From Acetivibrio sp. MSJd-27 (GTDB taxonomy: Bacteria; Bacillota; Clostridia; UMGS1840; HGM11507), in contig NZ_JAHLPV010000010.1 of NCBI RefSeq assembly GCF_018918095.1, positions 1 through 64,000 of the forward strand: a stretch of 64,000 nucleotides of DNA, given 5' to 3'. Under the pieces are notes generated by a model that was given only the letters and a program-made list of their open reading frames with translations, did no database searches and was not told where the DNA came from. A program made the position numbers and the translations under genes. Shown here piece after piece: positions 1-64,000 of this stretch. The stretch's first letter is position 1; every line of letters begins with the position of its first letter.

Positions 1-119
1 ATTGATTACTACAACAACGAACGGATTGTTTCTAAATTGAAAATGAGTCCGGTACAATTCCGAACTCATTCTCTTGAAAGTTAATATTTATTTTTGTCTA
101 ATCTTTGGGGGGCACTTCA
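1..119 (+). mobile_element. Right end of an IS3-family insertion sequence (partial)
   Basis: The first 84 bases read in frame to a TAA as the last 27 residues of an IS3-family transposase: the stretch contains YYNNERI and, after a few residues, MSPVQFR, the usual C-terminal tail of the OrfB DDE integrase. The non-coding tail ends in a G-rich stretch closing with CACTTCA at 113-119, which resembles the right terminal inverted repeat of IS150-like elements (about 95-119). The rest of the element lies outside the window, so neither the left end nor a target duplication can be seen. The following gene is convergent, so the insertion appears to lie just past its 3' end. Confidence 0.75.
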
Positions 120-150
120 GCTTCCGTCCCTTTTATCTTATTCTATATAA

Positions 151-1545
151 CTATTTCACAATTTTCGGCAGGCTCGCTGCAGCCGCAGACTGGCCTACAC
201 GTCTTGTCTTTTCATCCGGCACATGCAACTCTGCTTTCTTGGCCAGTTCCGGATATTCTTCGTTAAGAACCTTCTCGGCAAAGCGAATGATAATATCGCC
301 GCCTTTTCCGGACATGACACGTCCCAGCAGAAGCAAATGCTTCAGATCATAGAAATCTGCATAGTATGCAATGGTATGACCAAGGTATACACCGATGGAT
401 TCATAGACCTTGACAGCTCTCTCATCGTCTTTTTCCATCAGTCCCTGAACAACCTTCAGCTTATTCGCAGGAGTGTCCTTTTCATCCAGCTCAATGCCTG
501 CACGGGGAGCCAGCTTGTTGACGCTGTCCTGGGAAAAGTATTTACATCCCACGCCGATATCACCGGACCATTCGTCCACCATAGCTTCCCGCTGTGCGTC
601 TACCGGTGCAAAGGCAAGTTCGTTCAGCCAGCCGGTGATGTTGCCGTTACCGTCAACATAGCCAACCGCTTCGGAGGTTCCCATAGCAATTCCCAAAACG
701 TTGGTGTCCTCCAAGCTCATCGCACCTGCCAGTGCAGTTACGTCGCCATCATTTGCCACTTCAAAAGGAATATCACCAAACTCTTTGCAGGCACGAATAT
801 AGATATCTTTTACATGTTTGTTGAAGTCATCTTCCGGCACAGCCAAGAACAGGGAAGCAACCATTGTCCGATTGTCCACATAGATACCCGCGCTGCTGAT
901 ACCGATCGCATCCACTCTGGGCATTTTCGCCGCCGCCTTTTTCATGGAATCCAGGATCCCCTGAAAATGATATTCCGGATCCTCGGTCACCTTCGGCAGC
1001 CAAACCGTCTCATCGCTGTAAACACATTCGCCGTCGATCACCGCCGAAACCTTTCTGTCGCTTCCACCAGCGTCGAAGCCGATCCGGCAGCCGTCAAAGT
1101 TTCTTCCCACCGATTTGGACTGAATCTTTTCTTCCGGCGTTTCAGAGAGCTCCCGGTAGAGCACTTCAAAGTCTTTTTCATAAACCTTGCTCATAAAGTC
1201 AAAATCAAAGGCGCGTTTTCCGTCCTTGGCATATTCTTTTTTGATGTGCTCGTAAATCTTTTTGTCTCCGCAGATATATACTTTATACCCGCCCATGGCC
1301 CACAGAAGGAATTTTACCATTCTTTCCGCATAAAAGCAGTCGGCCTCAAACATTTCTTCTGTGCCGTGAATTTTTGTTTTGAACACAGATGTGTAGCCTG
1401 CATTTCTTTCCACAGCGATATTCAACTCTTTTGTCGCTGTTTTCAAAAACGCCGTGTTAAACGCGTGCATCGGAATGAAGCCTTCATCCAGAACAGGCAT
1501 GTTCTGAACGTCAAATTCAATCCCTAAAAAGTTAATGTGTTTCAT
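151..1545 (-). CDS. ROK-family sugar kinase-like protein with N-terminal extension
   Basis: 464 aa. The C-terminal two thirds look like a ROK/actin-fold sugar kinase: a phosphate-1-like motif (IGFDAGGSDRKVSAV) near residue 155, ISSAGIYVDN, a VANDGDVTALAGA segment in the position of the catalytic Asp region, and GIAMGTSEAVGYVD. ROK kinases are usually near 300 aa; here about 145 extra residues precede the fold and I do not recognise them. The usual ROK zinc-binding CxCGxxGC motif is not visible. The start is an ATG with a good SD (GGAGG) 5 bases upstream. It is the last gene of a minus-strand group with a sugar isomerase and a Gfo/Idh oxidoreductase, which suggests phosphorylation of a sugar in a catabolic route. 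Substrate unknown; a non-catalytic regulatory role is possible. Confidence 0.72.
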   Translation of the reverse strand: MKHINFLGIEFDVQNMPVLDEGFIPMHAFNTAFLKTATKELNIAVERNAGYTSVFKTKIHGTEEMFEADCFYAERMVKFLLWAMGGYKVYICGDKKIYEHIKKEYAKDGKRAFDFDFMSKVYEKDFEVLYRELSETPEEKIQSKSVGRNFDGCRIGFDAGGSDRKVSAVIDGECVYSDETVWLPKVTEDPEYHFQGILDSMKKAAAKMPRVDAIGISSAGIYVDNRTMVASLFLAVPEDDFNKHVKDIYIRACKEFGDIPFEVANDGDVTALAGAMSLEDTNVLGIAMGTSEAVGYVDGNGNITGWLNELAFAPVDAQREAMVDEWSGDIGVGCKYFSQDSVNKLAPRAGIELDEKDTPANKLKVVQGLMEKDDERAVKVYESIGVYLGHTIAYYADFYDLKHLLLLGRVMSGKGGDIIIRFAEKVLNEEYPELAKKAELHVPDEKTRRVGQSAAAASLPKIVK

Positions 1546-1628
1546 AGGATTACCTCCAATATATTTAAAATCTTTTGTTGCCTTTTTTCAGAGCACACCG
1601 GGATTCTAAATATATCGCCGGCGTCTCC

Positions 1629-2447
1629 TTACTGTATCATTTCTTTTAAGCGGAGAAAACTCTGCTTTGTCTCCTCATAGACATCTTCCCCATCGCCTTC
1701 ATACTCCAGTGAAATGTAGCCTTCAAATTTCTTTTTGGAGAGAAAGCCGATAATTTCTTTCAGCGGGACTTCCCCCTCTCCGATAACCGTACCGTTATAC
1801 TGGGTTCCGTTCACCGAAGTATAGGTTCCGCTTTGTACCTCTATAAAATCTTTGAAGTGCACATGGGCAACATACTCATTGACCTTCTGTACCGCTTCAA
1901 ATGGATCTTCATTGACCAGCATGAAATTTCCGGTATCGGTTACAGCCCTTAAATAGTCTGAGCCGACCGATTCAATAATATGACGGATTTGATCGCTTTT
2001 TCCTGCAAACAGCCCATGATTTTCCAAAACCAAAGTGACCTTTTTTTCTTCCGCATAGGGCATAACTTTTCGGAAACCCTCGATAATCCAGTCTCTTCCC
2101 TGTTCGTAGGAGATACCCTCCTTCACATTGCCGGAAAACACGCGGCACAGACCGGACTCGAAGAATACCGCGTCATCAATTGCTTCTTTGACCTTTTCCG
2201 CCGCCGCTTCCCGCTCGGCAGGCTCTGCGGACACGAAATCATTCCCGCCGGAAAAGCAGGCTGCCTTTACGCCCTTTCCCCGCATGTATGCTCTGACATC
2301 CTCTTTTTCAGCCCTGTCCGCAAACAACATGTAAACCAGTTCAGCATCTGCTCCCAGCGACGCACATAAATCAATAAAATCCCGATTGGTGGACAATCCG
2401 GCGCGCAGAGATCTCTGAACACACCAGTTACTGACAGAAAGTTTCAT
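1629..2447 (-). CDS. Sugar phosphate isomerase/epimerase (xylose isomerase-like TIM barrel)
   Basis: 272 aa, a normal length for the AP endonuclease 2/xylose isomerase-like TIM-barrel family. Visible family features are the N-terminal SNWCVQRSL start strand, a central LENHGLFAGKSDQI (metal-binding Glu and His), AVTDTGNFML (Asp), HVHFKDF (the His pair near residue 195) and a terminal SLEYEGDGED (Glu). Members isomerise or epimerise keto-sugars or inositol derivatives with a divalent metal. The gene sits 10 bases after the Gfo/Idh oxidoreductase stop and upstream of the ROK-type gene, so the three are probably co-transcribed. The exact substrate cannot be read from the sequence. Confidence 0.85.
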   Translation of the reverse strand: MKLSVSNWCVQRSLRAGLSTNRDFIDLCASLGADAELVYMLFADRAEKEDVRAYMRGKGVKAACFSGGNDFVSAEPAEREAAAEKVKEAIDDAVFFESGLCRVFSGNVKEGISYEQGRDWIIEGFRKVMPYAEEKKVTLVLENHGLFAGKSDQIRHIIESVGSDYLRAVTDTGNFMLVNEDPFEAVQKVNEYVAHVHFKDFIEVQSGTYTSVNGTQYNGTVIGEGEVPLKEIIGFLSKKKFEGYISLEYEGDGEDVYEETKQSFLRLKEMIQ

Positions 2448-2457
2448 TGGGCACCTC

Positions 2458-3507
2458 CTACAGTTCCACTTCGCGTTTCTGTTCCGCAGACCGGTAGACA
2501 GCGTCCAGAATCTTCATCAGTTCCACCCCGTCTTCCACAGGGTTCCTGCACATCGTCCCATTTTCGATACAGTCGATAAAATGGGCGGTTTCCGCCTTGA
2601 AGTTATCCTCAAAGGGATCTTTGGGAATCGTGTATTTTGGTGTCAAATCCATCAGATAATCTTCCATTTTGGAATAGATCACTAAATTGGGCTCCAGCAT
2701 TGCGCCGGCTTTTGTCCCCTGCAGTTCAACGGACAGAACGTCCTCTTTGATGTGCTCGTTAAAGCTGGCTTCTACATGCATCACCGCTCCGTTGTCAAAA
2801 CGGATAATGGCAGTGGCAAAATCCTCCACAGAACACTCTTTGCTGGGATCCGCAGGATTATACCGGTTGTAGGCTTTTACTTCCAGCTCCGGGCCGATAT
2901 TATCAAAAACAGCGCCTGAAACCGTTACCGCTTTCGGCTTGCCCATCAGATATCTGGCCAGATCAATGACATGTACGCCCAGATCAATCAGTGGTCCGCC
3001 GCCGGAACGGCTCTTGTCGGAAAACCAACCGCAAGGATTCCCGCAGCGGCGGCGGCATACTGCTTTCACATAATTAATCTGTCCCAGATAATCCTTGTCT
3101 ATAAAATCCTTGAGAATATTGGCGTTTGCGCCAAAACGGCGGACAAACCCAACCATCAGCAGCTTCCCTGTCTCCTCTTTCGCTTTTTGGATCTCCTCCG
3201 CCTGCTGTGCATTCATCGCCAAAGGCTTTTCACACAGCACATGCTTGCCGGCCTTTAGCCCGGCGATGGAGATCTCCGCATGTGAATTGTTCCAGGTACA
3301 GACACTGACGGCATCCAGTTCAGGGAGTTTCAGCATTTCTTTGTAATCGGTAAAGACCTTTTCAATACCGTGGTCTTCCGCATATTTTTGGGCTCTTTCC
3401 CCATTGATGTCACAGCATGCGACGACCTTCACATTTTCAAGGGCCTGATAGCCCTTCAAATGGAACCTGCTGATATTGCCGGTTCCGATAATTCCTACTT
3501 GAATCAT
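2458..3507 (-). CDS. Gfo/Idh/MocA family NAD(P)-dependent oxidoreductase
   Basis: The protein opens with a Rossmann dinucleotide-binding motif (VGIIGTGNISRFHLKGY), then CTWNNSHAEISI, the family hallmark GKHVLCEKPLAMN (the catalytic Lys of EKP) and a C-terminal dimerisation domain containing GGGPLIDLGVHVIDLARYL. Family members oxidise or reduce sugars, inositols or their derivatives with NAD(H) or NADP(H). The open frame runs further upstream to 3588, but the residues before the Rossmann fold look non-coding. I chose the ATG at 3507 because an SD-like GGTGG lies about 8 bases before it; an ATG at 3513 is nearly as good. First gene of a three-gene operon whose promoter region lies at about 3510-3870. 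Confidence 0.88.
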   Translation of the reverse strand: MIQVGIIGTGNISRFHLKGYQALENVKVVACCDINGERAQKYAEDHGIEKVFTDYKEMLKLPELDAVSVCTWNNSHAEISIAGLKAGKHVLCEKPLAMNAQQAEEIQKAKEETGKLLMVGFVRRFGANANILKDFIDKDYLGQINYVKAVCRRRCGNPCGWFSDKSRSGGGPLIDLGVHVIDLARYLMGKPKAVTVSGAVFDNIGPELEVKAYNRYNPADPSKECSVEDFATAIIRFDNGAVMHVEASFNEHIKEDVLSVELQGTKAGAMLEPNLVIYSKMEDYLMDLTPKYTIPKDPFEDNFKAETAHFIDCIENGTMCRNPVEDGVELMKILDAVYRSAEQKREVEL

Positions 3508-3606
3508 TTTCATTTCCACCCTTCCGGCATTTTTATAACAAGAGTAAAACGCTTTTGTGCGACAAAAGCCACCCTTTAAGCATTTCAACCCTCAATGCTC
3601 ATGGTC

Positions 3607-3612
3607 ATTATA
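3607..3612 (-). promoter_or_regulatory. Candidate -10 box of the sugar operon promoter
   Basis: A perfect TATAAT is read on the minus strand about 95 bases upstream of the oxidoreductase start. No good -35 box is seen at 16-18 bases, which would fit a promoter that needs an activator such as the AraC-type protein encoded just upstream. Inference from sequence only. Confidence 0.4.
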
Positions 3613-3665
3613 TACCCATTGCAGCAAGCCGTATTTAGTATTATTTGTGTTTTTATTTGTTCAAA

Positions 3666-3675
3666 CTTAATTAAG
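3666..3675. promoter_or_regulatory. Palindrome CTTAATTAAG, copy 1 of an operator-like motif
   Basis: A perfect 10-bp palindrome upstream of the sugar operon. Its core ACTTAATTAA recurs twice, as the two arms of the larger inverted repeat about 90 bases away. Repetition of the same core suggests protein binding sites, but AT-rich palindromes also arise by chance. Confidence 0.4.
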
Positions 3676-3755
3676 AAGTTTAACAAAGTTGCTAAATCAA
3701 AAAGTGTGGAGTCGATATGAAGTTGTGAAGATGTTTGAAAAAATTCAAGCAGGCG

Positions 3756-3780
3756 ACTTAATTAAAAAATTTAATTAAGT
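3756..3780. promoter_or_regulatory. 25-bp inverted repeat, operator-like
   Basis: Two perfect 11-base arms (ACTTAATTAAA and its complement) are separated by only AAA. It lies about 150 bases upstream of the candidate -10 box of the sugar operon and shares its core with the palindrome at 3666-3675. Symmetry suits a dimeric repressor or an AraC-type dimer. The regulator is unknown; the adjacent AraC protein is the obvious candidate. Confidence 0.45.
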
Positions 3781-3831
3781 TCCCACAAATTTATTTTACT
3801 CTATTTTCTTTTAAAAAGCAATATTTGCAAG

Positions 3832-3852
3832 TTAATTTATCAGATAAATTAA
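3832..3852. promoter_or_regulatory. 21-bp near-perfect palindrome after the AraC gene
   Basis: Ten-base arms TTAATTTATC and GATAAATTAA flank a single A, 20 bases past the stop of the AraC gene. The single-base centre and absence of a T-run argue against an intrinsic terminator; a DNA binding site is more likely. Confidence 0.4.
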
Positions 3853-3872
3853 TATGCGTGCAGCCAATGTCT

Positions 3873-4751
3873 TTATGAATTGATGGATTTATACTGAGAA
3901 GGGCTCATCCCAAACCGTTTTTTAAACGCTCTGGAAAAAGCATGAATTGTCTGGTAATTTAACTTATCCGCAATATCGGTGATGGACATGTCCGTTGTCG
4001 TCAGCCAGGATACTGCCACGTCAAACCGTTTTTTATTATAATAGTCCCCGATGCTGGTTCCCATCTCCTGCTTAAAGATATGAGCAAGATAATTATAGCT
4101 GTAATCAAAGTCATCCGCGATCGAAACCAAATCCTTCAGCGTCAAAATATTGGTATCGATATAATTGATAACCTCATAAACCACTTTCTGGATATTATTC
4201 TTGAATTTATTCGGTTTATAAATGGAAAACATATTATTGTAAAAACTTCTGTATGTGCTGATGATAATCTCCTCCAAATAATTAGAGATCATCATGCTGG
4301 AAAAGTTCTTTAAGTGAATTAATTCATTAAACAGGCGGATAAAGCAGGTTTCAATATCAAAATTGTCCTCACAGCGGGGAAAAGAAATACCGTTCATTTT
4401 ATCTATGATATCCTTCATCTCTCCCCCTTCCGCAATTTCCAGTCCCAGATAAAAAAAGCGGAACGGCTCAATATAGTCGGCCTGCCCGTGATGTTTTGAT
4501 CCCAGCTTGGAAAGAAAGATATCCCCTGCTTTGACCTCATACTCTTCCCCGTCTATGGCGAACATTCCTTTGCCGGAATAAATATAAGTGATTTCAAAAC
4601 AAATCTGGGGATGCTCTTTGACAATATAGCCGCTGTCGCAGCTTAAATCCCCAATCTGTATCAGACGAACATTTCCGAAAACGGGGGCATCTTCCGGATA
4701 ATAATTTTCAAAATGAAATTTTTTCTTCGTAAAGTTTGCAAAATTGTCCAT
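3873..4751 (-). CDS. AraC-family transcriptional regulator (cupin sensor plus double HTH)
   Basis: 292 aa with the standard AraC layout. The N-terminal cupin-like sensor contains FEITYIYSGKGMFAIDGEEY and GDIFLSKLGSKHHGQ (about residues 48-90). The C-terminal 100 residues carry two helix-turn-helix units, the second being MSITDIADKLNYQTIHAFSRAFKKRFGMSPSQYK. Such proteins normally bind a sugar and activate an adjacent catabolic operon. Here the gene lies immediately upstream of, and on the same strand as, the isomerase/oxidoreductase/ROK operon, so it is its likely activator. The start is an ATG with a GGAGG SD 7 bases before it. Confidence 0.9.
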   Translation of the reverse strand: MDNFANFTKKKFHFENYYPEDAPVFGNVRLIQIGDLSCDSGYIVKEHPQICFEITYIYSGKGMFAIDGEEYEVKAGDIFLSKLGSKHHGQADYIEPFRFFYLGLEIAEGGEMKDIIDKMNGISFPRCEDNFDIETCFIRLFNELIHLKNFSSMMISNYLEEIIISTYRSFYNNMFSIYKPNKFKNNIQKVVYEVINYIDTNILTLKDLVSIADDFDYSYNYLAHIFKQEMGTSIGDYYNKKRFDVAVSWLTTTDMSITDIADKLNYQTIHAFSRAFKKRFGMSPSQYKSINS

Positions 4752-4817
4752 TCAGCTGCCTCCTTCCGAATTTATTCGACATTTTTACCGGCAACGCATT
4801 CTCACAAAAGCATCTCG

Positions 4818-4950
4818 CTTCAATAAGGGCTTGCCCCGTCATTCAACGAGGACAAGAACACTGCTTAGCAGTGCCGCACTAAGCGGGAGATTGTACTCCC
4901 GCCGACTGCGGATATGGAATCCGCCGCCTTAAGAGGCGGCGGACATCTTG
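4818..4950. repeat. Hairpin-rich dispersed repeat, copy A
   Basis: This stretch shares three blocks with 14358-14467 in the same order: CTTCAATAAGGG, a short hairpin and CCCGTCATTCAACG; then a stem-loop with a GATTG.AC core (here arms GCGGGAG and CTCCCGC at 4883-4902); then GGAA.CCGCC.CCT..AGAGG followed by CATCTT (4916-4949). It also has its own stem CACTGC/GCAGTG at 4860-4874. The ordered hairpins and loss of similarity outside suggest a small mobile element relic or a structured RNA. The CATTCAAC after a short hairpin recalls right ends of IS200/IS605-type elements (inference). Confidence 0.6.
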
Positions 4951-5145
4951 CCCGCAGTTATAGTTATATTTTAATACTTCTGCCCCTGCTTGTCAATAAA
5001 ATTTCCACCCTCGAAGGGCTTTGAAATTTTACGGAATAAATTTAGAAAATGGTGTAAAAATAAACAGTAGATAAAATGCTGGAATAAATGGAAATGGTTT
5101 GAGATACAAACTGCTTCCAAAAAACATCAGAAAGGTAAGAGTACC
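4951..5145. other. Upstream region of sleB, no gene seen
   Basis: AT-rich spacer between repeat A and sleB. No open frame with an SD or homology was recognised. A weak forespore-type promoter candidate is listed separately. Confidence 0.6.
5082..5109 (+). promoter_or_regulatory. Candidate sigma-G-type promoter of sleB-ypeB
   Basis: GAATA at 5082-5086 and GATACAA at 5103-5109 are separated by 16 bases. They resemble the sigma-G -35 (GNATA) and -10 (CATACTA) elements. In Bacillus the sleB operon is transcribed in the forespore by sigma G. The match is imperfect, so this is a weak inference. Confidence 0.3.
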
Positions 5146-5616
5146 ATGAAACAAACGGATAAAAGAACCCTTCTTTTCCTCCTTGCTTTTGCATTTATTT
5201 TAGGCGGAATCAAAATGCTTGCCTCCCTGGAGAGCCCCGTAGAAGCGTCCCCCGCCAACACCAGCGACACCCAGCTTTTGGCCAGATGCGTCAATGGGGA
5301 GGCCAGGGGGGAACCATTCGAGGGACAGGTGGCGGTAGCGGCCGTTATATTAAACCGTGTAAAGCACGCTTCCTTTCCCAATACCATCCCGGGAGTCATT
5401 TATCAGCCAGGAGCATTCACCGCCGTGTCCGACGGACAAATCAACGTGCCGATCGATCCCAATTCTTCGGTTTACAAAGCTTGCGAATCCGCTATGAATG
5501 GTTGGGATCCCTCAGAGGGTGCCATTTACTATTATAACCCTTCCACGGCAACAAATAAATGGATTTTTTCCCGTCCTCTCATCAAAACCATCGGAAAACA
5601 CCGTTTTTGTAACTAG
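5146..5616 (+). CDS. sleB: SleB-type spore cortex-lytic hydrolase
   Basis: 156 aa. An N-terminal hydrophobic signal (about residues 8-26) precedes the Hydrolase_2/SleB catalytic domain: LLARCVNGEARGEPFEGQVA with the catalytic Glu of GEAR, AAVILNRV, and the hallmark YQPGAFTAVSDGQ. The enzyme cleaves spore cortex peptidoglycan at germination. Bacillus SleB is about 300 aa with a peptidoglycan-binding domain before the catalytic one; that domain is absent, so in architecture this resembles CwlJ, but the signal sequence and the ypeB gene 10 bases downstream favour SleB. The start is an ATG behind AAAGGTAAG. Confidence 0.9.
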   Translation: MKQTDKRTLLFLLAFAFILGGIKMLASLESPVEASPANTSDTQLLARCVNGEARGEPFEGQVAVAAVILNRVKHASFPNTIPGVIYQPGAFTAVSDGQINVPIDPNSSVYKACESAMNGWDPSEGAIYYYNPSTATNKWIFSRPLIKTIGKHRFCN

Positions 5617-5626
5617 GAGGTACTAA

Positions 5627-6985
5627 ATGGATTTTATAAGAAGACACAAATCAAGTATTGCCATAACAGCCGTTGCCCTTGCATTGCTCATCGGTCTGGG
5701 GACCTATACCTATAACCGGGTAGAGGCATACGAATTAAAAGTGGAAAATCAATACCGCCGCGCCTTTTATGATCTCACAGATTCGGTGAAAAATATTGAC
5801 GTTGCTCTTTCCAAGGGAATCATCACTACGGAACCAAAGCATCTTGCCCAGATTGCAAATGAAATCACTCAATACTCTTCCTATGCGAAAGCCTGCCTTG
5901 GCCAGCTTCCCATCGAGGACGCCACATTAGAGAATACCCAAAAATTTCTGACACAGGTGGGGGATTATACCCGTATGCTTGCATCAAAATCCATTGACAA
6001 CGTGCCAATTACAGAACAGCAGCATCAAACAATGATGGAACTTTCCAAATACGCAAACGAGCTGTTTCAGTCTCTGAATGGACTTGAAGAACAGATTCTC
6101 AGCAGCAAAAAAGGCTTTTCCGATATCGTTGCTACAGCCCATGAAGCCCAGCAGGCCGGCGGAAGCGAAGCCAGTCAAAATGCCTTTTCGGATATTGAAG
6201 CAAACTTTCTGAATTACCCCTCCCTCATTTATGACGGTCCATTTTCCGACCATATGGAAAACATCGAGCCGGAAATGCTGAAAGGCATGCCTGAAGTATC
6301 GCTGGAAGAAGCGAAACAAAAAGCGCTTGACTTTATCGGGAGTGACAAGGTAAAATCACTGGAACATGCCTCTGACGGCGAAGGCAGGATCCATACCTAT
6401 GGATTTACCGCCGTCACCGATGATGAGAACCGTTCCATTTATATAAGCGTCACCAAGCAGGGCGGTTATGTCATCTCCATGCTTGACACAAAAAATGTAG
6501 AGGCAAGCGATCTGAACTATGAGGAAGGAATACGCATTTCTCAGGAATTTTTAAACACGAAAGGATTCCACAATTTTAAGGATAGTTACTATGAAGTGGT
6601 TGACGGTATCATGACAATCAATTTTGCCGCTACCCAAGATGGCGTTATCCTATATCCGGATTTGATTAAGCTGAAGATTGCCGGTGACACAAAAGAAATC
6701 ATCGGATTTGAAGCCAGAGGATATCTCACCCACCATAAACAGCGGGAACAGACCGTTCCATCAATATCTGCTGAAGCCGCAAAAAAAGATATCAATAAAA
6801 ATCTTTCCACCGATAAAGTAAATCTGTGTTATATTCCCTTGGAGAGCGGAACGGAAGTACTTTGTTATGAGATAAAGGGAAAATTCGACAATAAAAATTA
6901 CTTGATCTATATAAACGCCAATAATGGAAATGAAGAAAAAATTCTTTTGGTGCTGGATCAGGAAAACAGTCTTCTAACCATGTGA
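5627..6985 (+). CDS. ypeB: Germination protein YpeB
   Basis: 452 aa, the usual YpeB length. A single N-terminal membrane segment (about residues 10-27) is followed by a helical region starting VENQYRRAFYDLTDSVKNID, typical of YpeB, and by C-terminal PepSY-like repeats (about 230-450), including VSLEEAKQKALDFIGSDKV and ISAEAAKKDINKNL. In Bacillus, YpeB and SleB depend on each other for stability and localisation in the dormant spore. It follows sleB by 10 bases with an AGGAGG SD, so the two form an operon. No clear terminator is seen after it. Confidence 0.93.
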   Translation: MDFIRRHKSSIAITAVALALLIGLGTYTYNRVEAYELKVENQYRRAFYDLTDSVKNIDVALSKGIITTEPKHLAQIANEITQYSSYAKACLGQLPIEDATLENTQKFLTQVGDYTRMLASKSIDNVPITEQQHQTMMELSKYANELFQSLNGLEEQILSSKKGFSDIVATAHEAQQAGGSEASQNAFSDIEANFLNYPSLIYDGPFSDHMENIEPEMLKGMPEVSLEEAKQKALDFIGSDKVKSLEHASDGEGRIHTYGFTAVTDDENRSIYISVTKQGGYVISMLDTKNVEASDLNYEEGIRISQEFLNTKGFHNFKDSYYEVVDGIMTINFAATQDGVILYPDLIKLKIAGDTKEIIGFEARGYLTHHKQREQTVPSISAEAAKKDINKNLSTDKVNLCYIPLESGTEVLCYEIKGKFDNKNYLIYINANNGNEEKILLVLDQENSLLTM

Positions 6986-7109
6986 TTTCTTGAACGAAAG
7001 AAACTAAGAAAAGCCGTTGTCCTTCCCGGACCCAGCCCCTTATCTCAGCTTTTTTCTGAAAAACAGGAAATTCGTCCAACTTTTCGAATACACTATATTG
7101 AAAAAATGG

Positions 7110-7421
7110 TTAGGATAATCGGGACAGATTTTTATTATTCTGTTTAAATTCCAAAATAACGAACTCAACAACTTCTCTCTGTGACGGAGTCAATCCGTCC
7201 ACCGAGACCATTTTCCGGCTTGTCAGCCCCAATATGTAATCCGCAGACACTTCATAGATGCCGCACAGTCTTCTCAGCACATCTAAAGAGGGGGTTTTGA
7301 TATTATTCTCATAACCACAAATAGATGCTTTTGATATATTGCATTTTCTGGCCACCTGAGCTTGTGTCATTTTTTTCTTTTCGCGAAGCTCTCGTAAGCG
7401 GTATCCGAAATCATAAACCAT
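7110..7421 (-). CDS. XRE-family helix-turn-helix regulator
   Basis: 103 aa. Residues 6-62 form a Cro/C1-type HTH: LRELREKKKMTQAQVARKCN, then ISKASICGYENN, PSLDVLRRLCGIYEVSADYILGL. The C-terminal 35 residues are charged and of unknown role. It is a single gene whose 5' side faces the promoter of a 70-aa plus-strand gene, which it might control (inference). The start is an ATG with a weak GAGGAG about 7 bases upstream. Confidence 0.85.
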   Translation of the reverse strand: MVYDFGYRLRELREKKKMTQAQVARKCNISKASICGYENNIKTPSLDVLRRLCGIYEVSADYILGLTSRKMVSVDGLTPSQREVVEFVILEFKQNNKNLSRLS

Positions 7422-7502
7422 AATAACAACTCCTCTACCATAGATTGTAATATATTGTCGTTCACTAAAAGAGTTATTTTGTCTATTTTTGTTTACTATA
7501 AG

Positions 7503-7531
7503 TTGACAACAATAAGGGGTTATGATATTCT
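7503..7531 (+). promoter_or_regulatory. Promoter of the 70-aa gene
   Basis: A perfect TTGACA at 7503-7508 and TATTCT at 7526-7531 with a 17-base spacer. This gives a leader of about 120 bases before the ATG at 7659. Confidence 0.6.
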
Positions 7532-7618
7532 ATTATTAGAAATTTTTCTTTCTGAAAAGAAGTGATTTTGGCGCCATAGGCCGAGACGATATGTATCATT
7601 CAGATCATTCTTAAGATA

Positions 7619-7639
7619 AAAACGGCGCGATGCCGTTTT
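7619..7639 (+). promoter_or_regulatory. Leader hairpin just before the SD of the 70-aa gene
   Basis: An 8-base-pair stem AAAACGGC/GCCGTTTT with loop GCGAT. Its 3' arm ends in four U residues and lies 7 bases before the GGAGG SD. It could be an attenuator or an SD-proximal control hairpin within an unusually long leader. No known riboswitch class was recognised. Confidence 0.45.
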
Positions 7640-7658
7640 AAAGATTGGAGGAACGAAA

Positions 7659-7871
7659 ATGACCGGCAATCTTCTTATGCTTATTGCCGAAAGGAGCAAT
7701 TGCTATATATCCGATCTCCATTTTGCAGACGCACTGGAGCCTCTTTTGGAAAGTATCGACTTGGAATCTTACAGTTTAGAGGAATGGAGTTATGCAATAT
7801 CTTATATCTTAGGCAGAGATATTTCATTTCATGATTACCATGAAATTTCAGCGTATATTCATTCAAAATAA
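7659..7871 (+). CDS. Small protein of unknown function (70 aa)
   Basis: 70 aa, acidic, no membrane segment or recognised motif; the C-terminal half is rich in Tyr and Ser. It has its own consensus-like promoter, an SD (GGAGG) 7 bases before the ATG and a strong terminator just after the stop, all of which support a real gene. Its position divergent from the XRE regulator suggests common control, but its function is unknown. Confidence 0.65.
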   Translation: MTGNLLMLIAERSNCYISDLHFADALEPLLESIDLESYSLEEWSYAISYILGRDISFHDYHEISAYIHSK

Positions 7872-7876
7872 AAAGC

Positions 7877-7916
7877 AAGCCGGAGGTCTCAAAAAAGAAA
7901 CCTCTGGCTTTTCTTT
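7877..7916. terminator. Bidirectional intrinsic terminator
   Basis: Arms AAGCCGGAGGT (7877-7887) and ACCTCTGGCTT (7900-7910) pair with one G-U, followed by TTCTTT on the plus strand and by a T-rich stretch on the minus strand. It serves the 70-aa gene and the convergent membrane protein, whose last codons lie inside the stem-loop. Confidence 0.85.
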
Positions 7917-9196
7917 AAATCAATATCATAGCGGTGTATAATTCTTTTGTTGTTTTTCATTTTATATGCAATATATAATGTATCTCTTTGAGGATACTTT
8001 TCACATGAGACAATCTTTTGCTGAATCTCTGAAATATCCTCAAAGCATGTGTTATCCATCGTACTGGATTCCACTTTCTCAATGGTGGGCAAATCATATA
8101 CTATCTTTCCGTCCAGCTGTTCAAGACAGCTGTTTATTCGGTTATAGCTCTCACCAATGTATATGCTGTCTACTTCCTCTATTGGAGGAGGTGTGCTTGC
8201 CCTTTGAAAAAAATCCGCTTTTCCCAGACAAAAAACAGTGGCCAGCGCCAGGGTATAAGCCGCATAAAAGGTTACATTATTTTTGCTTTTCATACTTTCA
8301 TTGAATAGCAGTTCCAGCAGAATATAGCTAAAAAGCAGACAAAAAAGAAAAATACACAGGGAGCTCTTCGCCGCAAAAGCACTGATAAAAGTCATAAGCA
8401 GGAGAGACAGCATTTCATATGCCGGCTTTAGAATGGAATAACGAACACATCCTTTTAAATTTTCGTCTTTCCACTTTGTGAAAATAAACGCAGAAGCCCA
8501 GCAGCAGCAGCAAATCACAACAAGATGAATAAAAAAACGTGGGCTTGAGAACCGGTAGAAATTTTGATTTAGCTGAACGATTGGAAATTGGCTGAAAAGC
8601 GCGTGGAAAGGATTGATTTCAATTCCAGAACGATACAGAGCTCTTTCCAGCCAGGGAGCCAAAATCAAGTCCATAAATAAAGGCAGTACAAAAATACACA
8701 TGGCAATCATCAGCTGAGGAATAATCCCTTTTATCGTAACCGTCACAAAAAGGGATCCTGCAAGAAAGGATAAGCCATCCATAAAGCTTACTGCAAAAAA
8801 CTCCAATAAAAAAACCTTTGGAAGCTCCACTGTAAGCACGGTGCCTGCCATTGCAATAAAAAAAGGAAGAAACAAAATCAAATATGCCGAAACCAGATTG
8901 CTGAACAGCAGTTCTTCTTTTTCCATCAGATAATAGCTGACAATTCCTATCTTTTTTTGAAGAATACCTTTAAACATGTCACTGAAAATAAGTGCGTTCA
9001 CAACAATGGGAAAAACCACAACCAACAGTGCGAAGGAGAAGCGGAATTGTGGCAAAACCAGCGTCCCGCTCTCCATCATATGCTCTAATAACTTACCGCT
9101 GCAATTGGACAATTGATGGGGAAAAATATACAGAAGTACCATTGCCGCAAACAGCATCAATAATAAATTTCTTTTGAGATTTTTCAAAATAAGCAC
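7889..9196 (-). CDS. Orphan ABC-2-like permease or polytopic membrane protein
   Basis: About 435 aa with at least nine hydrophobic segments. The first two thirds look like an ABC-2-type permease: a long N-terminal membrane segment, a wide loop, then clustered segments. About 100 soluble residues follow at the C-terminus. No ATPase gene is adjacent, so it is an orphan or uses one encoded elsewhere. The first standard start in frame is GTG at 9196, but it has no SD. The only good SD (GGAGGG) lies 6 bases before an in-frame ACG at 9209-9211, which would give a natural-looking start K-L-N-R-V-L-I-L-K. Initiation at ACG, or an ATG-to-ACG mutation, is therefore possible. Confidence 0.6.
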   Translation of the reverse strand: MLILKNLKRNLLLMLFAAMVLLYIFPHQLSNCSGKLLEHMMESGTLVLPQFRFSFALLVVVFPIVVNALIFSDMFKGILQKKIGIVSYYLMEKEELLFSNLVSAYLILFLPFFIAMAGTVLTVELPKVFLLEFFAVSFMDGLSFLAGSLFVTVTIKGIIPQLMIAMCIFVLPLFMDLILAPWLERALYRSGIEINPFHALFSQFPIVQLNQNFYRFSSPRFFIHLVVICCCCWASAFIFTKWKDENLKGCVRYSILKPAYEMLSLLLMTFISAFAAKSSLCIFLFCLLFSYILLELLFNESMKSKNNVTFYAAYTLALATVFCLGKADFFQRASTPPPIEEVDSIYIGESYNRINSCLEQLDGKIVYDLPTIEKVESSTMDNTCFEDISEIQQKIVSCEKYPQRDTLYIAYKMKNNKRIIHRYDIDLKKSQRFLF

Positions 9197-9281
9197 TCTA
9201 TTAAGCTTCGTTTTCTTCCCTCCGCTTCTCTCTATTTTAAATACATCCTTTATTTATATACGATTTCTATTTCTATAAAAG

Positions 9282-9314
9282 AACTCCTGCTGACTTTTTA
9301 AATCAGCAGGAGTT
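9282..9314 (-). terminator. Intrinsic terminator of the lipoprotein/deacetylase genes
   Basis: A perfect 12-base stem (AACTCCTGCTGA and its complement) with a 9-base loop, followed on the minus strand by TCTTTTAT. It is about 50 bases past the stop of the lipoprotein gene. Confidence 0.85.
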
Positions 9315-9364
9315 TACAAACATTTAGGAAAATTTTCCAATGCTTTGAAGGTATGGACCCAATG

Positions 9365-9922
9365 CTATTTTGTATAGCAAAAAATGATCTTTTTGCCCGG
9401 CTCACCTGGAATATAGGTAATCTCAATATTTCTCCAGCTCTCAGGAAGCTTAAATACCACATATCCTTCCAGTACACCGCCTGGTTTCAGTATTCCGTCC
9501 AGCATAACGACATCATCCAGCGAACGTCCATTCTCTGTCAAAACCGCCATTCCATCACTAAATCCTTCAAACGATTTCTGACTGTTTACTGTGATATCTT
9601 TTTCCGACTTGTTTTCCATACGAAACTTGCAAAGCACATATTTCTTTCCGGCGGAGAGCCTGTCATTCGATGCAGGGGCCTGCTCTTCCACCGAAAGCAG
9701 TTCCATTTCGAGACCGCTCAGCCGTGCTTTTTCTTCTTTTTGATAGGTCTTTTGCTGAGATGATTCCTCGTCCGGAAGCGAAGTCTTCGCCGGTTCCGCA
9801 CTGGGTGCGGCTGATACTGTGATCTTTGGCTCATCTGTCGGCTCACTCGATGTTCCTCCGCTGCAACCGCTTACTAGCAAAAGAATGGCAAGGCATCCAG
9901 TCAAAATTTTTTCCTTTCTCAT
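9365..9922 (-). CDS. Lipoprotein with a DUF4352-like domain
   Basis: 185 aa. A lipoprotein signal peptide ends in LLLVSGC with the lipid-bearing Cys near residue 20, followed by a Ser/Pro/Glu-rich linker to about residue 65. The rest resembles the DUF4352 immunoglobulin-like fold: RLSGLEMELLSVEE, then AGKKYVLCKFRMENKSEKD and a final GYVVFKLPESW. Such proteins sit on the outer face of the membrane; the role is unknown. It starts 16 bases after the PIG-L deacetylase stop, with a GGGAGG SD, so the two are probably co-transcribed. Confidence 0.75.
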   Translation of the reverse strand: MRKEKILTGCLAILLLVSGCSGGTSSEPTDEPKITVSAAPSAEPAKTSLPDEESSQQKTYQKEEKARLSGLEMELLSVEEQAPASNDRLSAGKKYVLCKFRMENKSEKDITVNSQKSFEGFSDGMAVLTENGRSLDDVVMLDGILKPGGVLEGYVVFKLPESWRNIEITYIPGEPGKKIIFCYTK

Positions 9923-9938
9923 AGTAGATCCTCCCTGG

Positions 9939-10643
9939 TTACGGAAGTAAACGGTAAGGGCGCATTCTCCCCTTTACGATTAGCTGTGTGAATGCTTCTG
10001 CATATGACACACCACATTGCAATCCCCTTAATCTGGCATGTACCCTTTGCTGTTCCACAATATCGATCCCGTCATGTTCTGACAGCCATTTTAACTGACT
10101 TTCGTGTTTCTTCAGCATTTCCTCTTTTTGATCCATCTCGTCGGTGATATCCACATATTCTGTGGGAACCGTGTTAATTCCCCTTGCCCCATCCACATAA
10201 TAAATAGGTGTTACCTGCACCGGAGCGCCAAGCTCCGGATAATAATGCGGAACAGAAGCGGAGAAAGAAGCATGAAATACCAGTTTGCTCAGCTGCTGAT
10301 GATCGGAGCAGTAATCATTTTCCGGATGCGTCAAAATAACATCCGGTTTTGCATATCGGATAACGCGCAACAATTTTTTCAGCTGTTCTTGATCCGCGGA
10401 ATTCATAAACAAGTCATCGATATCTGCATTTATCAATTCAAAGCCGGCCAAATCGGCAGCCGCTTTCGCTTCCGCTGCCCGGATTTTGCCGAGCTTATCA
10501 GGCATGATCTCCACATGCCCCATATTGCCATTGGAAGCATGACATGCAATCACATCATGCCCCTGTTTTTTAAATTTTAAAAGTGTCCCGCTGCAGGTTA
10601 ATTCAAGATCATCCGGATGGCAGCAGATAGCTAGTACTCTCAT
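9939..10643 (-). CDS. PIG-L/LmbE-family deacetylase
   Basis: 234 aa, a normal family length. The zinc-binding CHPDDLE motif is at residues 8-14, HASNGNMGH follows, and the third ligand lies in THPENDYCSDH near residue 125. The family removes acetyl groups from GlcNAc-linked substrates such as bacillithiol, mycothiol and glycolipid precursors, using a Zn2+ ion. There is no signal peptide, so it acts in the cytoplasm. It is followed by a lipoprotein gene. Nothing adjacent points to bacillithiol synthesis, so the substrate is open. Confidence 0.85.
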   Translation of the reverse strand: MRVLAICCHPDDLELTCSGTLLKFKKQGHDVIACHASNGNMGHVEIMPDKLGKIRAAEAKAAADLAGFELINADIDDLFMNSADQEQLKKLLRVIRYAKPDVILTHPENDYCSDHQQLSKLVFHASFSASVPHYYPELGAPVQVTPIYYVDGARGINTVPTEYVDITDEMDQKEEMLKKHESQLKWLSEHDGIDIVEQQRVHARLRGLQCGVSYAEAFTQLIVKGRMRPYRLLP

Positions 10644-10750
10644 TTTCCATTCCCCTTTTTATCATTTTTCGTGTAAAATCCCCGCCATAAAGCCCTTGAC
10701 AGAAATCTCATTTTATTCCATTTCCTATTTCTTTGTTCCCTATCTGAACG

Positions 10751-10782
10751 AAGAAGCTCTTTGCTTTCGCAAAGAGCTTCTT
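10751..10782. terminator. Intrinsic terminator hairpin
   Basis: A perfect 14-base stem (AAGAAGCTCTTTGC and its complement) with a TTTC loop, directly after the stop of the zinc-ribbon gene at 10784. The T-run is better on the plus strand, but the position fits termination of the minus-strand gene. Confidence 0.8.
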
Positions 10783-10783
10783 T

Positions 10784-11452
10784 TTAGTCGTTTTTATATT
10801 TCAGATATGTCGCATGTAAAATGCCTGCAACCAAACAGAAGATCCCTGCAAGCAGGAATGCTGTGTACATAATGATGATTTTTGCCGGAATTTGCTGAGC
10901 GGCATCACCGGAAGGAACCAGGGAAGTCATCAGCTGAATTCCATTAAACAATGTCCAGGAAGCAGGAATCATTAACAAAACCAAGGAAGCCTTTGCTGCT
11001 TTTTTCGGCAGAACGCTTCCGACAATTCCGCAGACAAAATAGAGTCCCATGACAACAAAGGGAATGAAATCCATAATTCCGAGCTGGGAAGCCATACCGT
11101 ATTGTGCCATCATCGCATTTTGCTGAATGGTATTCATAATCAGCATAACTACGTAGTAGATGCCGTAAAGGCAACCCACAATCCCCAGAACCAAGGCTGT
11201 AATCTTTGCACCATTCTTTACCTCCTGCGGCTCTTCCTCTTCATAGTCCACATAGAATTCAGATTCTTCCGGAATACTCTGCGTATCCTCCGCTGTCTCA
11301 AAAACCGTTTCTTCGGTTTCCACTGCGCTGTTATCGGCGGTCTGTACATTTTCTTCTTCGGTCACTTCAGTCTGTTTTTGCAAACATTCTTCACATAAAT
11401 CGCCTTCGCCAGTGAACGATTTGCCGCAACCGGTGCAAAATTTTTCTTCCAT
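10784..11452 (-). CDS. Zinc-ribbon membrane protein 1
   Basis: 222 aa. An N-terminal zinc ribbon (FCTGCGKSF and LCEECL, four Cys within residues 5-23) is followed by a very acidic linker (about 25-78) and four predicted membrane segments (about 82-105, 125-148, 155-180, 195-215). Zinc-ribbon plus membrane proteins of this sort are frequent in Clostridia and mostly uncharacterised. It is divergently arranged with two further zinc-ribbon membrane proteins at 11701-13022, so the three probably work in the same process. Confidence 0.7.
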   Translation of the reverse strand: MEEKFCTGCGKSFTGEGDLCEECLQKQTEVTEEENVQTADNSAVETEETVFETAEDTQSIPEESEFYVDYEEEEPQEVKNGAKITALVLGIVGCLYGIYYVVMLIMNTIQQNAMMAQYGMASQLGIMDFIPFVVMGLYFVCGIVGSVLPKKAAKASLVLLMIPASWTLFNGIQLMTSLVPSGDAAQQIPAKIIIMYTAFLLAGIFCLVAGILHATYLKYKND

Positions 11453-11575
11453 TCTATCATTCCTTTAACACTTATATATTGGAACCATAAAATTCCTTGT
11501 TTTATTCTATCATCATATCTGCTTATTTTCAATAGATTTTTGTAAATAGTTCATAAAAAATTAATAGATTACATA

Positions 11576-11604
11576 TTGATTTGCAAAAACATCCATTATA
11601 TAAT
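11576..11604 (+). promoter_or_regulatory. Promoter of the plus-strand zinc-ribbon pair
   Basis: TTGATT at 11576-11581, a 17-base spacer and a perfect TATAAT at 11599-11604, about 95 bases upstream of the ATG at 11701. Confidence 0.6.
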
Positions 11605-11700
11605 ATTCTTAAGAAAAAATATCGAAAAACTGTTCTTTCGCGTACTCCTCTTTTCTGGGGGACTTTGCTGATGGACAGGGTAAGAAATGGATGATATATC

Positions 11701-12294
11701 ATGATCAAATGTCTGAAATGCGGAGCGGTTATGGAAGCCGGCTCCGTTTTCTGCGGCAGCTGCGGAACAAGACTGAAACCTGCACCCGCTATCATTGACG
11801 GAAAAAAGAGAAAACGCACCCGTCGTTTTGTCTATCATTCCGGTAAAACCAAGGGGAGAACCATAGTCTTTTTGACAGGCTTTGCGCTTCTCTTTCTGCT
11901 GGGACTATGGATTTTTATTGATACAATTCCACAGCTCGGCGGTCTTTTCACAGAAATCGGTCAGGCAGCAGCACAGCTAATTTTAAAATCAAAATACCTT
12001 GCCGAAGGTCTTCCCTTCCACTATATCAGCGCAAACATTGCACATCTGGCCGCTGCGATTGCTCTTCTTGCAGATCTTTTTTTCAGCGGTTTTCTGGTTT
12101 TGTTCGGCGGTTATTTTACCTATTTCTTTGGTTACAACCTGTTTTTGCATTTAAAGTACAAAGCTTACTACAGCTATCACAAACCGGTTACGCTGGAGAA
12201 GGTGTCTAACATTATTATGGTACTGGGAGCCGTTCTGTTTTTTGTGTTTTTAATTTGTTATTTGATTCTTGGATTCGTCCAAGTGATATGTTAG
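11701..12294 (+). CDS. Zinc-ribbon membrane protein 2
   Basis: 197 aa. The zinc ribbon starts at the second residue (MIKCLKCGAVMEAG, then FCGSCG). A basic segment (KKRKRTRRF) and three or four hydrophobic stretches follow (about 57-75, 110-145, 170-195). No catalytic motif is visible. The SD before the ATG is weak, but the Cys pairs begin immediately after it, which supports this start. The next zinc-ribbon gene starts 11 bases after its stop. Confidence 0.7.
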   Translation: MIKCLKCGAVMEAGSVFCGSCGTRLKPAPAIIDGKKRKRTRRFVYHSGKTKGRTIVFLTGFALLFLLGLWIFIDTIPQLGGLFTEIGQAAAQLILKSKYLAEGLPFHYISANIAHLAAAIALLADLFFSGFLVLFGGYFTYFFGYNLFLHLKYKAYYSYHKPVTLEKVSNIIMVLGAVLFFVFLICYLILGFVQVIC

Positions 12295-12305
12295 GAGGAA
12301 CCATT

Positions 12306-13022
12306 ATGATCAATACCACTGAGAAGCGTTCAACGCCTCGTGTATGTCCCGCCTGCGGCGCAGAAATCGGAGACAATTTTACTTTCTGCAACAAATGCGG
12401 CGCCGCTTTGCCTGGACAGGATGAAAAATCGAAGGAGGTTTTTGAGGAAACATTTGACAATGCGGAATCCATGAGGAATGAAGCCTTCCATGCGGAACCG
12501 GTCATCAACGAACCGGAAGAAAAAACTTGCCCTGTCTGTAAGACTTCTGTGAAAGGCGCCTTCCAATTTTGTAATAAATGCGGCGCTGACCTGTCCAAGC
12601 CGCATATGGAAGAAAGCAGAAAAGATCCGGAGTCCAAAACGAAAAGAATTTATGATTATTCATTGCCTGCATCACAGCCATCCTCCCGGTTCTGTCCTGC
12701 ATGTAAACTGGCTCTTCAGCCCGGCGCTACAGTGTGTCCGCGCTGTGGCAGAACAATTCCTCCTTCCAGGCAACGCACACAGAAAGCGGCCCATTTTCGC
12801 ACATTAGGTATTGTTGCATATTGTCTGGCCGGATTTTCTTTTTTTATCGGTTTTATTAATTTAATGTCCGTTTTGCTTTCCCGCTACAGTCTTTTTGGAA
12901 ACACCAGCAGTGCATCTCTTCTCGCCGGAATGACTTCCTGTTTATTCATGGTCATGACTTCCCTTATTCTCACTGTACTCGGAAGTACCTTTCTGTTTCT
13001 TTTCCATACAAAAGGAAAATAG
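12306..13022 (+). CDS. Membrane protein with three zinc ribbons
   Basis: 238 aa from the ATG at 12306, chosen because AGGAGGA lies 7 bases before it; the upstream in-frame extension has no SD. Three zinc ribbons are visible: CPACGAEIG...FCNKCG, CPVCKTSVK...FCNKCG and CPACKLALQ...CPRCG, spread over residues 14-155. Two membrane segments follow (about 170-195 and 210-235). The paired CxxC motifs suggest metal-stabilised protein-protein modules rather than enzymes. It is co-transcribed with the gene before it. Confidence 0.72.
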   Translation: MINTTEKRSTPRVCPACGAEIGDNFTFCNKCGAALPGQDEKSKEVFEETFDNAESMRNEAFHAEPVINEPEEKTCPVCKTSVKGAFQFCNKCGADLSKPHMEESRKDPESKTKRIYDYSLPASQPSSRFCPACKLALQPGATVCPRCGRTIPPSRQRTQKAAHFRTLGIVAYCLAGFSFFIGFINLMSVLLSRYSLFGNTSSASLLAGMTSCLFMVMTSLILTVLGSTFLFLFHTKGK

Positions 13023-13371
13023 CAGACTTTAAACAAAAGAAAACCTTTTTACCGCTCACTGGGTACAAAAACTTACAAGAGTGCAAAAAAACAGCGGACA
13101 GTGTACCGCTTATCTATCCTAAGCTTGTCCTGATTCGCTTGGTGCCTTGTTCATGAACGGCATTTCATCTTTGTAAAGCGGGTATCGCAACCGGACTGAC
13201 GAAAGCTTCTCATGGAAAAATTGTTTTGACGCTCTGAAAAGGTTGATTTAACTTGTGTACAAAAATTTAGATGCACGCAAACATAGCCGATGGAATCTAA
13301 GAGATACTATAGATCCACCGGCCTTTTGTTTCCTTTTTTCTGTTTTCAAAAATATCGGATGAACAGTGCTT
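13023..13371. other. Gene-free stretch between convergent genes
   Basis: No supported open frame. An imperfect inverted repeat at about 13290-13321 (CCGATGG..ATCTA against TAGATCCACCGG) lies about 50 bases past the thioredoxin stop and may act as its terminator, although its T-run is poor. A short GCGG/CCGC hairpin near 13093-13110 is also present. Confidence 0.5.
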
Positions 13372-13695
13372 TTACTCTTCATCAAATTCCAACATCTTCA
13401 AAATTGCTTCCTTATTCTGTACACCCACTTTTTGTTCTACAATCTCTCCGTCCTGCATGACTATCAAGGTTGGGATACTCATTACACGGAAAGATTCTGC
13501 CAACTCAGGCTGCTCATCCACATTGACTTTCCCTATTTTTACCCTGTCAGTCGCCTCCCGCGCCACCTCATCCACAATAGGCGACACCATTCTGCAGGGC
13601 CCGCACCAAGGCGCCCAGAAATCAAGCAAAACGGTCTCTTTGGCCTCATGTATCTCTTTTTGATAATTATGTTTTGTAATATTCAAAATATCCAT
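13372..13695 (-). CDS. trxA: Thioredoxin
   Basis: 107 aa, the standard thioredoxin length. The active site WAPWCGPC is at about residues 28-35, and the cis-Pro loop is MSIPTLIVMQDGE. It reduces protein disulfides in the cytoplasm, normally using electrons from thioredoxin reductase, which is not encoded here. The frame extends upstream to 13764, but the ATG at 13695 has a GAGGA SD at the right distance and gives the family N-terminus. It follows the amidase-domain gene by 34 bases and may share its transcript. Confidence 0.95.
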   Translation of the reverse strand: MDILNITKHNYQKEIHEAKETVLLDFWAPWCGPCRMVSPIVDEVAREATDRVKIGKVNVDEQPELAESFRVMSIPTLIVMQDGEIVEQKVGVQNKEAILKMLEFDEE

Positions 13696-13729
13696 AAAAA
13701 TTCCTCGCTTCAAAATGAATTTCAATTGA

Positions 13730-14236
13730 TTACATTTCAGCCCGTACACCGATAATATGCACAAAACGATATGACTGCGCCATATAATAAGTATTCAGCG
13801 GTTTAAAATCCGCGTCATTGGAATGGGCCGCCACCAGGATATCTTCCGGCCGGTTCCCCCTTTTTTCCACGATAAACGGCGTATGATAAAAAGCGCCAGC
13901 CGCATTTCCAAGCTGGACAAAGTCCCCGGGCATGACGCTCCGGATATCTGTCAGTTCGCCGTAAGGTCCGGGGCCGTTGTTTGTCACCATAAAATTATAG
14001 ATATACGGTACCCCTGTCCAAGCAGGAGCCTTATTATTCGGATCAATATAGTACCATCCATATGTGGGGGTGTAGTTCATCACACCAGCTCCTGCATAGA
14101 TGCATTGGGAAGTGAAGTTGGTGCAGTCTCCCCCGATATTGGAATAATCATAAAAGGCGGGATTCCTGCTGTAGGCCCACCGGTGCGCATATGCAATTGC
14201 TCTTCTTCGATTGTATGTAAGATTCACCAATGCCAT
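13730..14236 (-). CDS. Amidase-domain (Amidase_6-like) protein
   Basis: 168 aa from the ATG at 14236, which has a GAAAGAAG SD; a TTG at 14269 would add 11 residues without a good SD. The sequence shows the Amidase_6 pattern: RRRAIAYAHRWAYSRNP, then GGDCTNFTSQCIYAG, with the catalytic-type Cys in DCTNF, WYYI, GDFVQL and a His in FYHTPFIV. These CHAP/NlpC-like domains are commonly attached to cell-wall or secreted proteins. Here no signal peptide is present and the domain stands alone, so its target may be intracellular, or export may be non-classical. Confidence 0.8.
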   Translation of the reverse strand: MALVNLTYNRRRAIAYAHRWAYSRNPAFYDYSNIGGDCTNFTSQCIYAGAGVMNYTPTYGWYYIDPNNKAPAWTGVPYIYNFMVTNNGPGPYGELTDIRSVMPGDFVQLGNAAGAFYHTPFIVEKRGNRPEDILVAAHSNDADFKPLNTYYMAQSYRFVHIIGVRAEM

Positions 14237-14321
14237 TTTCAAACTTCTTTCTGTTCTGATATCCGCCAAGCAAAGTATTTCCCTATCCTATTATATGATC
14301 CATTCTTCTTTTGGATACAAG

Positions 14322-14354
14322 AAGAAGCCCCAGCCGCATTCCGCGGCCAGGGCT
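14322..14354 (-). terminator. Hairpin between repeat B and the amidase gene
   Basis: Stem GAAGCCC/GGGCTTC with an inner CAGCCGC/GCGGC extension. On the minus strand it is followed by TTCTTG, so it could terminate transcription from the stalk-domain gene upstream. It also abuts repeat B and may belong to it. Confidence 0.55.
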
Positions 14355-14357
14355 TCC

Positions 14358-14467
14358 CCTTCAATAAGGGACTTTCGTCCCGTCATTCAACGTTTTCAGC
14401 AGAGGATTGCAACCCCTGCTGAAAAAATGAAGTGGAACCCGCCACCTATAGAGGCGGGGGTCATCTT
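14358..14467. repeat. Hairpin-rich dispersed repeat, copy B
   Basis: Second copy of the element at 4818-4950. It contains CTTCAATAAGGG, the hairpin GGGACTTTCGTCCC (14367-14380) and GTCATTCAACG, then a stem-loop with arms CAGCAG and CTGCTG around GGATTGCAACCC (14396-14420), and finally GGAACCCGCCACCT and AGAGGCGGGGG ending in CATCTT. The middle stem differs completely from copy A in its arm sequence yet keeps its pairing, which suggests that the structure is under selection. Confidence 0.6.
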
Positions 14468-14500
14468 CATTTCATTATATAGAAACCGAAATGAGAAAGC

Positions 14501-17092
14501 TTAATCGAATTTTTTTATGATCTCATCAATAATATCTTTATCCGCCTCTGCATTCAGTGTCTCCGTGTCGCTGATCACGATAAGTCCCTGATCTGTGCCG
14601 GTTTCCTTCCAGAAAATTGTTTTTCCCAGACCATCCTGTACAAAAGCCCGAAGCGGGAGAAGTGTTCTGTCATTTTCATCCGTAAAAGCTGCCACATCAA
14701 TCGGGATTTCCTTTCCATTGACGGTAATTTTCTTTTCCCCGATAACCGTCTTGATCTCTTTGTCATTCAGCTTGACAGTGACGGTTTCGGTCGCTTCCTC
14801 ATAACCTACCTCTGCCCCGTAGCTCTCAGCGATAAAACGCACTGGAACGACAGTTCGTCCGTCAATCGCAGTTGCCTTTACCTCTCCGGAAGCATCGATG
14901 GATTTCAATTCACCTTTTACCAAAGAATTGGTTTTGCCGAGCATCAGCGCAACCGAACCCGCAAGTACGCTGTCCGCCGTCTTCCCTTCGCGGGAAAGCG
15001 GCATTTTCATGATACTCATGCCATCCTGCGCCATATAGTACAAATTGCCGTTGGTACAGATGTCAAGACCATTTGTACCGGTTTCGGAAAGCTCTTTCAC
15101 CTCTTTTGTATCCATGTCAATGACAGAAATGCGGTTTCCTACATTTGTGTATAAAAGACCATCCTCCTCAATCTCCAGATCGTAGGGCAGAGCTCTTGTT
15201 TTTGTTAAAGTCAGCTGACCTCCGCCTATGGTGAGTTCCTTAGTAATCTTCAGAGTTGCGGGATCAACAAACATTACCGTTCTCTGCGCCGCAACAATCA
15301 ATTCACCTGCAGGAGAGAAGACTGCTTCACCAGCATAGTACTGTGTATTTTTATCACCCGTCAGTTTGATTTCCACTTCTTTCTCCACTTTTCCGGTAGC
15401 ATAATCCAAAACGAACAGCTTTGCCGGTTTATCAATCGGATCAATTCCCAGACCACCATAAATGTAAGTGGAGCCGTACAGTTTTCCATCCTTCACCGCC
15501 ATGCCGCCGATACTTTGATTCTTAATCGGCTCTTCAATCACCCGTTTTTCTCCGTTTTTCCGGTTATAAATGCCAATACAGCCACCAAGCTTGCCGTAAG
15601 TCGGCATGGTTGCCCACAGGATATCATCGCCGCAATTTTCCACACAGAGCCCTCTGTCCTGCTTTTGTTCATCCATATCTGCGACAACCTTTGGATTGGA
15701 TCCGCTTTTCACCTCAGCGGAGGGATTAAAAATCTGGAGACGTCCTTTTCCATATAATCCGCAGTAGTATACGCCGTCTACCACATCAATTCCCTCTATC
15801 TGAACAGAGGGAAATTCCAATTTAATTTTTTCTTTTTCTGTATCGTAGAGAACGGCCTTGGAACCCATATACGCACTGAGCAGCAGCTCGTGATTCGAAC
15901 CGGCTTTCAGTGTCCGAAGAGTCGTTGCTGTAACAGGCAGAGTATCCTTTATAAATTCCACTTTTCCGGTCTCAAAATTTACAATCACCATTCCGGTTGT
16001 TCCTCCACCTGCCACAATGGATTTGCCAGGATAGTTGGTCTGATCCTTCAAAGACACCACTCTAGGACTGACCAGATATTGACGCGTGGAAAACTTAATG
16101 TTCGGAAAGTCCACAATCTCCTTGGTTTCCGGATTGTAGGAATACAAGTGCGCTTCCTTCTTATCCTCGGTTGAATTGTGGAAGTAAATCACATCGCCGT
16201 CAAAATCTGTAGCATTTTGGTGCAGCGTCCGTGGGATAGCATCCACCCATTCTTCCTTTTCCATATCAAAAACATTCAGATAGTATGAATTATCTGTCAG
16301 AAGCTTATTTCTGGCGAATAAATATTTTCCAGCAGTAAAAATCGTATAGTAGTTATTGATATCTGTTTCCGTAAATTTCCCTTTCAGAGAAGGGTTTTTC
16401 AACTCTGTGAATTTTTTTGTTTTGATATCATACTTTACAAAATTTGCCACAGGATCTCCCATAGAACCAATAAAGACTTTATCCTTGTATATGCCGATAG
16501 AGCGACCGTAATCGCCGACTACCACATCCGTCCCCAGTTGTTCCAGGGAATCGGTTTTCACATTATAACGGACAAGCGAAGCATTTGGGTAAGTTCCGAA
16601 ATAATAATTTCCTTCGGAATCATAGGCTCCTTTGCTCATAACCGCGGTCTCGTCAAAAATCTGACCATAACATTTCAGCTCATCCGTCTTGGGATTGTAA
16701 CGGTAAAAGTTCGCCGCAGACTGGGTTGCCATGCTGATAATGCCATCCGGTCCCATATCCACTGCGTAACAAACCTTTGCGGCGGCAGGTGCACCGGCAG
16801 CCTCATCCTTGTCCAGTAATTTTTCGGTCACAACCTTTTTCTGATCCACATTATATCCGAAGAAGATTGCAGGAGGACCTGAAGTTACCCCGTAAAAAAT
16901 CGTTTCTCCATTTTCATCCACATGCACATAATTGCCCAGAATCTGCACATCGGATATCGGTTTTCCCAAAGATACCGGAGCCCCTGCAGACAGGCTGTTC
17001 AGCTTTTCCGATTTGTACTCTGCTGCCTGAGTCAGGAAGCAGCATTGGAACATCATGAAAACCGCAAGTACCACACCTAACATTTTTTTCAT
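14501..17092 (-). CDS. Secreted propeller-like protein with C-terminal stalk domain (paralog 1)
   Basis: 863 aa from the ATG at 17092; a TTG at 17101 is in frame, but the GGTGG SD lies 9 bases before this ATG. A signal peptide (KKMLGVVLAVFMMFQCC, cut near AAEYK) is followed by about 650 residues of repeating strands such as YYFGTYPNASLVRYNVKTDS and VYYCGLYGKGRLQIFNP, consistent with a beta-propeller. The last 130 residues form a copper amine oxidase N1-like stalk domain (RTVVPVRFIAES and RTLLPLRAFV). In Clostridia that domain marks extracellular proteins and does not imply oxidase activity. It is closely related to the gene at 36365-38935 throughout. It probably senses or binds something at the cell surface; ligand unknown. 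Confidence 0.78.
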   Translation of the reverse strand: MKKMLGVVLAVFMMFQCCFLTQAAEYKSEKLNSLSAGAPVSLGKPISDVQILGNYVHVDENGETIFYGVTSGPPAIFFGYNVDQKKVVTEKLLDKDEAAGAPAAAKVCYAVDMGPDGIISMATQSAANFYRYNPKTDELKCYGQIFDETAVMSKGAYDSEGNYYFGTYPNASLVRYNVKTDSLEQLGTDVVVGDYGRSIGIYKDKVFIGSMGDPVANFVKYDIKTKKFTELKNPSLKGKFTETDINNYYTIFTAGKYLFARNKLLTDNSYYLNVFDMEKEEWVDAIPRTLHQNATDFDGDVIYFHNSTEDKKEAHLYSYNPETKEIVDFPNIKFSTRQYLVSPRVVSLKDQTNYPGKSIVAGGGTTGMVIVNFETGKVEFIKDTLPVTATTLRTLKAGSNHELLLSAYMGSKAVLYDTEKEKIKLEFPSVQIEGIDVVDGVYYCGLYGKGRLQIFNPSAEVKSGSNPKVVADMDEQKQDRGLCVENCGDDILWATMPTYGKLGGCIGIYNRKNGEKRVIEEPIKNQSIGGMAVKDGKLYGSTYIYGGLGIDPIDKPAKLFVLDYATGKVEKEVEIKLTGDKNTQYYAGEAVFSPAGELIVAAQRTVMFVDPATLKITKELTIGGGQLTLTKTRALPYDLEIEEDGLLYTNVGNRISVIDMDTKEVKELSETGTNGLDICTNGNLYYMAQDGMSIMKMPLSREGKTADSVLAGSVALMLGKTNSLVKGELKSIDASGEVKATAIDGRTVVPVRFIAESYGAEVGYEEATETVTVKLNDKEIKTVIGEKKITVNGKEIPIDVAAFTDENDRTLLPLRAFVQDGLGKTIFWKETGTDQGLIVISDTETLNAEADKDIIDEIIKKFD

Positions 17093-17242
17093 TTTTCTCA
17101 ACCACCTTTTCTTTGTTTTGATAACTTCATTTTACCATAAAAACAAGATTATTCTTGCACTATTTTATGTTTTATTGAATAATTCAACAATTATCACTAA
17201 GCTTTAGTAGATATTTTTATGCATATATCATAATACAAAGAA

Positions 17243-17272
17243 ATCGGCGGACAAATAGAACAGTCCGCCGAT
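17243..17272 (-). terminator. metK terminator
   Basis: A perfect 10-base stem ATCGGCGGAC/GTCCGCCGAT with a 10-base loop and TTTCTTTG on the minus strand, about 33 bases past the metK stop. The outer flanks (AATACAAAGA and TCTTTGTATT) can extend the pairing. Confidence 0.88.
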
Positions 17273-17304
17273 AATCTTTCTTTGTATTTGTCTGCAACTG
17301 TATT

Positions 17305-18480
17305 TTACAGCCCAGCTTTCTGCCGAAGCTGTCCCGCCTTATCCGTCTTTTCCCAGGGAAGATCCAGATCTTCCCTTCCAAAATGTCCATAAGCAGCAGT
17401 CTGTTTATAGATAGGACGCCTCAGATCGAAATTTTTGATGATTGCACTGGGACGAAGATCAAAATACTTGTCCACTAATTTCTCGATCACCGAAAGCTCC
17501 ACCTTGTTGGTTCCAAACGTATCAATCAAAACAGACACCGGCTTTGCCACTCCGATAGCATAAGCCAGCTGGATTTCACACTTGTCCGCCAAACCTGCCT
17601 TTACAATATTCTTTGCCACATACCTTGCCGCATAAGCCGCGGAACGGTCAACCTTCGTGGGATCCTTTCCTGAGAATGCGCCGCCTCCGTGCCGTGCGTA
17701 GCCGCCGTAAGTATCCACAATGATTTTTCTCCCGGTTAAACCGGAGTCACCCATTGGTCCGCCTATTACAAAACGCCCGGTTGGATTGACATAAATTTTT
17801 GTATTCTCATCCATCAAATGAGCTGGAATAATCGGCTCAATCACCTGCCTCTTCAGATCTTCACGCAGAATATCCAGCGAAACAGCGTCGTCATGCTGGG
17901 TAGATATGACGATGGTATCAATCCGTACCGGCTTATCATCCTCATACTCAACCGTCACTTGGGTTTTTCCATCCGGCCGCAGATAATTCAGAGTATTGTC
18001 CTTGCGAACCGCCGTAAGCCTTCTTGCCAGTTTATGAGCCAGATAGATCGGCAGAGGCATAAGCACATCTGTTTCATTGCATGCATATCCGAACATCATA
18101 CCTTGATCACCGGCACCGATATCTGCGGCAGCCTCTGTTTTTGTCTCATAGGAGTTATCCACTCCCATGGCTATATCCTTTGACTGCTCATGAATAGAAG
18201 AAATCACACCACAGGTCTCGCAGTCAAAGCCAAATTTTGCTCTGTCATAGCCAATTTCTTTGATGGTATCACGCACAATCTGCTGAATATCAATGTAACA
18301 ATCTGTTGTAATCTCTCCCATAACCAGTACCAAACCGGTAGTGATTGCCGTTTCACAGGCAACTCTCGCCTCTTTGTCCTGTGAGAATATCGCATCCAAT
18401 ACTGCATCGGAGATCTGATCGCAGATTTTATCCGGATGCCCCTCGGTAACCGATTCGGACGTAAAGAATTTTCGCTTCAT
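17305..18480 (-). CDS. metK: S-adenosylmethionine synthetase
   Basis: 391 aa, full length. It makes S-adenosylmethionine from methionine and ATP. Motifs visible: [20 protein letters not shown] at the N-terminus, the ATP motif [12 protein letters not shown] near residue 115, and the P-loop-like [19 protein letters not shown] near residue 260. The frame extends to 18510, but the ATG at 18480 follows AAAGGGTG at 7 bases and matches the usual N-terminus ([14 protein letters not shown]). The gene lies 30 bases after a small membrane protein gene and is probably co-transcribed with it. No SAM riboswitch was recognised in the upstream region. Confidence 0.97.
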
Positions 18481-18510
18481 CTTTTTCACCCTTTCCGTGA
18501 ATATTTCCAT

Positions 18511-19005
18511 TTAAAACATTTGTATAAAGTTTACGATAAGCCCCAGAGATCCGGTCGTAATAAAAGTGGCGATGACAGATCCCAGCAGAATAACGGGCAA
18601 TGCATATTTCATACGCATATTCAAAAGAGCAGCTACCATGGAACCGGTCAGCGCTCCGGTGCCGGGAAGGGGCAATGCCACAAAAATCAGCAATCCCAAA
18701 GCCTCATATTTCTGAACCTGTGCCGCTTTTTTTACCGTGCGCTGTTCAATCTTTTCCGCAAACTTATGCAAAAATTTTGTCTTCTTCAGCCAGTTGAGAA
18801 TCGGGCGGAAGACCAATATAATAATCGGAACGGGAATCATATTTCCTAAAACGCTCAGACAGAATAATTGCCAGAAAGGCATTCCCATATCCGTAAAAAA
18901 CAGAATTGCATATCTCGCCTCCACAAAAGGAATCATGGAAGCCAGCATAATTTTCAGCCACAAGGGGACTGGTATCGCCAACAAGAATTCTTTTACTGCG
19001 TTCAA
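18511..19005 (-). CDS. COG2426-type small membrane protein (putative small multidrug export family)
   Basis: 164 aa, four to five membrane segments. The family pattern is visible: SMIPFVEARYAILFF near residue 23, GNMIPVPIIILVF, and ALPLPGTGALTGSMVAALL near residue 110. The family name implies drug export, but evidence for this is thin; it is better described as a conserved inner-membrane protein of unknown transport role. It starts at TTG, with a GGAG SD 8 bases before it. It precedes metK by 30 bases. Confidence 0.82.
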   Translation of the reverse strand: MNAVKEFLLAIPVPLWLKIMLASMIPFVEARYAILFFTDMGMPFWQLFCLSVLGNMIPVPIIILVFRPILNWLKKTKFLHKFAEKIEQRTVKKAAQVQKYEALGLLIFVALPLPGTGALTGSMVAALLNMRMKYALPVILLGSVIATFITTGSLGLIVNFIQMF

Positions 19006-19136
19006 ACCCTTTTCTCCTTTTGAAAAATTTCTTTTTGCATGCCTTCACGGCTATTTTCTGCTGACTGTAAAAAGTTTTTCATTCTGAAAAACACAAGCCT
19101 GCTTCATGCGTTATTTTTTGGAACATGCAATTGCGT

Positions 19137-19166
19137 ATCATTCTGCATATTTTCCTGTGTTGTCAA
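19137..19166 (-). promoter_or_regulatory. Candidate promoter for the COG2426-metK unit
   Basis: A perfect TTGACA on the minus strand (19161-19166) followed after 18 bases by AATGAT. The -10 is poor. The -35 overlaps the T-run of the terminator of the preceding operon, leaving a leader of about 125 bases. Confidence 0.4.
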
Positions 19167-19173
19167 AAAGAAC

Positions 19174-19196
19174 GGGCGGGAGTGTATCCCCCGCCC
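19174..19196 (-). terminator. Terminator of the lon-to-DUF4340 gene run
   Basis: Stem GGGCGGG/CCCGCCC with a 9-base loop, followed on the minus strand by GTTCTTTTTG. It lies about 125 bases past the DUF4340 gene stop and is the first strong terminator after lon. Confidence 0.85.
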
Positions 19197-19320
19197 CTCT
19201 GTTACGGTTCGTCACTATTATAGCAAGATAAAAATAATTTTGCAAGAAAAAAACTTCCATAAAAACATTTCAGCCTTGCGAAACCGGATAGATCAGCAAG
19301 GTTATGTCCAGCTTATTGCA

Positions 19321-20691
19321 CTATTGCAAGGCCTCTTTGATAATCGATGCGATGGTATCCATTTTTACCGTCAAATCACTGCGGTTCAAATAGAATTGAA
19401 TTTTTCCATTGACAGAGATAGCAATCCGGCGTTCATCCGCCTGAAAATACTGTACCGTGTCCGAGGTTCCGTCGCGGAATGTAAAACGGTATTCCAAAAT
19501 CGGTTCTCCCGGTGTTACACCGCTAATCGGTCCTTTCAAGGTAAGGCTGATGATCTCAGTATACACTGCTTTAAAACGTGCTTCATCCATCGCTTTGCCG
19601 TTAATGGTAATCTCATGGCTCTCCTCGTCCAGCTTTTTAATCCGGAAGACGGCGCTGACCTGATTCAAAGGATCCCGGTAGTCGATGCTTTCTACCGTGT
19701 CAAGGTTTTTGATATAAAACATGGAGGAGATAAATTTGATCGGCTCGGCCTGTAAAAATGCAAACGGTGCTTTTTTTATACCGTAAATATTCCGGCTGTC
19801 ATTGATACGTATATAAATTTTGTCGCCGTATTCATTTCCGAAATAGAGACGATCGGTCTGCTCTCCCTGTGTGATATGAATCGCGTATTGATCAAAGCCG
19901 TATTTTGACAAATCCTTCGCATCGTCTTCCACATATTCTTCAATGGTAAAACTGCTGACAGCCTCCAGAATGCTGCTGATTTCACTTCCCTCAGCATCCG
20001 CCTGATACGGGGTTGTCATGCTGAATACAGAAAAAGTGTTATGGGCACCCTCGGCAACATTGTTTCGTAAAAAGGACAGTTCCATATTCTTATTTTTTCC
20101 TGAGATATCAATCCGGGTGACCTTTTCCGTATCCACGGCAATGGAGGTTCCCTTCCTGTAATAATCCAGCTTGCGGAGAAATATTTCCCCCTTGTATTCC
20201 GGAAGGATATAAACCGCTTTGGCGCCTTCTATCGCAAAATAGTATCCGCCGCCTGACGGGGATTTATCTCCCAAAAGAAATTTGGTTGCCTTTCCCGTAT
20301 GATCCGTCAAGACCACATTTGCCTGAGGGTTAGAAAGACCAAATTTGGCGAACTCCTCCGTCTCTTCAAACACGGTTTCATCCGCCTTGAGGCTGGTGAA
20401 TTCCAGCGCAGTGGAATCCAGTTTAAAGCTGTCCACCTGAGCAAAATCACGATTCAAAATCTTTGCTTCTTCCCCCTCATATGCGAACGTGTAGGCATCA
20501 TCCGGGTTCTGAACCGCAATGGTTTTAATGTCTTCCCGCGCAACCGAGAAAATCTCCTTTTGTTCCCGGGGAACAATGGTATTCTGAGGCTCATCGCCGG
20601 AGGGCTTTAAATATTTCATTCCAAACACAGCCGCCAGAAGCACGGCAATGACCCCCAGAAACAGCAGCGCAGTCTTATACTGTTTTATCAT
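19321..20691 (-). CDS. DUF4340-domain protein of a GldFG-type ABC system
   Basis: 456 aa from the ATG at 20691 (GGAGG SD 8 bases before it). One N-terminal membrane anchor (about residues 8-24) is followed by an extracytoplasmic body with DUF4340-type repeats: FGLSNPQANVVLTDHTGKAT and FLLGDKSPSGGGYYFAIEGA, then ISSILEAVSSFTIEEYVEDD. DUF4340 proteins accompany GldG-like auxiliary subunits and ABC-2 permeases. The start overlaps the end of the GldG-like gene by 4 bases, so translation is coupled. Probably it is a surface component of the transporter encoded just upstream; cargo unknown. Confidence 0.85.
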   Translation of the reverse strand: MIKQYKTALLFLGVIAVLLAAVFGMKYLKPSGDEPQNTIVPREQKEIFSVAREDIKTIAVQNPDDAYTFAYEGEEAKILNRDFAQVDSFKLDSTALEFTSLKADETVFEETEEFAKFGLSNPQANVVLTDHTGKATKFLLGDKSPSGGGYYFAIEGAKAVYILPEYKGEIFLRKLDYYRKGTSIAVDTEKVTRIDISGKNKNMELSFLRNNVAEGAHNTFSVFSMTTPYQADAEGSEISSILEAVSSFTIEEYVEDDAKDLSKYGFDQYAIHITQGEQTDRLYFGNEYGDKIYIRINDSRNIYGIKKAPFAFLQAEPIKFISSMFYIKNLDTVESIDYRDPLNQVSAVFRIKKLDEESHEITINGKAMDEARFKAVYTEIISLTLKGPISGVTPGEPILEYRFTFRDGTSDTVQYFQADERRIAISVNGKIQFYLNRSDLTVKMDTIASIIKEALQ

Positions 20692-22043
20692 AAACGGCGC
20701 CTCCTTACCCAAATCACAATTCCGAGAATCAGGATTCCGAAAGCCAGGATCACAATGATCACTGCAACCGAGACAACTGAAGCGGTGCTCATAGTAACAG
20801 CCTTTACATCCGCCGTTTTATCAGGAATATTGATAAAGTTTTCCGATTTCAATGTTTTGGAGAGTACCGTACTGGCAATCTGTTCATTTCCCACATACTG
20901 CTGCTGGTATTCCGTTGTCAAATTCAACGGTGTGCCGCAAAGATACATGGTAACCTCACTCTGATCGTCCAGTATACGGGTCGTCAGAATGGAAATATTG
21001 AAGGTATTGGGCTCACTTTTTTGATCACTGCCCGCAGGTGTTGCCGTACCGTTTGCGGAAGTTGTCAGAACCGGCTCAGAGGTGACACTCTTGGTGTTGG
21101 AATACAAAATATCCAAACGGAAGGAAGGCGTGCACAGGATATTGCTGGTTACGCTGCTGCTGTAATCCGCTTTTGCCAACGTTGGGATAAAGCCGTTGTA
21201 CTGTTTTACAACCTTACTGCTATCCTCCTCATTGACGGTCTCGTTTTTGACTTCGACACCCCATTCCTTGATATATTCACAAAGATTTGTGAGGTAGGGT
21301 GCGGAAGGATCCAGATAAATCTGCAGACTGCCTCCTTTTTTGACAAAGCTGTCCACCATGTCAATCTCCGCCATGGTAAAGTCGGTTTTTGGCCCGCCGA
21401 TGATCAGCATGCTGGTCTCCTGAGGCACTTCCTGCCTAAGATCGATGGTTTTGGTTTCAAAAAACTTCTTGTCCGCAATGCCCTGCAGTGTTTTATATTC
21501 CGGCTCCTCATGTCCGGTGGTAAAATAAATCGTCTGTTTTTCATCACTGGTGACAGAGAGAATCGCATTGGTCAGCGTGTTTTCAGCGGTCTCGAACCGG
21601 CCTGTTTTTCCGTCAACCTCTGAGCTGGCCACAATTTCAAACCGCTCTCCGCTCTCGATGACAAAGGAACCAATTGGATTGAGCTGACCGCTGTATTTCT
21701 GCAAAAAAGAAGGATCTTTCGTTGCATTGACATAGGAATAATCGATATGGGGCGACAGCTCTTTATATCTGTTTAATATTTCATTGTACAGAGGATTTTC
21801 ACTGTCAGAGCTCTGTACCAGAAAGATTTTCACGTCCTGATCCAGCTTTGAAACAGCCTCCCTTGTTTCCTGACTGATACTGAACATATTGTTGGAGGAC
21901 AGATCGATTTTTAAGCTGGGAAAACGCTCCACCAGCATTCCTACAGCGATGTTGAGCACGATCACGATCACAATAAACAGCGCTGTGAGTATGGTTGCAT
22001 TGGTACCGTATCTGATTTTTTTTGATTTCATAAATTTTTTCAT
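20688..22043 (-). CDS. GldG-like ABC transporter auxiliary protein
   Basis: 451 aa from the ATG at 22043, which has AGGAGG at 7 bases. Membrane segments lie near residues 15-35 and at the extreme C-terminus (VAVIIVILAFGILILGIVIW), with a large domain between them. This is the ABC_transp_aux/GldG layout: KIDLSSNNMFSISQETREAV, then KIFLVQSS, and IYFTTGHEEPEYKTL. In gliding Bacteroidetes GldG works with GldF and GldA; in Firmicutes the same modules occur without gliding, in ABC systems of unknown cargo. It lies 11 bases after the permease gene. Confidence 0.85.
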   Translation of the reverse strand: MKKFMKSKKIRYGTNATILTALFIVIVIVLNIAVGMLVERFPSLKIDLSSNNMFSISQETREAVSKLDQDVKIFLVQSSDSENPLYNEILNRYKELSPHIDYSYVNATKDPSFLQKYSGQLNPIGSFVIESGERFEIVASSEVDGKTGRFETAENTLTNAILSVTSDEKQTIYFTTGHEEPEYKTLQGIADKKFFETKTIDLRQEVPQETSMLIIGGPKTDFTMAEIDMVDSFVKKGGSLQIYLDPSAPYLTNLCEYIKEWGVEVKNETVNEEDSSKVVKQYNGFIPTLAKADYSSSVTSNILCTPSFRLDILYSNTKSVTSEPVLTTSANGTATPAGSDQKSEPNTFNISILTTRILDDQSEVTMYLCGTPLNLTTEYQQQYVGNEQIASTVLSKTLKSENFINIPDKTADVKAVTMSTASVVSVAVIIVILAFGILILGIVIWVRRRRL

Positions 22044-22054
22044 CTTCCTACCTC

Positions 22055-22780
22055 CTATGCCCAACGCCGTTTGTCGATCACCCGGATGGTCAGAAAAATG
22101 AATATTCCCATAAAGGACAGGTAATAAATCACATTCTGCGGGCTCAGCAATCCCATGGCAAACCCCTGGAAATTATACTGAATCGACAGGAAATCCGCAA
22201 TGGTCGTCATAATCTTACTGCCGGAAAAAACAGCATACAGGATATCGGTATAAAAATATGTAAAAATCATCGCGCCATAAGAAAACAGTACAGAGGTCAC
22301 CATGCTGTTGGTCAGAGAAGAGACCAGGAGTCCAATGGACACAAGAGAGCCGCCCAGCAGCAATGCCCCGATATAAACCAAAAGCACTTCCATGAAATTA
22401 ACCGTTCCCGTCGCCGCCATAATCAGCACATAAAGCAATGTGAATGCAATCAGGATTGCATACACCGTAAAGGCAGAAAGAAATTTCGCAAACACAACGG
22501 AGGTGATACTGACCGGAGAAGTCAGCAGAAGCTGTTCCGTGCGCAGCATTTTCTCCTCGGTAAACAGGCGCATGGTGATAACGGGTACCAGCAAAAGCAT
22601 AATGAAATTAATACCGATGAATCCTGAGCCCATAAACAGCGCCGCCGCTTCCGGCGAACCGGTCATCAGATTGTTGATGACAAAGCTTCCCAGCGAAAAC
22701 AGCAAAAATACGCCGATGATACAATAAATCAAAGGGGACTGAAAATAGCTTTTCAGCTCTTTTTTATAGAGTGCCTTCAT
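22055..22780 (-). CDS. ABC-2-type permease (GldF-like)
   Basis: 241 aa with six hydrophobic segments and the typical N-terminus MKALYKKELKSYFQSPLIY, followed by MRLFTEEKMLRTEQLLLTSP, a motif common in GldF/NosY-type permeases. It forms the membrane channel for the ATPase encoded just upstream; their reading frames overlap by 17 bases. It works with the GldG-like and DUF4340 proteins downstream. Confidence 0.87.
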   Translation of the reverse strand: MKALYKKELKSYFQSPLIYCIIGVFLLFSLGSFVINNLMTGSPEAAALFMGSGFIGINFIMLLLVPVITMRLFTEEKMLRTEQLLLTSPVSITSVVFAKFLSAFTVYAILIAFTLLYVLIMAATGTVNFMEVLLVYIGALLLGGSLVSIGLLVSSLTNSMVTSVLFSYGAMIFTYFYTDILYAVFSGSKIMTTIADFLSIQYNFQGFAMGLLSPQNVIYYLSFMGIFIFLTIRVIDKRRWA

Positions 22781-23753
22781 TTTGTTTTACCTCCCTTTTG
22801 ACAGCTTTTTTTGCAGCGCCGGCAGAATCCTGCGTCAGCTTGATAAAGATATCCTCCAAAGACATATCGTTGGATTTCATCATATAAATGGGAAGGCCTT
22901 TCTGCGCCAAGACATTGAACAGAGGCCTGCGGAAATCAAAGCTCTGATCGCCGGTCACAACCACATCGATTGTTCCCGGTTCTTTGACACCAAGTTCTTT
23001 GGCCTGTTTCACACCTTCCACAGAGGAAACTGCGGAGAGGATCGAACCTCTGTCCCCGCAGATGCGGATGGTATATTCCATCTTTCCGGCTGTGGACTTA
23101 GACAGGTTCTCGGTGGTGTCCTCCGCAACAATTTTCCCCTTGTTGATGATGACAACCCGTTCACAGACGGCGCTCACCTCAGGAAGGATATGAGAGCTCA
23201 AAATAACCGTGCGCTGTTTTCCCAATTCCTTGATCACGTTTCGGATCTCAATGATCTGTTTCGGATCCAATCCCACAGTAGGTTCGTCCAGAATCAGGAT
23301 TTCCGGATTGCCGATCAGCGCTTGCGCCAGCCCGACTCTTTGTTTATATCCCTTGGAAAGATTTCGGATCAGACGTCCCCTGACATCCGTGATCCGCACC
23401 ATATCCATCACTTCTTTTAAATGCCGGTTCTTTTCCGCTGTTACCTTTTTCAGCTGATAGACAAAGTCCAGATACTCTGTAACCGTCATATCCAGATAGA
23501 GCGGAGGCTGCTCCGGCAGATACCCAATCTTTTTTTTCACTTCATCCGGATGTTCCACCACCTCAAGCCCATCCACCTTGATGCTTCCCTCGGTGTAGGA
23601 AAGAAATCCGGTGATCATGGACATGGTTGTCGTTTTACCTGCCCCGTTGGGGCCTAAGAAGCCTACAACCTCACCTTTTTCCACACGAAAGCTGATGTCA
23701 TCCACTGCTTTGCGCTTTCCAAAGGTCTTTGTCAGGTTTGTGATTTCAATCAT
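22764..23753 (-). CDS. ABC transporter ATP-binding protein (GldA-like)
   Basis: 329 aa. Walker A GPNGAGKTTTM near residue 35, signature LSKGYKQRVGLAQAL, Walker B ILILDEPTVGLDP and the H-loop SSHILPEV are all intact. About 100 extra C-terminal residues carry a regulatory-type domain, as in other ABC-2 ATPases. The start at 23753 has GGAGG 8 bases before it; the longer frame to 23813 lies inside aspS and is rejected. The start overlaps the aspS stop by 8 bases. It energises the permease encoded next. Confidence 0.93.
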   Translation of the reverse strand: MIEITNLTKTFGKRKAVDDISFRVEKGEVVGFLGPNGAGKTTTMSMITGFLSYTEGSIKVDGLEVVEHPDEVKKKIGYLPEQPPLYLDMTVTEYLDFVYQLKKVTAEKNRHLKEVMDMVRITDVRGRLIRNLSKGYKQRVGLAQALIGNPEILILDEPTVGLDPKQIIEIRNVIKELGKQRTVILSSHILPEVSAVCERVVIINKGKIVAEDTTENLSKSTAGKMEYTIRICGDRGSILSAVSSVEGVKQAKELGVKEPGTIDVVVTGDQSFDFRRPLFNVLAQKGLPIYMMKSNDMSLEDIFIKLTQDSAGAAKKAVKREVKQNEGTL

Positions 23754-25527
23754 TCGCTCTTTCCTCCTTGATACATGCAATTTGGAGTTCTTCCAGCTGT
23801 TTTTCATCCACATAGCCCGGTGCGCCGGACATCAGCTCAGACGCATTCTGTACCTTCGGGAAGGCTGTCACATCCCGCAGACTGTCCGCACCACACATCA
23901 GCATGGCAAGACGGTCAAGACCAAATCCCATGCCGCCGTGAGGCGCCGCGCCGTATTTGTAAGCCTCCACTAGAAAGCCGAATTTCGTTTCAATTTCCTC
24001 GTCGCTGAGCCCCAAAGCCCGGAACATTTTCTGCTGCAGCTCCGCGTCCGTGATACGGATGGCACCGCTGGAAAGCTCAACGCCGTTGAGCACCAGGTCG
24101 AACGCTTTTGCAGCCACCTTGCCCGGATCAGAATCCAAGTATGGAATACATTCATCCATCGGCATAGTAAAAGGGTTGTGCATGGCTACCCAAGTATCGG
24201 AATCCTCGTCATACTCAAAGAAAGGAAACTCCGTAATCCATAAGAAATTGTAACCCTCCGGAATGATATCAAGCTGCTTTGCAATCTTCAGGCGAAGCGC
24301 CCCCAGAACCGGAAGGGTCACCTTGTTTTTGTCTGCTACAATTAGAACAACATCGCCTTTCTGTGCACCCGTACGGGAGAGGATCTTCTCCAGTTCCCCT
24401 TCCGCCATAAACTTGGCGAAAGAACATGCCGGCGTGTCTTCCACCCACCGCACAAAGGCCAGTCCCTTTGCGCCGATACCGCGAACATACTCGGTCAGCT
24501 TGTCGATTTCCTTTCGGGTCAGCACGCCTGCCGCATCCTTTGCCACGATGGCGCGGACGGAACCGCCCGCTTCTATCGCGGAGGAAAATACACCAAAGCC
24601 GCTGTCCTTCACCAGATCGGACAGATCGCAGAGCTCCATGCCGAAGCGGGTATCCGGCTTATCCGAACCATAACGCTCCATGGCCTCCCGGTAAGTCATT
24701 CTCGGAAGGGGAAGCGGAATGTCCACATTCAGCACTTCCTGGAACAGCCGTTTCACGAATCCCTCGTTCATGCTCAGTATATCATCCACGTCCACAAAGG
24801 ACATTTCCAGGTCGATCTGGGTGAATTCCGGCTGCCGGTCCGCCCGCAAATCCTCATCCCGGAAGCAGCGTGCCAGCTGGATATACCGGTCGTAGCCTGC
24901 AATCATCAGCAACTGCTTATATATCTGGGGCGACTGGGGCAGCGCGTAAAAATTCCCCGGATGCACCCTGGAGGGAACCAGATAGTCCCGCGCCCCCTCC
25001 GGCGTGGATTTCATCAGCATAGGAGTTTCTATCTCAATAAAACCGTTTTCATAGTAGTAGTCTCTTGCCACCTTGGCAAGCTTTCCCCGCAGAATCAGAT
25101 TGTCCTGCAGAACTTTTCTCCTCAAATCCAAATAGCGGTATTTCAGTCGAAGCTCCTCATTGACATTGGTATCGTCAGTGATCTCAAAGGGAGGTGTCTG
25201 TGCTTTTGCAAGAATGCGCAGATCGTCCACATAGATTTCAATATTGCCTGTTTTGATGGCAGAATTTTTGCTTTCCCGCTCTCGCACAACACCCTTTGCC
25301 ATCAACACAAATTCACTGCGGCAGGAGGAAGCTTTTTTGAAAATTTCTCGATCGGTTCCGTCGTCGAAAGCCAGTTGAACAATTCCTTCCCGATCCCTTA
25401 GATCAATAAAAATCAGGTTCCCCAGATCGCGTATTTTCTGAACATAGCCGCCCACCGTCACGGTGGTTCCAATCCCTTCCACGTCACCGCAATAATGGGT
25501 ACGTTTTAAGCCTTGCATGGTATCCAT
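23746..25527 (-). CDS. aspS: Aspartyl-tRNA synthetase
   Basis: 593 aa, full bacterial type with an N-terminal OB-fold anticodon domain, a class II core and an inserted GAD domain (about residues 280-420). Visible motifs: GARDYLVPSRVHPGNFYALP, motif 2 ARCFRDEDLRADRQPEFTQI, and motif 3 GMGFGLDRLAMLM. It charges tRNA-Asp; discriminating and non-discriminating forms cannot be told apart by eye. It lies about 150 bases after hisS, the common hisS-aspS order of Firmicutes. The SD before the ATG is weak. Confidence 0.97.
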   Translation of the reverse strand: MDTMQGLKRTHYCGDVEGIGTTVTVGGYVQKIRDLGNLIFIDLRDREGIVQLAFDDGTDREIFKKASSCRSEFVLMAKGVVRERESKNSAIKTGNIEIYVDDLRILAKAQTPPFEITDDTNVNEELRLKYRYLDLRRKVLQDNLILRGKLAKVARDYYYENGFIEIETPMLMKSTPEGARDYLVPSRVHPGNFYALPQSPQIYKQLLMIAGYDRYIQLARCFRDEDLRADRQPEFTQIDLEMSFVDVDDILSMNEGFVKRLFQEVLNVDIPLPLPRMTYREAMERYGSDKPDTRFGMELCDLSDLVKDSGFGVFSSAIEAGGSVRAIVAKDAAGVLTRKEIDKLTEYVRGIGAKGLAFVRWVEDTPACSFAKFMAEGELEKILSRTGAQKGDVVLIVADKNKVTLPVLGALRLKIAKQLDIIPEGYNFLWITEFPFFEYDEDSDTWVAMHNPFTMPMDECIPYLDSDPGKVAAKAFDLVLNGVELSSGAIRITDAELQQKMFRALGLSDEEIETKFGFLVEAYKYGAAPHGGMGFGLDRLAMLMCGADSLRDVTAFPKVQNASELMSGAPGYVDEKQLEELQIACIKEERAND

Positions 25528-25674
25528 AATGTCATCAAGCCTTTCTGTCCGCTATAAAAAGTTTTATTGTGCCATATGCGGACATATACAGCACAGCGTT
25601 GAAGCGAGGCAGGATACAGATTCCCTTTCCCAGCGCTCGCAAAATTTCTTATTCTGTTTGTTTTTGAAGCGGTT

Positions 25675-26928
25675 TTATGAGAGAAATTTTTCTTTCAGTT
25701 CATCCAGGCAAACTTCCTGGCTCTCGCCTGTTTCCATCTGTTTGAGCTGTGCTTTGTTTGCGGCAATCTCATCGTCTCCCAGCACAAGGGTATATTCCGC
25801 CTTGATTTTGTTTGCATATTTCATCTGTGCCTTCACCGAGCGTTCCATATAGTCCTTTTCAGCGCGGATCCCTGCACAGCGCAATGTGTGGACCAATTTT
25901 GCTGCTTTTTTATCCGCTTCCTTTCCGATCGCCGCGATATACAGCTGCGGTTCCTTTGGTTCCGGCAAAGAGATTCCCGCGTTTTCCAGAACCATCAGAA
26001 GCCGTTCGATTCCCATAGCAAAGCCAATTCCGGGGCAGGGTTTTCCGCCCAGTTCTTCCACCAGGTAGTCATACCGTCCGCCGCCGCAGACCGTGCCCTG
26101 GGCGCCGATATCGTTGGAGACAAATTCAAACACCGTTCTGGAGTAATAGTCCAGTCCGCGGACGATGGATTTATCAAGCTGATAAGCGATTCCCATCTCG
26201 TCCAGATAGGAGGTCATTTCCTCAAAATGGGCTTTGCACTCGGGACAAACGCAATCGTAAATTCTGGGGGCATCCTTGAGAACCGACTGACATACCTCGC
26301 TCTTGCAGTCAAACACCCGCATCGGATTGCGCTCCAGCCGTTCCTGGCAGGTTTCGCACAAATCGTTTTTCCGGTCGGTTAAAAATGCTTTTAATTTATC
26401 ATTGTAAGCCTTACGGCAGGAGGGACAGCCGATATTGTTCAAATTTAAGGTCAGGTTTTGAATCCCAAGCTTGTCGAAAATGTGCTTCACAAGCGAAATT
26501 ACTTCCGCGTCCGCCGCCGGGGAAGCCGCACCGAACATCTCTACACCGAACTGCCGGAATTCCCGAAGCCTGCCTGCCTGGGGTTTTTCATAACGGTAAC
26601 AGGAAATCATATAGTACAGCTTGGTGGGCTGGCTGTCCGCATAAAGCCCATGTTCCAGAAAACTGCGTACAACACCTGCTGTACCTTCCGGGCGAAGGGT
26701 TATGCTTCGTTCGCCCTTATCGTTGAAGGTATACATTTCCTTGGAAACCACGTCGCTGGTTTCCCCAACGCCCCGGACGTAAAGCTCGGTGTGCTCAAAC
26801 ACCGGAATCCGAATCTCTTTAAACTGAAAAGAATCACAGATATCTCGCAGCGTTTTTTCAACAAACTGCCATTTGGCTGAATCCTTCGGCAGAATATCAA
26901 TCGTGCCCTTTGGCGCTTTTAAACTCAT
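25675..26928 (-). CDS. hisS: Histidyl-tRNA synthetase
   Basis: 417 aa, a normal length. Class II motif 2 (CYRYEKPQAGRLREFRQFGV), the His-specific RGLDYYSRTVFEF and GGRYDYLVEELGG, and a C-terminal anticodon-binding domain are present. It carries an insertion with two CxxC-like pairs (IGCPSCRKAYND and CETCQERL, then CDCVCPECKAHF near residue 230), a feature of many clostridial HisRS. The start overlaps the end of the FAH-family gene by 4 bases, so translation is coupled. Confidence 0.97.
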   Translation of the reverse strand: MSLKAPKGTIDILPKDSAKWQFVEKTLRDICDSFQFKEIRIPVFEHTELYVRGVGETSDVVSKEMYTFNDKGERSITLRPEGTAGVVRSFLEHGLYADSQPTKLYYMISCYRYEKPQAGRLREFRQFGVEMFGAASPAADAEVISLVKHIFDKLGIQNLTLNLNNIGCPSCRKAYNDKLKAFLTDRKNDLCETCQERLERNPMRVFDCKSEVCQSVLKDAPRIYDCVCPECKAHFEEMTSYLDEMGIAYQLDKSIVRGLDYYSRTVFEFVSNDIGAQGTVCGGGRYDYLVEELGGKPCPGIGFAMGIERLLMVLENAGISLPEPKEPQLYIAAIGKEADKKAAKLVHTLRCAGIRAEKDYMERSVKAQMKYANKIKAEYTLVLGDDEIAANKAQLKQMETGESQEVCLDELKEKFLS

Positions 26929-27698
26929 TTTACCATAACTCCGTTTCTTACTTTATTCCGCAAAATCATTTCATTGTTTAAGACGACTTCCACCCTGTCT
27001 CCCTGCATCATAGGGCCGATGCCGGAAGGTGTCCCCGTGGTAATCACATCCCCTGGATACAGTGTCATTGCTCTGGATACAAAGGAAACCAGCTCTTCTG
27101 CCGGAAATAAGAATTCCCGCGTGTTGGAATGCTGTTTTACCTCTCCGTTTAAAATGAGTTTGATATCCGTTTCATAAGGGTTGAGGGAATCGTCGATATA
27201 AGGCCCGAACGGTGCAAAGGTATCATACCCCTTGGCTCTTGTCCACTGTCCGTCCAAGGCCTGAATATGTCGCGCTGTCACGTCGTTTAAGCAGGTGTAT
27301 CCCAGGATATATGCCTCTGCATCCTCCTTTCGGATATTCCGGCAGGTTTTTCGGATTACCAGGGCAAATTCCGCCTCATAATCGACCTGCCCCACATTCT
27401 CCGGGATTTCAATAAAGCCCTCTGGTTCCAGCACTGCGGAGGAGGGCTTTAGAAAGATAACCGGCTCCTGCGGCGTCTGAAACTCCATTTCCCGGATATG
27501 CTCTTTATAATTCAGCCCTACCGCCACAATCTTGGAGGGACAGGAAGGCGCCAGCAGGCGGATCTTGTCAAGGGGATAAGTATTTCCGCTATACTCCATT
27601 TCTCTGAAATAATCGCCCTTGCATTCCTGCACCGTATCCCCGTTTAAGATACCATATTTCTCCTGCCCATCGGGCGTATAAAATCTTACATATTTCAT
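26925..27698 (-). CDS. Fumarylacetoacetate hydrolase-family protein
   Basis: 257 aa. The family core is visible from about residue 55: VAVGLNYKEHIREMEF, FLKPSSAVLEPEGFIEIP, VDYEAEFALVI with acidic metal ligands, GYTCLNDVTARHIQ and ITTGTPSGIGPM. Enzymes of this family hydrolyse or decarboxylate diketo acids such as fumarylpyruvate or oxaloacetate using Mg2+. Nothing else in the operon belongs to aromatic breakdown, so the substrate is more likely a general metabolite such as oxaloacetate enol (inference). It is inserted between engB and hisS with 4-base overlaps on both sides. Confidence 0.88.
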   Translation of the reverse strand: MKYVRFYTPDGQEKYGILNGDTVQECKGDYFREMEYSGNTYPLDKIRLLAPSCPSKIVAVGLNYKEHIREMEFQTPQEPVIFLKPSSAVLEPEGFIEIPENVGQVDYEAEFALVIRKTCRNIRKEDAEAYILGYTCLNDVTARHIQALDGQWTRAKGYDTFAPFGPYIDDSLNPYETDIKLILNGEVKQHSNTREFLFPAEELVSFVSRAMTLYPGDVITTGTPSGIGPMMQGDRVEVVLNNEMILRNKVRNGVMVK

Positions 27699-28270
27699 GG
27701 GAGCAATCCTTCTATCTTGTCTAAAATTTCGTCCCGACCGGTACCGTCTTTGGACGAAAAAACAAACACTTCCTTCAGATCCAACAATTCTTTGACGCGT
27801 GCCACAGACTCTTCTATTTGATACTTCTTCAGCTTGTCTGCTTTGGTCAGCACCACAAAGGGATCATAGCCGTTGGACAGAATATACTCAAACATTACCA
27901 TATCGTCCTTGGTGGGCTTATGGCGGATATCCAGGAGCAAAATAACCGCTCCCAGATTTTCCCGCTGCCCCAGATAAGTCTCCATCATTTTTCCCCAGGA
28001 CGCTTTTTCCGCCTGGGATACCTTTGCGTAGCCATATCCCGGCAAATCCACCAGACAGAACTGATGGTTTACCTCGTAGAAATTGATGGACACCGTCTTT
28101 CCCTGCTCCTTGGAGACACGGGCCAGACTCTTGCGGTTGCACATTTTATTGATAAAGGAGGATTTACCCACATTGGATCTCCCCACCATAGCGATCTCCA
28201 TAAAGTCGTGGCTGGGATAGTCTTTTTTGTGATAAGCTGATTTGATAAATTCAGAGCTCTTGATAATCAT
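27695..28270 (-). CDS. engB: Ribosome biogenesis GTPase YsxC/EngB
   Basis: 191 aa, a standard length. G1 GRSNVGKSSF near residue 30, G3 DLPGYGYA near residue 75, G4 TKADK near residue 142 and G5-like FSSKDGTG are intact. The protein helps late assembly of the 50S subunit. It follows lon with a 4-base overlap, the common lon-engB pair of Firmicutes. Confidence 0.96.
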   Translation of the reverse strand: MIIKSSEFIKSAYHKKDYPSHDFMEIAMVGRSNVGKSSFINKMCNRKSLARVSKEQGKTVSINFYEVNHQFCLVDLPGYGYAKVSQAEKASWGKMMETYLGQRENLGAVILLLDIRHKPTKDDMVMFEYILSNGYDPFVVLTKADKLKKYQIEESVARVKELLDLKEVFVFSSKDGTGRDEILDKIEGLLP

Positions 28271-30621
28271 TGCACCACATCTTTCTCCAGCGCATTTTCC
28301 AGAACCTCATCCATGGTTTTCACTGGGATAAAGTGAAATTCTTCCGGCAATTCCTTTTCGATCTCCAGCGTATCCTTTTGATTGTCATAAGGAATGATAA
28401 TATTTTTGATATTATGCCGGTGCGCTGCCAGCGATTTTTCCTTCAGTCCGCCGATGGCAAGAACCCTCCCGCGGATGGTCACCTCGCCTGTCATGGCAAT
28501 ATCACTGCGGATGGGGCTTCCTGTCAAAGCGGACACCACCGCTGTTGCCATGGTAATGCCGGCGGAGGGCCCATCCTTGGGCGTTGCCCCTTCCGGCACG
28601 TGAATATGAATATCTTTTGTCTTGTAAAAATCCTTTTCAACACCAAGTTGTTCTGCTTTGGAACGAATATAGCAGACCGCCGCACTGGCGGATTCCTTCA
28701 TGACATCCCCCAAGTGTCCGGTCAATTCTATCTTTCCGGTACCGTCCAGCACATTGACCTCGATATTTAGCAGGGTACCCCCGTATGAGGTATAGGCCAG
28801 ACCGGTTGCCACCCCGGCCTCATGGTTTGCAATCTCAATCTGATCGATGTATTTTCTCGGCCCCATATATTTGGACAGATTCTTTCCATTGATGCGGACG
28901 TTTTCCTTTCCGTCCAGCTCCATATCACAGATGGCTTTACGGATCAGAGTTCCGATTTCCCGTTCCAAATTCCGAACACCGGATTCAATCGTATAATAGT
29001 TGATCAGTTCCCAGAGAGCAGATTTGTCTACTGAAATTTCCTGACGGCTCACCCCGTTCTCCTTCATCTGCTTGGGAAGCAGATGCTCCTTCGCAATATG
29101 CATCTTTTCATAGCAGGTATAGCTGGAAAGTTCAATCACTTCCATTCTATCCAGCAGTGCCGGTGGAATGGTGCTTGTCGTGTTGGCTGTTGTGATGAAC
29201 ATCACCTTTGACAGATCAAAGGGAATCTCCAGAAAATGATCCCGGAAACTGTGGTTCTGCTCTTTATCCAGCACTTCCAGCATAGCAGCTGCGGGATCCC
29301 CCCGAAAGTCGGAAGCCATTTTATCAATCTCATCCAGCAAAATCAAAGGGTTTGATGACTTTGCCTGCCGCACTGCGTTGATGATGCGCCCCGGCATGGC
29401 GCCGATATAGGTTCTCCTGTGACCTCGAATATCCGCCTCATCCCGTACTCCCCCCAGAGACAAACGCACGAAATTGCGGTTCACCGCCCGAGCAACCGAG
29501 CTGGCAATGGAGGTTTTCCCTACGCCGGGAGGTCCTACCAGACAGAGGACAACACTCTTAGCGTTCTCATTTTTCTTCCGCACAGCTAGATACTCTACAA
29601 TACGATCTTTTACCTTTGACAATCCGTAATGATCCTTGTCAAGGATTTTCCGGCATTTCTTTAAATCAATGGTTTCCTTCGTAAAATCATTCCATGGAAG
29701 TTCAAAAACCGTGTCCAGATAGGTTCTTACCACGGTTGCTTCATGGGAGCCCGACGGCATCTTATACAGCCTGCCTATTTCTTTTTCAATCTTCTGCCCG
29801 TTCTCCTCGCTGACCTGAATATTCTTTAGCTTTTCCCGGTATTCATCCACCTCGGAAGCGATATCCTCCCGGTCTCCCAGTTCCGACTGAATGACCTTGA
29901 GCTGTTCCCGCAGGAAATATTCCTTCTGGTTCTGATCAATATTCTCCTTAACTTTTTTTTGTATCTGACGCTCAATATTTGTGATCTCAATTTCCCGAAT
30001 CAAAATTTTAATCAGACGTTCCAGCCGTTCTTTTACCGTTTTTGTCTCCAGCAGCTGCTGTTTCACTTCATTCGGAACATTCAAATTCGCACAGATCACA
30101 TAGGAGAGCTGTTCCATATCCTGATTCATCGCAGTGATGGAAAGCAGTGTATCCGGCGCAATATGATTGTTCAGCGCAAAATAGTCCTCAAACAGTTCCA
30201 GAACACGGCGCACCAATGCCTCATAATTCTTGGTAACCCGTTTCGGTTTTTCTGTTTCAATCCATTCCAGTTCACACCGGAAGTAAGGCTCCGTTGCCAC
30301 AAAGCTGTTCAGACGCGCGGTTTGCAAACCTTCCACCAGCACACGGATGGTATTGTTCGGAAGCTTTAACAACTGCTTAACCTTTGCGATCGTTCCCACC
30401 TTATAAAAATCGTCGAACCCCGGCTTTTCCACATTGGCCGCAATCTGGGAAACCAAAAAAATGTTCTGATCCGTCACCATCGCCTCTTCGATCGCTTTGA
30501 CGGATATCGCCCTGGAGGCATCCAAATGCAGTATCATATTCGGAAAAACCACCAGCCCCCTCAGGGGAAGGAGGGGCATATATATAAACTTTTTGTCTTC
30601 CTGCAATGTCTTTTTCGGCAT
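28267..30621 (-). CDS. lon: ATP-dependent protease Lon
   Basis: 784 aa, full length. It contains an N-terminal substrate-binding domain (LPLRGLVVFPNMILHLD), an AAA+ module with Walker A GPPGVGKTSIASS (about residue 365) and Walker B ILLDEIDK, and a C-terminal serine protease domain. The catalytic Ser is in PKDGPSAGITMATA and the Lys in GGLKEKSLAAHRH. It degrades misfolded and regulatory proteins in the cytoplasm. It is the first gene of the long minus-strand run ending at 19321. Confidence 0.97.
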   Translation of the reverse strand: MPKKTLQEDKKFIYMPLLPLRGLVVFPNMILHLDASRAISVKAIEEAMVTDQNIFLVSQIAANVEKPGFDDFYKVGTIAKVKQLLKLPNNTIRVLVEGLQTARLNSFVATEPYFRCELEWIETEKPKRVTKNYEALVRRVLELFEDYFALNNHIAPDTLLSITAMNQDMEQLSYVICANLNVPNEVKQQLLETKTVKERLERLIKILIREIEITNIERQIQKKVKENIDQNQKEYFLREQLKVIQSELGDREDIASEVDEYREKLKNIQVSEENGQKIEKEIGRLYKMPSGSHEATVVRTYLDTVFELPWNDFTKETIDLKKCRKILDKDHYGLSKVKDRIVEYLAVRKKNENAKSVVLCLVGPPGVGKTSIASSVARAVNRNFVRLSLGGVRDEADIRGHRRTYIGAMPGRIINAVRQAKSSNPLILLDEIDKMASDFRGDPAAAMLEVLDKEQNHSFRDHFLEIPFDLSKVMFITTANTTSTIPPALLDRMEVIELSSYTCYEKMHIAKEHLLPKQMKENGVSRQEISVDKSALWELINYYTIESGVRNLEREIGTLIRKAICDMELDGKENVRINGKNLSKYMGPRKYIDQIEIANHEAGVATGLAYTSYGGTLLNIEVNVLDGTGKIELTGHLGDVMKESASAAVCYIRSKAEQLGVEKDFYKTKDIHIHVPEGATPKDGPSAGITMATAVVSALTGSPIRSDIAMTGEVTIRGRVLAIGGLKEKSLAAHRHNIKNIIIPYDNQKDTLEIEKELPEEFHFIPVKTMDEVLENALEKDVVQ

Positions 30622-30711
30622 TCTTTAAGCTCCTTCTCTTTTTCTATCCCCGGCGGACTTGATTTCATCCGCTTGTTCCCTACTTGTTGTAAATTACAAA
30701 TATACTATTCT

Positions 30712-30740
30712 ATTCTAATACACTTGTCCCGGTTTTTCAA
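30712..30740 (-). promoter_or_regulatory. lon operon promoter
   Basis: TTGAAA (30735-30740), a 17-base spacer and TAGAAT (30712-30717) on the minus strand. A 13-base palindrome TTGTAAATTACAA at about 30686-30698 lies between it and the lon start. No CIRCE or CtsR site was recognised. Confidence 0.55.
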
Positions 30741-30803
30741 TAGGAAATATTCAGGATTTACAATTTGTTCATGTCGTTTTCCAGAAGCATAGAACGCAAA
30801 AAA

Positions 30804-30833
30804 GCTGCGGCAAAATCCAAGTTTTGCCGCAGC
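30804..30833 (-). terminator. Terminator of the HEAT-repeat gene
   Basis: A perfect 12-base stem GCTGCGGCAAAA with a 6-base loop, followed by TTTTTTGCG on the minus strand. The same stem sequence recurs in the terminator at 39086-39112. Confidence 0.9.
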
Positions 30834-30858
30834 CCTTTCCATCCGTGTTCAGAAGGTC

Positions 30859-31200
30859 TTAATCGTCTTTTTGTCTCGCTGTTTTTATCGCCTTATGAAT
30901 CGCCTGAACCAGTTCCGTTTTCTCCTCAGGCGTTCTTTCCATCAGCTGCTGCAGTTCCGCCACATGGTGCTCGGAACCAATTTTCCCCAGATTGTTCACA
31001 GCAACCAGCTGTATTTTCTCCTCCGGATCCCGGATGAGAATCCCCAGCACATTGCCCGAGACATCCGTCTTCACCTTTCCGCAGGCCTGTGCCAAGGCAA
31101 GCCGTGTATCGCTGTCGGCATAAAGGTATAATTTTTCGATTTTATCCCAATTTCCTTTCTCCAGATACTTTTGCATTTTTTCTTCTTTACTTCCAAACAT
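30859..31200 (-). CDS. HEAT-repeat domain protein
   Basis: 113 aa, all helical by appearance. Two or three HEAT-like repeats are visible: DTRLALAQACGKVKTDVSGN and EEKIQLVAVNNLGKIGSEHH, followed by a helix with ELVQAIHKAIKTA. Such domains act as protein-binding scaffolds. It has its own terminator and no obvious partner gene. Start is ATG after AAGGGAAGAAAG. Confidence 0.75.
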   Translation of the reverse strand: MFGSKEEKMQKYLEKGNWDKIEKLYLYADSDTRLALAQACGKVKTDVSGNVLGILIRDPEEKIQLVAVNNLGKIGSEHHVAELQQLMERTPEEKTELVQAIHKAIKTARQKDD

Positions 31201-31220
31201 GATAAACTTTCTTCCCTTCT

Positions 31221-31234
31221 TGGAAACGTTTTTA
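31221..31234. promoter_or_regulatory. cre-like sequence
   Basis: TGGAAACGTTTTTA matches the CcpA operator consensus at most positions, and lies in a short inverted repeat GAAACGT/ACGTTTC. It is just upstream of the HEAT-repeat gene and about 175 bases upstream of the alanine symporter. A chance match is possible. Confidence 0.3.
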
Positions 31235-31334
31235 CGTTTCTTTGTGTATTCTGATTGGAGACTATTTTAATCCTACTTTATGAACAAATATCATGAAATT
31301 GAAAAACAAATTGTAAATAAAGCCAAAATGCTTG

Positions 31335-31363
31335 TTTACAAATTAACAATCCCCTGTTAAAAT
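31335..31363 (+). promoter_or_regulatory. Promoter of the alanine symporter gene
   Basis: TTTACA (31335-31340), a 17-base spacer and TAAAAT (31358-31363), about 45 bases before the ATG. Confidence 0.55.
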
Positions 31364-31409
31364 GATATAGAAATAAAAAAGTTTTTCTTTTCAAAAAAGG
31401 AGAAAAGAG

Positions 31410-32777
31410 ATGGGAACTCTACTGGAAATTGTCAAAAATATCAACAGCGTACTATGGAATAGTATCCTGCTGTTTGTCCTGCTGGGAACAGGCTTCTACT
31501 TTACCTTTAAACTGAGATTTATACAAGTGCGGAAATTAAAGGACAGCTTTCGCCTGACTTTTGGAAATATAAAATTAAAAGGTGGAAAAGCGGGAAAGGA
31601 TGGTATGAGCTCTTTTCAATCGCTTGCCACAGCCATCGCATCCCAGGTGGGAACTGGCAATCTGGCAGGTGCGGCGACTGCTATCGCTTCCGGCGGACCT
31701 GGAGCCGTTTTCTGGATGTGGCTGAGCGCTTTCTTTGGAATGGCAACCAATTATGCAGAGGCAACGCTTGGCCAAAAATTTAAGACAAAAGATGAGGAAG
31801 GTCACGTTGTCGGCGGTCCGGTTTACTATATTACACAGGGGATCCAATCCAAATTTGGTAAGTTTCTCGCGGTGTGCTTTGCACTTTTTATCGCAGTCGG
31901 CTTGGGATTGTTCGGTAATATGGTACAGTCCAACTCCATCGGAGCAGTGTATGCAAACACCTTTCATATACCCCCGGCAGTTATCGGCGTTATTACTGCC
32001 ATTATCGCTTTGATTGTCATCCTGGGAGGCGTCAAACGAGTTGCCTCTGTCACGGAAAAGATCGTGCCGGTGATGGCTGTCGTGTATCTGCTGTGCGCGC
32101 TTGTTATCATTTTTTCCAACATCATTCGGGTGCCGGATGCTTTCCGCCAAATTTTCGTCTGTGCCTTCCAGCCCCAGGCTATGATGAGCGGAGCGGCAGG
32201 CATCACCGTAAAGGAAGCGATGCGTTACGGATTTGCACGGGGATTGTTCTCCAATGAGGCGGGGATGGGTACAACGCCTCACGCCCACGCGCTGGCGAAA
32301 GTGGAGCACCCCGCGAAGCAGGGTACCATCGCCATGATGGGCGTCTTTTTTGACACCTTCGTTATCCTTACCATCACCTCCCTTGTGCTGATTCTCACAA
32401 ACCCTTTTTCCTCCGGCGAAACAGGGATCGCTTTGACACAACTGGCGTTCCATCAGGTGTTCCCCCATCTGGGGAACCTTATCATCACCGTATGCCTGAC
32501 CTTCTTCGCCTTTTCCACCATCATTGCATGGTATTTCTTTGCGGAGGTCAATGTGAGATATCTGTTTGGCAGGAAAGCGGTTGCCGTCTATGCCGTTACC
32601 GTGGCTGTATTCATTGTGATCGGCGCCACTCTGGACGGAGGTTTGGTGTGGGAGCTGTCGGATATGTTTAACGGTCTTATGGTAATCCCCAATGTCATCG
32701 GTTTGCTGGCTCTACGGAAGGTCGTTTCAGCCCTCAGCCGGGATTATGATGAAATAAATTCCGGAAATGGAAAGTAA
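31410..32777 (+). CDS. Alanine/glycine:cation symporter (AGCS family)
   Basis: 455 aa with about ten to eleven membrane segments. Family signatures: SLATAIASQVGTGNLAGAAT near residue 70, GGPGAVFWMWLSAFFGMATN near 95, and a later FARGLFSNEAGMGTTPHAHA near 280. AGCS proteins import alanine or glycine with Na+ or H+. It is a single gene with its own promoter and a GGAG SD. The window also encodes a V-ATPase with Na+ ligands, so sodium coupling is plausible. Confidence 0.93.
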   Translation: MGTLLEIVKNINSVLWNSILLFVLLGTGFYFTFKLRFIQVRKLKDSFRLTFGNIKLKGGKAGKDGMSSFQSLATAIASQVGTGNLAGAATAIASGGPGAVFWMWLSAFFGMATNYAEATLGQKFKTKDEEGHVVGGPVYYITQGIQSKFGKFLAVCFALFIAVGLGLFGNMVQSNSIGAVYANTFHIPPAVIGVITAIIALIVILGGVKRVASVTEKIVPVMAVVYLLCALVIIFSNIIRVPDAFRQIFVCAFQPQAMMSGAAGITVKEAMRYGFARGLFSNEAGMGTTPHAHALAKVEHPAKQGTIAMMGVFFDTFVILTITSLVLILTNPFSSGETGIALTQLAFHQVFPHLGNLIITVCLTFFAFSTIIAWYFFAEVNVRYLFGRKAVAVYAVTVAVFIVIGATLDGGLVWELSDMFNGLMVIPNVIGLLALRKVVSALSRDYDEINSGNGK

Positions 32778-32835
32778 CAAAACAGTTACTCCTAGATATT
32801 AGCGGTTTTTCCTTTTCAATGGCAATGTTTTTTTC

Positions 32836-32864
32836 TTGCGTTTTATAGTTATCTGTAGTATAAT
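32836..32864 (+). promoter_or_regulatory. Promoter of nfnAB
   Basis: TTGCGT (32836-32841), a 17-base spacer and a perfect TATAAT (32859-32864), about 28 bases before the ATG. Confidence 0.65.
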
Positions 32865-32891
32865 AATTAACGTTTATGGAGGTGTCTTACA

Positions 32892-33725
32892 ATGTATAAG
32901 ATCATCAAAAAAGAAGTGCTCAACCCACAGATTACACTGATGGAAGTAGAAGCACCCTATGTTGCAAAAAAAGTTCAAGCAGGTCAATTCATTATTTTAA
33001 GAGTTGACGAGTTGGGAGAGCGAATTCCGCTGACGGTCGCTGACTACAATCGGGAAAAAGGCACGGTTACGATCATCTTCCAGGCCATCGGAAAATCCAC
33101 AAAAATGCTGGCTCAGCTGAACGAAGGGGATTCGATTCACGATTTCGTCGGCCCTCTTGGCGTCGCCACTCATCTGGACGGCGTGAAAAAAGCAGCGGTG
33201 ATCGGCGGCGGTCTTGGAACCGCGATCGCGTATCCCTCCGCAAAGGCACTGCATGAAAAGGGAGCCGAGGTGGATATCATCGCCGGATTCCGGAATAAAG
33301 ATCTCATTATTTTAGAGAAGGAACTGGCACAGTCCTCCTCCAGAGTGTTCATCACCACCGACGATGGTTCCAACGGGAGAAAAGGCTTTGTCACAGACAT
33401 GTTAAAACAATTGATTGAAGAAGGGAATCAATACGACCTTGTGATTGCCATCGGTCCGCTGATCATGATGAAATTTGTCTGTCAGCTGACCAAGCAGTAC
33501 GGCATCAAAACGATTGTCAGTATGAACCCTGTTATGATAGACGGCACGGGAATGTGCGGCGGATGCCGTGTCACAGTAGGCGGTGAAACCAAGTTTGCCT
33601 GCGTGGACGGTCCCGACTTTGACGGACATCTGGTGGACTTCGACGAAGCGATGCGCCGTCAGCAGATGTATAAGGATGAAGAGCGGAAAGCTTGTGAAGA
33701 CTGCAGATTGAGGAGGCATGAATAA
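32892..33725 (+). CDS. nfnA: NfnA-type flavoprotein (ferredoxin-NADP reductase-like subunit)
   Basis: 277 aa. An FAD-binding beta-barrel (residues 1-100, ERIPLTVADYNREKGTV) precedes an NAD-binding domain (AAVIGGGLGTAIAYPSAKAL). The C-terminal [2Fe-2S] site is GMCGGCRVTVGGETKFACVD, with four Cys as in dihydroorotate dehydrogenase subunit PyrK and NfnA. Together with the next gene it matches the two-subunit, electron-bifurcating NADH-dependent ferredoxin:NADP oxidoreductase (NfnAB). The same architecture is found in SudA/SudB sulfide-type enzymes, so the bifurcating role is an inference. One-base overlap with nfnB. Confidence 0.88.
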   Translation: MYKIIKKEVLNPQITLMEVEAPYVAKKVQAGQFIILRVDELGERIPLTVADYNREKGTVTIIFQAIGKSTKMLAQLNEGDSIHDFVGPLGVATHLDGVKKAAVIGGGLGTAIAYPSAKALHEKGAEVDIIAGFRNKDLIILEKELAQSSSRVFITTDDGSNGRKGFVTDMLKQLIEEGNQYDLVIAIGPLIMMKFVCQLTKQYGIKTIVSMNPVMIDGTGMCGGCRVTVGGETKFACVDGPDFDGHLVDFDEAMRRQQMYKDEERKACEDCRLRRHE

Positions 33726-35125
33726 TGGCAAACATGGCGCCGAAAAAAGTAAAAATGCCGGAGCAGGAGCCAACCGTCCGGAACAAAAATTTCAAAGAGG
33801 TTGCCCTCGGCTATACCGCTGATATGGCCAAAGAAGAGGCGGAAAGATGCCTTCACTGCAAGCATATGCCCTGCGTGAAGGGATGTCCGGTCAACGTGCA
33901 GATCCCCGATTTCATCGGCCTGATCAAAGAAGGCGATTTCAAGGGAGCCTATGAAAAAATTTCGGAAACCAGCGCTCTGCCTGCAATCTGCGGAAGGGTT
34001 TGCCCTCAGGAAAGCCAGTGTGAAAAATACTGCGTCCGGGGCATCAAGGGCGAGCCGGTTGCTATCGGCAGGCTGGAACGCTTCGCGGCAGACTGGGCAA
34101 TGGAGCATATAAAGGAGGGCGTAAAAAAACCGGAATCCAACGGCAAAAAGGTTGCCGTTGTGGGCGCCGGCCCCGCTTCCCTGACCTGTGCCGGAGACCT
34201 GGCGAAGCTTGGCTATGAGGTGACGGTTTTCGAGGCCTTCCACAAAGCGGGGGGCGTGCTTGTCTATGGAATTCCGGAATTCCGGCTTCCGAAAAAAGAG
34301 ATTGTGCAGAAAGAGATTGATAAATTAAAGGAACTCGGCGTGAAGATCGAGCTCAATGTCGTGGTGGGAAAATCCATCAATATCGACGAGCTGCTGGGAG
34401 AAGAGGGCTATTCCGCCGTATTCATCGGATCCGGCGCGGGCCTTCCCAAGTTTATGCACCTGCCGGGAGAAAACTTAAACGGCGTTTACTCCGCCAACGA
34501 ATTCCTGACTCGTATCAATCTGATGAACGCATACCGCTGGCCGGACGCGGACACGCCGGTCAAAATCGGAAAAAACGTCGCCATTGTAGGAGGCGGAAAC
34601 GTGGCAATGGACGCCGCCAGATGTGCAAAGCGTCTGGGTGCGGAGAACGTGTATATCGTTTACCGCCGTTCCGAGGAGGAGATGCCGGCGCGTCTGGAAG
34701 AAATTCATCACGCCAAAGAAGAGGAAATCATCTTCAAAATGCTGACCAATCCGGTGGAGATTGTGGGCAGTGAGGACGGATGGGTTACCGGCTTGAAATG
34801 CGTTGAGATGGAGCTGGGCGAACCGGATGAATCCGGCCGCCGCCGTCCGGTTGAGAAAAAAGGCTCTGACTTCGTGTTGGACATGGACACCGTGGTGATC
34901 GCCATCGGGCAGTCCCCCAACCCGCTGATCAAAAACACCACCGAAGGTCTGGCTACCCAGCCCTGGGGCGGAATTATTGTAGATGAAGAAACCGGCGCGA
35001 CCAACATCGAGGGCGTGTATGCCGGCGGCGACGCTGTCACCGGAGCCGCTACCGTCATCCTGGCGATGGGCGCCGGCAAGACAGCTGCAAAAGCCATCGA
35101 CGAGTATATCAAAAGCAAAAAATAA
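33725..35125 (+). CDS. nfnB: NfnB / glutamate synthase small-chain-like flavoprotein
   Basis: 466 aa. The N-terminal domain holds eight Cys for two [4Fe-4S] clusters (AERCLHCKHMPCVKGCPV and CGRVCPQESQCEKYCVRG). Two Rossmann domains follow: GKKVAVVGAGPASLTCAGDL for FAD and KNVAIVGGGNVAMDAARCAK for NADP. The C-terminus has GVYAGGDAVTGAATVILAMG. It is often labelled GltA. Next to nfnA and without any large glutamate synthase chain, an Nfn transhydrogenase is the better reading. That enzyme couples NADPH, NADH and ferredoxin pools in anaerobes. Confidence 0.9.
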   Translation: MANMAPKKVKMPEQEPTVRNKNFKEVALGYTADMAKEEAERCLHCKHMPCVKGCPVNVQIPDFIGLIKEGDFKGAYEKISETSALPAICGRVCPQESQCEKYCVRGIKGEPVAIGRLERFAADWAMEHIKEGVKKPESNGKKVAVVGAGPASLTCAGDLAKLGYEVTVFEAFHKAGGVLVYGIPEFRLPKKEIVQKEIDKLKELGVKIELNVVVGKSINIDELLGEEGYSAVFIGSGAGLPKFMHLPGENLNGVYSANEFLTRINLMNAYRWPDADTPVKIGKNVAIVGGGNVAMDAARCAKRLGAENVYIVYRRSEEEMPARLEEIHHAKEEEIIFKMLTNPVEIVGSEDGWVTGLKCVEMELGEPDESGRRRPVEKKGSDFVLDMDTVVIAIGQSPNPLIKNTTEGLATQPWGGIIVDEETGATNIEGVYAGGDAVTGAATVILAMGAGKTAAKAIDEYIKSKK

Positions 35126-35152
35126 AACGAAACGCTTCGTTTCAATACAAGG

Positions 35153-35192
35153 AATCGTCATGAAATCTTTCGATCTTCATGACGATTTTTTG
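35153..35192 (+). terminator. Terminator of nfnAB
   Basis: A perfect 12-base stem AATCGTCATGAA (35153-35164) and its complement (35176-35187), followed by TTTTTGC. Confidence 0.92.
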
Positions 35193-35217
35193 CTTTTATA
35201 AAAATTCAAAATTTCTA

Positions 35218-35272
35218 TTGACTTTTTGGGGTTCAATTAGTATAATTAATTTGTGGAGTTCAGAAAGTGAGG
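35218..35272 (+). promoter_or_regulatory. Promoter and operator-like repeat of RHH gene 1
   Basis: TTGACT (35218-35223), a 17-base spacer and a perfect TATAAT (35241-35246). ACTTTTTG (35221-35228) overlaps the -35, and its near-complement CAGAAAGT (35261-35268) lies past the -10 and abuts the GAGG of the SD. The repeat is imperfect (7 of 8), but the layout equals that of RHH genes 2 and 3. Confidence 0.6.
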
Positions 35273-35279
35273 TGTTACC

Positions 35280-35450
35280 GTGAGTCCACGTACCGGCAGA
35301 CCAAAAGCAGACAATCCCAAAAAATATGACATCAAGGTTCGTTATGACGAAGAAACACATAAAGCACTCTTAGATTACTGTAAAAAGCATAACATCACAC
35401 GGGTTGAAGCATTCAGAAGAGGATTACAACTGCTGTTCGGTCAAAAATAA
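35280..35450 (+). CDS. Small ribbon-helix-helix regulator 1
   Basis: 56 aa, starting at GTG with the SD GTGAGGTG 5 bases before it. The N-terminus SPRTGRPKADNPKKYD carries the GRP..NPK motif shared with the proteins at 35669 and 44180. A strand (IKVRYDEET) and two helices (HKALLDYCKKHN, TRVEAFRRGLQLL) follow, which is the ribbon-helix-helix (CopG/Arc) plan. RHH dimers bind DNA through the paired strand; the GRP arm resembles an AT-hook core. It probably represses its own promoter. No toxin gene is beside it. Confidence 0.8.
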   Translation: MSPRTGRPKADNPKKYDIKVRYDEETHKALLDYCKKHNITRVEAFRRGLQLLFGQK

Positions 35451-35590
35451 AAGGAAGCAGCGCTCCCCTCAGAAAGGCACGCTACTTCCCCCAACACACA
35501 GCCGTCTCGCAAGACAGCGATGCAAAAATATTGTACCATTTGTATCCGCATTTTGCAAGGGGCTGTGATGAAATAACCGAAAGGATTGAT
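35451..35590 (+). repeat. Three-way-junction element, copy R1
   Basis: A ~140-nt element directly after RHH gene 1, near-identical to 35847-35987. A first hairpin has arms starting GGAAG and ending CTTCC. Then stem P1 CACAGCC (35497-35503) with GGCTGTG (35561-35567) encloses P2 GTCT/AGAC (35504-35515) and P3 TGCAAAA/TTTTGCA (35521-35557). It ends with an SD-like GAAAGGA, which here is followed only by a 7-codon frame. This could be a regulatory RNA leader, a processing site or a mobile unit. Confidence 0.65.
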
Positions 35591-35608
35591 GGAAGCTAAA
35601 AATAGAAG

Positions 35609-35660
35609 TTGACTTTTATGGGTAGGTATGTTATGATATTAGTGACCCATAAAAGTGAGG
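35609..35660 (+). promoter_or_regulatory. Promoter and operator of RHH gene 2
   Basis: TTGACT (35609-35614), a 17-base spacer and TATGAT (35632-35637). A perfect 12-base inverted repeat, ACTTTTATGGGT (35612-35623) and ACCCATAAAAGT (35645-35656), spans from the -35 to just past the expected start site; the second arm touches the GAGG of the SD. A protein binding both arms would block RNA polymerase, and the RNA could also pair. The likely ligand is the RHH protein itself. Confidence 0.75.
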
Positions 35661-35668
35661 TGAAACCA

Positions 35669-35845
35669 TTGGGCAAAAAAAAGATGGGGCGACCTACAGA
35701 CAATCCCAAAGACATTTCGCTGAAAGTGCTCTTGGATAATGACACGGCGCAAAAACTTGAAGAATGTTCTCAAGTTTTAAAGGTATCAAAAGCAGAAATT
35801 ATGCGGCGGGGTGTCCATGAGATACATAAAAGGTTGCCAAATTAA
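35669..35845 (+). CDS. Small ribbon-helix-helix regulator 2
   Basis: 58 aa, starting at TTG, chosen by its SD (GTGAGGTG, 6 bases before) and alignment with RHH gene 1. The N-terminus GKKKMGRPTDNPKD has the shared GRP..NPK motif. A strand (ISLKVLLDNDT) and two helices (AQKLEECSQVLK, SKAEIMRRGVHEIH) follow. It probably binds DNA as a dimer and controls its own promoter. It arose with R2 by tandem duplication of an RHH-plus-element unit, although protein identity with RHH1 is modest. Confidence 0.8.
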   Translation: MGKKKMGRPTDNPKDISLKVLLDNDTAQKLEECSQVLKVSKAEIMRRGVHEIHKRLPN

Positions 35846-35846
35846 A

Positions 35847-35987
35847 AAGGAAGCAGTGTCCCCTAAGCAAAAAGCACACTACTTCCCCCAACACACAGCC
35901 GTCTTACAAGACAGCGATGCAAAAATATTGTATCATTTGTATCCGCATTTTGCAAGGGGCTGTGATAAAATAACCGAAAGGATTTGA
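35847..35987 (+). repeat. Three-way-junction element, copy R2
   Basis: Second copy of R1, with about four differences over the last 110 bases. Pairing is kept: P1 CACAGCC (35894-35900) with GGCTGTG (35958-35964), P2 GTCT/AGAC (35901-35912), P3 TGCAAAA (35918-35924) with TTTTGCA (35948-35954). In the first hairpin a C-G pair of R1 is a T-A pair here, a compensatory change. The element's terminal AAAGGA serves as the SD of the gene at 35994. Confidence 0.65.
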
Positions 35988-35993
35988 TTTTTA

Positions 35994-36274
35994 TGATCAT
36001 CAGACAGCTCAAACCAAACGATTTCAAGTTTATCTTGAAACAGCTTATCGAGAAAGCACAGCAAAATCCGCTGGACGCCAGCTTCAATGTAAACATGACG
36101 GTAAACAGCACGGAGTACTGTATAAAAATCCAGCCGGAGGGCTGCAATAAACTGGCCGTTCTTCAAGCATATCAGATCGAGCGGGACGAGTACGGCCACC
36201 TGCACGAGCTCATCACCGACAACAATATCCTCTCCGCCCTGCTGGAGCTTCTGCTGCGGCAGAGGATGTATTGA
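35994..36274 (+). CDS. Unknown protein downstream of R2 (93 aa)
   Basis: 93 aa, no signal peptide or membrane segment. The sequence MIIRQLKPNDFKFILKQLIE suggests an alpha/beta start; the C-terminus is a helix NILSALLELLLRQRMY. I do not recognise a family. The SD (AAAGGA, 10 bases before the ATG) lies at the end of the R2 element, so expression is physically tied to it. A strong terminator follows 13 bases after the stop. It may be the functional partner of the RHH regulators. Confidence 0.6.
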
Positions 36275-36287
36275 TTTTTCCCGCAAA

Positions 36288-36327
36288 AAGCGCCTGCAGC
36301 CAGTTTTCCATCTGGCCGCAGGCGCTT
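36288..36327. terminator. Bidirectional terminator
   Basis: Stem AAGCGCCTGC (36288-36297) and GCAGGCGCTT (36318-36327), extended inside by GCCAG/CTGGC. TTCTTTAT follows on the plus strand and TTTTTGC on the minus strand. It serves the 93-aa gene and the convergent stalk-domain gene. Confidence 0.9.
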
Positions 36328-36364
36328 CTTTATCCTGAAAATTTATCAGCTATTTTCGTTCGTA

Positions 36365-38935
36365 CTAATTATTGACAATATCTGTTGTGGTACAAAACCA
36401 AAGATATCTCAAAAGCTCTTCAGGCAATGTGTCCCCCTTCTGCGGCAATTTTGCCTCATCCCTGTTGATGACAATCAAACCCCTGTCATCCCAGAACACC
36501 TTTTGTCCCAAAGCCTCCGCCAGTGCGCGAAGGGGAAGCAAGGTGCGGTCATTCAAGGTCTGAGCCGCTACATCCAAGGTGATTTCCTGATCATTGACCA
36601 TCATTTTGTCACTTCCAATCACGATGACAACCTTGGTGTCCGGCAGTGTCAGAGTAACGTTCTGGGTTTCCTCGTTCCATTCCACCTCAGCGTTCAGGCT
36701 TTCCGCGATGAAACGGACGGGAAGCAGAGTGCGGTCATCCACGGTTATGGCCTTGACTTCCGGATTCTGCGGATCAATCATGACCGTTTTTCCGTTAGCG
36801 ATAGCATAAGCATTGTCAATCATAAGCACCAGGGAATCGCCAATTCTTTCATAAAGTTCCCGAATCTGTGCCTCCGTCAGCGGCTCCATGCTGTTGGCAA
36901 TCCGAAAGATTTCCGTTCCGGACGTGTAATAAATATTGTCCTGACTGTCGAGTGTCAGCGTACCGGTGGTATTGTTCATATCGCTTGACAGATCGATACA
37001 TTCCATGGTCTCGGTATCAATCACATTGATCCGGCTGCACTGGGTGGTGTAGAGCAGCCCGTCGCTTCCGAATTTTAAATACACGGGACGCCACTGATGA
37101 CCGGTTCCCCATTTTGTAGGGCCGACGGTCAAGGTTTTTTCCATCTCGTATGTCTCGGGGTTCATCGCGAACAGCAGCCCATTGCAGGCGCCCCAGACAA
37201 GACCGTCAGGTCCAATCTCCAAATCGCCGATAAAGCGGACAGGCGTAGGCATATCCGACGGAAATTCCGGAACCCACTCCCTGATCACCTTTTCCTGTGC
37301 AGGGTCAAATACAAACATCTTAGCCGATGCCTCGGTCGGGTCAATGCCCAACCCGCCGGAGATGGAGGTGGAGCCGTAAATCAGGCCGTCCTTGTAAGTG
37401 AGCCCCACAACGCTTTGATTCTTCACCACGTTCCGGTAAGTTTTGTGCTCGCCGATCGCCTCGTCGGTGATAATCAAGGCGCCGCCCAAAATATTGTATT
37501 CCGGGATCGTCCCGGAAAGAATCTTTCCGTCATAAGCTTTCATAGCAAAAGGCCTTTGCTGTTCCTCCCCGATTTTAAACAGCATTTTGGGATTGACATC
37601 CTTGACAACCTCTTCGCTCAAGTCAAACCGATCGATCTTCCCATCCGGATAGATTCCCGAATACAGATTTCCATTGGATATCACCATGCCCTCCGGCTGA
37701 CCCATGGGAAAATAACGGGTATACTTGCCGGACGCGATATCGTACTCTGCTCCCTGGGAGGCCATATAGCCGCCGGCATAAAGCCGGTCGGTCTCCTTGT
37801 CGCAGATGATATTCTGCAAACCGATGCCGGTGCCCTTCGTACGGACGTCCTCCATTTTGGAGGCGACCCCCGTCTCCAGGTTCATCACCATGGGGCAGCC
37901 GCTGTAATCGGCGGTCACAAGGCATTTCTGCCCATTTAACGTGGCGCCGTAAACGCCCCGCATGGAATAGCTTGCCTTCATCTGTGTCTGTTCTGCCTTC
38001 CCGGTTTTCAGATCGAATTTCTGAAGATATCCGTTGGCATTATAATAAACAAATCCGTCCACCTCATGGGAAGCATATAACTGGGACAGGCCGGTCTGTG
38101 TGCCGACAAACTCCCCCTTGTCCAAATCATAGATCAAAAGCGTCCAGCCGGGCGTTTCAAATTTTCCGGTTATGCTGGCAAACAGATAGTGATCCACGAC
38201 AATGGAACAATAGACGGATTCCGGTTTGACTGTCTTTCCGTCCACCTGGGGAAACGGAATCTCTTTGCGCTGTTTTGTGCTTAGATCAAACTCGATCAGC
38301 TTGGCCTCAACAGCGTTTGTTCCGGCATAGAGCTTTCCGTTATAGTAATTCAAAGCCTTACAGTACTGATGACCGGGGTAAGCTTCCCCCAGATTCTCAT
38401 ATTTTTTTGCCGCAGCATCGTATTTCACCATCAAACCGCTGGGATAGGTTCCAAAATAAATATTGTCCTTTTCATCCGCGGACAGGTTGTATACCGCTTT
38501 TTCCGAGAATACAGCGCCCAGATCGGCGACTTCCTTTGTCTCGGGGGAATAGCGGTAAATGTGCGCCGCGCTTCCGCAGCCCGCTATGTAGACGTTTCCT
38601 TTGGAATCCACCAGATGGGACCAGCTGGAATCGACCTTGTCCAGTGAAAAATAACGCTCCACCTTTCTGTCGTCCAGGTTTACCACATTAAAGGTCGCCG
38701 GTGTGCCGGACGAGGTGGTGTACAGCATGTTTTTTCCATCCTCTTGCGCAACCGCCCCGTCCAGGTTGATGGACTGCTCCAGGGGCGTACCGAGAGAGAC
38801 CGCCTCCCCAAAGCTTCTGCTGTTTAACCGCTCCGACTGGTAAGCACCCTCCGCGCTGACCGAAAAGCCCCCCAACAATCCGGCGGTCATTGCGCTGACT
38901 GTAAGAATTCCAATGATTTTTTTCACATTCCTCAT
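36365..38935 (-). CDS. Secreted propeller-like protein with C-terminal stalk domain (paralog 2)
   Basis: 856 aa. A signal peptide (MRNVKKIIGILTVSAMTAGL, cut after VSAEG) is followed by YQSERLNSRSFGEAVSLGTP, matching YKSEKLNSLSAGAPVSLGKP of the protein at 14501-17092. The body has repeated strands such as IYFGTYPSGLMVKYDAAAKK and ILSGTIPEYNILGGALIITD, consistent with a beta-propeller. The C-terminal stalk domain (about residues 735-830) shows RTLLPVRFIAESLNAEVEW and RTLLPLRALAEALGQKVFW. It is probably attached to or near the cell surface and binds a ligand; function unknown. It has its own promoter and terminator. Confidence 0.8.
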   Translation of the reverse strand: MRNVKKIIGILTVSAMTAGLLGGFSVSAEGAYQSERLNSRSFGEAVSLGTPLEQSINLDGAVAQEDGKNMLYTTSSGTPATFNVVNLDDRKVERYFSLDKVDSSWSHLVDSKGNVYIAGCGSAAHIYRYSPETKEVADLGAVFSEKAVYNLSADEKDNIYFGTYPSGLMVKYDAAAKKYENLGEAYPGHQYCKALNYYNGKLYAGTNAVEAKLIEFDLSTKQRKEIPFPQVDGKTVKPESVYCSIVVDHYLFASITGKFETPGWTLLIYDLDKGEFVGTQTGLSQLYASHEVDGFVYYNANGYLQKFDLKTGKAEQTQMKASYSMRGVYGATLNGQKCLVTADYSGCPMVMNLETGVASKMEDVRTKGTGIGLQNIICDKETDRLYAGGYMASQGAEYDIASGKYTRYFPMGQPEGMVISNGNLYSGIYPDGKIDRFDLSEEVVKDVNPKMLFKIGEEQQRPFAMKAYDGKILSGTIPEYNILGGALIITDEAIGEHKTYRNVVKNQSVVGLTYKDGLIYGSTSISGGLGIDPTEASAKMFVFDPAQEKVIREWVPEFPSDMPTPVRFIGDLEIGPDGLVWGACNGLLFAMNPETYEMEKTLTVGPTKWGTGHQWRPVYLKFGSDGLLYTTQCSRINVIDTETMECIDLSSDMNNTTGTLTLDSQDNIYYTSGTEIFRIANSMEPLTEAQIRELYERIGDSLVLMIDNAYAIANGKTVMIDPQNPEVKAITVDDRTLLPVRFIAESLNAEVEWNEETQNVTLTLPDTKVVIVIGSDKMMVNDQEITLDVAAQTLNDRTLLPLRALAEALGQKVFWDDRGLIVINRDEAKLPQKGDTLPEELLRYLWFCTTTDIVNN

Positions 38936-39002
38936 AAAATTGCTCCTTCCGCATTTTTGAGACTCCGGCAGAATTGTGCATATTCTACAGAATCCTATGG
39001 AT

Positions 39003-39031
39003 ATTATACTATTTTATTTGTCTGATGTAAA
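39003..39031 (-). promoter_or_regulatory. Promoter of stalk-domain paralog 2
   Basis: TTTACA (39026-39031), a 17-base spacer and a perfect TATAAT (39003-39008) on the minus strand, about 65 bases before the ATG. Confidence 0.65.
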
Positions 39032-39085
39032 TGTTTTTTCTTGTGAGGCATCCCTCTTTCTTTTGCAATTTTTGAAAAAGAAGAG

Positions 39086-39112
39086 GCTGCGGCAAACGCA
39101 GTTTGCCGCAGC
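39086..39112 (-). terminator. Terminator of the NAGPA-like gene
   Basis: A perfect 11-base stem GCTGCGGCAAA with a 5-base loop, then CTCTTCTTTTT on the minus strand. It uses the same stem sequence as the terminator at 30804-30833. Confidence 0.88.
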
Positions 39113-39126
39113 TCTTTATTCAAGAT

Positions 39127-39756
39127 TTATCCATGCCACATTCCAACGTTGTTGATTCTGCGGTTTCCGTCGGTGGCCTTCAGGGTGCGGTCATTGTGCA
39201 GGATATAGCTTCCGCCGCCATCCAGCTTGACTGCATTGCGGATACCCAAAGCCAGCAGAATCCATGCCATCTGACTATATTCGCACCGGGCGCCGACATA
39301 CACCAAATCGCTTTCCCGGATTCCCAGGAAGCCATGCCAGGTGTAATACAGCTCATTGCCCTCATAACCCTCTCTTTTGATGTCTTCCATGGAGATTTGC
39401 CTTCCATCGATGACAATGGGAATGCCGGAAATCGCCGTTTTGAAATTTTTATTTTCCAGCGTATTGGTCTTCTCGAAACCAAATTCCCCGTCATTCTTCA
39501 CATATAAGGTGGTCAGTGCTTTTCCCGCCACGTTAATCCAGCTGGGATTGTCCTTGGATTGCGCATAGATTATCCCGCTGTCCATCAGATTGCCGACCGG
39601 GATCGTCCCCTCCTCGGTTTGAGCGAAAAAGCCGGCGTTGAAATAATTTGCAACCTCCACATCCTGTTTGGGCTTGTTGCAGACATATATCCCAAAATAG
39701 GGCGGATAAATTTCCTGGACATAGATATCGCTGAGTTTCTGTACCGTTAAAGGCAT
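39127..39756 (-). CDS. Phosphodiester glycosidase-family (NAGPA-like) protein
   Basis: 209 aa. The NAGPA (PF09992) pattern is visible: VANYFNAGFFAQ near residue 36, a middle DLVYVGARCEYSQMAWILLA, then KLDGGGSYIL and NRRINNVGMW at the C-terminus, which carry the conserved Asp-Gly-Gly-Gly-Ser and Asn-Arg residues. Family members remove GlcNAc-phosphodiester caps or act on cell-wall glycans, and most are exported. This one lacks a signal peptide and is shorter than typical (about 300 aa), so it may be a phage-like or cytoplasmic version. Start ATG has a good GGAGG SD. Confidence 0.82.
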   Translation of the reverse strand: MPLTVQKLSDIYVQEIYPPYFGIYVCNKPKQDVEVANYFNAGFFAQTEEGTIPVGNLMDSGIIYAQSKDNPSWINVAGKALTTLYVKNDGEFGFEKTNTLENKNFKTAISGIPIVIDGRQISMEDIKREGYEGNELYYTWHGFLGIRESDLVYVGARCEYSQMAWILLALGIRNAVKLDGGGSYILHNDRTLKATDGNRRINNVGMWHG

Positions 39757-39835
39757 ATCATTTTCCTCCTTTCCTCTGCCCTTTATTGTATGCGGACTTT
39801 TTGCCGGTGTCCCACTTGATTTTTTGGCAACAAAA

Positions 39836-39865
39836 AACGGCAGGCCGGGAGCCTGCCGTTTTGGT
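39836..39865 (-). terminator. RNase P RNA terminator
   Basis: Stem AACGGCAGGC/GCCTGCCGTT with a 5-base loop, followed by TTTTGTTGCC on the minus strand, directly after the RNase P RNA 3' end. Confidence 0.92.
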
Positions 39866-39867
39866 GG

Positions 39868-40198
39868 GCGAGCAAATCGTAAGCCGAGTTCTGTCGTGGG
39901 TAATCATCTATCTGGGACGCACATCGCTGCGCGCCTCAAGCCGCCACCCGGGAGATTGTCGGGCCAACTTAATTCTCCGCTTTCGGCGTTGCTCCAGGTG
40001 GGGTTTACACCATCCCTTAGTTACCTAAGGGATCCGTGAGCTCTTACCTCACATTTTCACCCTTACCATAAAATATGGCGGTTCTTTTCTGTTGCACTTT
40101 CCTTAAAGTTACCTTCACCAGACGTTATCTGGCACCCTGCCCTGTGGAGCTCGGACTTTCCTCACCTTTTAAAAAGGCGCGATTACCTGATTTACTCT
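39868..40198 (-). ncRNA. rnpB: RNase P RNA (catalytic RNA of tRNA 5' processing)
   Basis: Read on the minus strand, the 5' part contains the universal GAGGAAAGTCCGAGCTCC and the 3' part ACAGAACTCGGCTTACG. The centre has GGGTGAAAATGTGAGGTAAG, the conserved core of bacterial RNase P. The ends pair as helix P1 (GAGTAAATC with GATTTGCTC). About 330 nt, and the loop pattern fits type A, as usual in Clostridia. The 5' end is set from the promoter and may be off by a few bases. Confidence 0.95.
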
Positions 40199-40204
40199 GC
40201 TTTT

Positions 40205-40234
40205 ATTTTAACATGAAAAAACGGTCTGAGTCAA
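40205..40234 (-). promoter_or_regulatory. rnpB promoter
   Basis: TTGACT (40229-40234), an 18-base spacer and TAAAAT (40205-40210) on the minus strand, placing the start 7 bases before helix P1. Confidence 0.65.
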
Positions 40235-40286
40235 CAAAAAAGTTTTTCCTTGGCCAGCAGAAAATATGCATTCTCAATACATAAAA

Positions 40287-40318
40287 GCAAACAAGCCCTC
40301 TTTCAAGAACTTGTTTGC
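40287..40318 (-). terminator. Terminator of spoVM
   Basis: Stem GCAAACAAG/CTTGTTTGC with a 14-base loop, followed by TTTTATG on the minus strand. Outer bases ACATAA/TTATGT extend the pairing. It lies 22 bases past the spoVM stop. Confidence 0.85.
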
Positions 40319-40340
40319 CTCTTATGTATTTCCGGAAAAT

Positions 40341-40415
40341 TTAATCATTCATTTTAAAAACAGATTTTAGAATTTTCCCGATAAACTTCGGCACCTTCAG
40401 TACTACAATTTTCAT
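40341..40415 (-). CDS. spoVM: SpoVM, amphipathic spore-coat anchoring peptide (24 aa)
   Basis: 24 aa, MKIVVLKVPKFIGKILKSVF plus four residues. It aligns without gaps to Bacillus SpoVM (MKFYTIKLPKFLGGIVRAML...): same Met-Lys start, Lys7, the key Pro9, Lys10-Phe11 and Gly13, and a basic amphipathic helix. SpoVM recognises the convex forespore membrane and anchors the coat protein SpoIVA. The SD AGGAGG, 9-10 bases before the ATG, is very strong. It is too short for usual gene callers. A 50-aa membrane ORF ends 14 bases upstream. Confidence 0.85.
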   Translation of the reverse strand: MKIVVLKVPKFIGKILKSVFKMND

Positions 40416-40429
40416 CTTTACTCTCCCTC

Positions 40430-40582
40430 CTAAAAACGTGTTAGAATAATGAAACCCAGATAAATGAGAAGCACAGTCAGTATAAATAGGATGAATTTGA
40501 CAGGCAAGATAAGCGTCAATAATAGCGCGGCGCCCAATATGAAAAGAAACTGGACGATATTGCCGTTGTGAAAGCACCTCAT
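40430..40582 (-). CDS. Small membrane protein upstream of spoVM (50 aa)
   Basis: 50 aa from the ATG at 40582 (GGCGGGG about 5 bases before it; the longer frame to 40729 has no SD). After a short polar start (MRCFHNGNIVQ) nearly the whole chain is hydrophobic, in two adjacent membrane stretches (FLFILGAALLLTLIL and FILFILTVLLIYLGFIIL). It ends 14 bases before spoVM and is probably co-transcribed, so a sporulation role is possible. I do not recognise a family. Confidence 0.5.
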   Translation of the reverse strand: MRCFHNGNIVQFLFILGAALLLTLILPVKFILFILTVLLIYLGFIILTRF

Positions 40583-40805
40583 ATAACCCCGCCTAACTTT
40601 TTGTCTTTCACTACCAGTATATTGGAAACCTGCAATTTGGTGATTGTATTTCTCTTTCAGACATCTAATATTTTTCTCTTTTTTGCGTTTTGCAAAGAAT
40701 GCCGCTAATATTCTCCACGCTTCTCTCATAATTATAGAAAAGTGTTAAAATAATTTAATCATTCGAGTGAATAGATTTTCTATATTATGAAAAGCACGGG
40801 AGACA
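40583..40805. other. Divergent promoter region between spoVM unit and spoVB-like gene
   Basis: An in-frame extension of the 50-aa ORF exists here but lacks an SD and looks non-coding. A minus-strand TATAAT at about 40731-40736 and the small repeat ATAGA/TCTAT near 40772-40784 are visible. No sigma-E or sigma-K promoter could be assigned with confidence. Confidence 0.4.
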
Positions 40806-40828
40806 CCTCTCATGCTTCGGATGGGAGG
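40806..40828 (+). promoter_or_regulatory. Hairpin covering the SD of the SpoVB-like gene
   Basis: CCTCTCAT (40806-40813) pairs with ATGGGAGG (40821-40828), with one G-U and a GCTTCGG loop. The GGAGG in the 3' arm is at the right distance (8 bases) from the ATG at 40837, so the hairpin would hide the ribosome binding site. Confidence 0.5.
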
Positions 40829-40836
40829 ATCGGAGA

Positions 40837-42402
40837 ATGATCAGCAAGAAAGCCGTCTTTTACAGCGCAATGGTATTGACTTTTTCCAATACCCTGCTTC
40901 AGATACTTGGATTCATATACCGCATTATCATCAGCCGGATGGCGGGTGCGGAGGGAATGGGCGTCTATCAGCTCATCTTCCCCTATTATAACATTATCAT
41001 GGGGATCGCTGTATCGGGGCTTACCACGGCAATCAGCCGTCTCTCCGCGGAAAAGCACGCTCTTCTGGGAGATAACGGAGTGCGGCGGCTGGTTTTTCTG
41101 TCCATGAAAGTGTTTCTGGCATTCTACCTGTGCATTTTTGTGTTCACCTATACCTGCTCGGACTGGATCGCCGGCGATCTTTTGGGGGATATCCGCACAA
41201 AATGGGGGGTTCTCCTGCTTTTACCCTGCCTGTTCTTCACCGGCTTCGAGAACATTTTCAAGGCCTCCTTTTACGGAACAAACCGTGTGATTCCCCCATC
41301 GGTGTCCGAGCTTCTGGAACAGACGGTACGAATCATCGCGGTAGCCCTTTTTCTGTATGCGGTTTCCTCTCAGGATCCCTCCGTCACCACTGCTCTGATT
41401 GTGGCGGGTATGATCGTCAGCGAGCTGTTCAGCAGCGGGATTCTTACCTTTTTCTTTCAAAAATACATCAAAAAACAGCCCTCCAGCCAAAAAGTTAAGG
41501 GCCTGCTCCGCGACATTTTCTCCATCGCCGTCCCCTTGTCGGCCGGAGGACTTATCATCAATTTTCTCTCCTCGGTCAACAAGATCATCATTCCACAGCG
41601 GCTGATGCTGTTGGGGCTTGGACAGAAGGAGGCTTTGGAATCCTTCGGCATCCTGTTCGGCATGACGCTGCCGCTTCTGATGATGCCCTCGGTGTTTATC
41701 GCCTCCCTGTCCACCACCATCATGCCCCGCATCTCCAAAAGCCTTGCCCTGCGGAACTACGGCGATGTGCAGCGCAAAATCACCAAGACGATTCATGTGA
41801 CCAGCCTGCTTGTGATGCCCATCATCGCCATCATGATCCCTCTGGGGGACACTCTTTGCGGGCTTCTGTACCGCCAGCCCCTTGCGGCACGACATATTGT
41901 CCCTCTGGGTATCTCGGTCATTTTCATGTTCTATGAGATGATCTCCATGTCCATCTTAAACGGTGTGGGATTACAGCGCAGAGGCACCGTCAACATGGTA
42001 GCCGGTTCGATTGCCGAACTGATTCTGACCTATGTGCTGGTCGCCAGATACGGGATGAATGGATACATGGTCGCCTTCTTTGCCAGCACTGTCATCACTG
42101 CCTTTCTCAGCATGCGGGATCTGGTCAAAAAGGTTTCCCTGAGGATCGAGTTCCGGCTTTGGTTCCTGCACCCTCTGCTCTCCTCCCTGGTGACCGGACT
42201 GTTCGTCAACGCGGCGCACGAGTATATCCTCCGGCGCTATATGGACCCCTACACCGCCCTAATCTGTTCCCTCCTCTTCGGATTTGTCATCTATGCCTCT
42301 ATCCTGAAACTGCAGGGTATCAATATTCTGCGCTATCTGCGCACTCTTGTGCCCATAAAGGAGCGGCAAAACAGCTTTCTTTACACCTTCGGAAGGAAAT
42401 AG
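40837..42402 (+). CDS. SpoVB/MurJ-like lipid-linked glycan flippase
   Basis: 521 aa with about 14 membrane segments. The N-terminus SNTLLQILGFIYRIIISRMAG with GAEGMGVYQLIFP is typical of the SpoVB branch of the MOP flippase superfamily. LSTTIMPRISKSLALRNYGD and the C-terminal segments agree. SpoVB-type proteins move lipid-linked precursors across the membrane and are needed for spore cortex synthesis; several paralogs per genome are usual, so this copy may serve capsule or wall instead. Being next to spoVM favours a sporulation role (inference). Confidence 0.85.
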   Translation: MISKKAVFYSAMVLTFSNTLLQILGFIYRIIISRMAGAEGMGVYQLIFPYYNIIMGIAVSGLTTAISRLSAEKHALLGDNGVRRLVFLSMKVFLAFYLCIFVFTYTCSDWIAGDLLGDIRTKWGVLLLLPCLFFTGFENIFKASFYGTNRVIPPSVSELLEQTVRIIAVALFLYAVSSQDPSVTTALIVAGMIVSELFSSGILTFFFQKYIKKQPSSQKVKGLLRDIFSIAVPLSAGGLIINFLSSVNKIIIPQRLMLLGLGQKEALESFGILFGMTLPLLMMPSVFIASLSTTIMPRISKSLALRNYGDVQRKITKTIHVTSLLVMPIIAIMIPLGDTLCGLLYRQPLAARHIVPLGISVIFMFYEMISMSILNGVGLQRRGTVNMVAGSIAELILTYVLVARYGMNGYMVAFFASTVITAFLSMRDLVKKVSLRIEFRLWFLHPLLSSLVTGLFVNAAHEYILRRYMDPYTALICSLLFGFVIYASILKLQGINILRYLRTLVPIKERQNSFLYTFGRK

Positions 42403-42515
42403 CCTTCTTTCCGCTGTGCAACCCTCTTTTCTTTATGGACAAATATAGTTCTTGTCACTGCCTTATGTGCTTCAATACAAACATTCTTTCCACATCGAAG
42501 TCTTTTTCTGTTGCC

Positions 42516-42540
42516 AGCGGGCGAGCTGCGTTCGCCCGCT
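42516..42540. other. Strong hairpin after the SpoVB-like gene
   Basis: AGCGGGCGA (42516-42524) and TCGCCCGCT (42532-42540) form a 9-base stem without a T-run on either strand. It may be an RNA stability hairpin at the 3' end of the SpoVB-like transcript. Confidence 0.45.
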
Positions 42541-42553
42541 GCAATCTGCAGAA

Positions 42554-42586
42554 AAACAGGAGCGCAATATATCCGCGCTCCTGTTT
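42554..42586 (-). terminator. Terminator of the DUF2680-like gene
   Basis: A perfect 11-base stem AAACAGGAGCG/CGCTCCTGTTT with an 11-base loop, followed by TTCTGC on the minus strand after the U-ending arm. It is 8 bases past the stop. Confidence 0.85.
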
Positions 42587-42593
42587 CCTCAAA

Positions 42594-43058
42594 TCAATTA
42601 TTTTCCGTCTGTGTGCTATCCTGCCCTTTTTGGAAACCTGCCTTTTCATCCGGTGAGCCGGCATGTCTGCCGCGTCCGCCCTTCCCGTTTTGAATCCGGT
42701 CCGCTTCCTCCTGGGTCATTTCGCCGGAGGCAACCTTTTCATCCAGCTCCGCCTTTTTCTCTTTCATTCGCTGTTCCATCTTCTGCTGCCGTTCCTCAAA
42801 GGCGGCGCTCTTCTCATCCGCCTCGGCCTGGGTTAACTCTCCCGCGGCAACCTTTTCGGTTAAGGACGCTTTATATTCGTCCAGAGACATGTGCTGTGTC
42901 CGTTCGCCTTTTTGGCCGATATCACATTCGATCTCCGTGCCGCAATTGGGACAAGTGACCGTGGGCTTGGAAAATGCGCCTGCCAGCGCTGTGGCGGTGG
43001 CGGCCGTCGCAAGAATGCTGACAGCGGCGATAACCGCAATGGCTTTTGACTTCTGCAT
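42594..43058 (-). CDS. Secreted protein with zinc-ribbon motif and DUF2680-like repeats
   Basis: 154 aa from the ATG at 43058 (AAAGGAA SD). A signal peptide or membrane anchor (AIAVIAAVSILATAATATAL) is followed by CPNCGTEIEC and then a charged helical region. That region holds two short repeats, EKVAAGELTQAEADEKSAAF and EKVASGEMTQEEADRIQ, as in DUF2680. These helix-turn-helix repeats occur in small exported Firmicute proteins of unknown role. Coiled-coil character is strong between them (ERQQKMEQRMKEKKAEL). Confidence 0.72.
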   Translation of the reverse strand: MQKSKAIAVIAAVSILATAATATALAGAFSKPTVTCPNCGTEIECDIGQKGERTQHMSLDEYKASLTEKVAAGELTQAEADEKSAAFEERQQKMEQRMKEKKAELDEKVASGEMTQEEADRIQNGKGGRGRHAGSPDEKAGFQKGQDSTQTENN

Positions 43059-43197
43059 CGGAAACATTCCTTTCGCAGACTGTATTTGGAAGAAATCTTT
43101 TCTTCCTGTCTGCATCCTTATCCTATCCCATTTATGTGAAAAAACGGTGACAAAAATATGAATTTTTGCGCAAATCAAAAAAAGAGTCTTATTGTTT

Positions 43198-43704
43198 TCA
43201 TGGAAAAACAGAAATTTTGTTTTGTCCAGAATTTATCACTGTATCCGCCTCCCTCCGCTCTATTGTTCCGTCCAGATAGTGGATTTCCTGCCGGATACGG
43301 CTTTTCCACTCCTGCTGTCCCGCCGTCTCAAGGCTTACGTCAACCGAATAAGTCATCACATGCCACCAATTGGTGTTAAAGTGCCCGAACTCAATTTCTA
43401 TGTCCGGCAATCCTTCTTGTTCTCCCAGATGAAAAGTGAATGCATTCATTCCGTATACGCCCCTTTTGAACCGGAAAACCCCATCGTTCAAAACCGTTTC
43501 TTCAATCCGGTCTCCGCTCTCATGAAGAAAAGAAATCCCTGTGCCGTCCAGATTCAGCGCTTCTTCATCCAGTTTAACCGCAATGGTTCCCGCATTATGA
43601 TACCGTGCAATACGCTGGGGAAGTTCCGGCAAATAGCCTCTTAAGCCAAGGACAGCCCCCGCCAAACCTATCAAAATAAGAACCGCTGCGATCGCTTTTT
43701 TCAT
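43198..43704 (-). CDS. Membrane-anchored protein of unknown function
   Basis: 168 aa from the ATG at 43704, which has GGAGG 8 bases before it. One N-terminal membrane segment (AIAAVLILIGLAGAVLGL) precedes an extracytoplasmic domain rich in beta-strands, with FGHFNTNWWHVMTYSVDVSL in its second half. It ends in a polar tail. I do not recognise the family. It lies between the DUF2680-like and DUF6809-like genes on the same strand, but the gaps are too wide to prove an operon. Confidence 0.6.
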   Translation of the reverse strand: MKKAIAAVLILIGLAGAVLGLRGYLPELPQRIARYHNAGTIAVKLDEEALNLDGTGISFLHESGDRIEETVLNDGVFRFKRGVYGMNAFTFHLGEQEGLPDIEIEFGHFNTNWWHVMTYSVDVSLETAGQQEWKSRIRQEIHYLDGTIERREADTVINSGQNKISVFP

Positions 43705-43763
43705 TTCTCTTTCCTCCACTTCATTGTTCGGAATCTAAATTTTTATTTATGAGAATGAATTTT

Positions 43764-44036
43764 TTATTCAGCTTTTTCTATCATTGTCGCCAGCAGAATC
43801 TGTATGCCCAGACGGAAGCCCTGCGCAAAAGCGGAGGTCAGTTCTTCCACCGTGATCTGGCATCTTGCGTTTGTATATTCCGCATAGAGCTGTTCCTGTT
43901 TTTCATCCAGACTGCTCTCAAAATCCTGTCCTATCTTAATGGATTTCTCAACCGCTTCCTTATATTCTACGCTGGCCGGATGAAGCTGTTCAAAGGGCAG
44001 AACTTTCCCGAAAAATAATTCTCTTAAAATGTTCAT
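43764..44036 (-). CDS. DUF6809-like protein
   Basis: 90 aa from the ATG at 44036, with an AAGGAAG SD about 9 bases before it. MNILRELFFGKVLPFEQL, a central helical region and the C-terminal AFAQGFRLGIQILLATM match the DUF6809 pattern as I know it (a helical protein with a conserved start and a FxxGFRLG end). The function is unknown. It follows the third RHH regulator by about 140 bases on the same strand, as the 93-aa gene follows RHH2, so it may be the target or partner of that regulator. Confidence 0.65.
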   Translation of the reverse strand: MNILRELFFGKVLPFEQLHPASVEYKEAVEKSIKIGQDFESSLDEKQEQLYAEYTNARCQITVEELTSAFAQGFRLGIQILLATMIEKAE

Positions 44037-44137
44037 TTGATCATCTTCCTTTCTTTTTTGTGCACAAACTGCTTGAAAGAAAGGGATACATAAGGTATAA
44101 TATTTCATGTACCTCTGCTTTTGCAGTTGGTGCAGTG

Positions 44138-44176
44138 GGAAGTTCGGACTTGCTTTGCCGAGGAAGCCGGACTTCC
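44138..44176. other. Hairpin after RHH gene 3
   Basis: On the minus strand, GGAAGTCCGG pairs with CCGAACTTCC across an imperfect stem right after the RHH3 stop. Like the first hairpin of R1 and R2 it opens with GGAAG and closes with CTTCC. No T-run follows on the coding strand, so it is not a normal terminator. Confidence 0.5.
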
Positions 44177-44179
44177 TTT

Positions 44180-44350
44180 TCATTTGTTTTTGAGGCCGTC
44201 AATCGCATCCCTTATTCCATCCGCTCTGCCTATCTGTTTTTTCTCACAGTAGTCGTCTAGTGTTTGTAAGCTTTCATCGCTTACTCTGACAGTCAGTTTG
44301 TTGGGTTTCGGATTATCGGTTGGTCTCCCCATTTTTGGTTTGTCGCTCAA
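44180..44350 (-). CDS. Small ribbon-helix-helix regulator 3
   Basis: 56 aa starting at TTG, with GGAGG 7 bases before it. The N-terminus SDKPKMGRPTDNPKPN carries GRPTDNPK exactly as in RHH2. A strand (KLTVRVSDESL) and two helices (QTLDDYCEKKQI, RADGIRDAIDGL) follow. It is a RHH DNA-binding protein, probably dimeric and autoregulatory. The longer frame to 44407 starts inside the promoter and is rejected. It is paralogous to the tandem pair about 8.5 kb away. Confidence 0.82.
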   Translation of the reverse strand: MSDKPKMGRPTDNPKPNKLTVRVSDESLQTLDDYCEKKQIGRADGIRDAIDGLKNK

Positions 44351-44357
44351 ATAGCCA

Positions 44358-44407
44358 CCTCCTTTTGTCGACAAAACTATTATAAACCATATGTCGACAA
44401 AAGTCAA
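44358..44407 (-). promoter_or_regulatory. Promoter and operator of RHH gene 3
   Basis: On the minus strand TTGACT (44402-44407), a 17-base spacer and a perfect TATAAT (44379-44384). The perfect 12-base inverted repeat CTTTTGTCGACA/TGTCGACAAAAG occupies 44392-44403 and 44362-44373, bracketing the -10. The downstream arm overlaps the first base of the GGAGG SD (44358-44362). Each arm also contains the palindrome GTCGAC. The geometry equals that of RHH gene 2. Confidence 0.78.
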
Positions 44408-44495
44408 TGTTTATTCTGATTTATTAATAAAATTAAGTTATCGTATAAAAGCATTTATTTATTCTTGCTTTTAAGCACACCATATAATTTTCAAA

Positions 44496-44523
44496 ACGGC
44501 ACCGATTTTTCAACCGGTACCGT
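44496..44523 (-). terminator. V-ATPase operon terminator
   Basis: ACGGCACCG (44496-44504) pairs with CGGTACCGT (44515-44523), with one wobble; TTTGAAAATT follows on the minus strand. It is 12 bases past the subunit D stop. Confidence 0.75.
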
Positions 44524-44535
44524 CTTGTTATTTCT

Positions 44536-45198
44536 TTATTCTGATTGCCGATGCTTCGCCTCGAACTGCTCTTTGAGCATCATATCCTTGACCTTCATCA
44601 AACGGGTTAAATTTCCCCGCTCGTTCTCGTCGAGCTTCATGGTGATGCTCTTGATGGTCTCGGTCAGCTGGGGAATCATGACATACTCCAGCGAGTTGAC
44701 TCTTCTTCTGGTTTTCTCGATCTCGGAGGCGAGAAGCTCCACCGTTTTTTCCATCTCGGACAGGCGCAGAAGCTCCTGAAAGATGGAACTCAGGGACAGA
44801 ATGCTGTCGTCCAGCTGGGCGGAGGTGTCCAGAAATCCATAGGGGAACACCGAATCGGACCGCTTATGGGTTTCAAAGGAGAAGGAGGGGACGTTGACGC
44901 TCATGATGTTTCGGGTGTCCACCGTCAGGCGGATGGTCTGATTGCCCAGCACCAGGGCGGTCTCCATGCTCTCCTCGCTCATCAAAGCCTTTGCCACCGA
45001 AAAGTTTTTATAGTATTCCGCCATCTTTTCCTCGACGGCTTCCCGCAGGGTTTTGCACTCCCGCACGATATCCAGAAACTGCTTCATCAGCTCGTCGCGC
45101 TTATCCTTGAGCAATTTATGTCCCCGGGTCGCCACCGCCAGCCGTTTTTTCAGGCGGCTCAGCTCCATGCGGGTGGGGTTTACGTTCATCACTGCCAT
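44536..45198 (-). CDS. ntpD: V-type ATP synthase subunit D
   Basis: 220 aa, the usual length. The N-terminal helix NVNPTRMELSRLKKRLAVAT and the C-terminal helix TRRRVNSLEYVMIPQLTETI are characteristic of the central rotor shaft. It turns inside the A3B3 head and couples it to the membrane ring. Last gene of the operon, 10 bases after subunit B. Confidence 0.95.
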   Translation of the reverse strand: MAVMNVNPTRMELSRLKKRLAVATRGHKLLKDKRDELMKQFLDIVRECKTLREAVEEKMAEYYKNFSVAKALMSEESMETALVLGNQTIRLTVDTRNIMSVNVPSFSFETHKRSDSVFPYGFLDTSAQLDDSILSLSSIFQELLRLSEMEKTVELLASEIEKTRRRVNSLEYVMIPQLTETIKSITMKLDENERGNLTRLMKVKDMMLKEQFEAKHRQSE

Positions 45199-45208
45199 AC
45201 GGTATCAC

Positions 45209-46585
45209 CTAATCCTTTTTGGGCAGGTATTTGTCCAGATATTCGTCCTTGATCCGCTTCAGTTCGGAGCGGGGCAGGATGGACAGCAGTTCCCAGCCCA
45301 GATTCAGGGTTTCCTCGATGGTGCGGTCGGTGTGGAAGCCCTGGGACACGTACTTTTCCTCGAACTGCTCGGCAAACTTGGCGTACAGCAGGTCGATCTC
45401 GGTCAAAGCCGCCTCCCCCAGAATGGTCATCAGCTCTTTTGCCTCCTTGCCGCGGGCATAGGCGGCGAACAGCTGGTTCATGGTGTTGGCGTGATCCTCA
45501 CGGGTCTTGCCCGCGCCGATCCCCTTGTCCTTCAGACGGGACAGGGAGGGCAGCACGTCGATGGGCGGCATGACATTCTTCCGGTACAGCTCACGGGACA
45601 GGATGATCTGCCCCTCGGTGATATATCCGGTCAGGTCGGGAATCGGATGGGTTTTGTCATCCTCCGGCATGGTCAGGATCGGAATCAGGGTGATGGAGCC
45701 GTCGGAGTACAAATTCCGCCCCGCGCGCTCATAGATGGTCGCCAGGTCGGTGTACATATAGCCGGGGTAGCCGCGGCGTCCGGGCACCTCTTTCCGGGCG
45801 GCGGACACTTCACGCAGCGCTTCGGCATAGTTGGTGATATCGGTGATGATAACCAGAACGTGCATGTTTTCCTTAAAGGCCAGATACTCCGCCGCGGTCA
45901 GCGCCATACGCGGTGTCGCGATACGCTCAATGGCGGGGTCGTTGGCCAGGTTCAGGAACATGACGGTACGCTCGATGGCGCCGGTTTCCTTAAAGTCGTT
46001 GACAAAGAAGTTGGCTTCCTCAAAGGTGATACCTACAGCGGCAAACACAACCGCAAAGTTGGAATCCGCATTGAGCACCTTGGCCTGCCGCGCAATCTGC
46101 GCCGCCAGCTGGGCGTGGGGCAGACCGGATCCCGAGAAGATCGGAAGCTTCTGTCCTCTTACCAGGGTATTCAGTCCGTCGATGGCGGAAACCCCGGTCT
46201 GAATGAACTCGGAAGGATAGTTCCGCGCCGCCGGATTCATGGGAAGGCCGTTGATATCCATGGTGTCCACCGGAATGATCTCCGGTCCGTTGTCGATGGG
46301 GTGACCCATGCCATCGAACACCCTGCCCAGCATATCGCCGGACACGGGCAGTTCAATGCTCTTGCCCTTGAAGCGCACCTTGGAGCTTGCCAGATTGATG
46401 CCGGCGGAGCTTTCAAACAGCTGCACCAGCGCCTTGTCGCCGTCCACCTCCAGCACGCGGCAGTTGCGGACTTCGCCGCTCGGCAGCTCAATCTCGCCAA
46501 GCTCGTTGTAGGTGACGTTCTCCACGTTGCGGACCACCATCAGCGGTCCCGCAACCTCCTCTATGGTTTTGTATTCTTTTAACAT
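45209..46585 (-). CDS. ntpB: V-type ATP synthase subunit B
   Basis: 458 aa. Non-catalytic nucleotide-binding head subunit: the P-loop position reads [18 protein letters not shown], lacking the GKT of a catalytic site, as expected for B. The Arg-finger region and [20 protein letters not shown] are present. It alternates with subunit A in the hexameric head. It starts 3 bases after the subunit A stop. Confidence 0.97.
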
Positions 46586-46588
46586 TTC

Positions 46589-48352
46589 TTACGCCCTCCC
46601 TTTCAGATCTTTGAGCTGTGCGGAAACCTCAGAACGGATAGTTTCATAGGCGGCGGCAAATTCCTTTTCGGGAATGAACTTGGCGCGCCCGATCCGCTCC
46701 CGCACAGGGAGGCTGGTCATTTTGTCAATGCTGACGCCGTCGTCGATCAACGGCCTTGCCTGATCCTCGAACCAAAAGATCAGCTGCAGCATTTTGTACT
46801 GTTTGTCCATGGAGCAATAGCAGTCCACCTCGTTGAACGCGTCCTGCTGTAAAAAGTCCTCGCGGATGGAACGGGCGGTTTCCAGCGTCAGTCGGTCCGA
46901 ACTGGAAAGAGCGTCGATTCCCACCAGCTTCACGATCTCGTCCAGCTCCGCTTCCTCCTGCAGAATCCGCATCATGCGGGTGCGCAGTGCCGGGAAGTTG
47001 TCGCCGATGTTGTCCTCCTGCCAGGAATGGATATTGTCCAGATACAGCGAGTAGCTGTTCAGCCAGTTGATGGAAGGGAAATGCCGGCGGTATGCCAGCT
47101 GGGAATCCAGCCCCCAGAACACCTTCACGATACGCAGGGTCGCCTGGGATACCGGCTCGGAAATATCGCCGCCGGGCGGGGAAACCGCGCCGATCGCGGT
47201 GACAGAGCCGGTGCGCTCCTCCCCGCTCTGGGTGACAACCTTTCCCGCGCGCTCATAGAACTGTGCCAGACGGGAGCCCAGATAAGCCGGATAGCCCTCC
47301 TCGCCGGGCATTTCCTCCAGCCTTCCGCTCATCTCGCGGAGCGCTTCCGCCCAGCGGGAGGTGGAGTCCGCCATGATGGCAACATTATATCCCATATCGC
47401 GGAAGTATTCCGCAATGGTGATTCCGGTGTAGATACACGCCTCACGCGCCGCAACCGGCATATCCGACGTGTTGGCGATAAGCACCGTCCGTTTCATCAG
47501 GGATTCGCCGGTTTTCGGGTCTTTCAGCTCGGGGAATTCCCGCAGAACGTCGGTCATCTCGTTTCCGCGCTCGCCGCAGCCGACATAGACCACCACGTCC
47601 GCGTTGGCGAATTTCGCCAGCTGATGCTGCACGACCGTCTTCCCGCTTCCGAAGGGGCCCGGGATCGCCGCAACGCCGCCCTCCGCTATCGGAAACACCG
47701 TGTCAATGACTCGCTGTCCGGTGATCAGCGGCACATCCAAGGGTAATTTTTCCTTGTAAGGACGCCCGACACGGACCGGCCATTTCTGCAGCATGGTCAC
47801 GTCCTTGATCTCGCCATCCTCCGTCTTTATACGGCACACGGTGTCGGTGACACGGAAGGAGCCCTCCCGTATCTCGGTGATTTCCCCGGCAATGCCGTGG
47901 GGAATCATTACTCGGTGGGTGATGATGACCGTCTCCTGCACCTCGCCGATGATATCGCCGCCGGAAACCTTGTCTCCGGCCTTTTTCAGGGGTTTAAACT
48001 CCCATTTTTTATCGTGGTCCAGCGCGGTGACCTCCAGTCCCCGTTTCAGATTGGCGCCCGCCATCTCGCGGATGGTCTCAAGGGGACGCTGAATCCCGTC
48101 GTACATGTTGGAGATAAGCCCCGGCCCCAGCTCAACCGACAGGGGAACGCCGGTGGAAATCACTTCCGCGCCGGGCCCGAGCCCCTGGGTTTCCTCATAG
48201 ACCTGAATGGAGGCTTTATCGCCCCGCATCTCGATGATCTCGCCGATGAGCTTGTCAGAGGAAACCTTCACCACGTCGAACATGTTGGCCTCTTTCATGC
48301 CCTCGGCAACCACCAGAGGGCCGGCCACTTTGGTAACTTTTCCTGTAACCAT
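46589..48352 (-). CDS. ntpA: V-type ATP synthase catalytic subunit A
   Basis: 587 aa. Walker [14 protein letters not shown] lies near residue 235, followed by [20 protein letters not shown] and the Walker B-like [20 protein letters not shown]. The V-type non-homologous insert (about 110-190) is present, which separates A from F-type beta. It hydrolyses or makes ATP in the soluble head. SD before the ATG is strong. Confidence 0.97.
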
Positions 48353-48392
48353 ATATCTAAGTATCCTTTCTTTTTCTTTCTGGGTATCCCGC

Positions 48393-48716
48393 CTAATCCT
48401 CTCCGAACAGGATATCCGCGCCCACTGCCTTCTCCACCGCTTTTTTCAGGCGGCCAACCCCGGCGCGGTTTCCTCCGCCGATTCCCGGGATGGGAATAAT
48501 GGCGGGCGTCACCGTCTCCTGATAGGACGATAGATCCATGTGGACATACAGATCCTCGATGACATAGACAACCGCGCAGTTCTCTTCCAGCAATTCCGAA
48601 AGCTTTTCCTCCGCTTCCTCCGCCGTCGCCGCATAGGCAAGGGTCAACCCCAGCGGCAGAAAGCCCATGATGCTCTCCTTATCGCCGATGATTCCGGCTT
48701 TTCCTTCTCTATGCAT
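48393..48716 (-). CDS. ntpF: V-type ATP synthase subunit F
   Basis: 107 aa. [20 protein letters not shown] at the start and [18 protein letters not shown] in the middle match the small Rossmann-like F subunit (named NtpG in Enterococcus) that sits on the rotor with D. It overlaps the end of subunit C by 8 bases. Confidence 0.9.
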
Positions 48717-49713
48717 AAGTCAGACGCAACCTTTCTCTGATGGATTGCGGGCTCAGCCCGCTTAAGATGCCGTTCATCACAATCCGCACCGACCGGATTT
48801 CATTCTCCATATACTTTGCGTAGACAAAGATGGGCTCCGGTCCGAACATGATGAAGCGCGCCGGTTTCAGCTGCTCGATGAGCAGGTCGTCCATCCCTTT
48901 CTCCAAAGCTGTTATGGAACTCTCCTTGAAGAAATCTTCCAGCTGTGCGGACAGCTTTGCTCCGATTTCCGTCGTCAGCAGGAACGCCTTACACTCCTCC
49001 GGCGAGGCGGTCAGCTGTGCCTCCAGCCTGTCCAGCCCAATGCTGCCACCCTTCAGAAAAACTTCCCTGAGCTTGGCGGGCTCCTCGCTGATTTTGCGGA
49101 TTCGAAGCAATGTTTTGATATTGACGCTATCGATCTGCGCTCTCAGATAACGAAGTATAAAAGCGTTTTCAAAAGCCTCCGCATGCTCCAGAATTTCCAG
49201 AATACAGGCCTCGTCCAGAATCAGATCGATCCGCTGGGGATCCTGCTTTTCCAAGAACTCGTCCCGTGCGCGGAGGAACGCCCCAAACATCCGTTTGGTG
49301 AGCGCCCCCTGCTCCCGTTCCGTCAGGCTTTTTACCAGGGCAGGGACAGGGATTGTGCCCCCCTCCAAAAACAGTTCTCCGTGAATCGGATTGCCTGCCA
49401 GCTCCTGCTTCAGAAAAGCCTTGATGTTCTGATAATCGGTATTCAGCAGAAGCAGTTTCAGCAGGTTTTCCTCCTCCACCGCCTCCCGCAAAAATTCAAA
49501 AACCCATTGCTGCTGGTCGGCAAGAATTTTGGACGGCTCTTTCTCCTCATAAGAGAAATGCCAGTTGGCGTCCGCAAGCGTCTTGTAAATCTCGTCCAGA
49601 TGCCTGCTTTCACACATCTTCTCCAGCGTCTGCCGGCTCAGCATATGTTTCTCAAATACCCTGATTTTAGCAATGGTTTTGGAATAGTCGGTATCTTTCA
49701 AATGCTTTGCCAA
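48709..49713 (-). CDS. ntpC: V-type ATP synthase subunit C
   Basis: 334 aa, all helical, the normal length for the funnel-shaped subunit that links the rotor shaft to the proteolipid ring (subunit d in eukaryotes). DTDYSKTIAKIRVFEKHMLS at the N-terminus and the C-terminal FVYAKYMENEIRSVRIVMNG are typical. Starts 15 bases after subunit E. Confidence 0.93.
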   Translation of the reverse strand: MAKHLKDTDYSKTIAKIRVFEKHMLSRQTLEKMCESRHLDEIYKTLADANWHFSYEEKEPSKILADQQQWVFEFLREAVEEENLLKLLLLNTDYQNIKAFLKQELAGNPIHGELFLEGGTIPVPALVKSLTEREQGALTKRMFGAFLRARDEFLEKQDPQRIDLILDEACILEILEHAEAFENAFILRYLRAQIDSVNIKTLLRIRKISEEPAKLREVFLKGGSIGLDRLEAQLTASPEECKAFLLTTEIGAKLSAQLEDFFKESSITALEKGMDDLLIEQLKPARFIMFGPEPIFVYAKYMENEIRSVRIVMNGILSGLSPQSIRERLRLTYA

Positions 49714-49728
49714 TCAAACCACCCTTTC

Positions 49729-50301
49729 CTATTTGCTAAAAAGGATATCTGCAATCTCTTTTTTGTGATCCTCCAAAACGGATTTTAAAATCTCGTCAAA
49801 GGTGCAGTTGATGCTGGTTTCCCCCATATGAAGGAGAAACCCCGCCTCAAAATTTCCCGCCTCCTCGCTCACCTTGAGATGGAAATCCATCCACTTTACC
49901 TTCAGTGCGTGGAAGCGTTTTTTATCCCGCTCATTGAACTGAATAACAGCCGCCTGCTGCGGATTGATCCTTTTGACCATTTTCTTTAACAGTTCAAAAT
50001 ATTCTTCCTCTTCCATGCCGGCGATCTTGTCAAGAGCCAGCCGGTAAACATGGTTAATACAGTCCTGTTTCGCCTTCAGAATCTCTTTTTTGCCCTCCAG
50101 ATCGGCGAGGCTCTGCGTTTTTTTGATGTTCGCCTCCGCGTTTTTGCGGGCAAACTGCAGAATTTCCTCCGCGCCGCGCGCCGCGTCCGCACGGGTATGG
50201 GCAAGCAGCTTCTGCTTCTCATCCCCGGCACGCACCAGAATTTCCTCCGCGCGTTCCCGGGCATCGTCCAGAATTCTGGACGTTATCTTCTCAACACTCA
50301 T
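49729..50301 (-). CDS. ntpE: V-type ATP synthase subunit E
   Basis: 190 aa. A long charged N-terminal helix rich in Arg, Glu and Ala (ILDDARERAEEILVRAGDEK) and a small globular C-terminus (ILKSVLEDHKKEIADILF) fit the peripheral stalk subunit E. It pairs with the short subunit encoded first in the operon to form the stator. Starts 24 bases after subunit K. Confidence 0.92.
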   Translation of the reverse strand: MSVEKITSRILDDARERAEEILVRAGDEKQKLLAHTRADAARGAEEILQFARKNAEANIKKTQSLADLEGKKEILKAKQDCINHVYRLALDKIAGMEEEEYFELLKKMVKRINPQQAAVIQFNERDKKRFHALKVKWMDFHLKVSEEAGNFEAGFLLHMGETSINCTFDEILKSVLEDHKKEIADILFSK

Positions 50302-50325
50302 GTGTGTTCCTTCCTTTCTGCAATT

Positions 50326-52813
<2,488 letters not shown>

Positions 52814-52817
<4 letters not shown>

Positions 52818-53128
52818 TCTTCACCAACCGCCTTTTTTATCATGTAATCCACCGCCTGCTGATACCCGAGCTGTGCCCTTTTTGCGGTATCTCCGCTCTT
52901 TTGTCTGTAAGAGTCCAGACGGTGCTCAAAGCTTTTTTTCGCCTCTTCCTCCCCCTCTTTTAATATGGTTTCCTTCTTTGCCTTTGCCTCATTCAAAATA
53001 TCAAGTCTCAGCTGCTCCGCTTCCCTGCGGGCGGCCTCCATGACAGATTCCGCTTCCGCCTCCGCCTTTTTGATGATCTCGGAAGCCATTTTTTCAGTCT
53101 CCACAACCGACTTTATGATATCCTGCAT
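52814..53128 (-). CDS. V-type ATP synthase subunit G/H (peripheral stalk)
   Basis: 104 aa, nearly one continuous charged helix (KMASEIIKKAEAEAESVMEA, EAEQLRLDILNEAKAKKETI). This is the short stator subunit called H or NtpF/G in bacterial V-ATPases; naming differs between species. It pairs with subunit E. First gene of the operon, ATG after AGGTGGTGG. Confidence 0.88.
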
Positions 53129-53175
53129 GCTGTTACCACCACCTTTTCTTTTTAGTATTGTTATATTATAGAAAA

Positions 53176-53203
53176 ATTATAATATCAAAGACTGTGATTT
53201 CAA
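53176..53203 (-). promoter_or_regulatory. V-ATPase operon promoter
   Basis: TTGAAA (53198-53203), a 16-base spacer and a perfect TATAAT (53176-53181) on the minus strand, about 48 bases before the first ATG. Confidence 0.65.
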
Positions 53204-53620
53204 AAAACTTTTTCTTTTGGGATTCCTTTTTCCCTGTTCTAAAGAAAATACAGACCATTGCCCGCTCCGGATTTTTCTGTTCTGGCACGTCATCGTTTTT
53301 TCGTTCTGAAAACGGCAAGCTCACCTGATTGCTTCTTTTTTGTGCCGCTCTGCAGACATTTTCCTGCAAGAAAAAAGAATGTGAATATTTTAACAGAATG
53401 AAAAAGAGACAACATAAGGGAACACAAATGGTTTTGTGCAAAACCCTGTTAGTCAAATGCAAAATTGCTCCTGCACTTGACTAACCGGGCTTCTGCCCGC
53501 TTTTCATTTCTGTTAAAATCCACATTCTTTTGGTATCGCTGAGCCGCAAAAGCAGCTCAGCATATCATTCTTTTTTTCAGCAAGATTTCATTCGACGCTT
53601 TTGCGCGCAGCAAAACCGTT
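53204..53620. other. Gene-free stretch rich in inverted repeats
   Basis: No convincing gene: a 98-aa minus-strand frame (53166-53462) has no SD and overlaps the promoter. Palindromes cluster here: GGTTTTG/CAAAACC at about 53430-53445, the large repeat at 53448-53485, GGGC/GCCC near 53487-53500 with a TTTT after it on the plus strand, and GCTGAGC/GCTCAGC at about 53538-53561. Confidence 0.6.
53448..53485. repeat. 14-base inverted repeat upstream of the V-ATPase operon
   Basis: GTTAGTCAAATGCA (53448-53461) and TGCACTTGACTAAC (53472-53485) match with one mismatch over 14 bases, with a 10-base loop. It is far from both genes (135 bases past wecB, 245 bases before the V-ATPase promoter). It may be a weak terminator for the wecB operon or a binding site. 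Confidence 0.5.
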
Positions 53621-54772
53621 TCAAACAATATAGTCCTCCGGCCGTTTCTCAGAAATGCCAAAGGCGTACAGAATCGCGTCCACTGTTCTTCTGGAAGCGT
53701 TGCCGTCCCCATAGGGATTGACCGCCTTTGCCATCCTGTCGTAGCTTTCCCTGTTTTCAATCAGGTCGACCGCCATATCCAGAATGTCCTGTTTGTGAAT
53801 GCCGGCTATCTTTGCCGTTCCGGCTTTGATCGCCTCAGGGCGCTCCGTCTCATTCCGCAGCACCAGTACCGGCTTTCCGAGAGAAGGTGCTTCCTCCTGC
53901 AAGCCGCCGGAGTCGGTCATCACCATATAGGCCCGATCCATCAGATTGTGCAGCTCCGCCACATCCACCGGCTCAATCAGAAAGACATTGGAAAGTTCAC
54001 CGAGAATACCGGTTGCCGTCTCTCTCACCGCAGGATTCAAATGCATAGGATAGATAATCTGCACCTCGTCCGCGTACCGCTGCGCAATCTCCTTCAGCGC
54101 AGAACAGATATTTCTCAGCGGCTCTCCAAGATTCTCGCGCCGGTGAGCGGTTACCACAATCACCTTTTTCCCGAAATCCACCTGTTCGATTTCCTTTGTA
54201 TAGAATCGATAATTTTCCGATACGGTGGTTTTCAATGCGTCAATCACCGTGTTACCCGTGATAAAAATATCCTCTTCCTTGACATTTTCCAAAAGCAGGT
54301 TCTTTTTGTTGTTCACCGTGGGAGAGAAATGCAGATCGGTAAGCCTGCCAGTCAGCTGACGGTTCATCTCCTCGGGAAAAGGGGAATATTTGTCATAGGT
54401 GCGCAGCCCGGCTTCCACATGCCCGATTTTCACCTGATTATAGAAAGCCGCCAGAGCCCCCGCAAAAGTTGTGGAGGTATCTCCGTGAACCAGGACGATA
54501 TCCGGATTAGCATCCTTGATCGCCTCGTCAATGCCTGCTACGGCACGCAGTGTGATGTCCACAAGCGTTTGGCGGGACTTCATGATATTCAGATCATAAT
54601 CCGGTTGGATATCGAATATTTTTAAAACCTGATCCAGCATTTCCCTGTGCTGGGCGGTCACCGTGACGATGGATTCCACTTCCTCACGGGATTCCAGTTC
54701 CTTTACGAGGGGTGCCATCTTGATGGCCTCCGGCCTTGTCCCAAAAACGGTCATTACTTTAATCTTTTTCAT
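53621..54772 (-). CDS. wecB: UDP-N-acetylglucosamine 2-epimerase (non-hydrolysing)
   Basis: 383 aa, full length. Motifs: VFGTRPEAIKMAPLVKELES at the start, VHGDTSTTFAGALAAFYNQV near residue 95, HVEAGLRTYDKYSPFPEEMN, then TAHRRENLGEPL and a C-terminal MTDSGGLQEEAPSLGKPVLV. It converts UDP-GlcNAc to UDP-ManNAc for wall teichoic acid or capsule linkage units. Its start overlaps the end of the TagO-like gene by 14 bases, and the two enzymes act in the same route. Confidence 0.96.
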   Translation of the reverse strand: MKKIKVMTVFGTRPEAIKMAPLVKELESREEVESIVTVTAQHREMLDQVLKIFDIQPDYDLNIMKSRQTLVDITLRAVAGIDEAIKDANPDIVLVHGDTSTTFAGALAAFYNQVKIGHVEAGLRTYDKYSPFPEEMNRQLTGRLTDLHFSPTVNNKKNLLLENVKEEDIFITGNTVIDALKTTVSENYRFYTKEIEQVDFGKKVIVVTAHRRENLGEPLRNICSALKEIAQRYADEVQIIYPMHLNPAVRETATGILGELSNVFLIEPVDVAELHNLMDRAYMVMTDSGGLQEEAPSLGKPVLVLRNETERPEAIKAGTAKIAGIHKQDILDMAVDLIENRESYDRMAKAVNPYGDGNASRRTVDAILYAFGISEKRPEDYIV

Positions 54773-55853
54773 TCTCGTTTTCCTCTTTATTCTCTTCTTC
54801 GTTTAAATTGTCAATATACTCTTTGGCAATACTCTTGTTTTTCGCATAAATGCCGCTGCAAAAGCCGAACAGCACCATGGCGATGATCAACACAATCGCA
54901 CGGTTCAGCCCCTTTGTGATCAGCACAACTGCTGTAAAAGACAGCATGCTGGACAGCGTGCAAAGCATGGTCACTGTCTCTCTCTGTGAGAAACCTTTGT
55001 CGATCAGCTTATGGTGCAGATGCCCCCTGTCGGCATGCATAATCCCCTGTCCTTTCGCCAGCCTTCTTAAAATGGCGAAGGAAGTATCAAACAGCGGGAG
55101 CCCCAGTACGATAATGGGGATAATCAGAGAGACCAGCGTGTAACCCTTGAAAAATCCTTGAATGGACAGAGTGGACAAAATAAATCCCAGAAACAGCGCT
55201 CCTGTATCTCCCATAAAGATCTTGGCCGGATGTTGGTTAAAAGGGAGAAATCCAAAACAAGCTCCTGCAACTGCAACCAGAACCACTCCGATATGTGGAA
55301 TATCCATCACGATCGTTAAAAATACCAGTGCCAGAGCGGAGATCCCCGAAATGCTGGCTGCCAATCCATCCAGGCCGTCAATCAGGTTCACTGCATTGGT
55401 GATCAGAATAATCCACACGAAGGTTACCGGAATCGACAGAAAGTCCAGATTGATCAATTTTCCTCCCATTGCAAAAGGAATGGTAAAGAAATCGATGCGC
55501 ACGCCGCCCCAGATTACCACAATCGCAGCCACAATCTGTCCGATCAGTTTTACAACAGGCTTGAGCTGATAGATATCGTCCAGTATTCCGACAATGACAA
55601 TGATAAGCGCTCCCACCAGAATCGCAATCAGTTCATGATCAATAACGCCGGTGAAGCAGGCCACACTCACAATAAATCCCAAAAAAATAGCTGCACCGCC
55701 CATACGCGGAATTGGTTTTTTGTGCATTCTTCGGTTGTCCCTCGGAACATCCACCGCATTCAGCTTGAATGCGATCACCCGTACAATCGGTACGGATGCG
55801 AAGGTGATTAAAAATGCCAGTGCAAAACCAAATATCAAATTATAATCAACCAT
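54759..55853 (-). CDS. tagO: Undecaprenyl-phosphate GlcNAc-1-phosphate transferase (TagO/WecA family)
   Basis: 364 aa with about eleven membrane segments. Family motifs: ILDDIYQLKPVVKLIGQI near residue 95, NAVNLIDGLDGLAASIS near 155 and FMGDTGALFLGF near 215, with the Mg2+-binding Asp residues. It transfers GlcNAc-1-P from UDP-GlcNAc to undecaprenyl phosphate, the first step of teichoic acid or O-antigen-like polymer synthesis. The C-terminus is highly charged (NEEENKEENENEKD). It follows trpS by 18 bases. Confidence 0.92.
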   Translation of the reverse strand: MVDYNLIFGFALAFLITFASVPIVRVIAFKLNAVDVPRDNRRMHKKPIPRMGGAAIFLGFIVSVACFTGVIDHELIAILVGALIIVIVGILDDIYQLKPVVKLIGQIVAAIVVIWGGVRIDFFTIPFAMGGKLINLDFLSIPVTFVWIILITNAVNLIDGLDGLAASISGISALALVFLTIVMDIPHIGVVLVAVAGACFGFLPFNQHPAKIFMGDTGALFLGFILSTLSIQGFFKGYTLVSLIIPIIVLGLPLFDTSFAILRRLAKGQGIMHADRGHLHHKLIDKGFSQRETVTMLCTLSSMLSFTAVVLITKGLNRAIVLIIAMVLFGFCSGIYAKNKSIAKEYIDNLNEEENKEENENEKD

Positions 55854-55871
55854 ACCGTTTCACCTATTTCA

Positions 55872-56870
55872 TCAGGTTCTGTCGACAAAGCCCAGCTTCC
55901 TGTATACCTTTCTGAGTGTTTTTGATGCAAGCCGGCTGGCTCGCTGAGCTCCCTTCGTATATACTTCCTTCAGATAGTCTTTATTGTTCATCAGTTCGTT
56001 GTATTTCTCACGGATTGGCCGCAGCCCCTCAGCAACTGCTTCGCCAACGGCCAGTTTAAAGTCTCCGTATCCCTTGCCCTCAAATTCCCGTTCAATTTCC
56101 TCAAACGTCTTATCTGTCATAATCGAATAGATAGACATTAGGTTTTCAATGCCGTCCTTGCCTTCCCCCCGACAGATTCTGGTGTCCGAATCGGTAACCG
56201 CGCGTTTCAGTTTGCGGATAATCACTTCAGGCTCGTCCACAATGGAAACATACCCATTGGGGTTACTGTCCGACTTTGACATTTTCTTTGTCGGATCCTG
56301 CAGGCTCATGATTCTTGCACCCACTTCGGGAATATAGGGTTCCGGAATGGTGAACACATCACCGTACAAGCGGTTAAAGCGCTCCGCCAGCACCCGGGTA
56401 ATCTCCAGATGCTGCTTCTGATCCGCCCCCACCGGCACCAGATTGGCCTGATAAAGCAGAATATCCGCCGCCATCAGAACCGGATAGACAAACAATCCTA
56501 CTCCCACACCGGTATCCTTCGCATTCTTGGATTTATCCTTAAACTGTGTCATGCGGGACAGTTCTCCCATGTAGGTGGTACAGGTCAGCGCCCAGGACAA
56601 TTCCGCATGTTGCGGAACATGAGACTGGAAAAACAGCGTTGATTTTTCCGGATCCAAGCCGCAGGCCATATACAGGGCAAGAACCTCATAGCACCGTTTT
56701 CTCAAATTGACCGGTTCCTGCGGTACCGTGAGTGCATGCATATCCGCAATCATAAATAGACAATCGTATTCATTCTGCAGCTTCACCCAATTTTTGACCG
56801 CTCCCAGGTAATTTCCGAGTGTCATGATCCCGGAAGGCTGCAAGCCGCTTAATATCATTTTTTTATCCAT
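55872..56870 (-). CDS. trpS: Tryptophanyl-tRNA synthetase
   Basis: 332 aa, standard length. The class I HIGH-type motif is in SGIMTLGNYLGAVKNW near residue 12 (TLGN) and KMSKSDSNP is near residue 195. The Trp-binding region MIADMHALTVPQ is intact. It charges tRNA-Trp. No T-box leader was seen; the gene is 19 bases after an aminotransferase and before cell-wall genes, an unusual setting. Confidence 0.96.
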   Translation of the reverse strand: MDKKMILSGLQPSGIMTLGNYLGAVKNWVKLQNEYDCLFMIADMHALTVPQEPVNLRKRCYEVLALYMACGLDPEKSTLFFQSHVPQHAELSWALTCTTYMGELSRMTQFKDKSKNAKDTGVGVGLFVYPVLMAADILLYQANLVPVGADQKQHLEITRVLAERFNRLYGDVFTIPEPYIPEVGARIMSLQDPTKKMSKSDSNPNGYVSIVDEPEVIIRKLKRAVTDSDTRICRGEGKDGIENLMSIYSIMTDKTFEEIEREFEGKGYGDFKLAVGEAVAEGLRPIREKYNELMNNKDYLKEVYTKGAQRASRLASKTLRKVYRKLGFVDRT

Positions 56871-56889
56871 TAATTCAAATCCCTCTTTG

Positions 56890-58074
56890 CTAGATATTTT
56901 TCAGTGCTTCCGCCATTAGATGGATCCCTTTCACGATATTCTCGTCGGAGGAGGTGGAATAATTCAGGCGAAAGAAAGGCGTTGGCGCGTCAATATCCGT
57001 CATAAAGTTGCAGCCGGGTACAAACGCCACATTCTGATCAATCATCGGCTTGACCAGCTTCGCAGAGTCCACATCCTTATGAATGGTGCACCAGATAAAC
57101 AGACCTCCCTCCGGTCTTGTATAGGTCACATATTCCGGGAAGGTTTCATCCATCTCCTTTAACATCAGGCTGCATTTATGCCCGTAAAGCGCTCTCGCTT
57201 CCTGCACGTGTTCGGAAAAAGAATAATTTTTCAGCCATTCATAGGCCATCGCCTGGGAAAGCAGATTGGTATGTACATCGTTTACCTGTTTTAAAACGGT
57301 AATCTTCTCGCAAATCTTTTCATTGGCCACCACAAACCCGATTCTCAAGCCAGGGGAGAGAACCTTGGAGAGGGAACCGACATAAATCACATGTTCCCCT
57401 GATTCATCCATCGACTTGATGGTGGGCACGTCCTCCCCTGCAAAGCGCAGCTCGCCGTATGGGTTATCCTCAATAATCAGCACATTGTGCCGGATACAGA
57501 TTTCAAGAACCTCCCTGCGTTTCGCCTCGCTTGCCGTGATTCCGGAAGGATTCTGAAAGGTGGGGATGATATACAGTAATTTGATATTCGGATTGGCGGC
57601 CAGCGTGTCCTCCAGCATTTTCGTGTCAATGCCGTCGGGCTGAAGCTCAATGCCGAAAAGCGGCGCTTCATAGGTACGGAACGCGTTCAGCGCGCCGATA
57701 AAGCTGGGGGTTTCGCAGGCAAGGCCGTCCCCTTTGTCCAAAATCGCCTTTGCGGCAAGATCAATCGCCTGCTGCGCACCGCTGGTGATAAGCAGCTTAT
57801 CTCCCTGCTTCAAGATTCCTTTTTCTTTCATCTGTTCCGAAAGAATTTCAGCCAGAGGCGCATATCCCTCTGTGATTCCATATTGTAAGTACAGCCCCGG
57901 GTTCTCCGTCAAAAGACGCTGGGAGATCTCCTTGAGCTCTTCCACCGGAAAGGTTTCCGGCGAAGGATTCCCCCCCGCAAAAGAGATGACGCCCGGTTTC
58001 TGCATCATTTTAAACATCTCGCGAATGGCGGAGCCCTTCACGCCGTTCATTCTGCCCGCGAAATTATATTCCAT
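56890..58074 (-). CDS. PLP-dependent aminotransferase (class I, LysN/MocR-like branch)
   Basis: 394 aa. Fold-type I aminotransferase: MQKPGVISFAGGNPSPETFP near residue 28, TSGAQQAIDLAAKAILDKGD, YIIPTFQNPSG, IEDNPYGELRF and the PLP Lys in YVGSLSKVLSPGLRIGFV near residue 235. This branch includes 2-aminoadipate, aromatic and branched-chain aminotransferases. The position before trpS makes an aromatic amino acid role conceivable, but this is inference. A GC hairpin (GGCCCG/CGGGCC at 58097-58112) lies in its leader. Confidence 0.88.
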   Translation of the reverse strand: MEYNFAGRMNGVKGSAIREMFKMMQKPGVISFAGGNPSPETFPVEELKEISQRLLTENPGLYLQYGITEGYAPLAEILSEQMKEKGILKQGDKLLITSGAQQAIDLAAKAILDKGDGLACETPSFIGALNAFRTYEAPLFGIELQPDGIDTKMLEDTLAANPNIKLLYIIPTFQNPSGITASEAKRREVLEICIRHNVLIIEDNPYGELRFAGEDVPTIKSMDESGEHVIYVGSLSKVLSPGLRIGFVVANEKICEKITVLKQVNDVHTNLLSQAMAYEWLKNYSFSEHVQEARALYGHKCSLMLKEMDETFPEYVTYTRPEGGLFIWCTIHKDVDSAKLVKPMIDQNVAFVPGCNFMTDIDAPTPFFRLNYSTSSDENIVKGIHLMAEALKNI

Positions 58075-58201
58075 GATTTCATTACCTCCAAAGCACGGCC
58101 CGAAAACGGGCCGGCAGATTCCTTTGATTTGACTGCGGTACGGCTTGAAACCTCTGCGGTCAAAAAAATTGCTCTTTTTAGTTTATCACAAAACAATATA
58201 C

Positions 58202-58230
58202 TTGACAATATCTTTGGATTAATTTAATAT
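58202..58230 (+). promoter_or_regulatory. gltX promoter
   Basis: A perfect TTGACA (58202-58207), a 17-base spacer and TAATAT (58225-58230). It gives a leader of about 65 bases with no T-box sequence. Confidence 0.5.
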
Positions 58231-58299
58231 ATTTATATAGGTATCAGAGGCAGTGAATCTGTTCTGGTATATCCTGAAAGAAACCGGAGGAAAATAGAA

Positions 58300-59754
58300 A
58301 TGGCAAATGAGATAAGAACCCGTTTCGCCCCCAGCCCCACCGGCTATATGCATGTGGGAAATCTGCGGACGGCTTTGTATGCCTATCTTCTCGCAAAGCA
58401 CGATAACGGAACATTTATTTTAAGAATAGAGGACACCGACCAGGAACGCTATGTGGAGGGAGCCGTCGACATCATCTTCAATACGCTTAAAGAGACTGGT
58501 CTCGTTCATGACGAAGGGCCGGATGTAGGCGGAGATTATGGGCCTTACATTCAAAGCGAACGGCGTGATATTTACAAAAAATACGCACAGCAGCTGGTGG
58601 ACAGCGGACATGCCTATTACTGCTTCTGTGACAAGGAACGGCTGGATAAGCTGAAAAACCGCAATGAACAGTTGAAACAGCCCAATAAATATGATAAGCA
58701 CTGCCTTCATCTCTCCAAAGAGGAGATTGAAGAAAATCTGAAAAACGGCGTGCCTTATGTCATCCGTCAGAATATCCCCAAAACAGGGACAACCTCTTTT
58801 GAGGACGAAATTTTCGGAAAGATTACGGTGGACAATGACACCCTGGATGATAATGTACTTTTGAAATCCGACGGACTGCCCACCTATAACTTCGCAAACG
58901 TGGTGGATGACCATCTGATGGGCATTACCCATGTTATCCGCGGAAACGAATATCTGTCCTCCACCCCGAAATACAATCTATTGTATGAAGCCTTCGGATG
59001 GGAGATCCCCAAATATATTCACTGTTCTCCTGTTATGAAGGATGCGCAGCACAAGCTTTCCAAGCGGAACGGCGACGCCTCCTATGAAGATTTGAAAGCA
59101 AAAGGCTATCTGACCGAGGCGATTCTGAATTATATCGCTCTTCTGGGATGGAGCCCTCAGGGGGAGCAGGAAATTTTTACTCTGCCAGAGCTGGTGGAAG
59201 CCTTTGAAATCAGCGGCATATCCAAGTCTCCCGCCATCTTTGACGAGCAGAAGCTGCGCTGGATGAATGGGGAGTATATCCGCAAAATGAGCCCGGAACA
59301 GTTCTATGAACTGGCTCTTCCCTATTTAAAGGAAGCCGTCAAGCGGGAGGATATCAACTTAAAAGAGATTGCGGAACTGATTCATACCCGTACCGAGGTT
59401 TTGAATGACATTCCCGAAATGTTGGACTTTATTGATACATTGCCTGAATACTCCACCGATTTATATACTCATAAAAAAATGAAAACAAATCCAGAGAACT
59501 CGAAGGAAAGTTTGGAAAAAGCGCTTCCGGTGTTGGAAAGCATTGAAAACTGGACGATGGATGAAATTCATGAAAAGCTCTTTGCGCTGATCGCAGAGCT
59601 GGAGGTGAAAAATGGTCTGATCCTGTGGCCGATCCGCGTCGCGGTTTCCGGCAAGGCGTTTACCCCCGGCGGCGGCGTCGAACTTGCCGCCATCCTTGGC
59701 AAGGAAGAAACCATCAAAAGAATCAAAACCGGCATTGAGCTGTTGAGCAAATAA
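58300..59754 (+). CDS. gltX: Glutamyl-tRNA synthetase
   Basis: 484 aa, full length. The HIGH-type motif is in [20 protein letters not shown] near residue 10, and [15 protein letters not shown] near residue 248 is the KMSKS-type loop. The C-terminal anticodon domain is complete. It charges tRNA-Glu, and in species lacking glutaminyl-tRNA synthetase also tRNA-Gln. SD CGGAGGAAA is 7-8 bases before the ATG. Confidence 0.96.
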
Positions 59755-59782
59755 CAAATGTATAAAGAGACAAAAAAGACAA

Positions 59783-59812
59783 GGGGATAGCAGTTTTGCT
59801 ATCCCCATATAA
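59783..59812 (+). terminator. gltX terminator
   Basis: A perfect 10-base stem GGGGATAGCA/TGCTATCCCC with a GTTT loop, about 28 bases past the stop; the tail ATATAAAATTTT is only partly T-rich. Confidence 0.75.
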
Positions 59813-59917
59813 AATTTTCTGATAATATCTGGTTTTGTTTGAAATTTCCCTATGTAAATCCTAGTCGACAGATTCTAAAAATATCACTTTTTCAGTGAAC
59901 TCAACCCTTCCTATCCT

Positions 59918-60262
59918 TTAATCCTCTAATCCGATTGACTTCACCTCCAATTTGCTATCAAAAGTGACATAAAAGCCCCCTCCGATATCCACATTAGGGT
60001 TCTGTAATATCAATGACCATGCATCATTTTCTATCTGATATAAATTAGTTTGATACTTTTTATCATCCTTTTTCGCATAGGGGTAAGCCTTATAAATTAT
60101 TTTTTTCCCTTCTTGTATATATAATTTTTCATCACTATTTGAATATAATATTATTTTTTTAATCTGTACTTGATATTCTACCGGCAAGTAATGATAAACA
60201 AAAATCGGAAATATCAAAAAACTCAAAAAAATTATACCTAACCGATTTATTCTTCTTTTCAT
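59918..60262 (-). CDS. Short membrane-anchored protein in an AT-rich patch
   Basis: 114 aa. An N-terminal basic stretch and one membrane segment (LGIIFLSFLIFPIFVYHYL) are followed by a Lys- and Tyr-rich domain ending in GGGFYVTFDSKLEVKSIGLE. Base composition is clearly more AT-rich than in neighbouring genes, and codons such as AAA, TAT and ATA dominate, which hints at recent transfer. I do not recognise the family. The SD is AGGAGG, about 6 bases before the ATG. Confidence 0.6.
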   Translation of the reverse strand: MKRRINRLGIIFLSFLIFPIFVYHYLPVEYQVQIKKIILYSNSDEKLYIQEGKKIIYKAYPYAKKDDKKYQTNLYQIENDAWSLILQNPNVDIGGGFYVTFDSKLEVKSIGLED

Positions 60263-60332
60263 ATTAAGTTCCTCCTAGCAACTAGTGAATATACTAGAAG
60301 ATCAGCAGATCGTTCTGTTTTCCCTATCCTTT

Positions 60333-61604
60333 TTATCCCAGCCAACCGTTCAAAAGAGCAATCGTTCCGACCAAGTTCACACCCGTTCCCCATAAAAACA
60401 GTGGAACAGAAATGATTTTCAAATCGGAGGAATCTTCCTTCTGCAGCACAGTCAATGCGAATAAAAGCACCGGCAGAGCATCTACCGTATAGCGGTTTCC
60501 GAACTGCCAGCCGCCCATAGTGGCGTGAAAACAGGTTAAAAAGAACTGGAGAAAAATCAATGCAACCGCCAGAAGCAATTCCCGCTTTCGTACAGCACAT
60601 CTCAAATTCTTCACGAAATATACCGTGAACATCAGAAAAACAGGGCTAAAAATCCAGAAGGCGCATCCGTTAAAAATCGGGAACCGCACAATGCCTGCCT
60701 CCACCGCCGGCAGCGCCCAGAGCTTTCTCCAGTTTTCTCCCAGATAAGCGGCACTGAACTGCCCCTCCGGTTTCTCCGCTGCAAATTCCGGCAGATAGTC
60801 ATGGCCAAACTGAAACACGTTTCCGAACCGCGCATAATTGAGCCCCATCAGTAAGATGCCAACACAAAGAGGAGGAATTATCCACCACCAATATTTTTTC
60901 ACACTTTGTATTATGGAGAGGTTATTTTTCCGAAACTTCCCGTACAATAAAAAAGTGATAAGCGGAAGGAAAACAATTTGCAGCGGCCTGCACCCAAAAG
61001 CCAATGCGAAAAAGAAAAGTGGAATCCATCCGTCGCTTAAATCCCTGGTCATTGCATGGTAAAGGGCAATCAAGGTGAACGTAAAGGAGGCAGTTTGTGC
61101 AAAATACCACACATCCGCACTGTAGCCGATATGTAAAAAGTTGCTTCCAACCGTGAAAAACAGCGCCCAGAATATCGCCCAACCACCTTTTCTTCCGGTT
61201 ATCCACATCATTTTCAGAGCATAGAGCGCACCAGTCAATCCAATGCTGACAGAAATCAACGTATCCGGTGGATTTCCTCCGAACAGAAAGCAAAAGGGAA
61301 GCAAAATAATGGAAGGCACAGGCGGAAAGCTGACGAAAAATTTTCCGCCAAATTCGGCAATCTCCAGATGAGAATAGTTCTGTCCCAGGTCGAGGTGACC
61401 GGAAAGCCATCGATTGGCCTGCAGAACATAGGAATTGTATGTGGCAGGCTGAAACAGCGATTCTCCCGTAAAGCACCAGATAAGAAGATACACGCCAAGC
61501 ACGCCGCACAGCAATGTGAGAATATCGGTATACCGTTCTTTTTTGGAAATGGAAAAGTTGATCTCTTTCGGGATTTTCTCCCTTTGCAAAACCCCATTTT
61601 GCAT
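60333..61604 (-). CDS. Polytopic membrane protein, GT39-like
   Basis: 423 aa with ten or more hydrophobic segments. A first periplasmic-type loop with ATYNSYVLQANRWLSGHLDL and LEIAEFGGKFFVSFPP resembles the acceptor loop of glycosyltransferase family 39/PMT-like (GT-C) enzymes, which move a sugar from a polyprenyl carrier. The catalytic acidic pair of GT-C enzymes is not certain by eye. A later FGNRYTVDALPVLLFALTVL is typical of this uncharacterised group. Function is tentative. Confidence 0.55.
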   Translation of the reverse strand: MQNGVLQREKIPKEINFSISKKERYTDILTLLCGVLGVYLLIWCFTGESLFQPATYNSYVLQANRWLSGHLDLGQNYSHLEIAEFGGKFFVSFPPVPSIILLPFCFLFGGNPPDTLISVSIGLTGALYALKMMWITGRKGGWAIFWALFFTVGSNFLHIGYSADVWYFAQTASFTFTLIALYHAMTRDLSDGWIPLFFFALAFGCRPLQIVFLPLITFLLYGKFRKNNLSIIQSVKKYWWWIIPPLCVGILLMGLNYARFGNVFQFGHDYLPEFAAEKPEGQFSAAYLGENWRKLWALPAVEAGIVRFPIFNGCAFWIFSPVFLMFTVYFVKNLRCAVRKRELLLAVALIFLQFFLTCFHATMGGWQFGNRYTVDALPVLLFALTVLQKEDSSDLKIISVPLFLWGTGVNLVGTIALLNGWLG

Positions 61605-61625
61605 ATCTATCCCACTTCTTTCTTT

Positions 61626-62747
61626 TTATCTTTTCGGAAAATATTGATACAGATTGCATTTGATCATGCCATTGTACAGCTTCCGCCTTTTGTTCGCCTT
61701 TTCCCCGAAGAAATATTCAAACTGCTCCAACGGTGTCAAAGCATACAGTGACCAATGGTTCAGCCGATGGTAAACCTCTCCCATCTGCTTGGTGATCTGC
61801 TCGCAGTCATCCTTTTCCAAAAGCCGTTCCCCATAGGGCGGGTTGCACACGATGGTGCCATCCGGTTCTCCGCAGACAAAATCCTGGACAGCCTTCTTCT
61901 CCACCGTGACCAGCTGGGATATCCGTGCTTTTTTGCAGTTTTCTTTGGTCAACTCCACCGCAAAAGGATCGATATCGGAGGCAAGAATCCGAAGCTTGGT
62001 GTCCCGAATTTCCTCCTGCGCCTCCTCCCTTGCATCCCGCCACATGGTCTTGGAGATCTGAACGTACTGTTCCGCCGCAAATTTGCGGTACAAGCCCGGC
62101 GCAATATTTTTGGCAATCAGTCCCGCTTCAATAGGAATCGTCCCGGAACCGCAGAAGGGATCCGCAAATATTCCATTATACTTAAACCGGCTCAGTATAA
62201 CCATCGCTGCGGCAATCGTTTCCTTAACAGGCGCAGCGTTGGAGTGTTTGCGATACCCTCTCTTGTGGAGTCCGTCGCCGGAGGTATCAATCATCAGGAC
62301 AACCTTGTCCTTAATGATGCTGAATTCAATCTGATAAGTGGTTCCGTCTTCCGGAAGCCATTCCTGCCCATACTCCCGGCTCAATGCCTCCGCCACGCTC
62401 TTCTTGATAATGGACTGGCAGTCGGAGACACTGAAAAGCGTAGAACGGTTGGTAAACCCTTTCACGGGAAACGCGCCGTTCCGCGGAATCCACTCAGACC
62501 AGTCGAGGGCTTTGCACTGATCAAACAATTCATCAAAGGAGAAGGCTTTGAATTCCCCAATCTTAATATAAACCCGTTCTCCTGTGCGGAGCCACAGATT
62601 TGCACGGCAGACTGCCTCATAATCTCCCAGGAAGGTAATCCTGCCATCCTCCACAGAGGTGGTGTCATAGCCCAGCCTGCGGATCTCATTGGCGCAGACC
62701 GCTTCAATTCCAAATAATGTTGTTACAACAATCTCAAACTTTTTCAA
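61626..62747 (-). CDS. THUMP-domain 23S rRNA guanine-N2 methyltransferase (RlmL/YpsC type)
   Basis: 373 aa. An N-terminal THUMP-ferredoxin-like region (VVTTLFGIEAVCANEIRRLG) is followed by a Rossmann methyltransferase: GIFADPFCGSGTIPIEAGLI is the SAM motif near residue 195, ILASDIDPFAVELTKENCKK binds the ribose, and IVCNPPYGERL near residue 300 is the catalytic NPPY. It modifies guanine in 23S rRNA. Lacks the second methyltransferase domain of Enterobacterial RlmL. Stands 20 bases from the AraC gene upstream. Confidence 0.9.
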   Translation of the reverse strand: MKKFEIVVTTLFGIEAVCANEIRRLGYDTTSVEDGRITFLGDYEAVCRANLWLRTGERVYIKIGEFKAFSFDELFDQCKALDWSEWIPRNGAFPVKGFTNRSTLFSVSDCQSIIKKSVAEALSREYGQEWLPEDGTTYQIEFSIIKDKVVLMIDTSGDGLHKRGYRKHSNAAPVKETIAAAMVILSRFKYNGIFADPFCGSGTIPIEAGLIAKNIAPGLYRKFAAEQYVQISKTMWRDAREEAQEEIRDTKLRILASDIDPFAVELTKENCKKARISQLVTVEKKAVQDFVCGEPDGTIVCNPPYGERLLEKDDCEQITKQMGEVYHRLNHWSLYALTPLEQFEYFFGEKANKRRKLYNGMIKCNLYQYFPKR

Positions 62748-62767
62748 AAATCATACTCCATTTCTGT

Positions 62768-64000
62768 TTATCCCTCTTTGCGGTAAGAAGTAGGGGAAAT
62801 TCCAGTGTATTTTTTAAAAGCCGCATTAAAGGTTACCTGATTTTGGTAGCCTACCTGCTGGCTGATCTCGCCGATGGACAGCACACTGTTTTTAAGCAGC
62901 TGTTTTGCTTCCTCAATACGCAGCTGTGTCAGATATTCATTGAATCCCATCTCATATTCCCGCTTAAAGTAATAAGAGAAATATTTGGGTTTCATATTGA
63001 AGTGGGTCGCTACCTTGTCCAAGTATAACTCCCCTTTATAATTGCGGTTGATGTATTTCAGAATCTCCCCGATATCCTTGACATGGGACTCATCCTGCAG
63101 TTTTTCCATCACCAGATAAACCATATTGTAAAAGCTGTTGCAGACGCCGTCTGCATCCAGCTCAGCACTATACCGTTTCAAGCTCTGAAGAAATAGTTTT
63201 TGAATTCCTTCAATCTCCTCGTTGTTTTTTGTTATTTTATACACCAGCTCCATAAACACGATGTCAAAATACTGTACCAGATAAAATAGTTTATAATAGG
63301 AAGGATTTTCTTCTATCGTTTCTTCCAGCTGTGTCTCAAAATATTTTTTTACAGCTTTCCGGTCACCGGCGGACAAAAGTTTACTTAATTCTCCGCTGAT
63401 ATTTCCCGGCATAGCATGCAAATCCACCGGACGGAGCTGTTCTAAAGATACCAGCCTTTCTCGGATACATACTTGATCCAAAGAGGCGTTCAGCTGCTGG
63501 TAAATACTCTTTGAGAGACTGAAGTTTGTAAAGATCCGGCTGTACAGCAGAATCAATCCTTCTTCCGTCCGCTCCTCCAGCCGGTGAAGCATTTCGAAAA
63601 ACGGAACGGCCGCCTTTTCCTCTTTCATATGATAAAACGGAATGAGTCCGAAAAATTTGTGTCCTCCTTCGGAAATCACAAGGGATGAAAACCCCTGACA
63701 GTTTAAAAATTGTTCGATTTGATTTTCTGGATACTCCCCTCTTCTCACTGCGCAAAACATTCCAAAACAATCCGCCTGAAGGATATCCTCCAGATAATCC
63801 TGCGCGGTGTCCCTTTCTTCCGTTCCTTTCAAAAAAGCGGAAAAAGCGGCTTTTTTCAGAACAGCTGTGTTTTCATTCATCCGTATAATATTTTTCTTCA
63901 GCCTTGCTATCTGCGCCGGAAGCATTCCAACCGACAAAGATTCCTCCTGTGTGCCAAGCTCTTCGCCGGCCAGCTGCAAAGCCTGCTCTTCCGCTTTAAG
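62768..64000 (-). CDS. AraC-family regulator, 5' end outside the window (partial)
   Basis: About 410 residues are visible and the frame stays open to the window edge. The TTG at 63979 lies in a helical stretch (LKAEEQALQLAGEELGTQEE) that looks internal. The last 100 residues are an AraC double HTH: YLDKVATHFNMKPKYFSYYF and LSIGEISQQVGYQNQVTFNA. A long helical and mixed middle region precedes it, as in regulators with an N-terminal sensor or response-regulator domain. The upstream part is missing, so the signal is unknown. Confidence 0.88.
   Translation of the reverse strand, partial: LKAEEQALQLAGEELGTQEESLSVGMLPAQIARLKKNIIRMNENTAVLKKAAFSAFLKGTEERDTAQDYLEDILQADCFGMFCAVRRGEYPENQIEQFLNCQGFSSLVISEGGHKFFGLIPFYHMKEEKAAVPFFEMLHRLEERTEEGLILLYSRIFTNFSLSKSIYQQLNASLDQVCIRERLVSLEQLRPVDLHAMPGNISGELSKLLSAGDRKAVKKYFETQLEETIEENPSYYKLFYLVQYFDIVFMELVYKITKNNEEIEGIQKLFLQSLKRYSAELDADGVCNSFYNMVYLVMEKLQDESHVKDIGEILKYINRNYKGELYLDKVATHFNMKPKYFSYYFKREYEMGFNEYLTQLRIEEAKQLLKNSVLSIGEISQQVGYQNQVTFNAAFKKYTGISPTSYRKEG

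Follow-up and report, generated by a model that had tools for sequence, protein, structure and literature searches.

The joint action of a ribbon-helix-helix (RHH) repressor and an antisense RNA on one gene is known from individual textbook examples, P22 and pMV158; the Arc protein of P22 is an RHH protein. The c4 RNA matures from the very transcript that carries its target and is not made from the opposite strand, and it is not known to have an RHH partner. In P22, the small antisense RNA sar lies on the opposite strand between arc and ant and represses the synthesis of the antirepressor, and the c4 RNA of phages P1 and P7 exerts antisense control over an antirepressor (PMC12197685). In pMV158, RNAII originates in the gap between copG and repB, from an extended -10 promoter to an intrinsic terminator at the copG end, and the translation of RepB is controlled (PMC4485353).

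We describe a locus within a 64,000-nucleotide stretch of DNA from Acetivibrio sp. MSJd-27 (the window), where two non-coding elements, R1 and R2, each directly follow an RHH-type reading frame (Table 1). The two are near-identical, as initially annotated (91.6% over 143 columns), and a genome search found no further near-identical copies, so that R1 and R2 are the only two. Layout, promoters, terminators, covariation, gene linkage and complementarity, all read from the sequence, indicate that R1 and R2 are very probably antisense RNA genes of about 80 nt, each part of a unit of RHH repressor, antisense RNA and cargo gene in which the antisense RNA would repress the cargo. The initial annotation had seen a structured non-coding element, probably functional, and that part stands; it had read the element as a three-way-junction leader and overlooked the minus strand, where the strong features sit, and an antisense RNA gene on that strand is the better reading.

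As in the immunity I region of P22 (arc-sar-ant), the RHH repressor comes first and points in the same direction as the cargo, and a predicted antisense RNA gene, recognized by its promoter, its terminator and covariation, occupies the gap. The cargo in P22 is an antirepressor, and the phage relatives of the locus include Rha, BRO, ORF6N and AntA, whereas the window's 93-aa protein does not count among the known antirepressors. An antisense RNA of the arc-sar-ant type would be expected to cover the cargo's ribosome site, whereas the window's predicted antisense RNA stops before the Shine-Dalgarno site, with a predicted start about 55 nt upstream of it, and leaves the ribosome site uncovered. 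The host of P22 belongs to a different phylum, and the likeness is one of layout.

The window likewise shares with pMV158 (copG-RNAII-repB) an RHH repressor (CopG in the plasmid) and a gap antisense RNA with its promoter and terminator between the stop codon of the repressor gene and the cargo. As a positive control, our promoter scan located TTGCTT-17-TATAAT behind copG, its -10 box at 56 nt past the stop codon; CopG itself gave a marginal match to the RHH profile, and the RNA models of this family did not match RNAII. The pMV158 cargo is a replication initiator, whereas neither the 93-aa protein nor the phage cargos match a Rep family, and RNAII is 48 nt long with a single hairpin, whereas the window RNAs have two. 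The counter-transcribed RNA ctRNA_pT181 (RF00242) does have two hairpins, like the relatives described below. Its Rfam model matches the same span and strand in five of them, namely L103 (45.7 bits, E 0.003, the best), L074, L051 and two annotated records, at 33-46 bits, all below the gathering cut-off of 56 bits, and does not match R1 or R2 at E<=5. The layout is already known from P22 and pMV158; the Firmicutes family is apparently unreported, as we found no description of an RHH-antisense family from Firmicutes among open-access papers.

Predicted antisense transcription units in R1 and R2

Each copy carries on its minus strand an extended -10 sigma-70 promoter, followed downstream by a small hairpin and then by a long hairpin with a T-run that falls within the final codons of the RHH gene; together they form a predicted transcription unit, short but complete, that runs antisense to the gap separating RHH gene and cargo. 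The promoters match 9/12 consensus bases, below most relatives, and their predicted -10 boxes lie 85-87 nt behind the RHH stop codon. What had been annotated as the first hairpin of the element is the predicted terminator of this minus-strand RNA; read on the plus strand, it has no T-run behind it. The compensatory change reported there is real, a C-G pair in R1 (GGAAGCAGCG/CGCTACTTCC) becoming T-A in R2 (GGAAGCAGTG/CACTACTTCC). On the sense strand, the apex of the long hairpin coincides with the -10 region of the antisense promoter. R1 is trailed by seven codons only (ATG GAA GCT AAA AAT AGA AGT TGA), as first described, and the start of the 93-aa reading frame, previously placed at 35994, is corrected to 35993.

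Table 1. Features of window positions 35218-36274 and of a separate module elsewhere in the window
Feature	Position	Strand	Remarks
RHH1 promoter, TTGACT-17-TATAAT	35218..35246	+	11/12 consensus matches
RHH1, 56 aa, phage-type (MSPRTGRP...) ribbon-helix-helix repressor (predicted)	35280..35450	+	phrog_876 E 1.8e-13; 64% identity to viral homologue in L043
Element R1	35451..35587	.	91.6% identical to R2
Predicted antisense RNA 1 promoter, TTGCAA-17-TACAAT, TG before -10	35530..35558	-	same place in viral loci
Predicted antisense RNA 1 (start inferred)	35442..35523	-	hairpin 35518-35501; terminator hairpin 35489-35453; U-run within RHH1 end
Seven-codon remnant ORF MEAKNRS behind R1	35589..35612	+	overlaps RHH2 -35 box; read from sequence
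RHH2 promoter, TTGACT-17-TATGAT	35609..35637	+	promoter + operator candidate span 35609..35656
RHH2 operator candidate, 12-bp palindrome	arms 35612-35623 and 35645-35656	+	
RHH2, 58 aa, TTG start	35669..35845	+	phrog_876 E 3.7e-11; 81% identity to RHH in G068
Element R2	35847..35984	.	91.6% identical to R1
Predicted antisense RNA 2 promoter, TTGCAA-17-TACAAT, TG before -10	35927..35955	-	
Predicted antisense RNA 2 (start inferred)	35838..35920	-	hairpin 35915-35898; terminator hairpin 35886-35849; U-run within RHH2 end
Shine-Dalgarno site AAAGGA of cargo gene	35977..35982	+	read from sequence
Cargo gene, 93 aa, function not assigned by any family match	35993..36274	+	homologues 41-58% identity, seven class genomes
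Predicted antisense RNA of separate module of the same kind	44103..44187	+	its RHH within 44180-44407, minus strand

A DNA-level similarity search of plasmids and phages returned nothing useful, and the matches of R2 DNA in the 391 genomes of the class were mostly short and near chance; the loci used here come from protein and covariance searches, not from those matches. We rejected as chance an 18-base match in front of a Fur-like gene (G000:C2), where there is no element, and six unrelated matches from an 18-mer pattern scan of GTDB contigs.

Relatives in phages

With RHH1 as the query we obtained 80 viral loci, or 59 once near-duplicates were taken out; RHH2 and the 93-aa protein had no matches in the viral contigs. 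The combination of an RHH gene with a minus-strand unit is present in most of the 59 non-redundant loci. Minus-strand promoters scoring at least 10/12 occur in 63% of them; the plus strand reaches this score in 8%, and dinucleotide shuffles do so in 1.7%. At a score of at least 11/12 the corresponding values are 34%, 1.7% and 0. The -10 box mostly starts 66-85 nt past the RHH stop codon, with a 17-nt spacer, and the predicted transcripts fold as a short hairpin followed by a terminator hairpin. For covariation we used a subset of 19 phage antisense RNAs, since a larger, diverse set of 39 aligned too poorly in MAFFT to be analysed with RNAalifold. In the subset, 10/11 base pairs have changed on both sides, and the covariation score is 0.625; shuffles score 0.369 +/- 0.032 and slid partners 0.13-0.28. 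The covariance-model search that the initial annotation had named as a check thus finds further copies, with covariation, in other genomes.

The module is also present in four annotated records, all of which the RNA model recognizes (E 6e-13 to 3e-5): Streptococcus phages Javan197 and MismyG, Fusobacterium phage phiFN37 and a Clostridioides difficile plasmid. The predicted control unit is widespread in Firmicutes phages and often stands upstream of antirepressor genes. RHH plus antisense control would be a portable and very diverse module of Firmicutes phages, phage-plasmids and clostridial chromosomes, and many antisense RNAs are to be expected in phage antirepressor operons. Second antisense matches of the phage model in already-positive viral loci (L110 462-529, L106 911-972 and L099 2217-2290, all on the minus strand) make several modules per phage likely. 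In viral locus L053, downstream of 3168, two RHH genes follow one another, and the space separating them lacks an antisense element. Viral loci of the same set also contain Rfam skipping-rope RNAs (two in series) and GP20-b RNAs (L058 1301-1524, L103 4985-5041, L177 2912-2974).

Relatives in clostridial genomes

A covariance model built from phage loci only was searched over the whole 64-kb window and gave, at E<=10, exactly two matches, R2 (E 0.57) and R1 (E 1.2), both on the minus strand and correctly in register. Each match is weak singly; their joint placement at R1 and R2 is hard to ascribe to chance. A second model, built from 14 clostridial elements and including the RHH gene for its last few codons only, found 37 places in 10/391 genomes of the class, among them all eight elements of this genome, and an RHH reading frame ends at the terminator in 21/23 inspected places outside it. 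The clostridial model reaches only 2/59 phage loci. The phage and clostridial sets are therefore linked by layout, by RHH kinship and by the phage model's weak matches to R1 and R2, and not by strong similarity of RNA sequence.

Besides R1 and R2, this genome has six further elements, and the RHH family occurs with the same layout at five more loci (C5, C11, C8, window 44103-44187 and C21), of which C21 holds one copy with an RHH gene and one orphan copy. At E<=0.001 the RHH family is absent from the other eight genomes of the order, and horizontal arrival is therefore likely. The best PDB matches of the RHH, the archaeal RHH structures 2kel and 2k9i, are weak. The orphan antisense element (L129 1220-1310, G000:C21) has neither RHH nor cargo, lies right behind a secF-like gene and just upstream of an intact module, and differs much from its neighbour in the terminator hairpin only. 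The other module of the window (43764-44407) is arranged as RHH, antisense RNA and cargo on the minus strand, between V-type ATPase subunit genes and other genes, and its cargo is a DUF6809-like reading frame (MNILRELFFGK...). The window also encodes a bacterial RNase P class A RNA (39865-40198, minus strand).

Tandem arrays and divergence of their parts

Arrays of RHH, antisense RNA, RHH, antisense RNA and a gene of the 93-aa type recur at G281 C7 and C12 and at G167 C38 and C33, and in 5/5 arrays (one in the window, two in G281 and two in G167) the upstream unit has no cargo gene of its own. The seven codons behind R1 had been read as if a downstream gene had been lost on duplication; an upstream unit without cargo describes the arrangement better. 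The proposed tandem duplication of the RHH gene does not hold, as RHH1 and RHH2 are 29% identical and have separate close relatives, one in phages and the other clostridial; the block was therefore not copied whole, and the modules are mosaic. The gene conversion suggested earlier fits this mosaic pattern of RHH genes and elements: the identity of R1 and R2 to one another is 92%, but that of each to the G068 element is about 72%.

The same discordance appears between G281 and G167, where three orthologous RHH pairs are 93-100% identical with antisense elements at 86-88%, a fourth pair (C7a/C33a) has elements 93% identical and RHHs 61%, and the two elements within one tandem are 84-90% identical with RHHs at 53-62%. 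RHH gene and antisense RNA therefore have partly different histories, which may reflect exchange of RHH genes, homogenization of the antisense RNAs, or both. Across six tandem pairs, changes fall on 31/115 positions of the terminator-hairpin apical loop and on 40/624 others (odds ratio 5.4, Fisher p 2e-9), with the pairs not all independent and 167C38a/b showing the opposite. Since many antisense RNAs first contact their targets by loops, the loop changes look like a divergence of specificity; the dull alternative is relaxed constraint on the loop.

Taken jointly, these patterns allow a tentative reading, which we hold to be possible but rather doubtful, in which tandem RHH-antisense units would control one cargo gene through channels that are still evolving and partly orthogonal. 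The RHH, with its operator specificity, would be exchanged, the antisense core homogenized and the recognition loop diversified to set cross-talk, a divergence we liken to that of plasmid incompatibility groups; the cargo-less R1 unit would serve as an extra trans-acting source of antisense RNA and as immunity against incoming elements with the same module. Paired modules of this family are expected to form natural series whose repressors and recognition loops change at different evolutionary rates.

Proposed mechanism

We infer that the antisense RNAs are transcribed, that the RHH protein represses itself and that the antisense RNA represses the cargo. Transcription would run opposite to the RHH-cargo operon, from the extended -10 promoter to the intrinsic terminator at the RHH stop codon, while the RHH protein would bind a palindromic operator to repress the operon that encodes it. 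By pairing with the leader that separates RHH from cargo, the antisense RNA would lower cargo expression. The promoter palindromes differ between the RHHs, with 12 bp at RHH2 and no clear palindrome at RHH1, as expected if each represses itself with a separate operator specificity. The window has two of these predicted units in series before a single cargo gene; their RHHs differ, and their antisense RNAs are nearly identical.

In most relatives the leader is predicted to fold into a long hairpin with two alternative partners for its 3' arm, the antisense-covered part and the cargo's Shine-Dalgarno site, so that antisense binding would free the 3' arm and the arm would hide the ribosome site. 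Among the viral loci, and in most of the paralogues, this arm pairs with its own antisense-covered 5' arm at -19.0 kcal/mol, compared with -9.8 kcal/mol for exchanged partners, and with its own Shine-Dalgarno site at -11.3 versus -7.6 kcal/mol (0/5000 permutations). When the antisense-covered part is blocked, the predicted accessibility of the Shine-Dalgarno site falls from 0.28 to 0.13 across 56 viral loci (Wilcoxon p 8e-10), and a drop is also predicted in C5, C11, C10b, C8 and C21b of this genome. For R2, the predicted accessibility stays at 0.53 (0.53 to 0.53), and the pairing of its arm with the Shine-Dalgarno site is no better than with exchanged partners. The modeled accessibilities therefore make an antisense-triggered ribosome-site switch likely for the family, where it is expected in most members, and leave it unsupported for R2, where RNase cleavage of the duplex or transcription attenuation may be the mode instead.

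Alternative explanations

A structured leader on the sense strand, riboswitch-like or an attenuator, could control the cargo in cis, with the minus-strand signals incidental. The sense strand does fold well too (z about -4 and -3.5), and its long hairpin with an anti-Shine-Dalgarno arm is conserved. However, a cis leader needs no minus-strand promoter and terminator, and many loci have both in the right order and at the right distance; the missing plus-strand T-run also speaks against it, and the same arrangement in pMV158 is a proven antisense RNA (PMC4485353). The three-way junction, which was the form originally proposed for such a leader, is 7.5 to 23 kcal/mol less stable than a long rod-like hairpin in all eight elements of the genome. 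We therefore regard a cis-acting leader as unlikely. A plain recent duplication of a spacer without function, its likeness reflecting age only, would explain why no cargo stands behind R1 and why the genome holds just two near-identical copies, but we rate it as very improbable: the mosaic flanking RHH genes, the retention of promoter, terminator and pairing in distant relatives, and the concentration of differences in the apical loop all run against it.

The third possibility, that the RHH protein is the antitoxin and the 93-aa protein the toxin of a type II toxin-antitoxin operon, draws on the frequency of RHH antitoxins, on the small cargo gene that comes next in the same direction and on the occurrence of the modules as solitary islets among housekeeping genes. 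The 93-aa protein, however, has no match to a toxin family (Pfam, NCBIfam, PHROGs) and no fold match. In the relatives, this front end stands before genes that are unrelated to one another, antirepressors being frequent among them, a pattern that points to a general unit for the control of expression; we hold a toxin-antitoxin operon to be quite unlikely.

Cargo genes

Antirepressors make up about 1/4 to 1/3 of the cargos in 55 phage relatives: Pfam assigns ORF6N to 5, Bro-N to 4, and Rha, AntA and P22_AR_N to 3 each, some of these on one protein, and a single PHROG anti-repressor family has 13 members. For the 93-aa protein of the window, neither family searches (Pfam, NCBIfam, PHROGs) nor a fold search gave an antirepressor identity, and its predicted structure (pLDDT 82) has no solved or viral match at E<=0.001. 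Its homologues stand directly behind an RHH gene and antisense RNA in L137, L139, L140 and L141; the contig of L136 ends within the element, and L138 and L142 have no RHH in the stretch read. Small phage cargos of 56-75 aa (L048, L085, L100, L103, L105, L108, L096, L111, L097 and L044) have a common C-terminal motif like GFRFGYMQGMKAAKAE or a variant of it (FxxGxxxG), and possibly form one unnamed family of small proteins.
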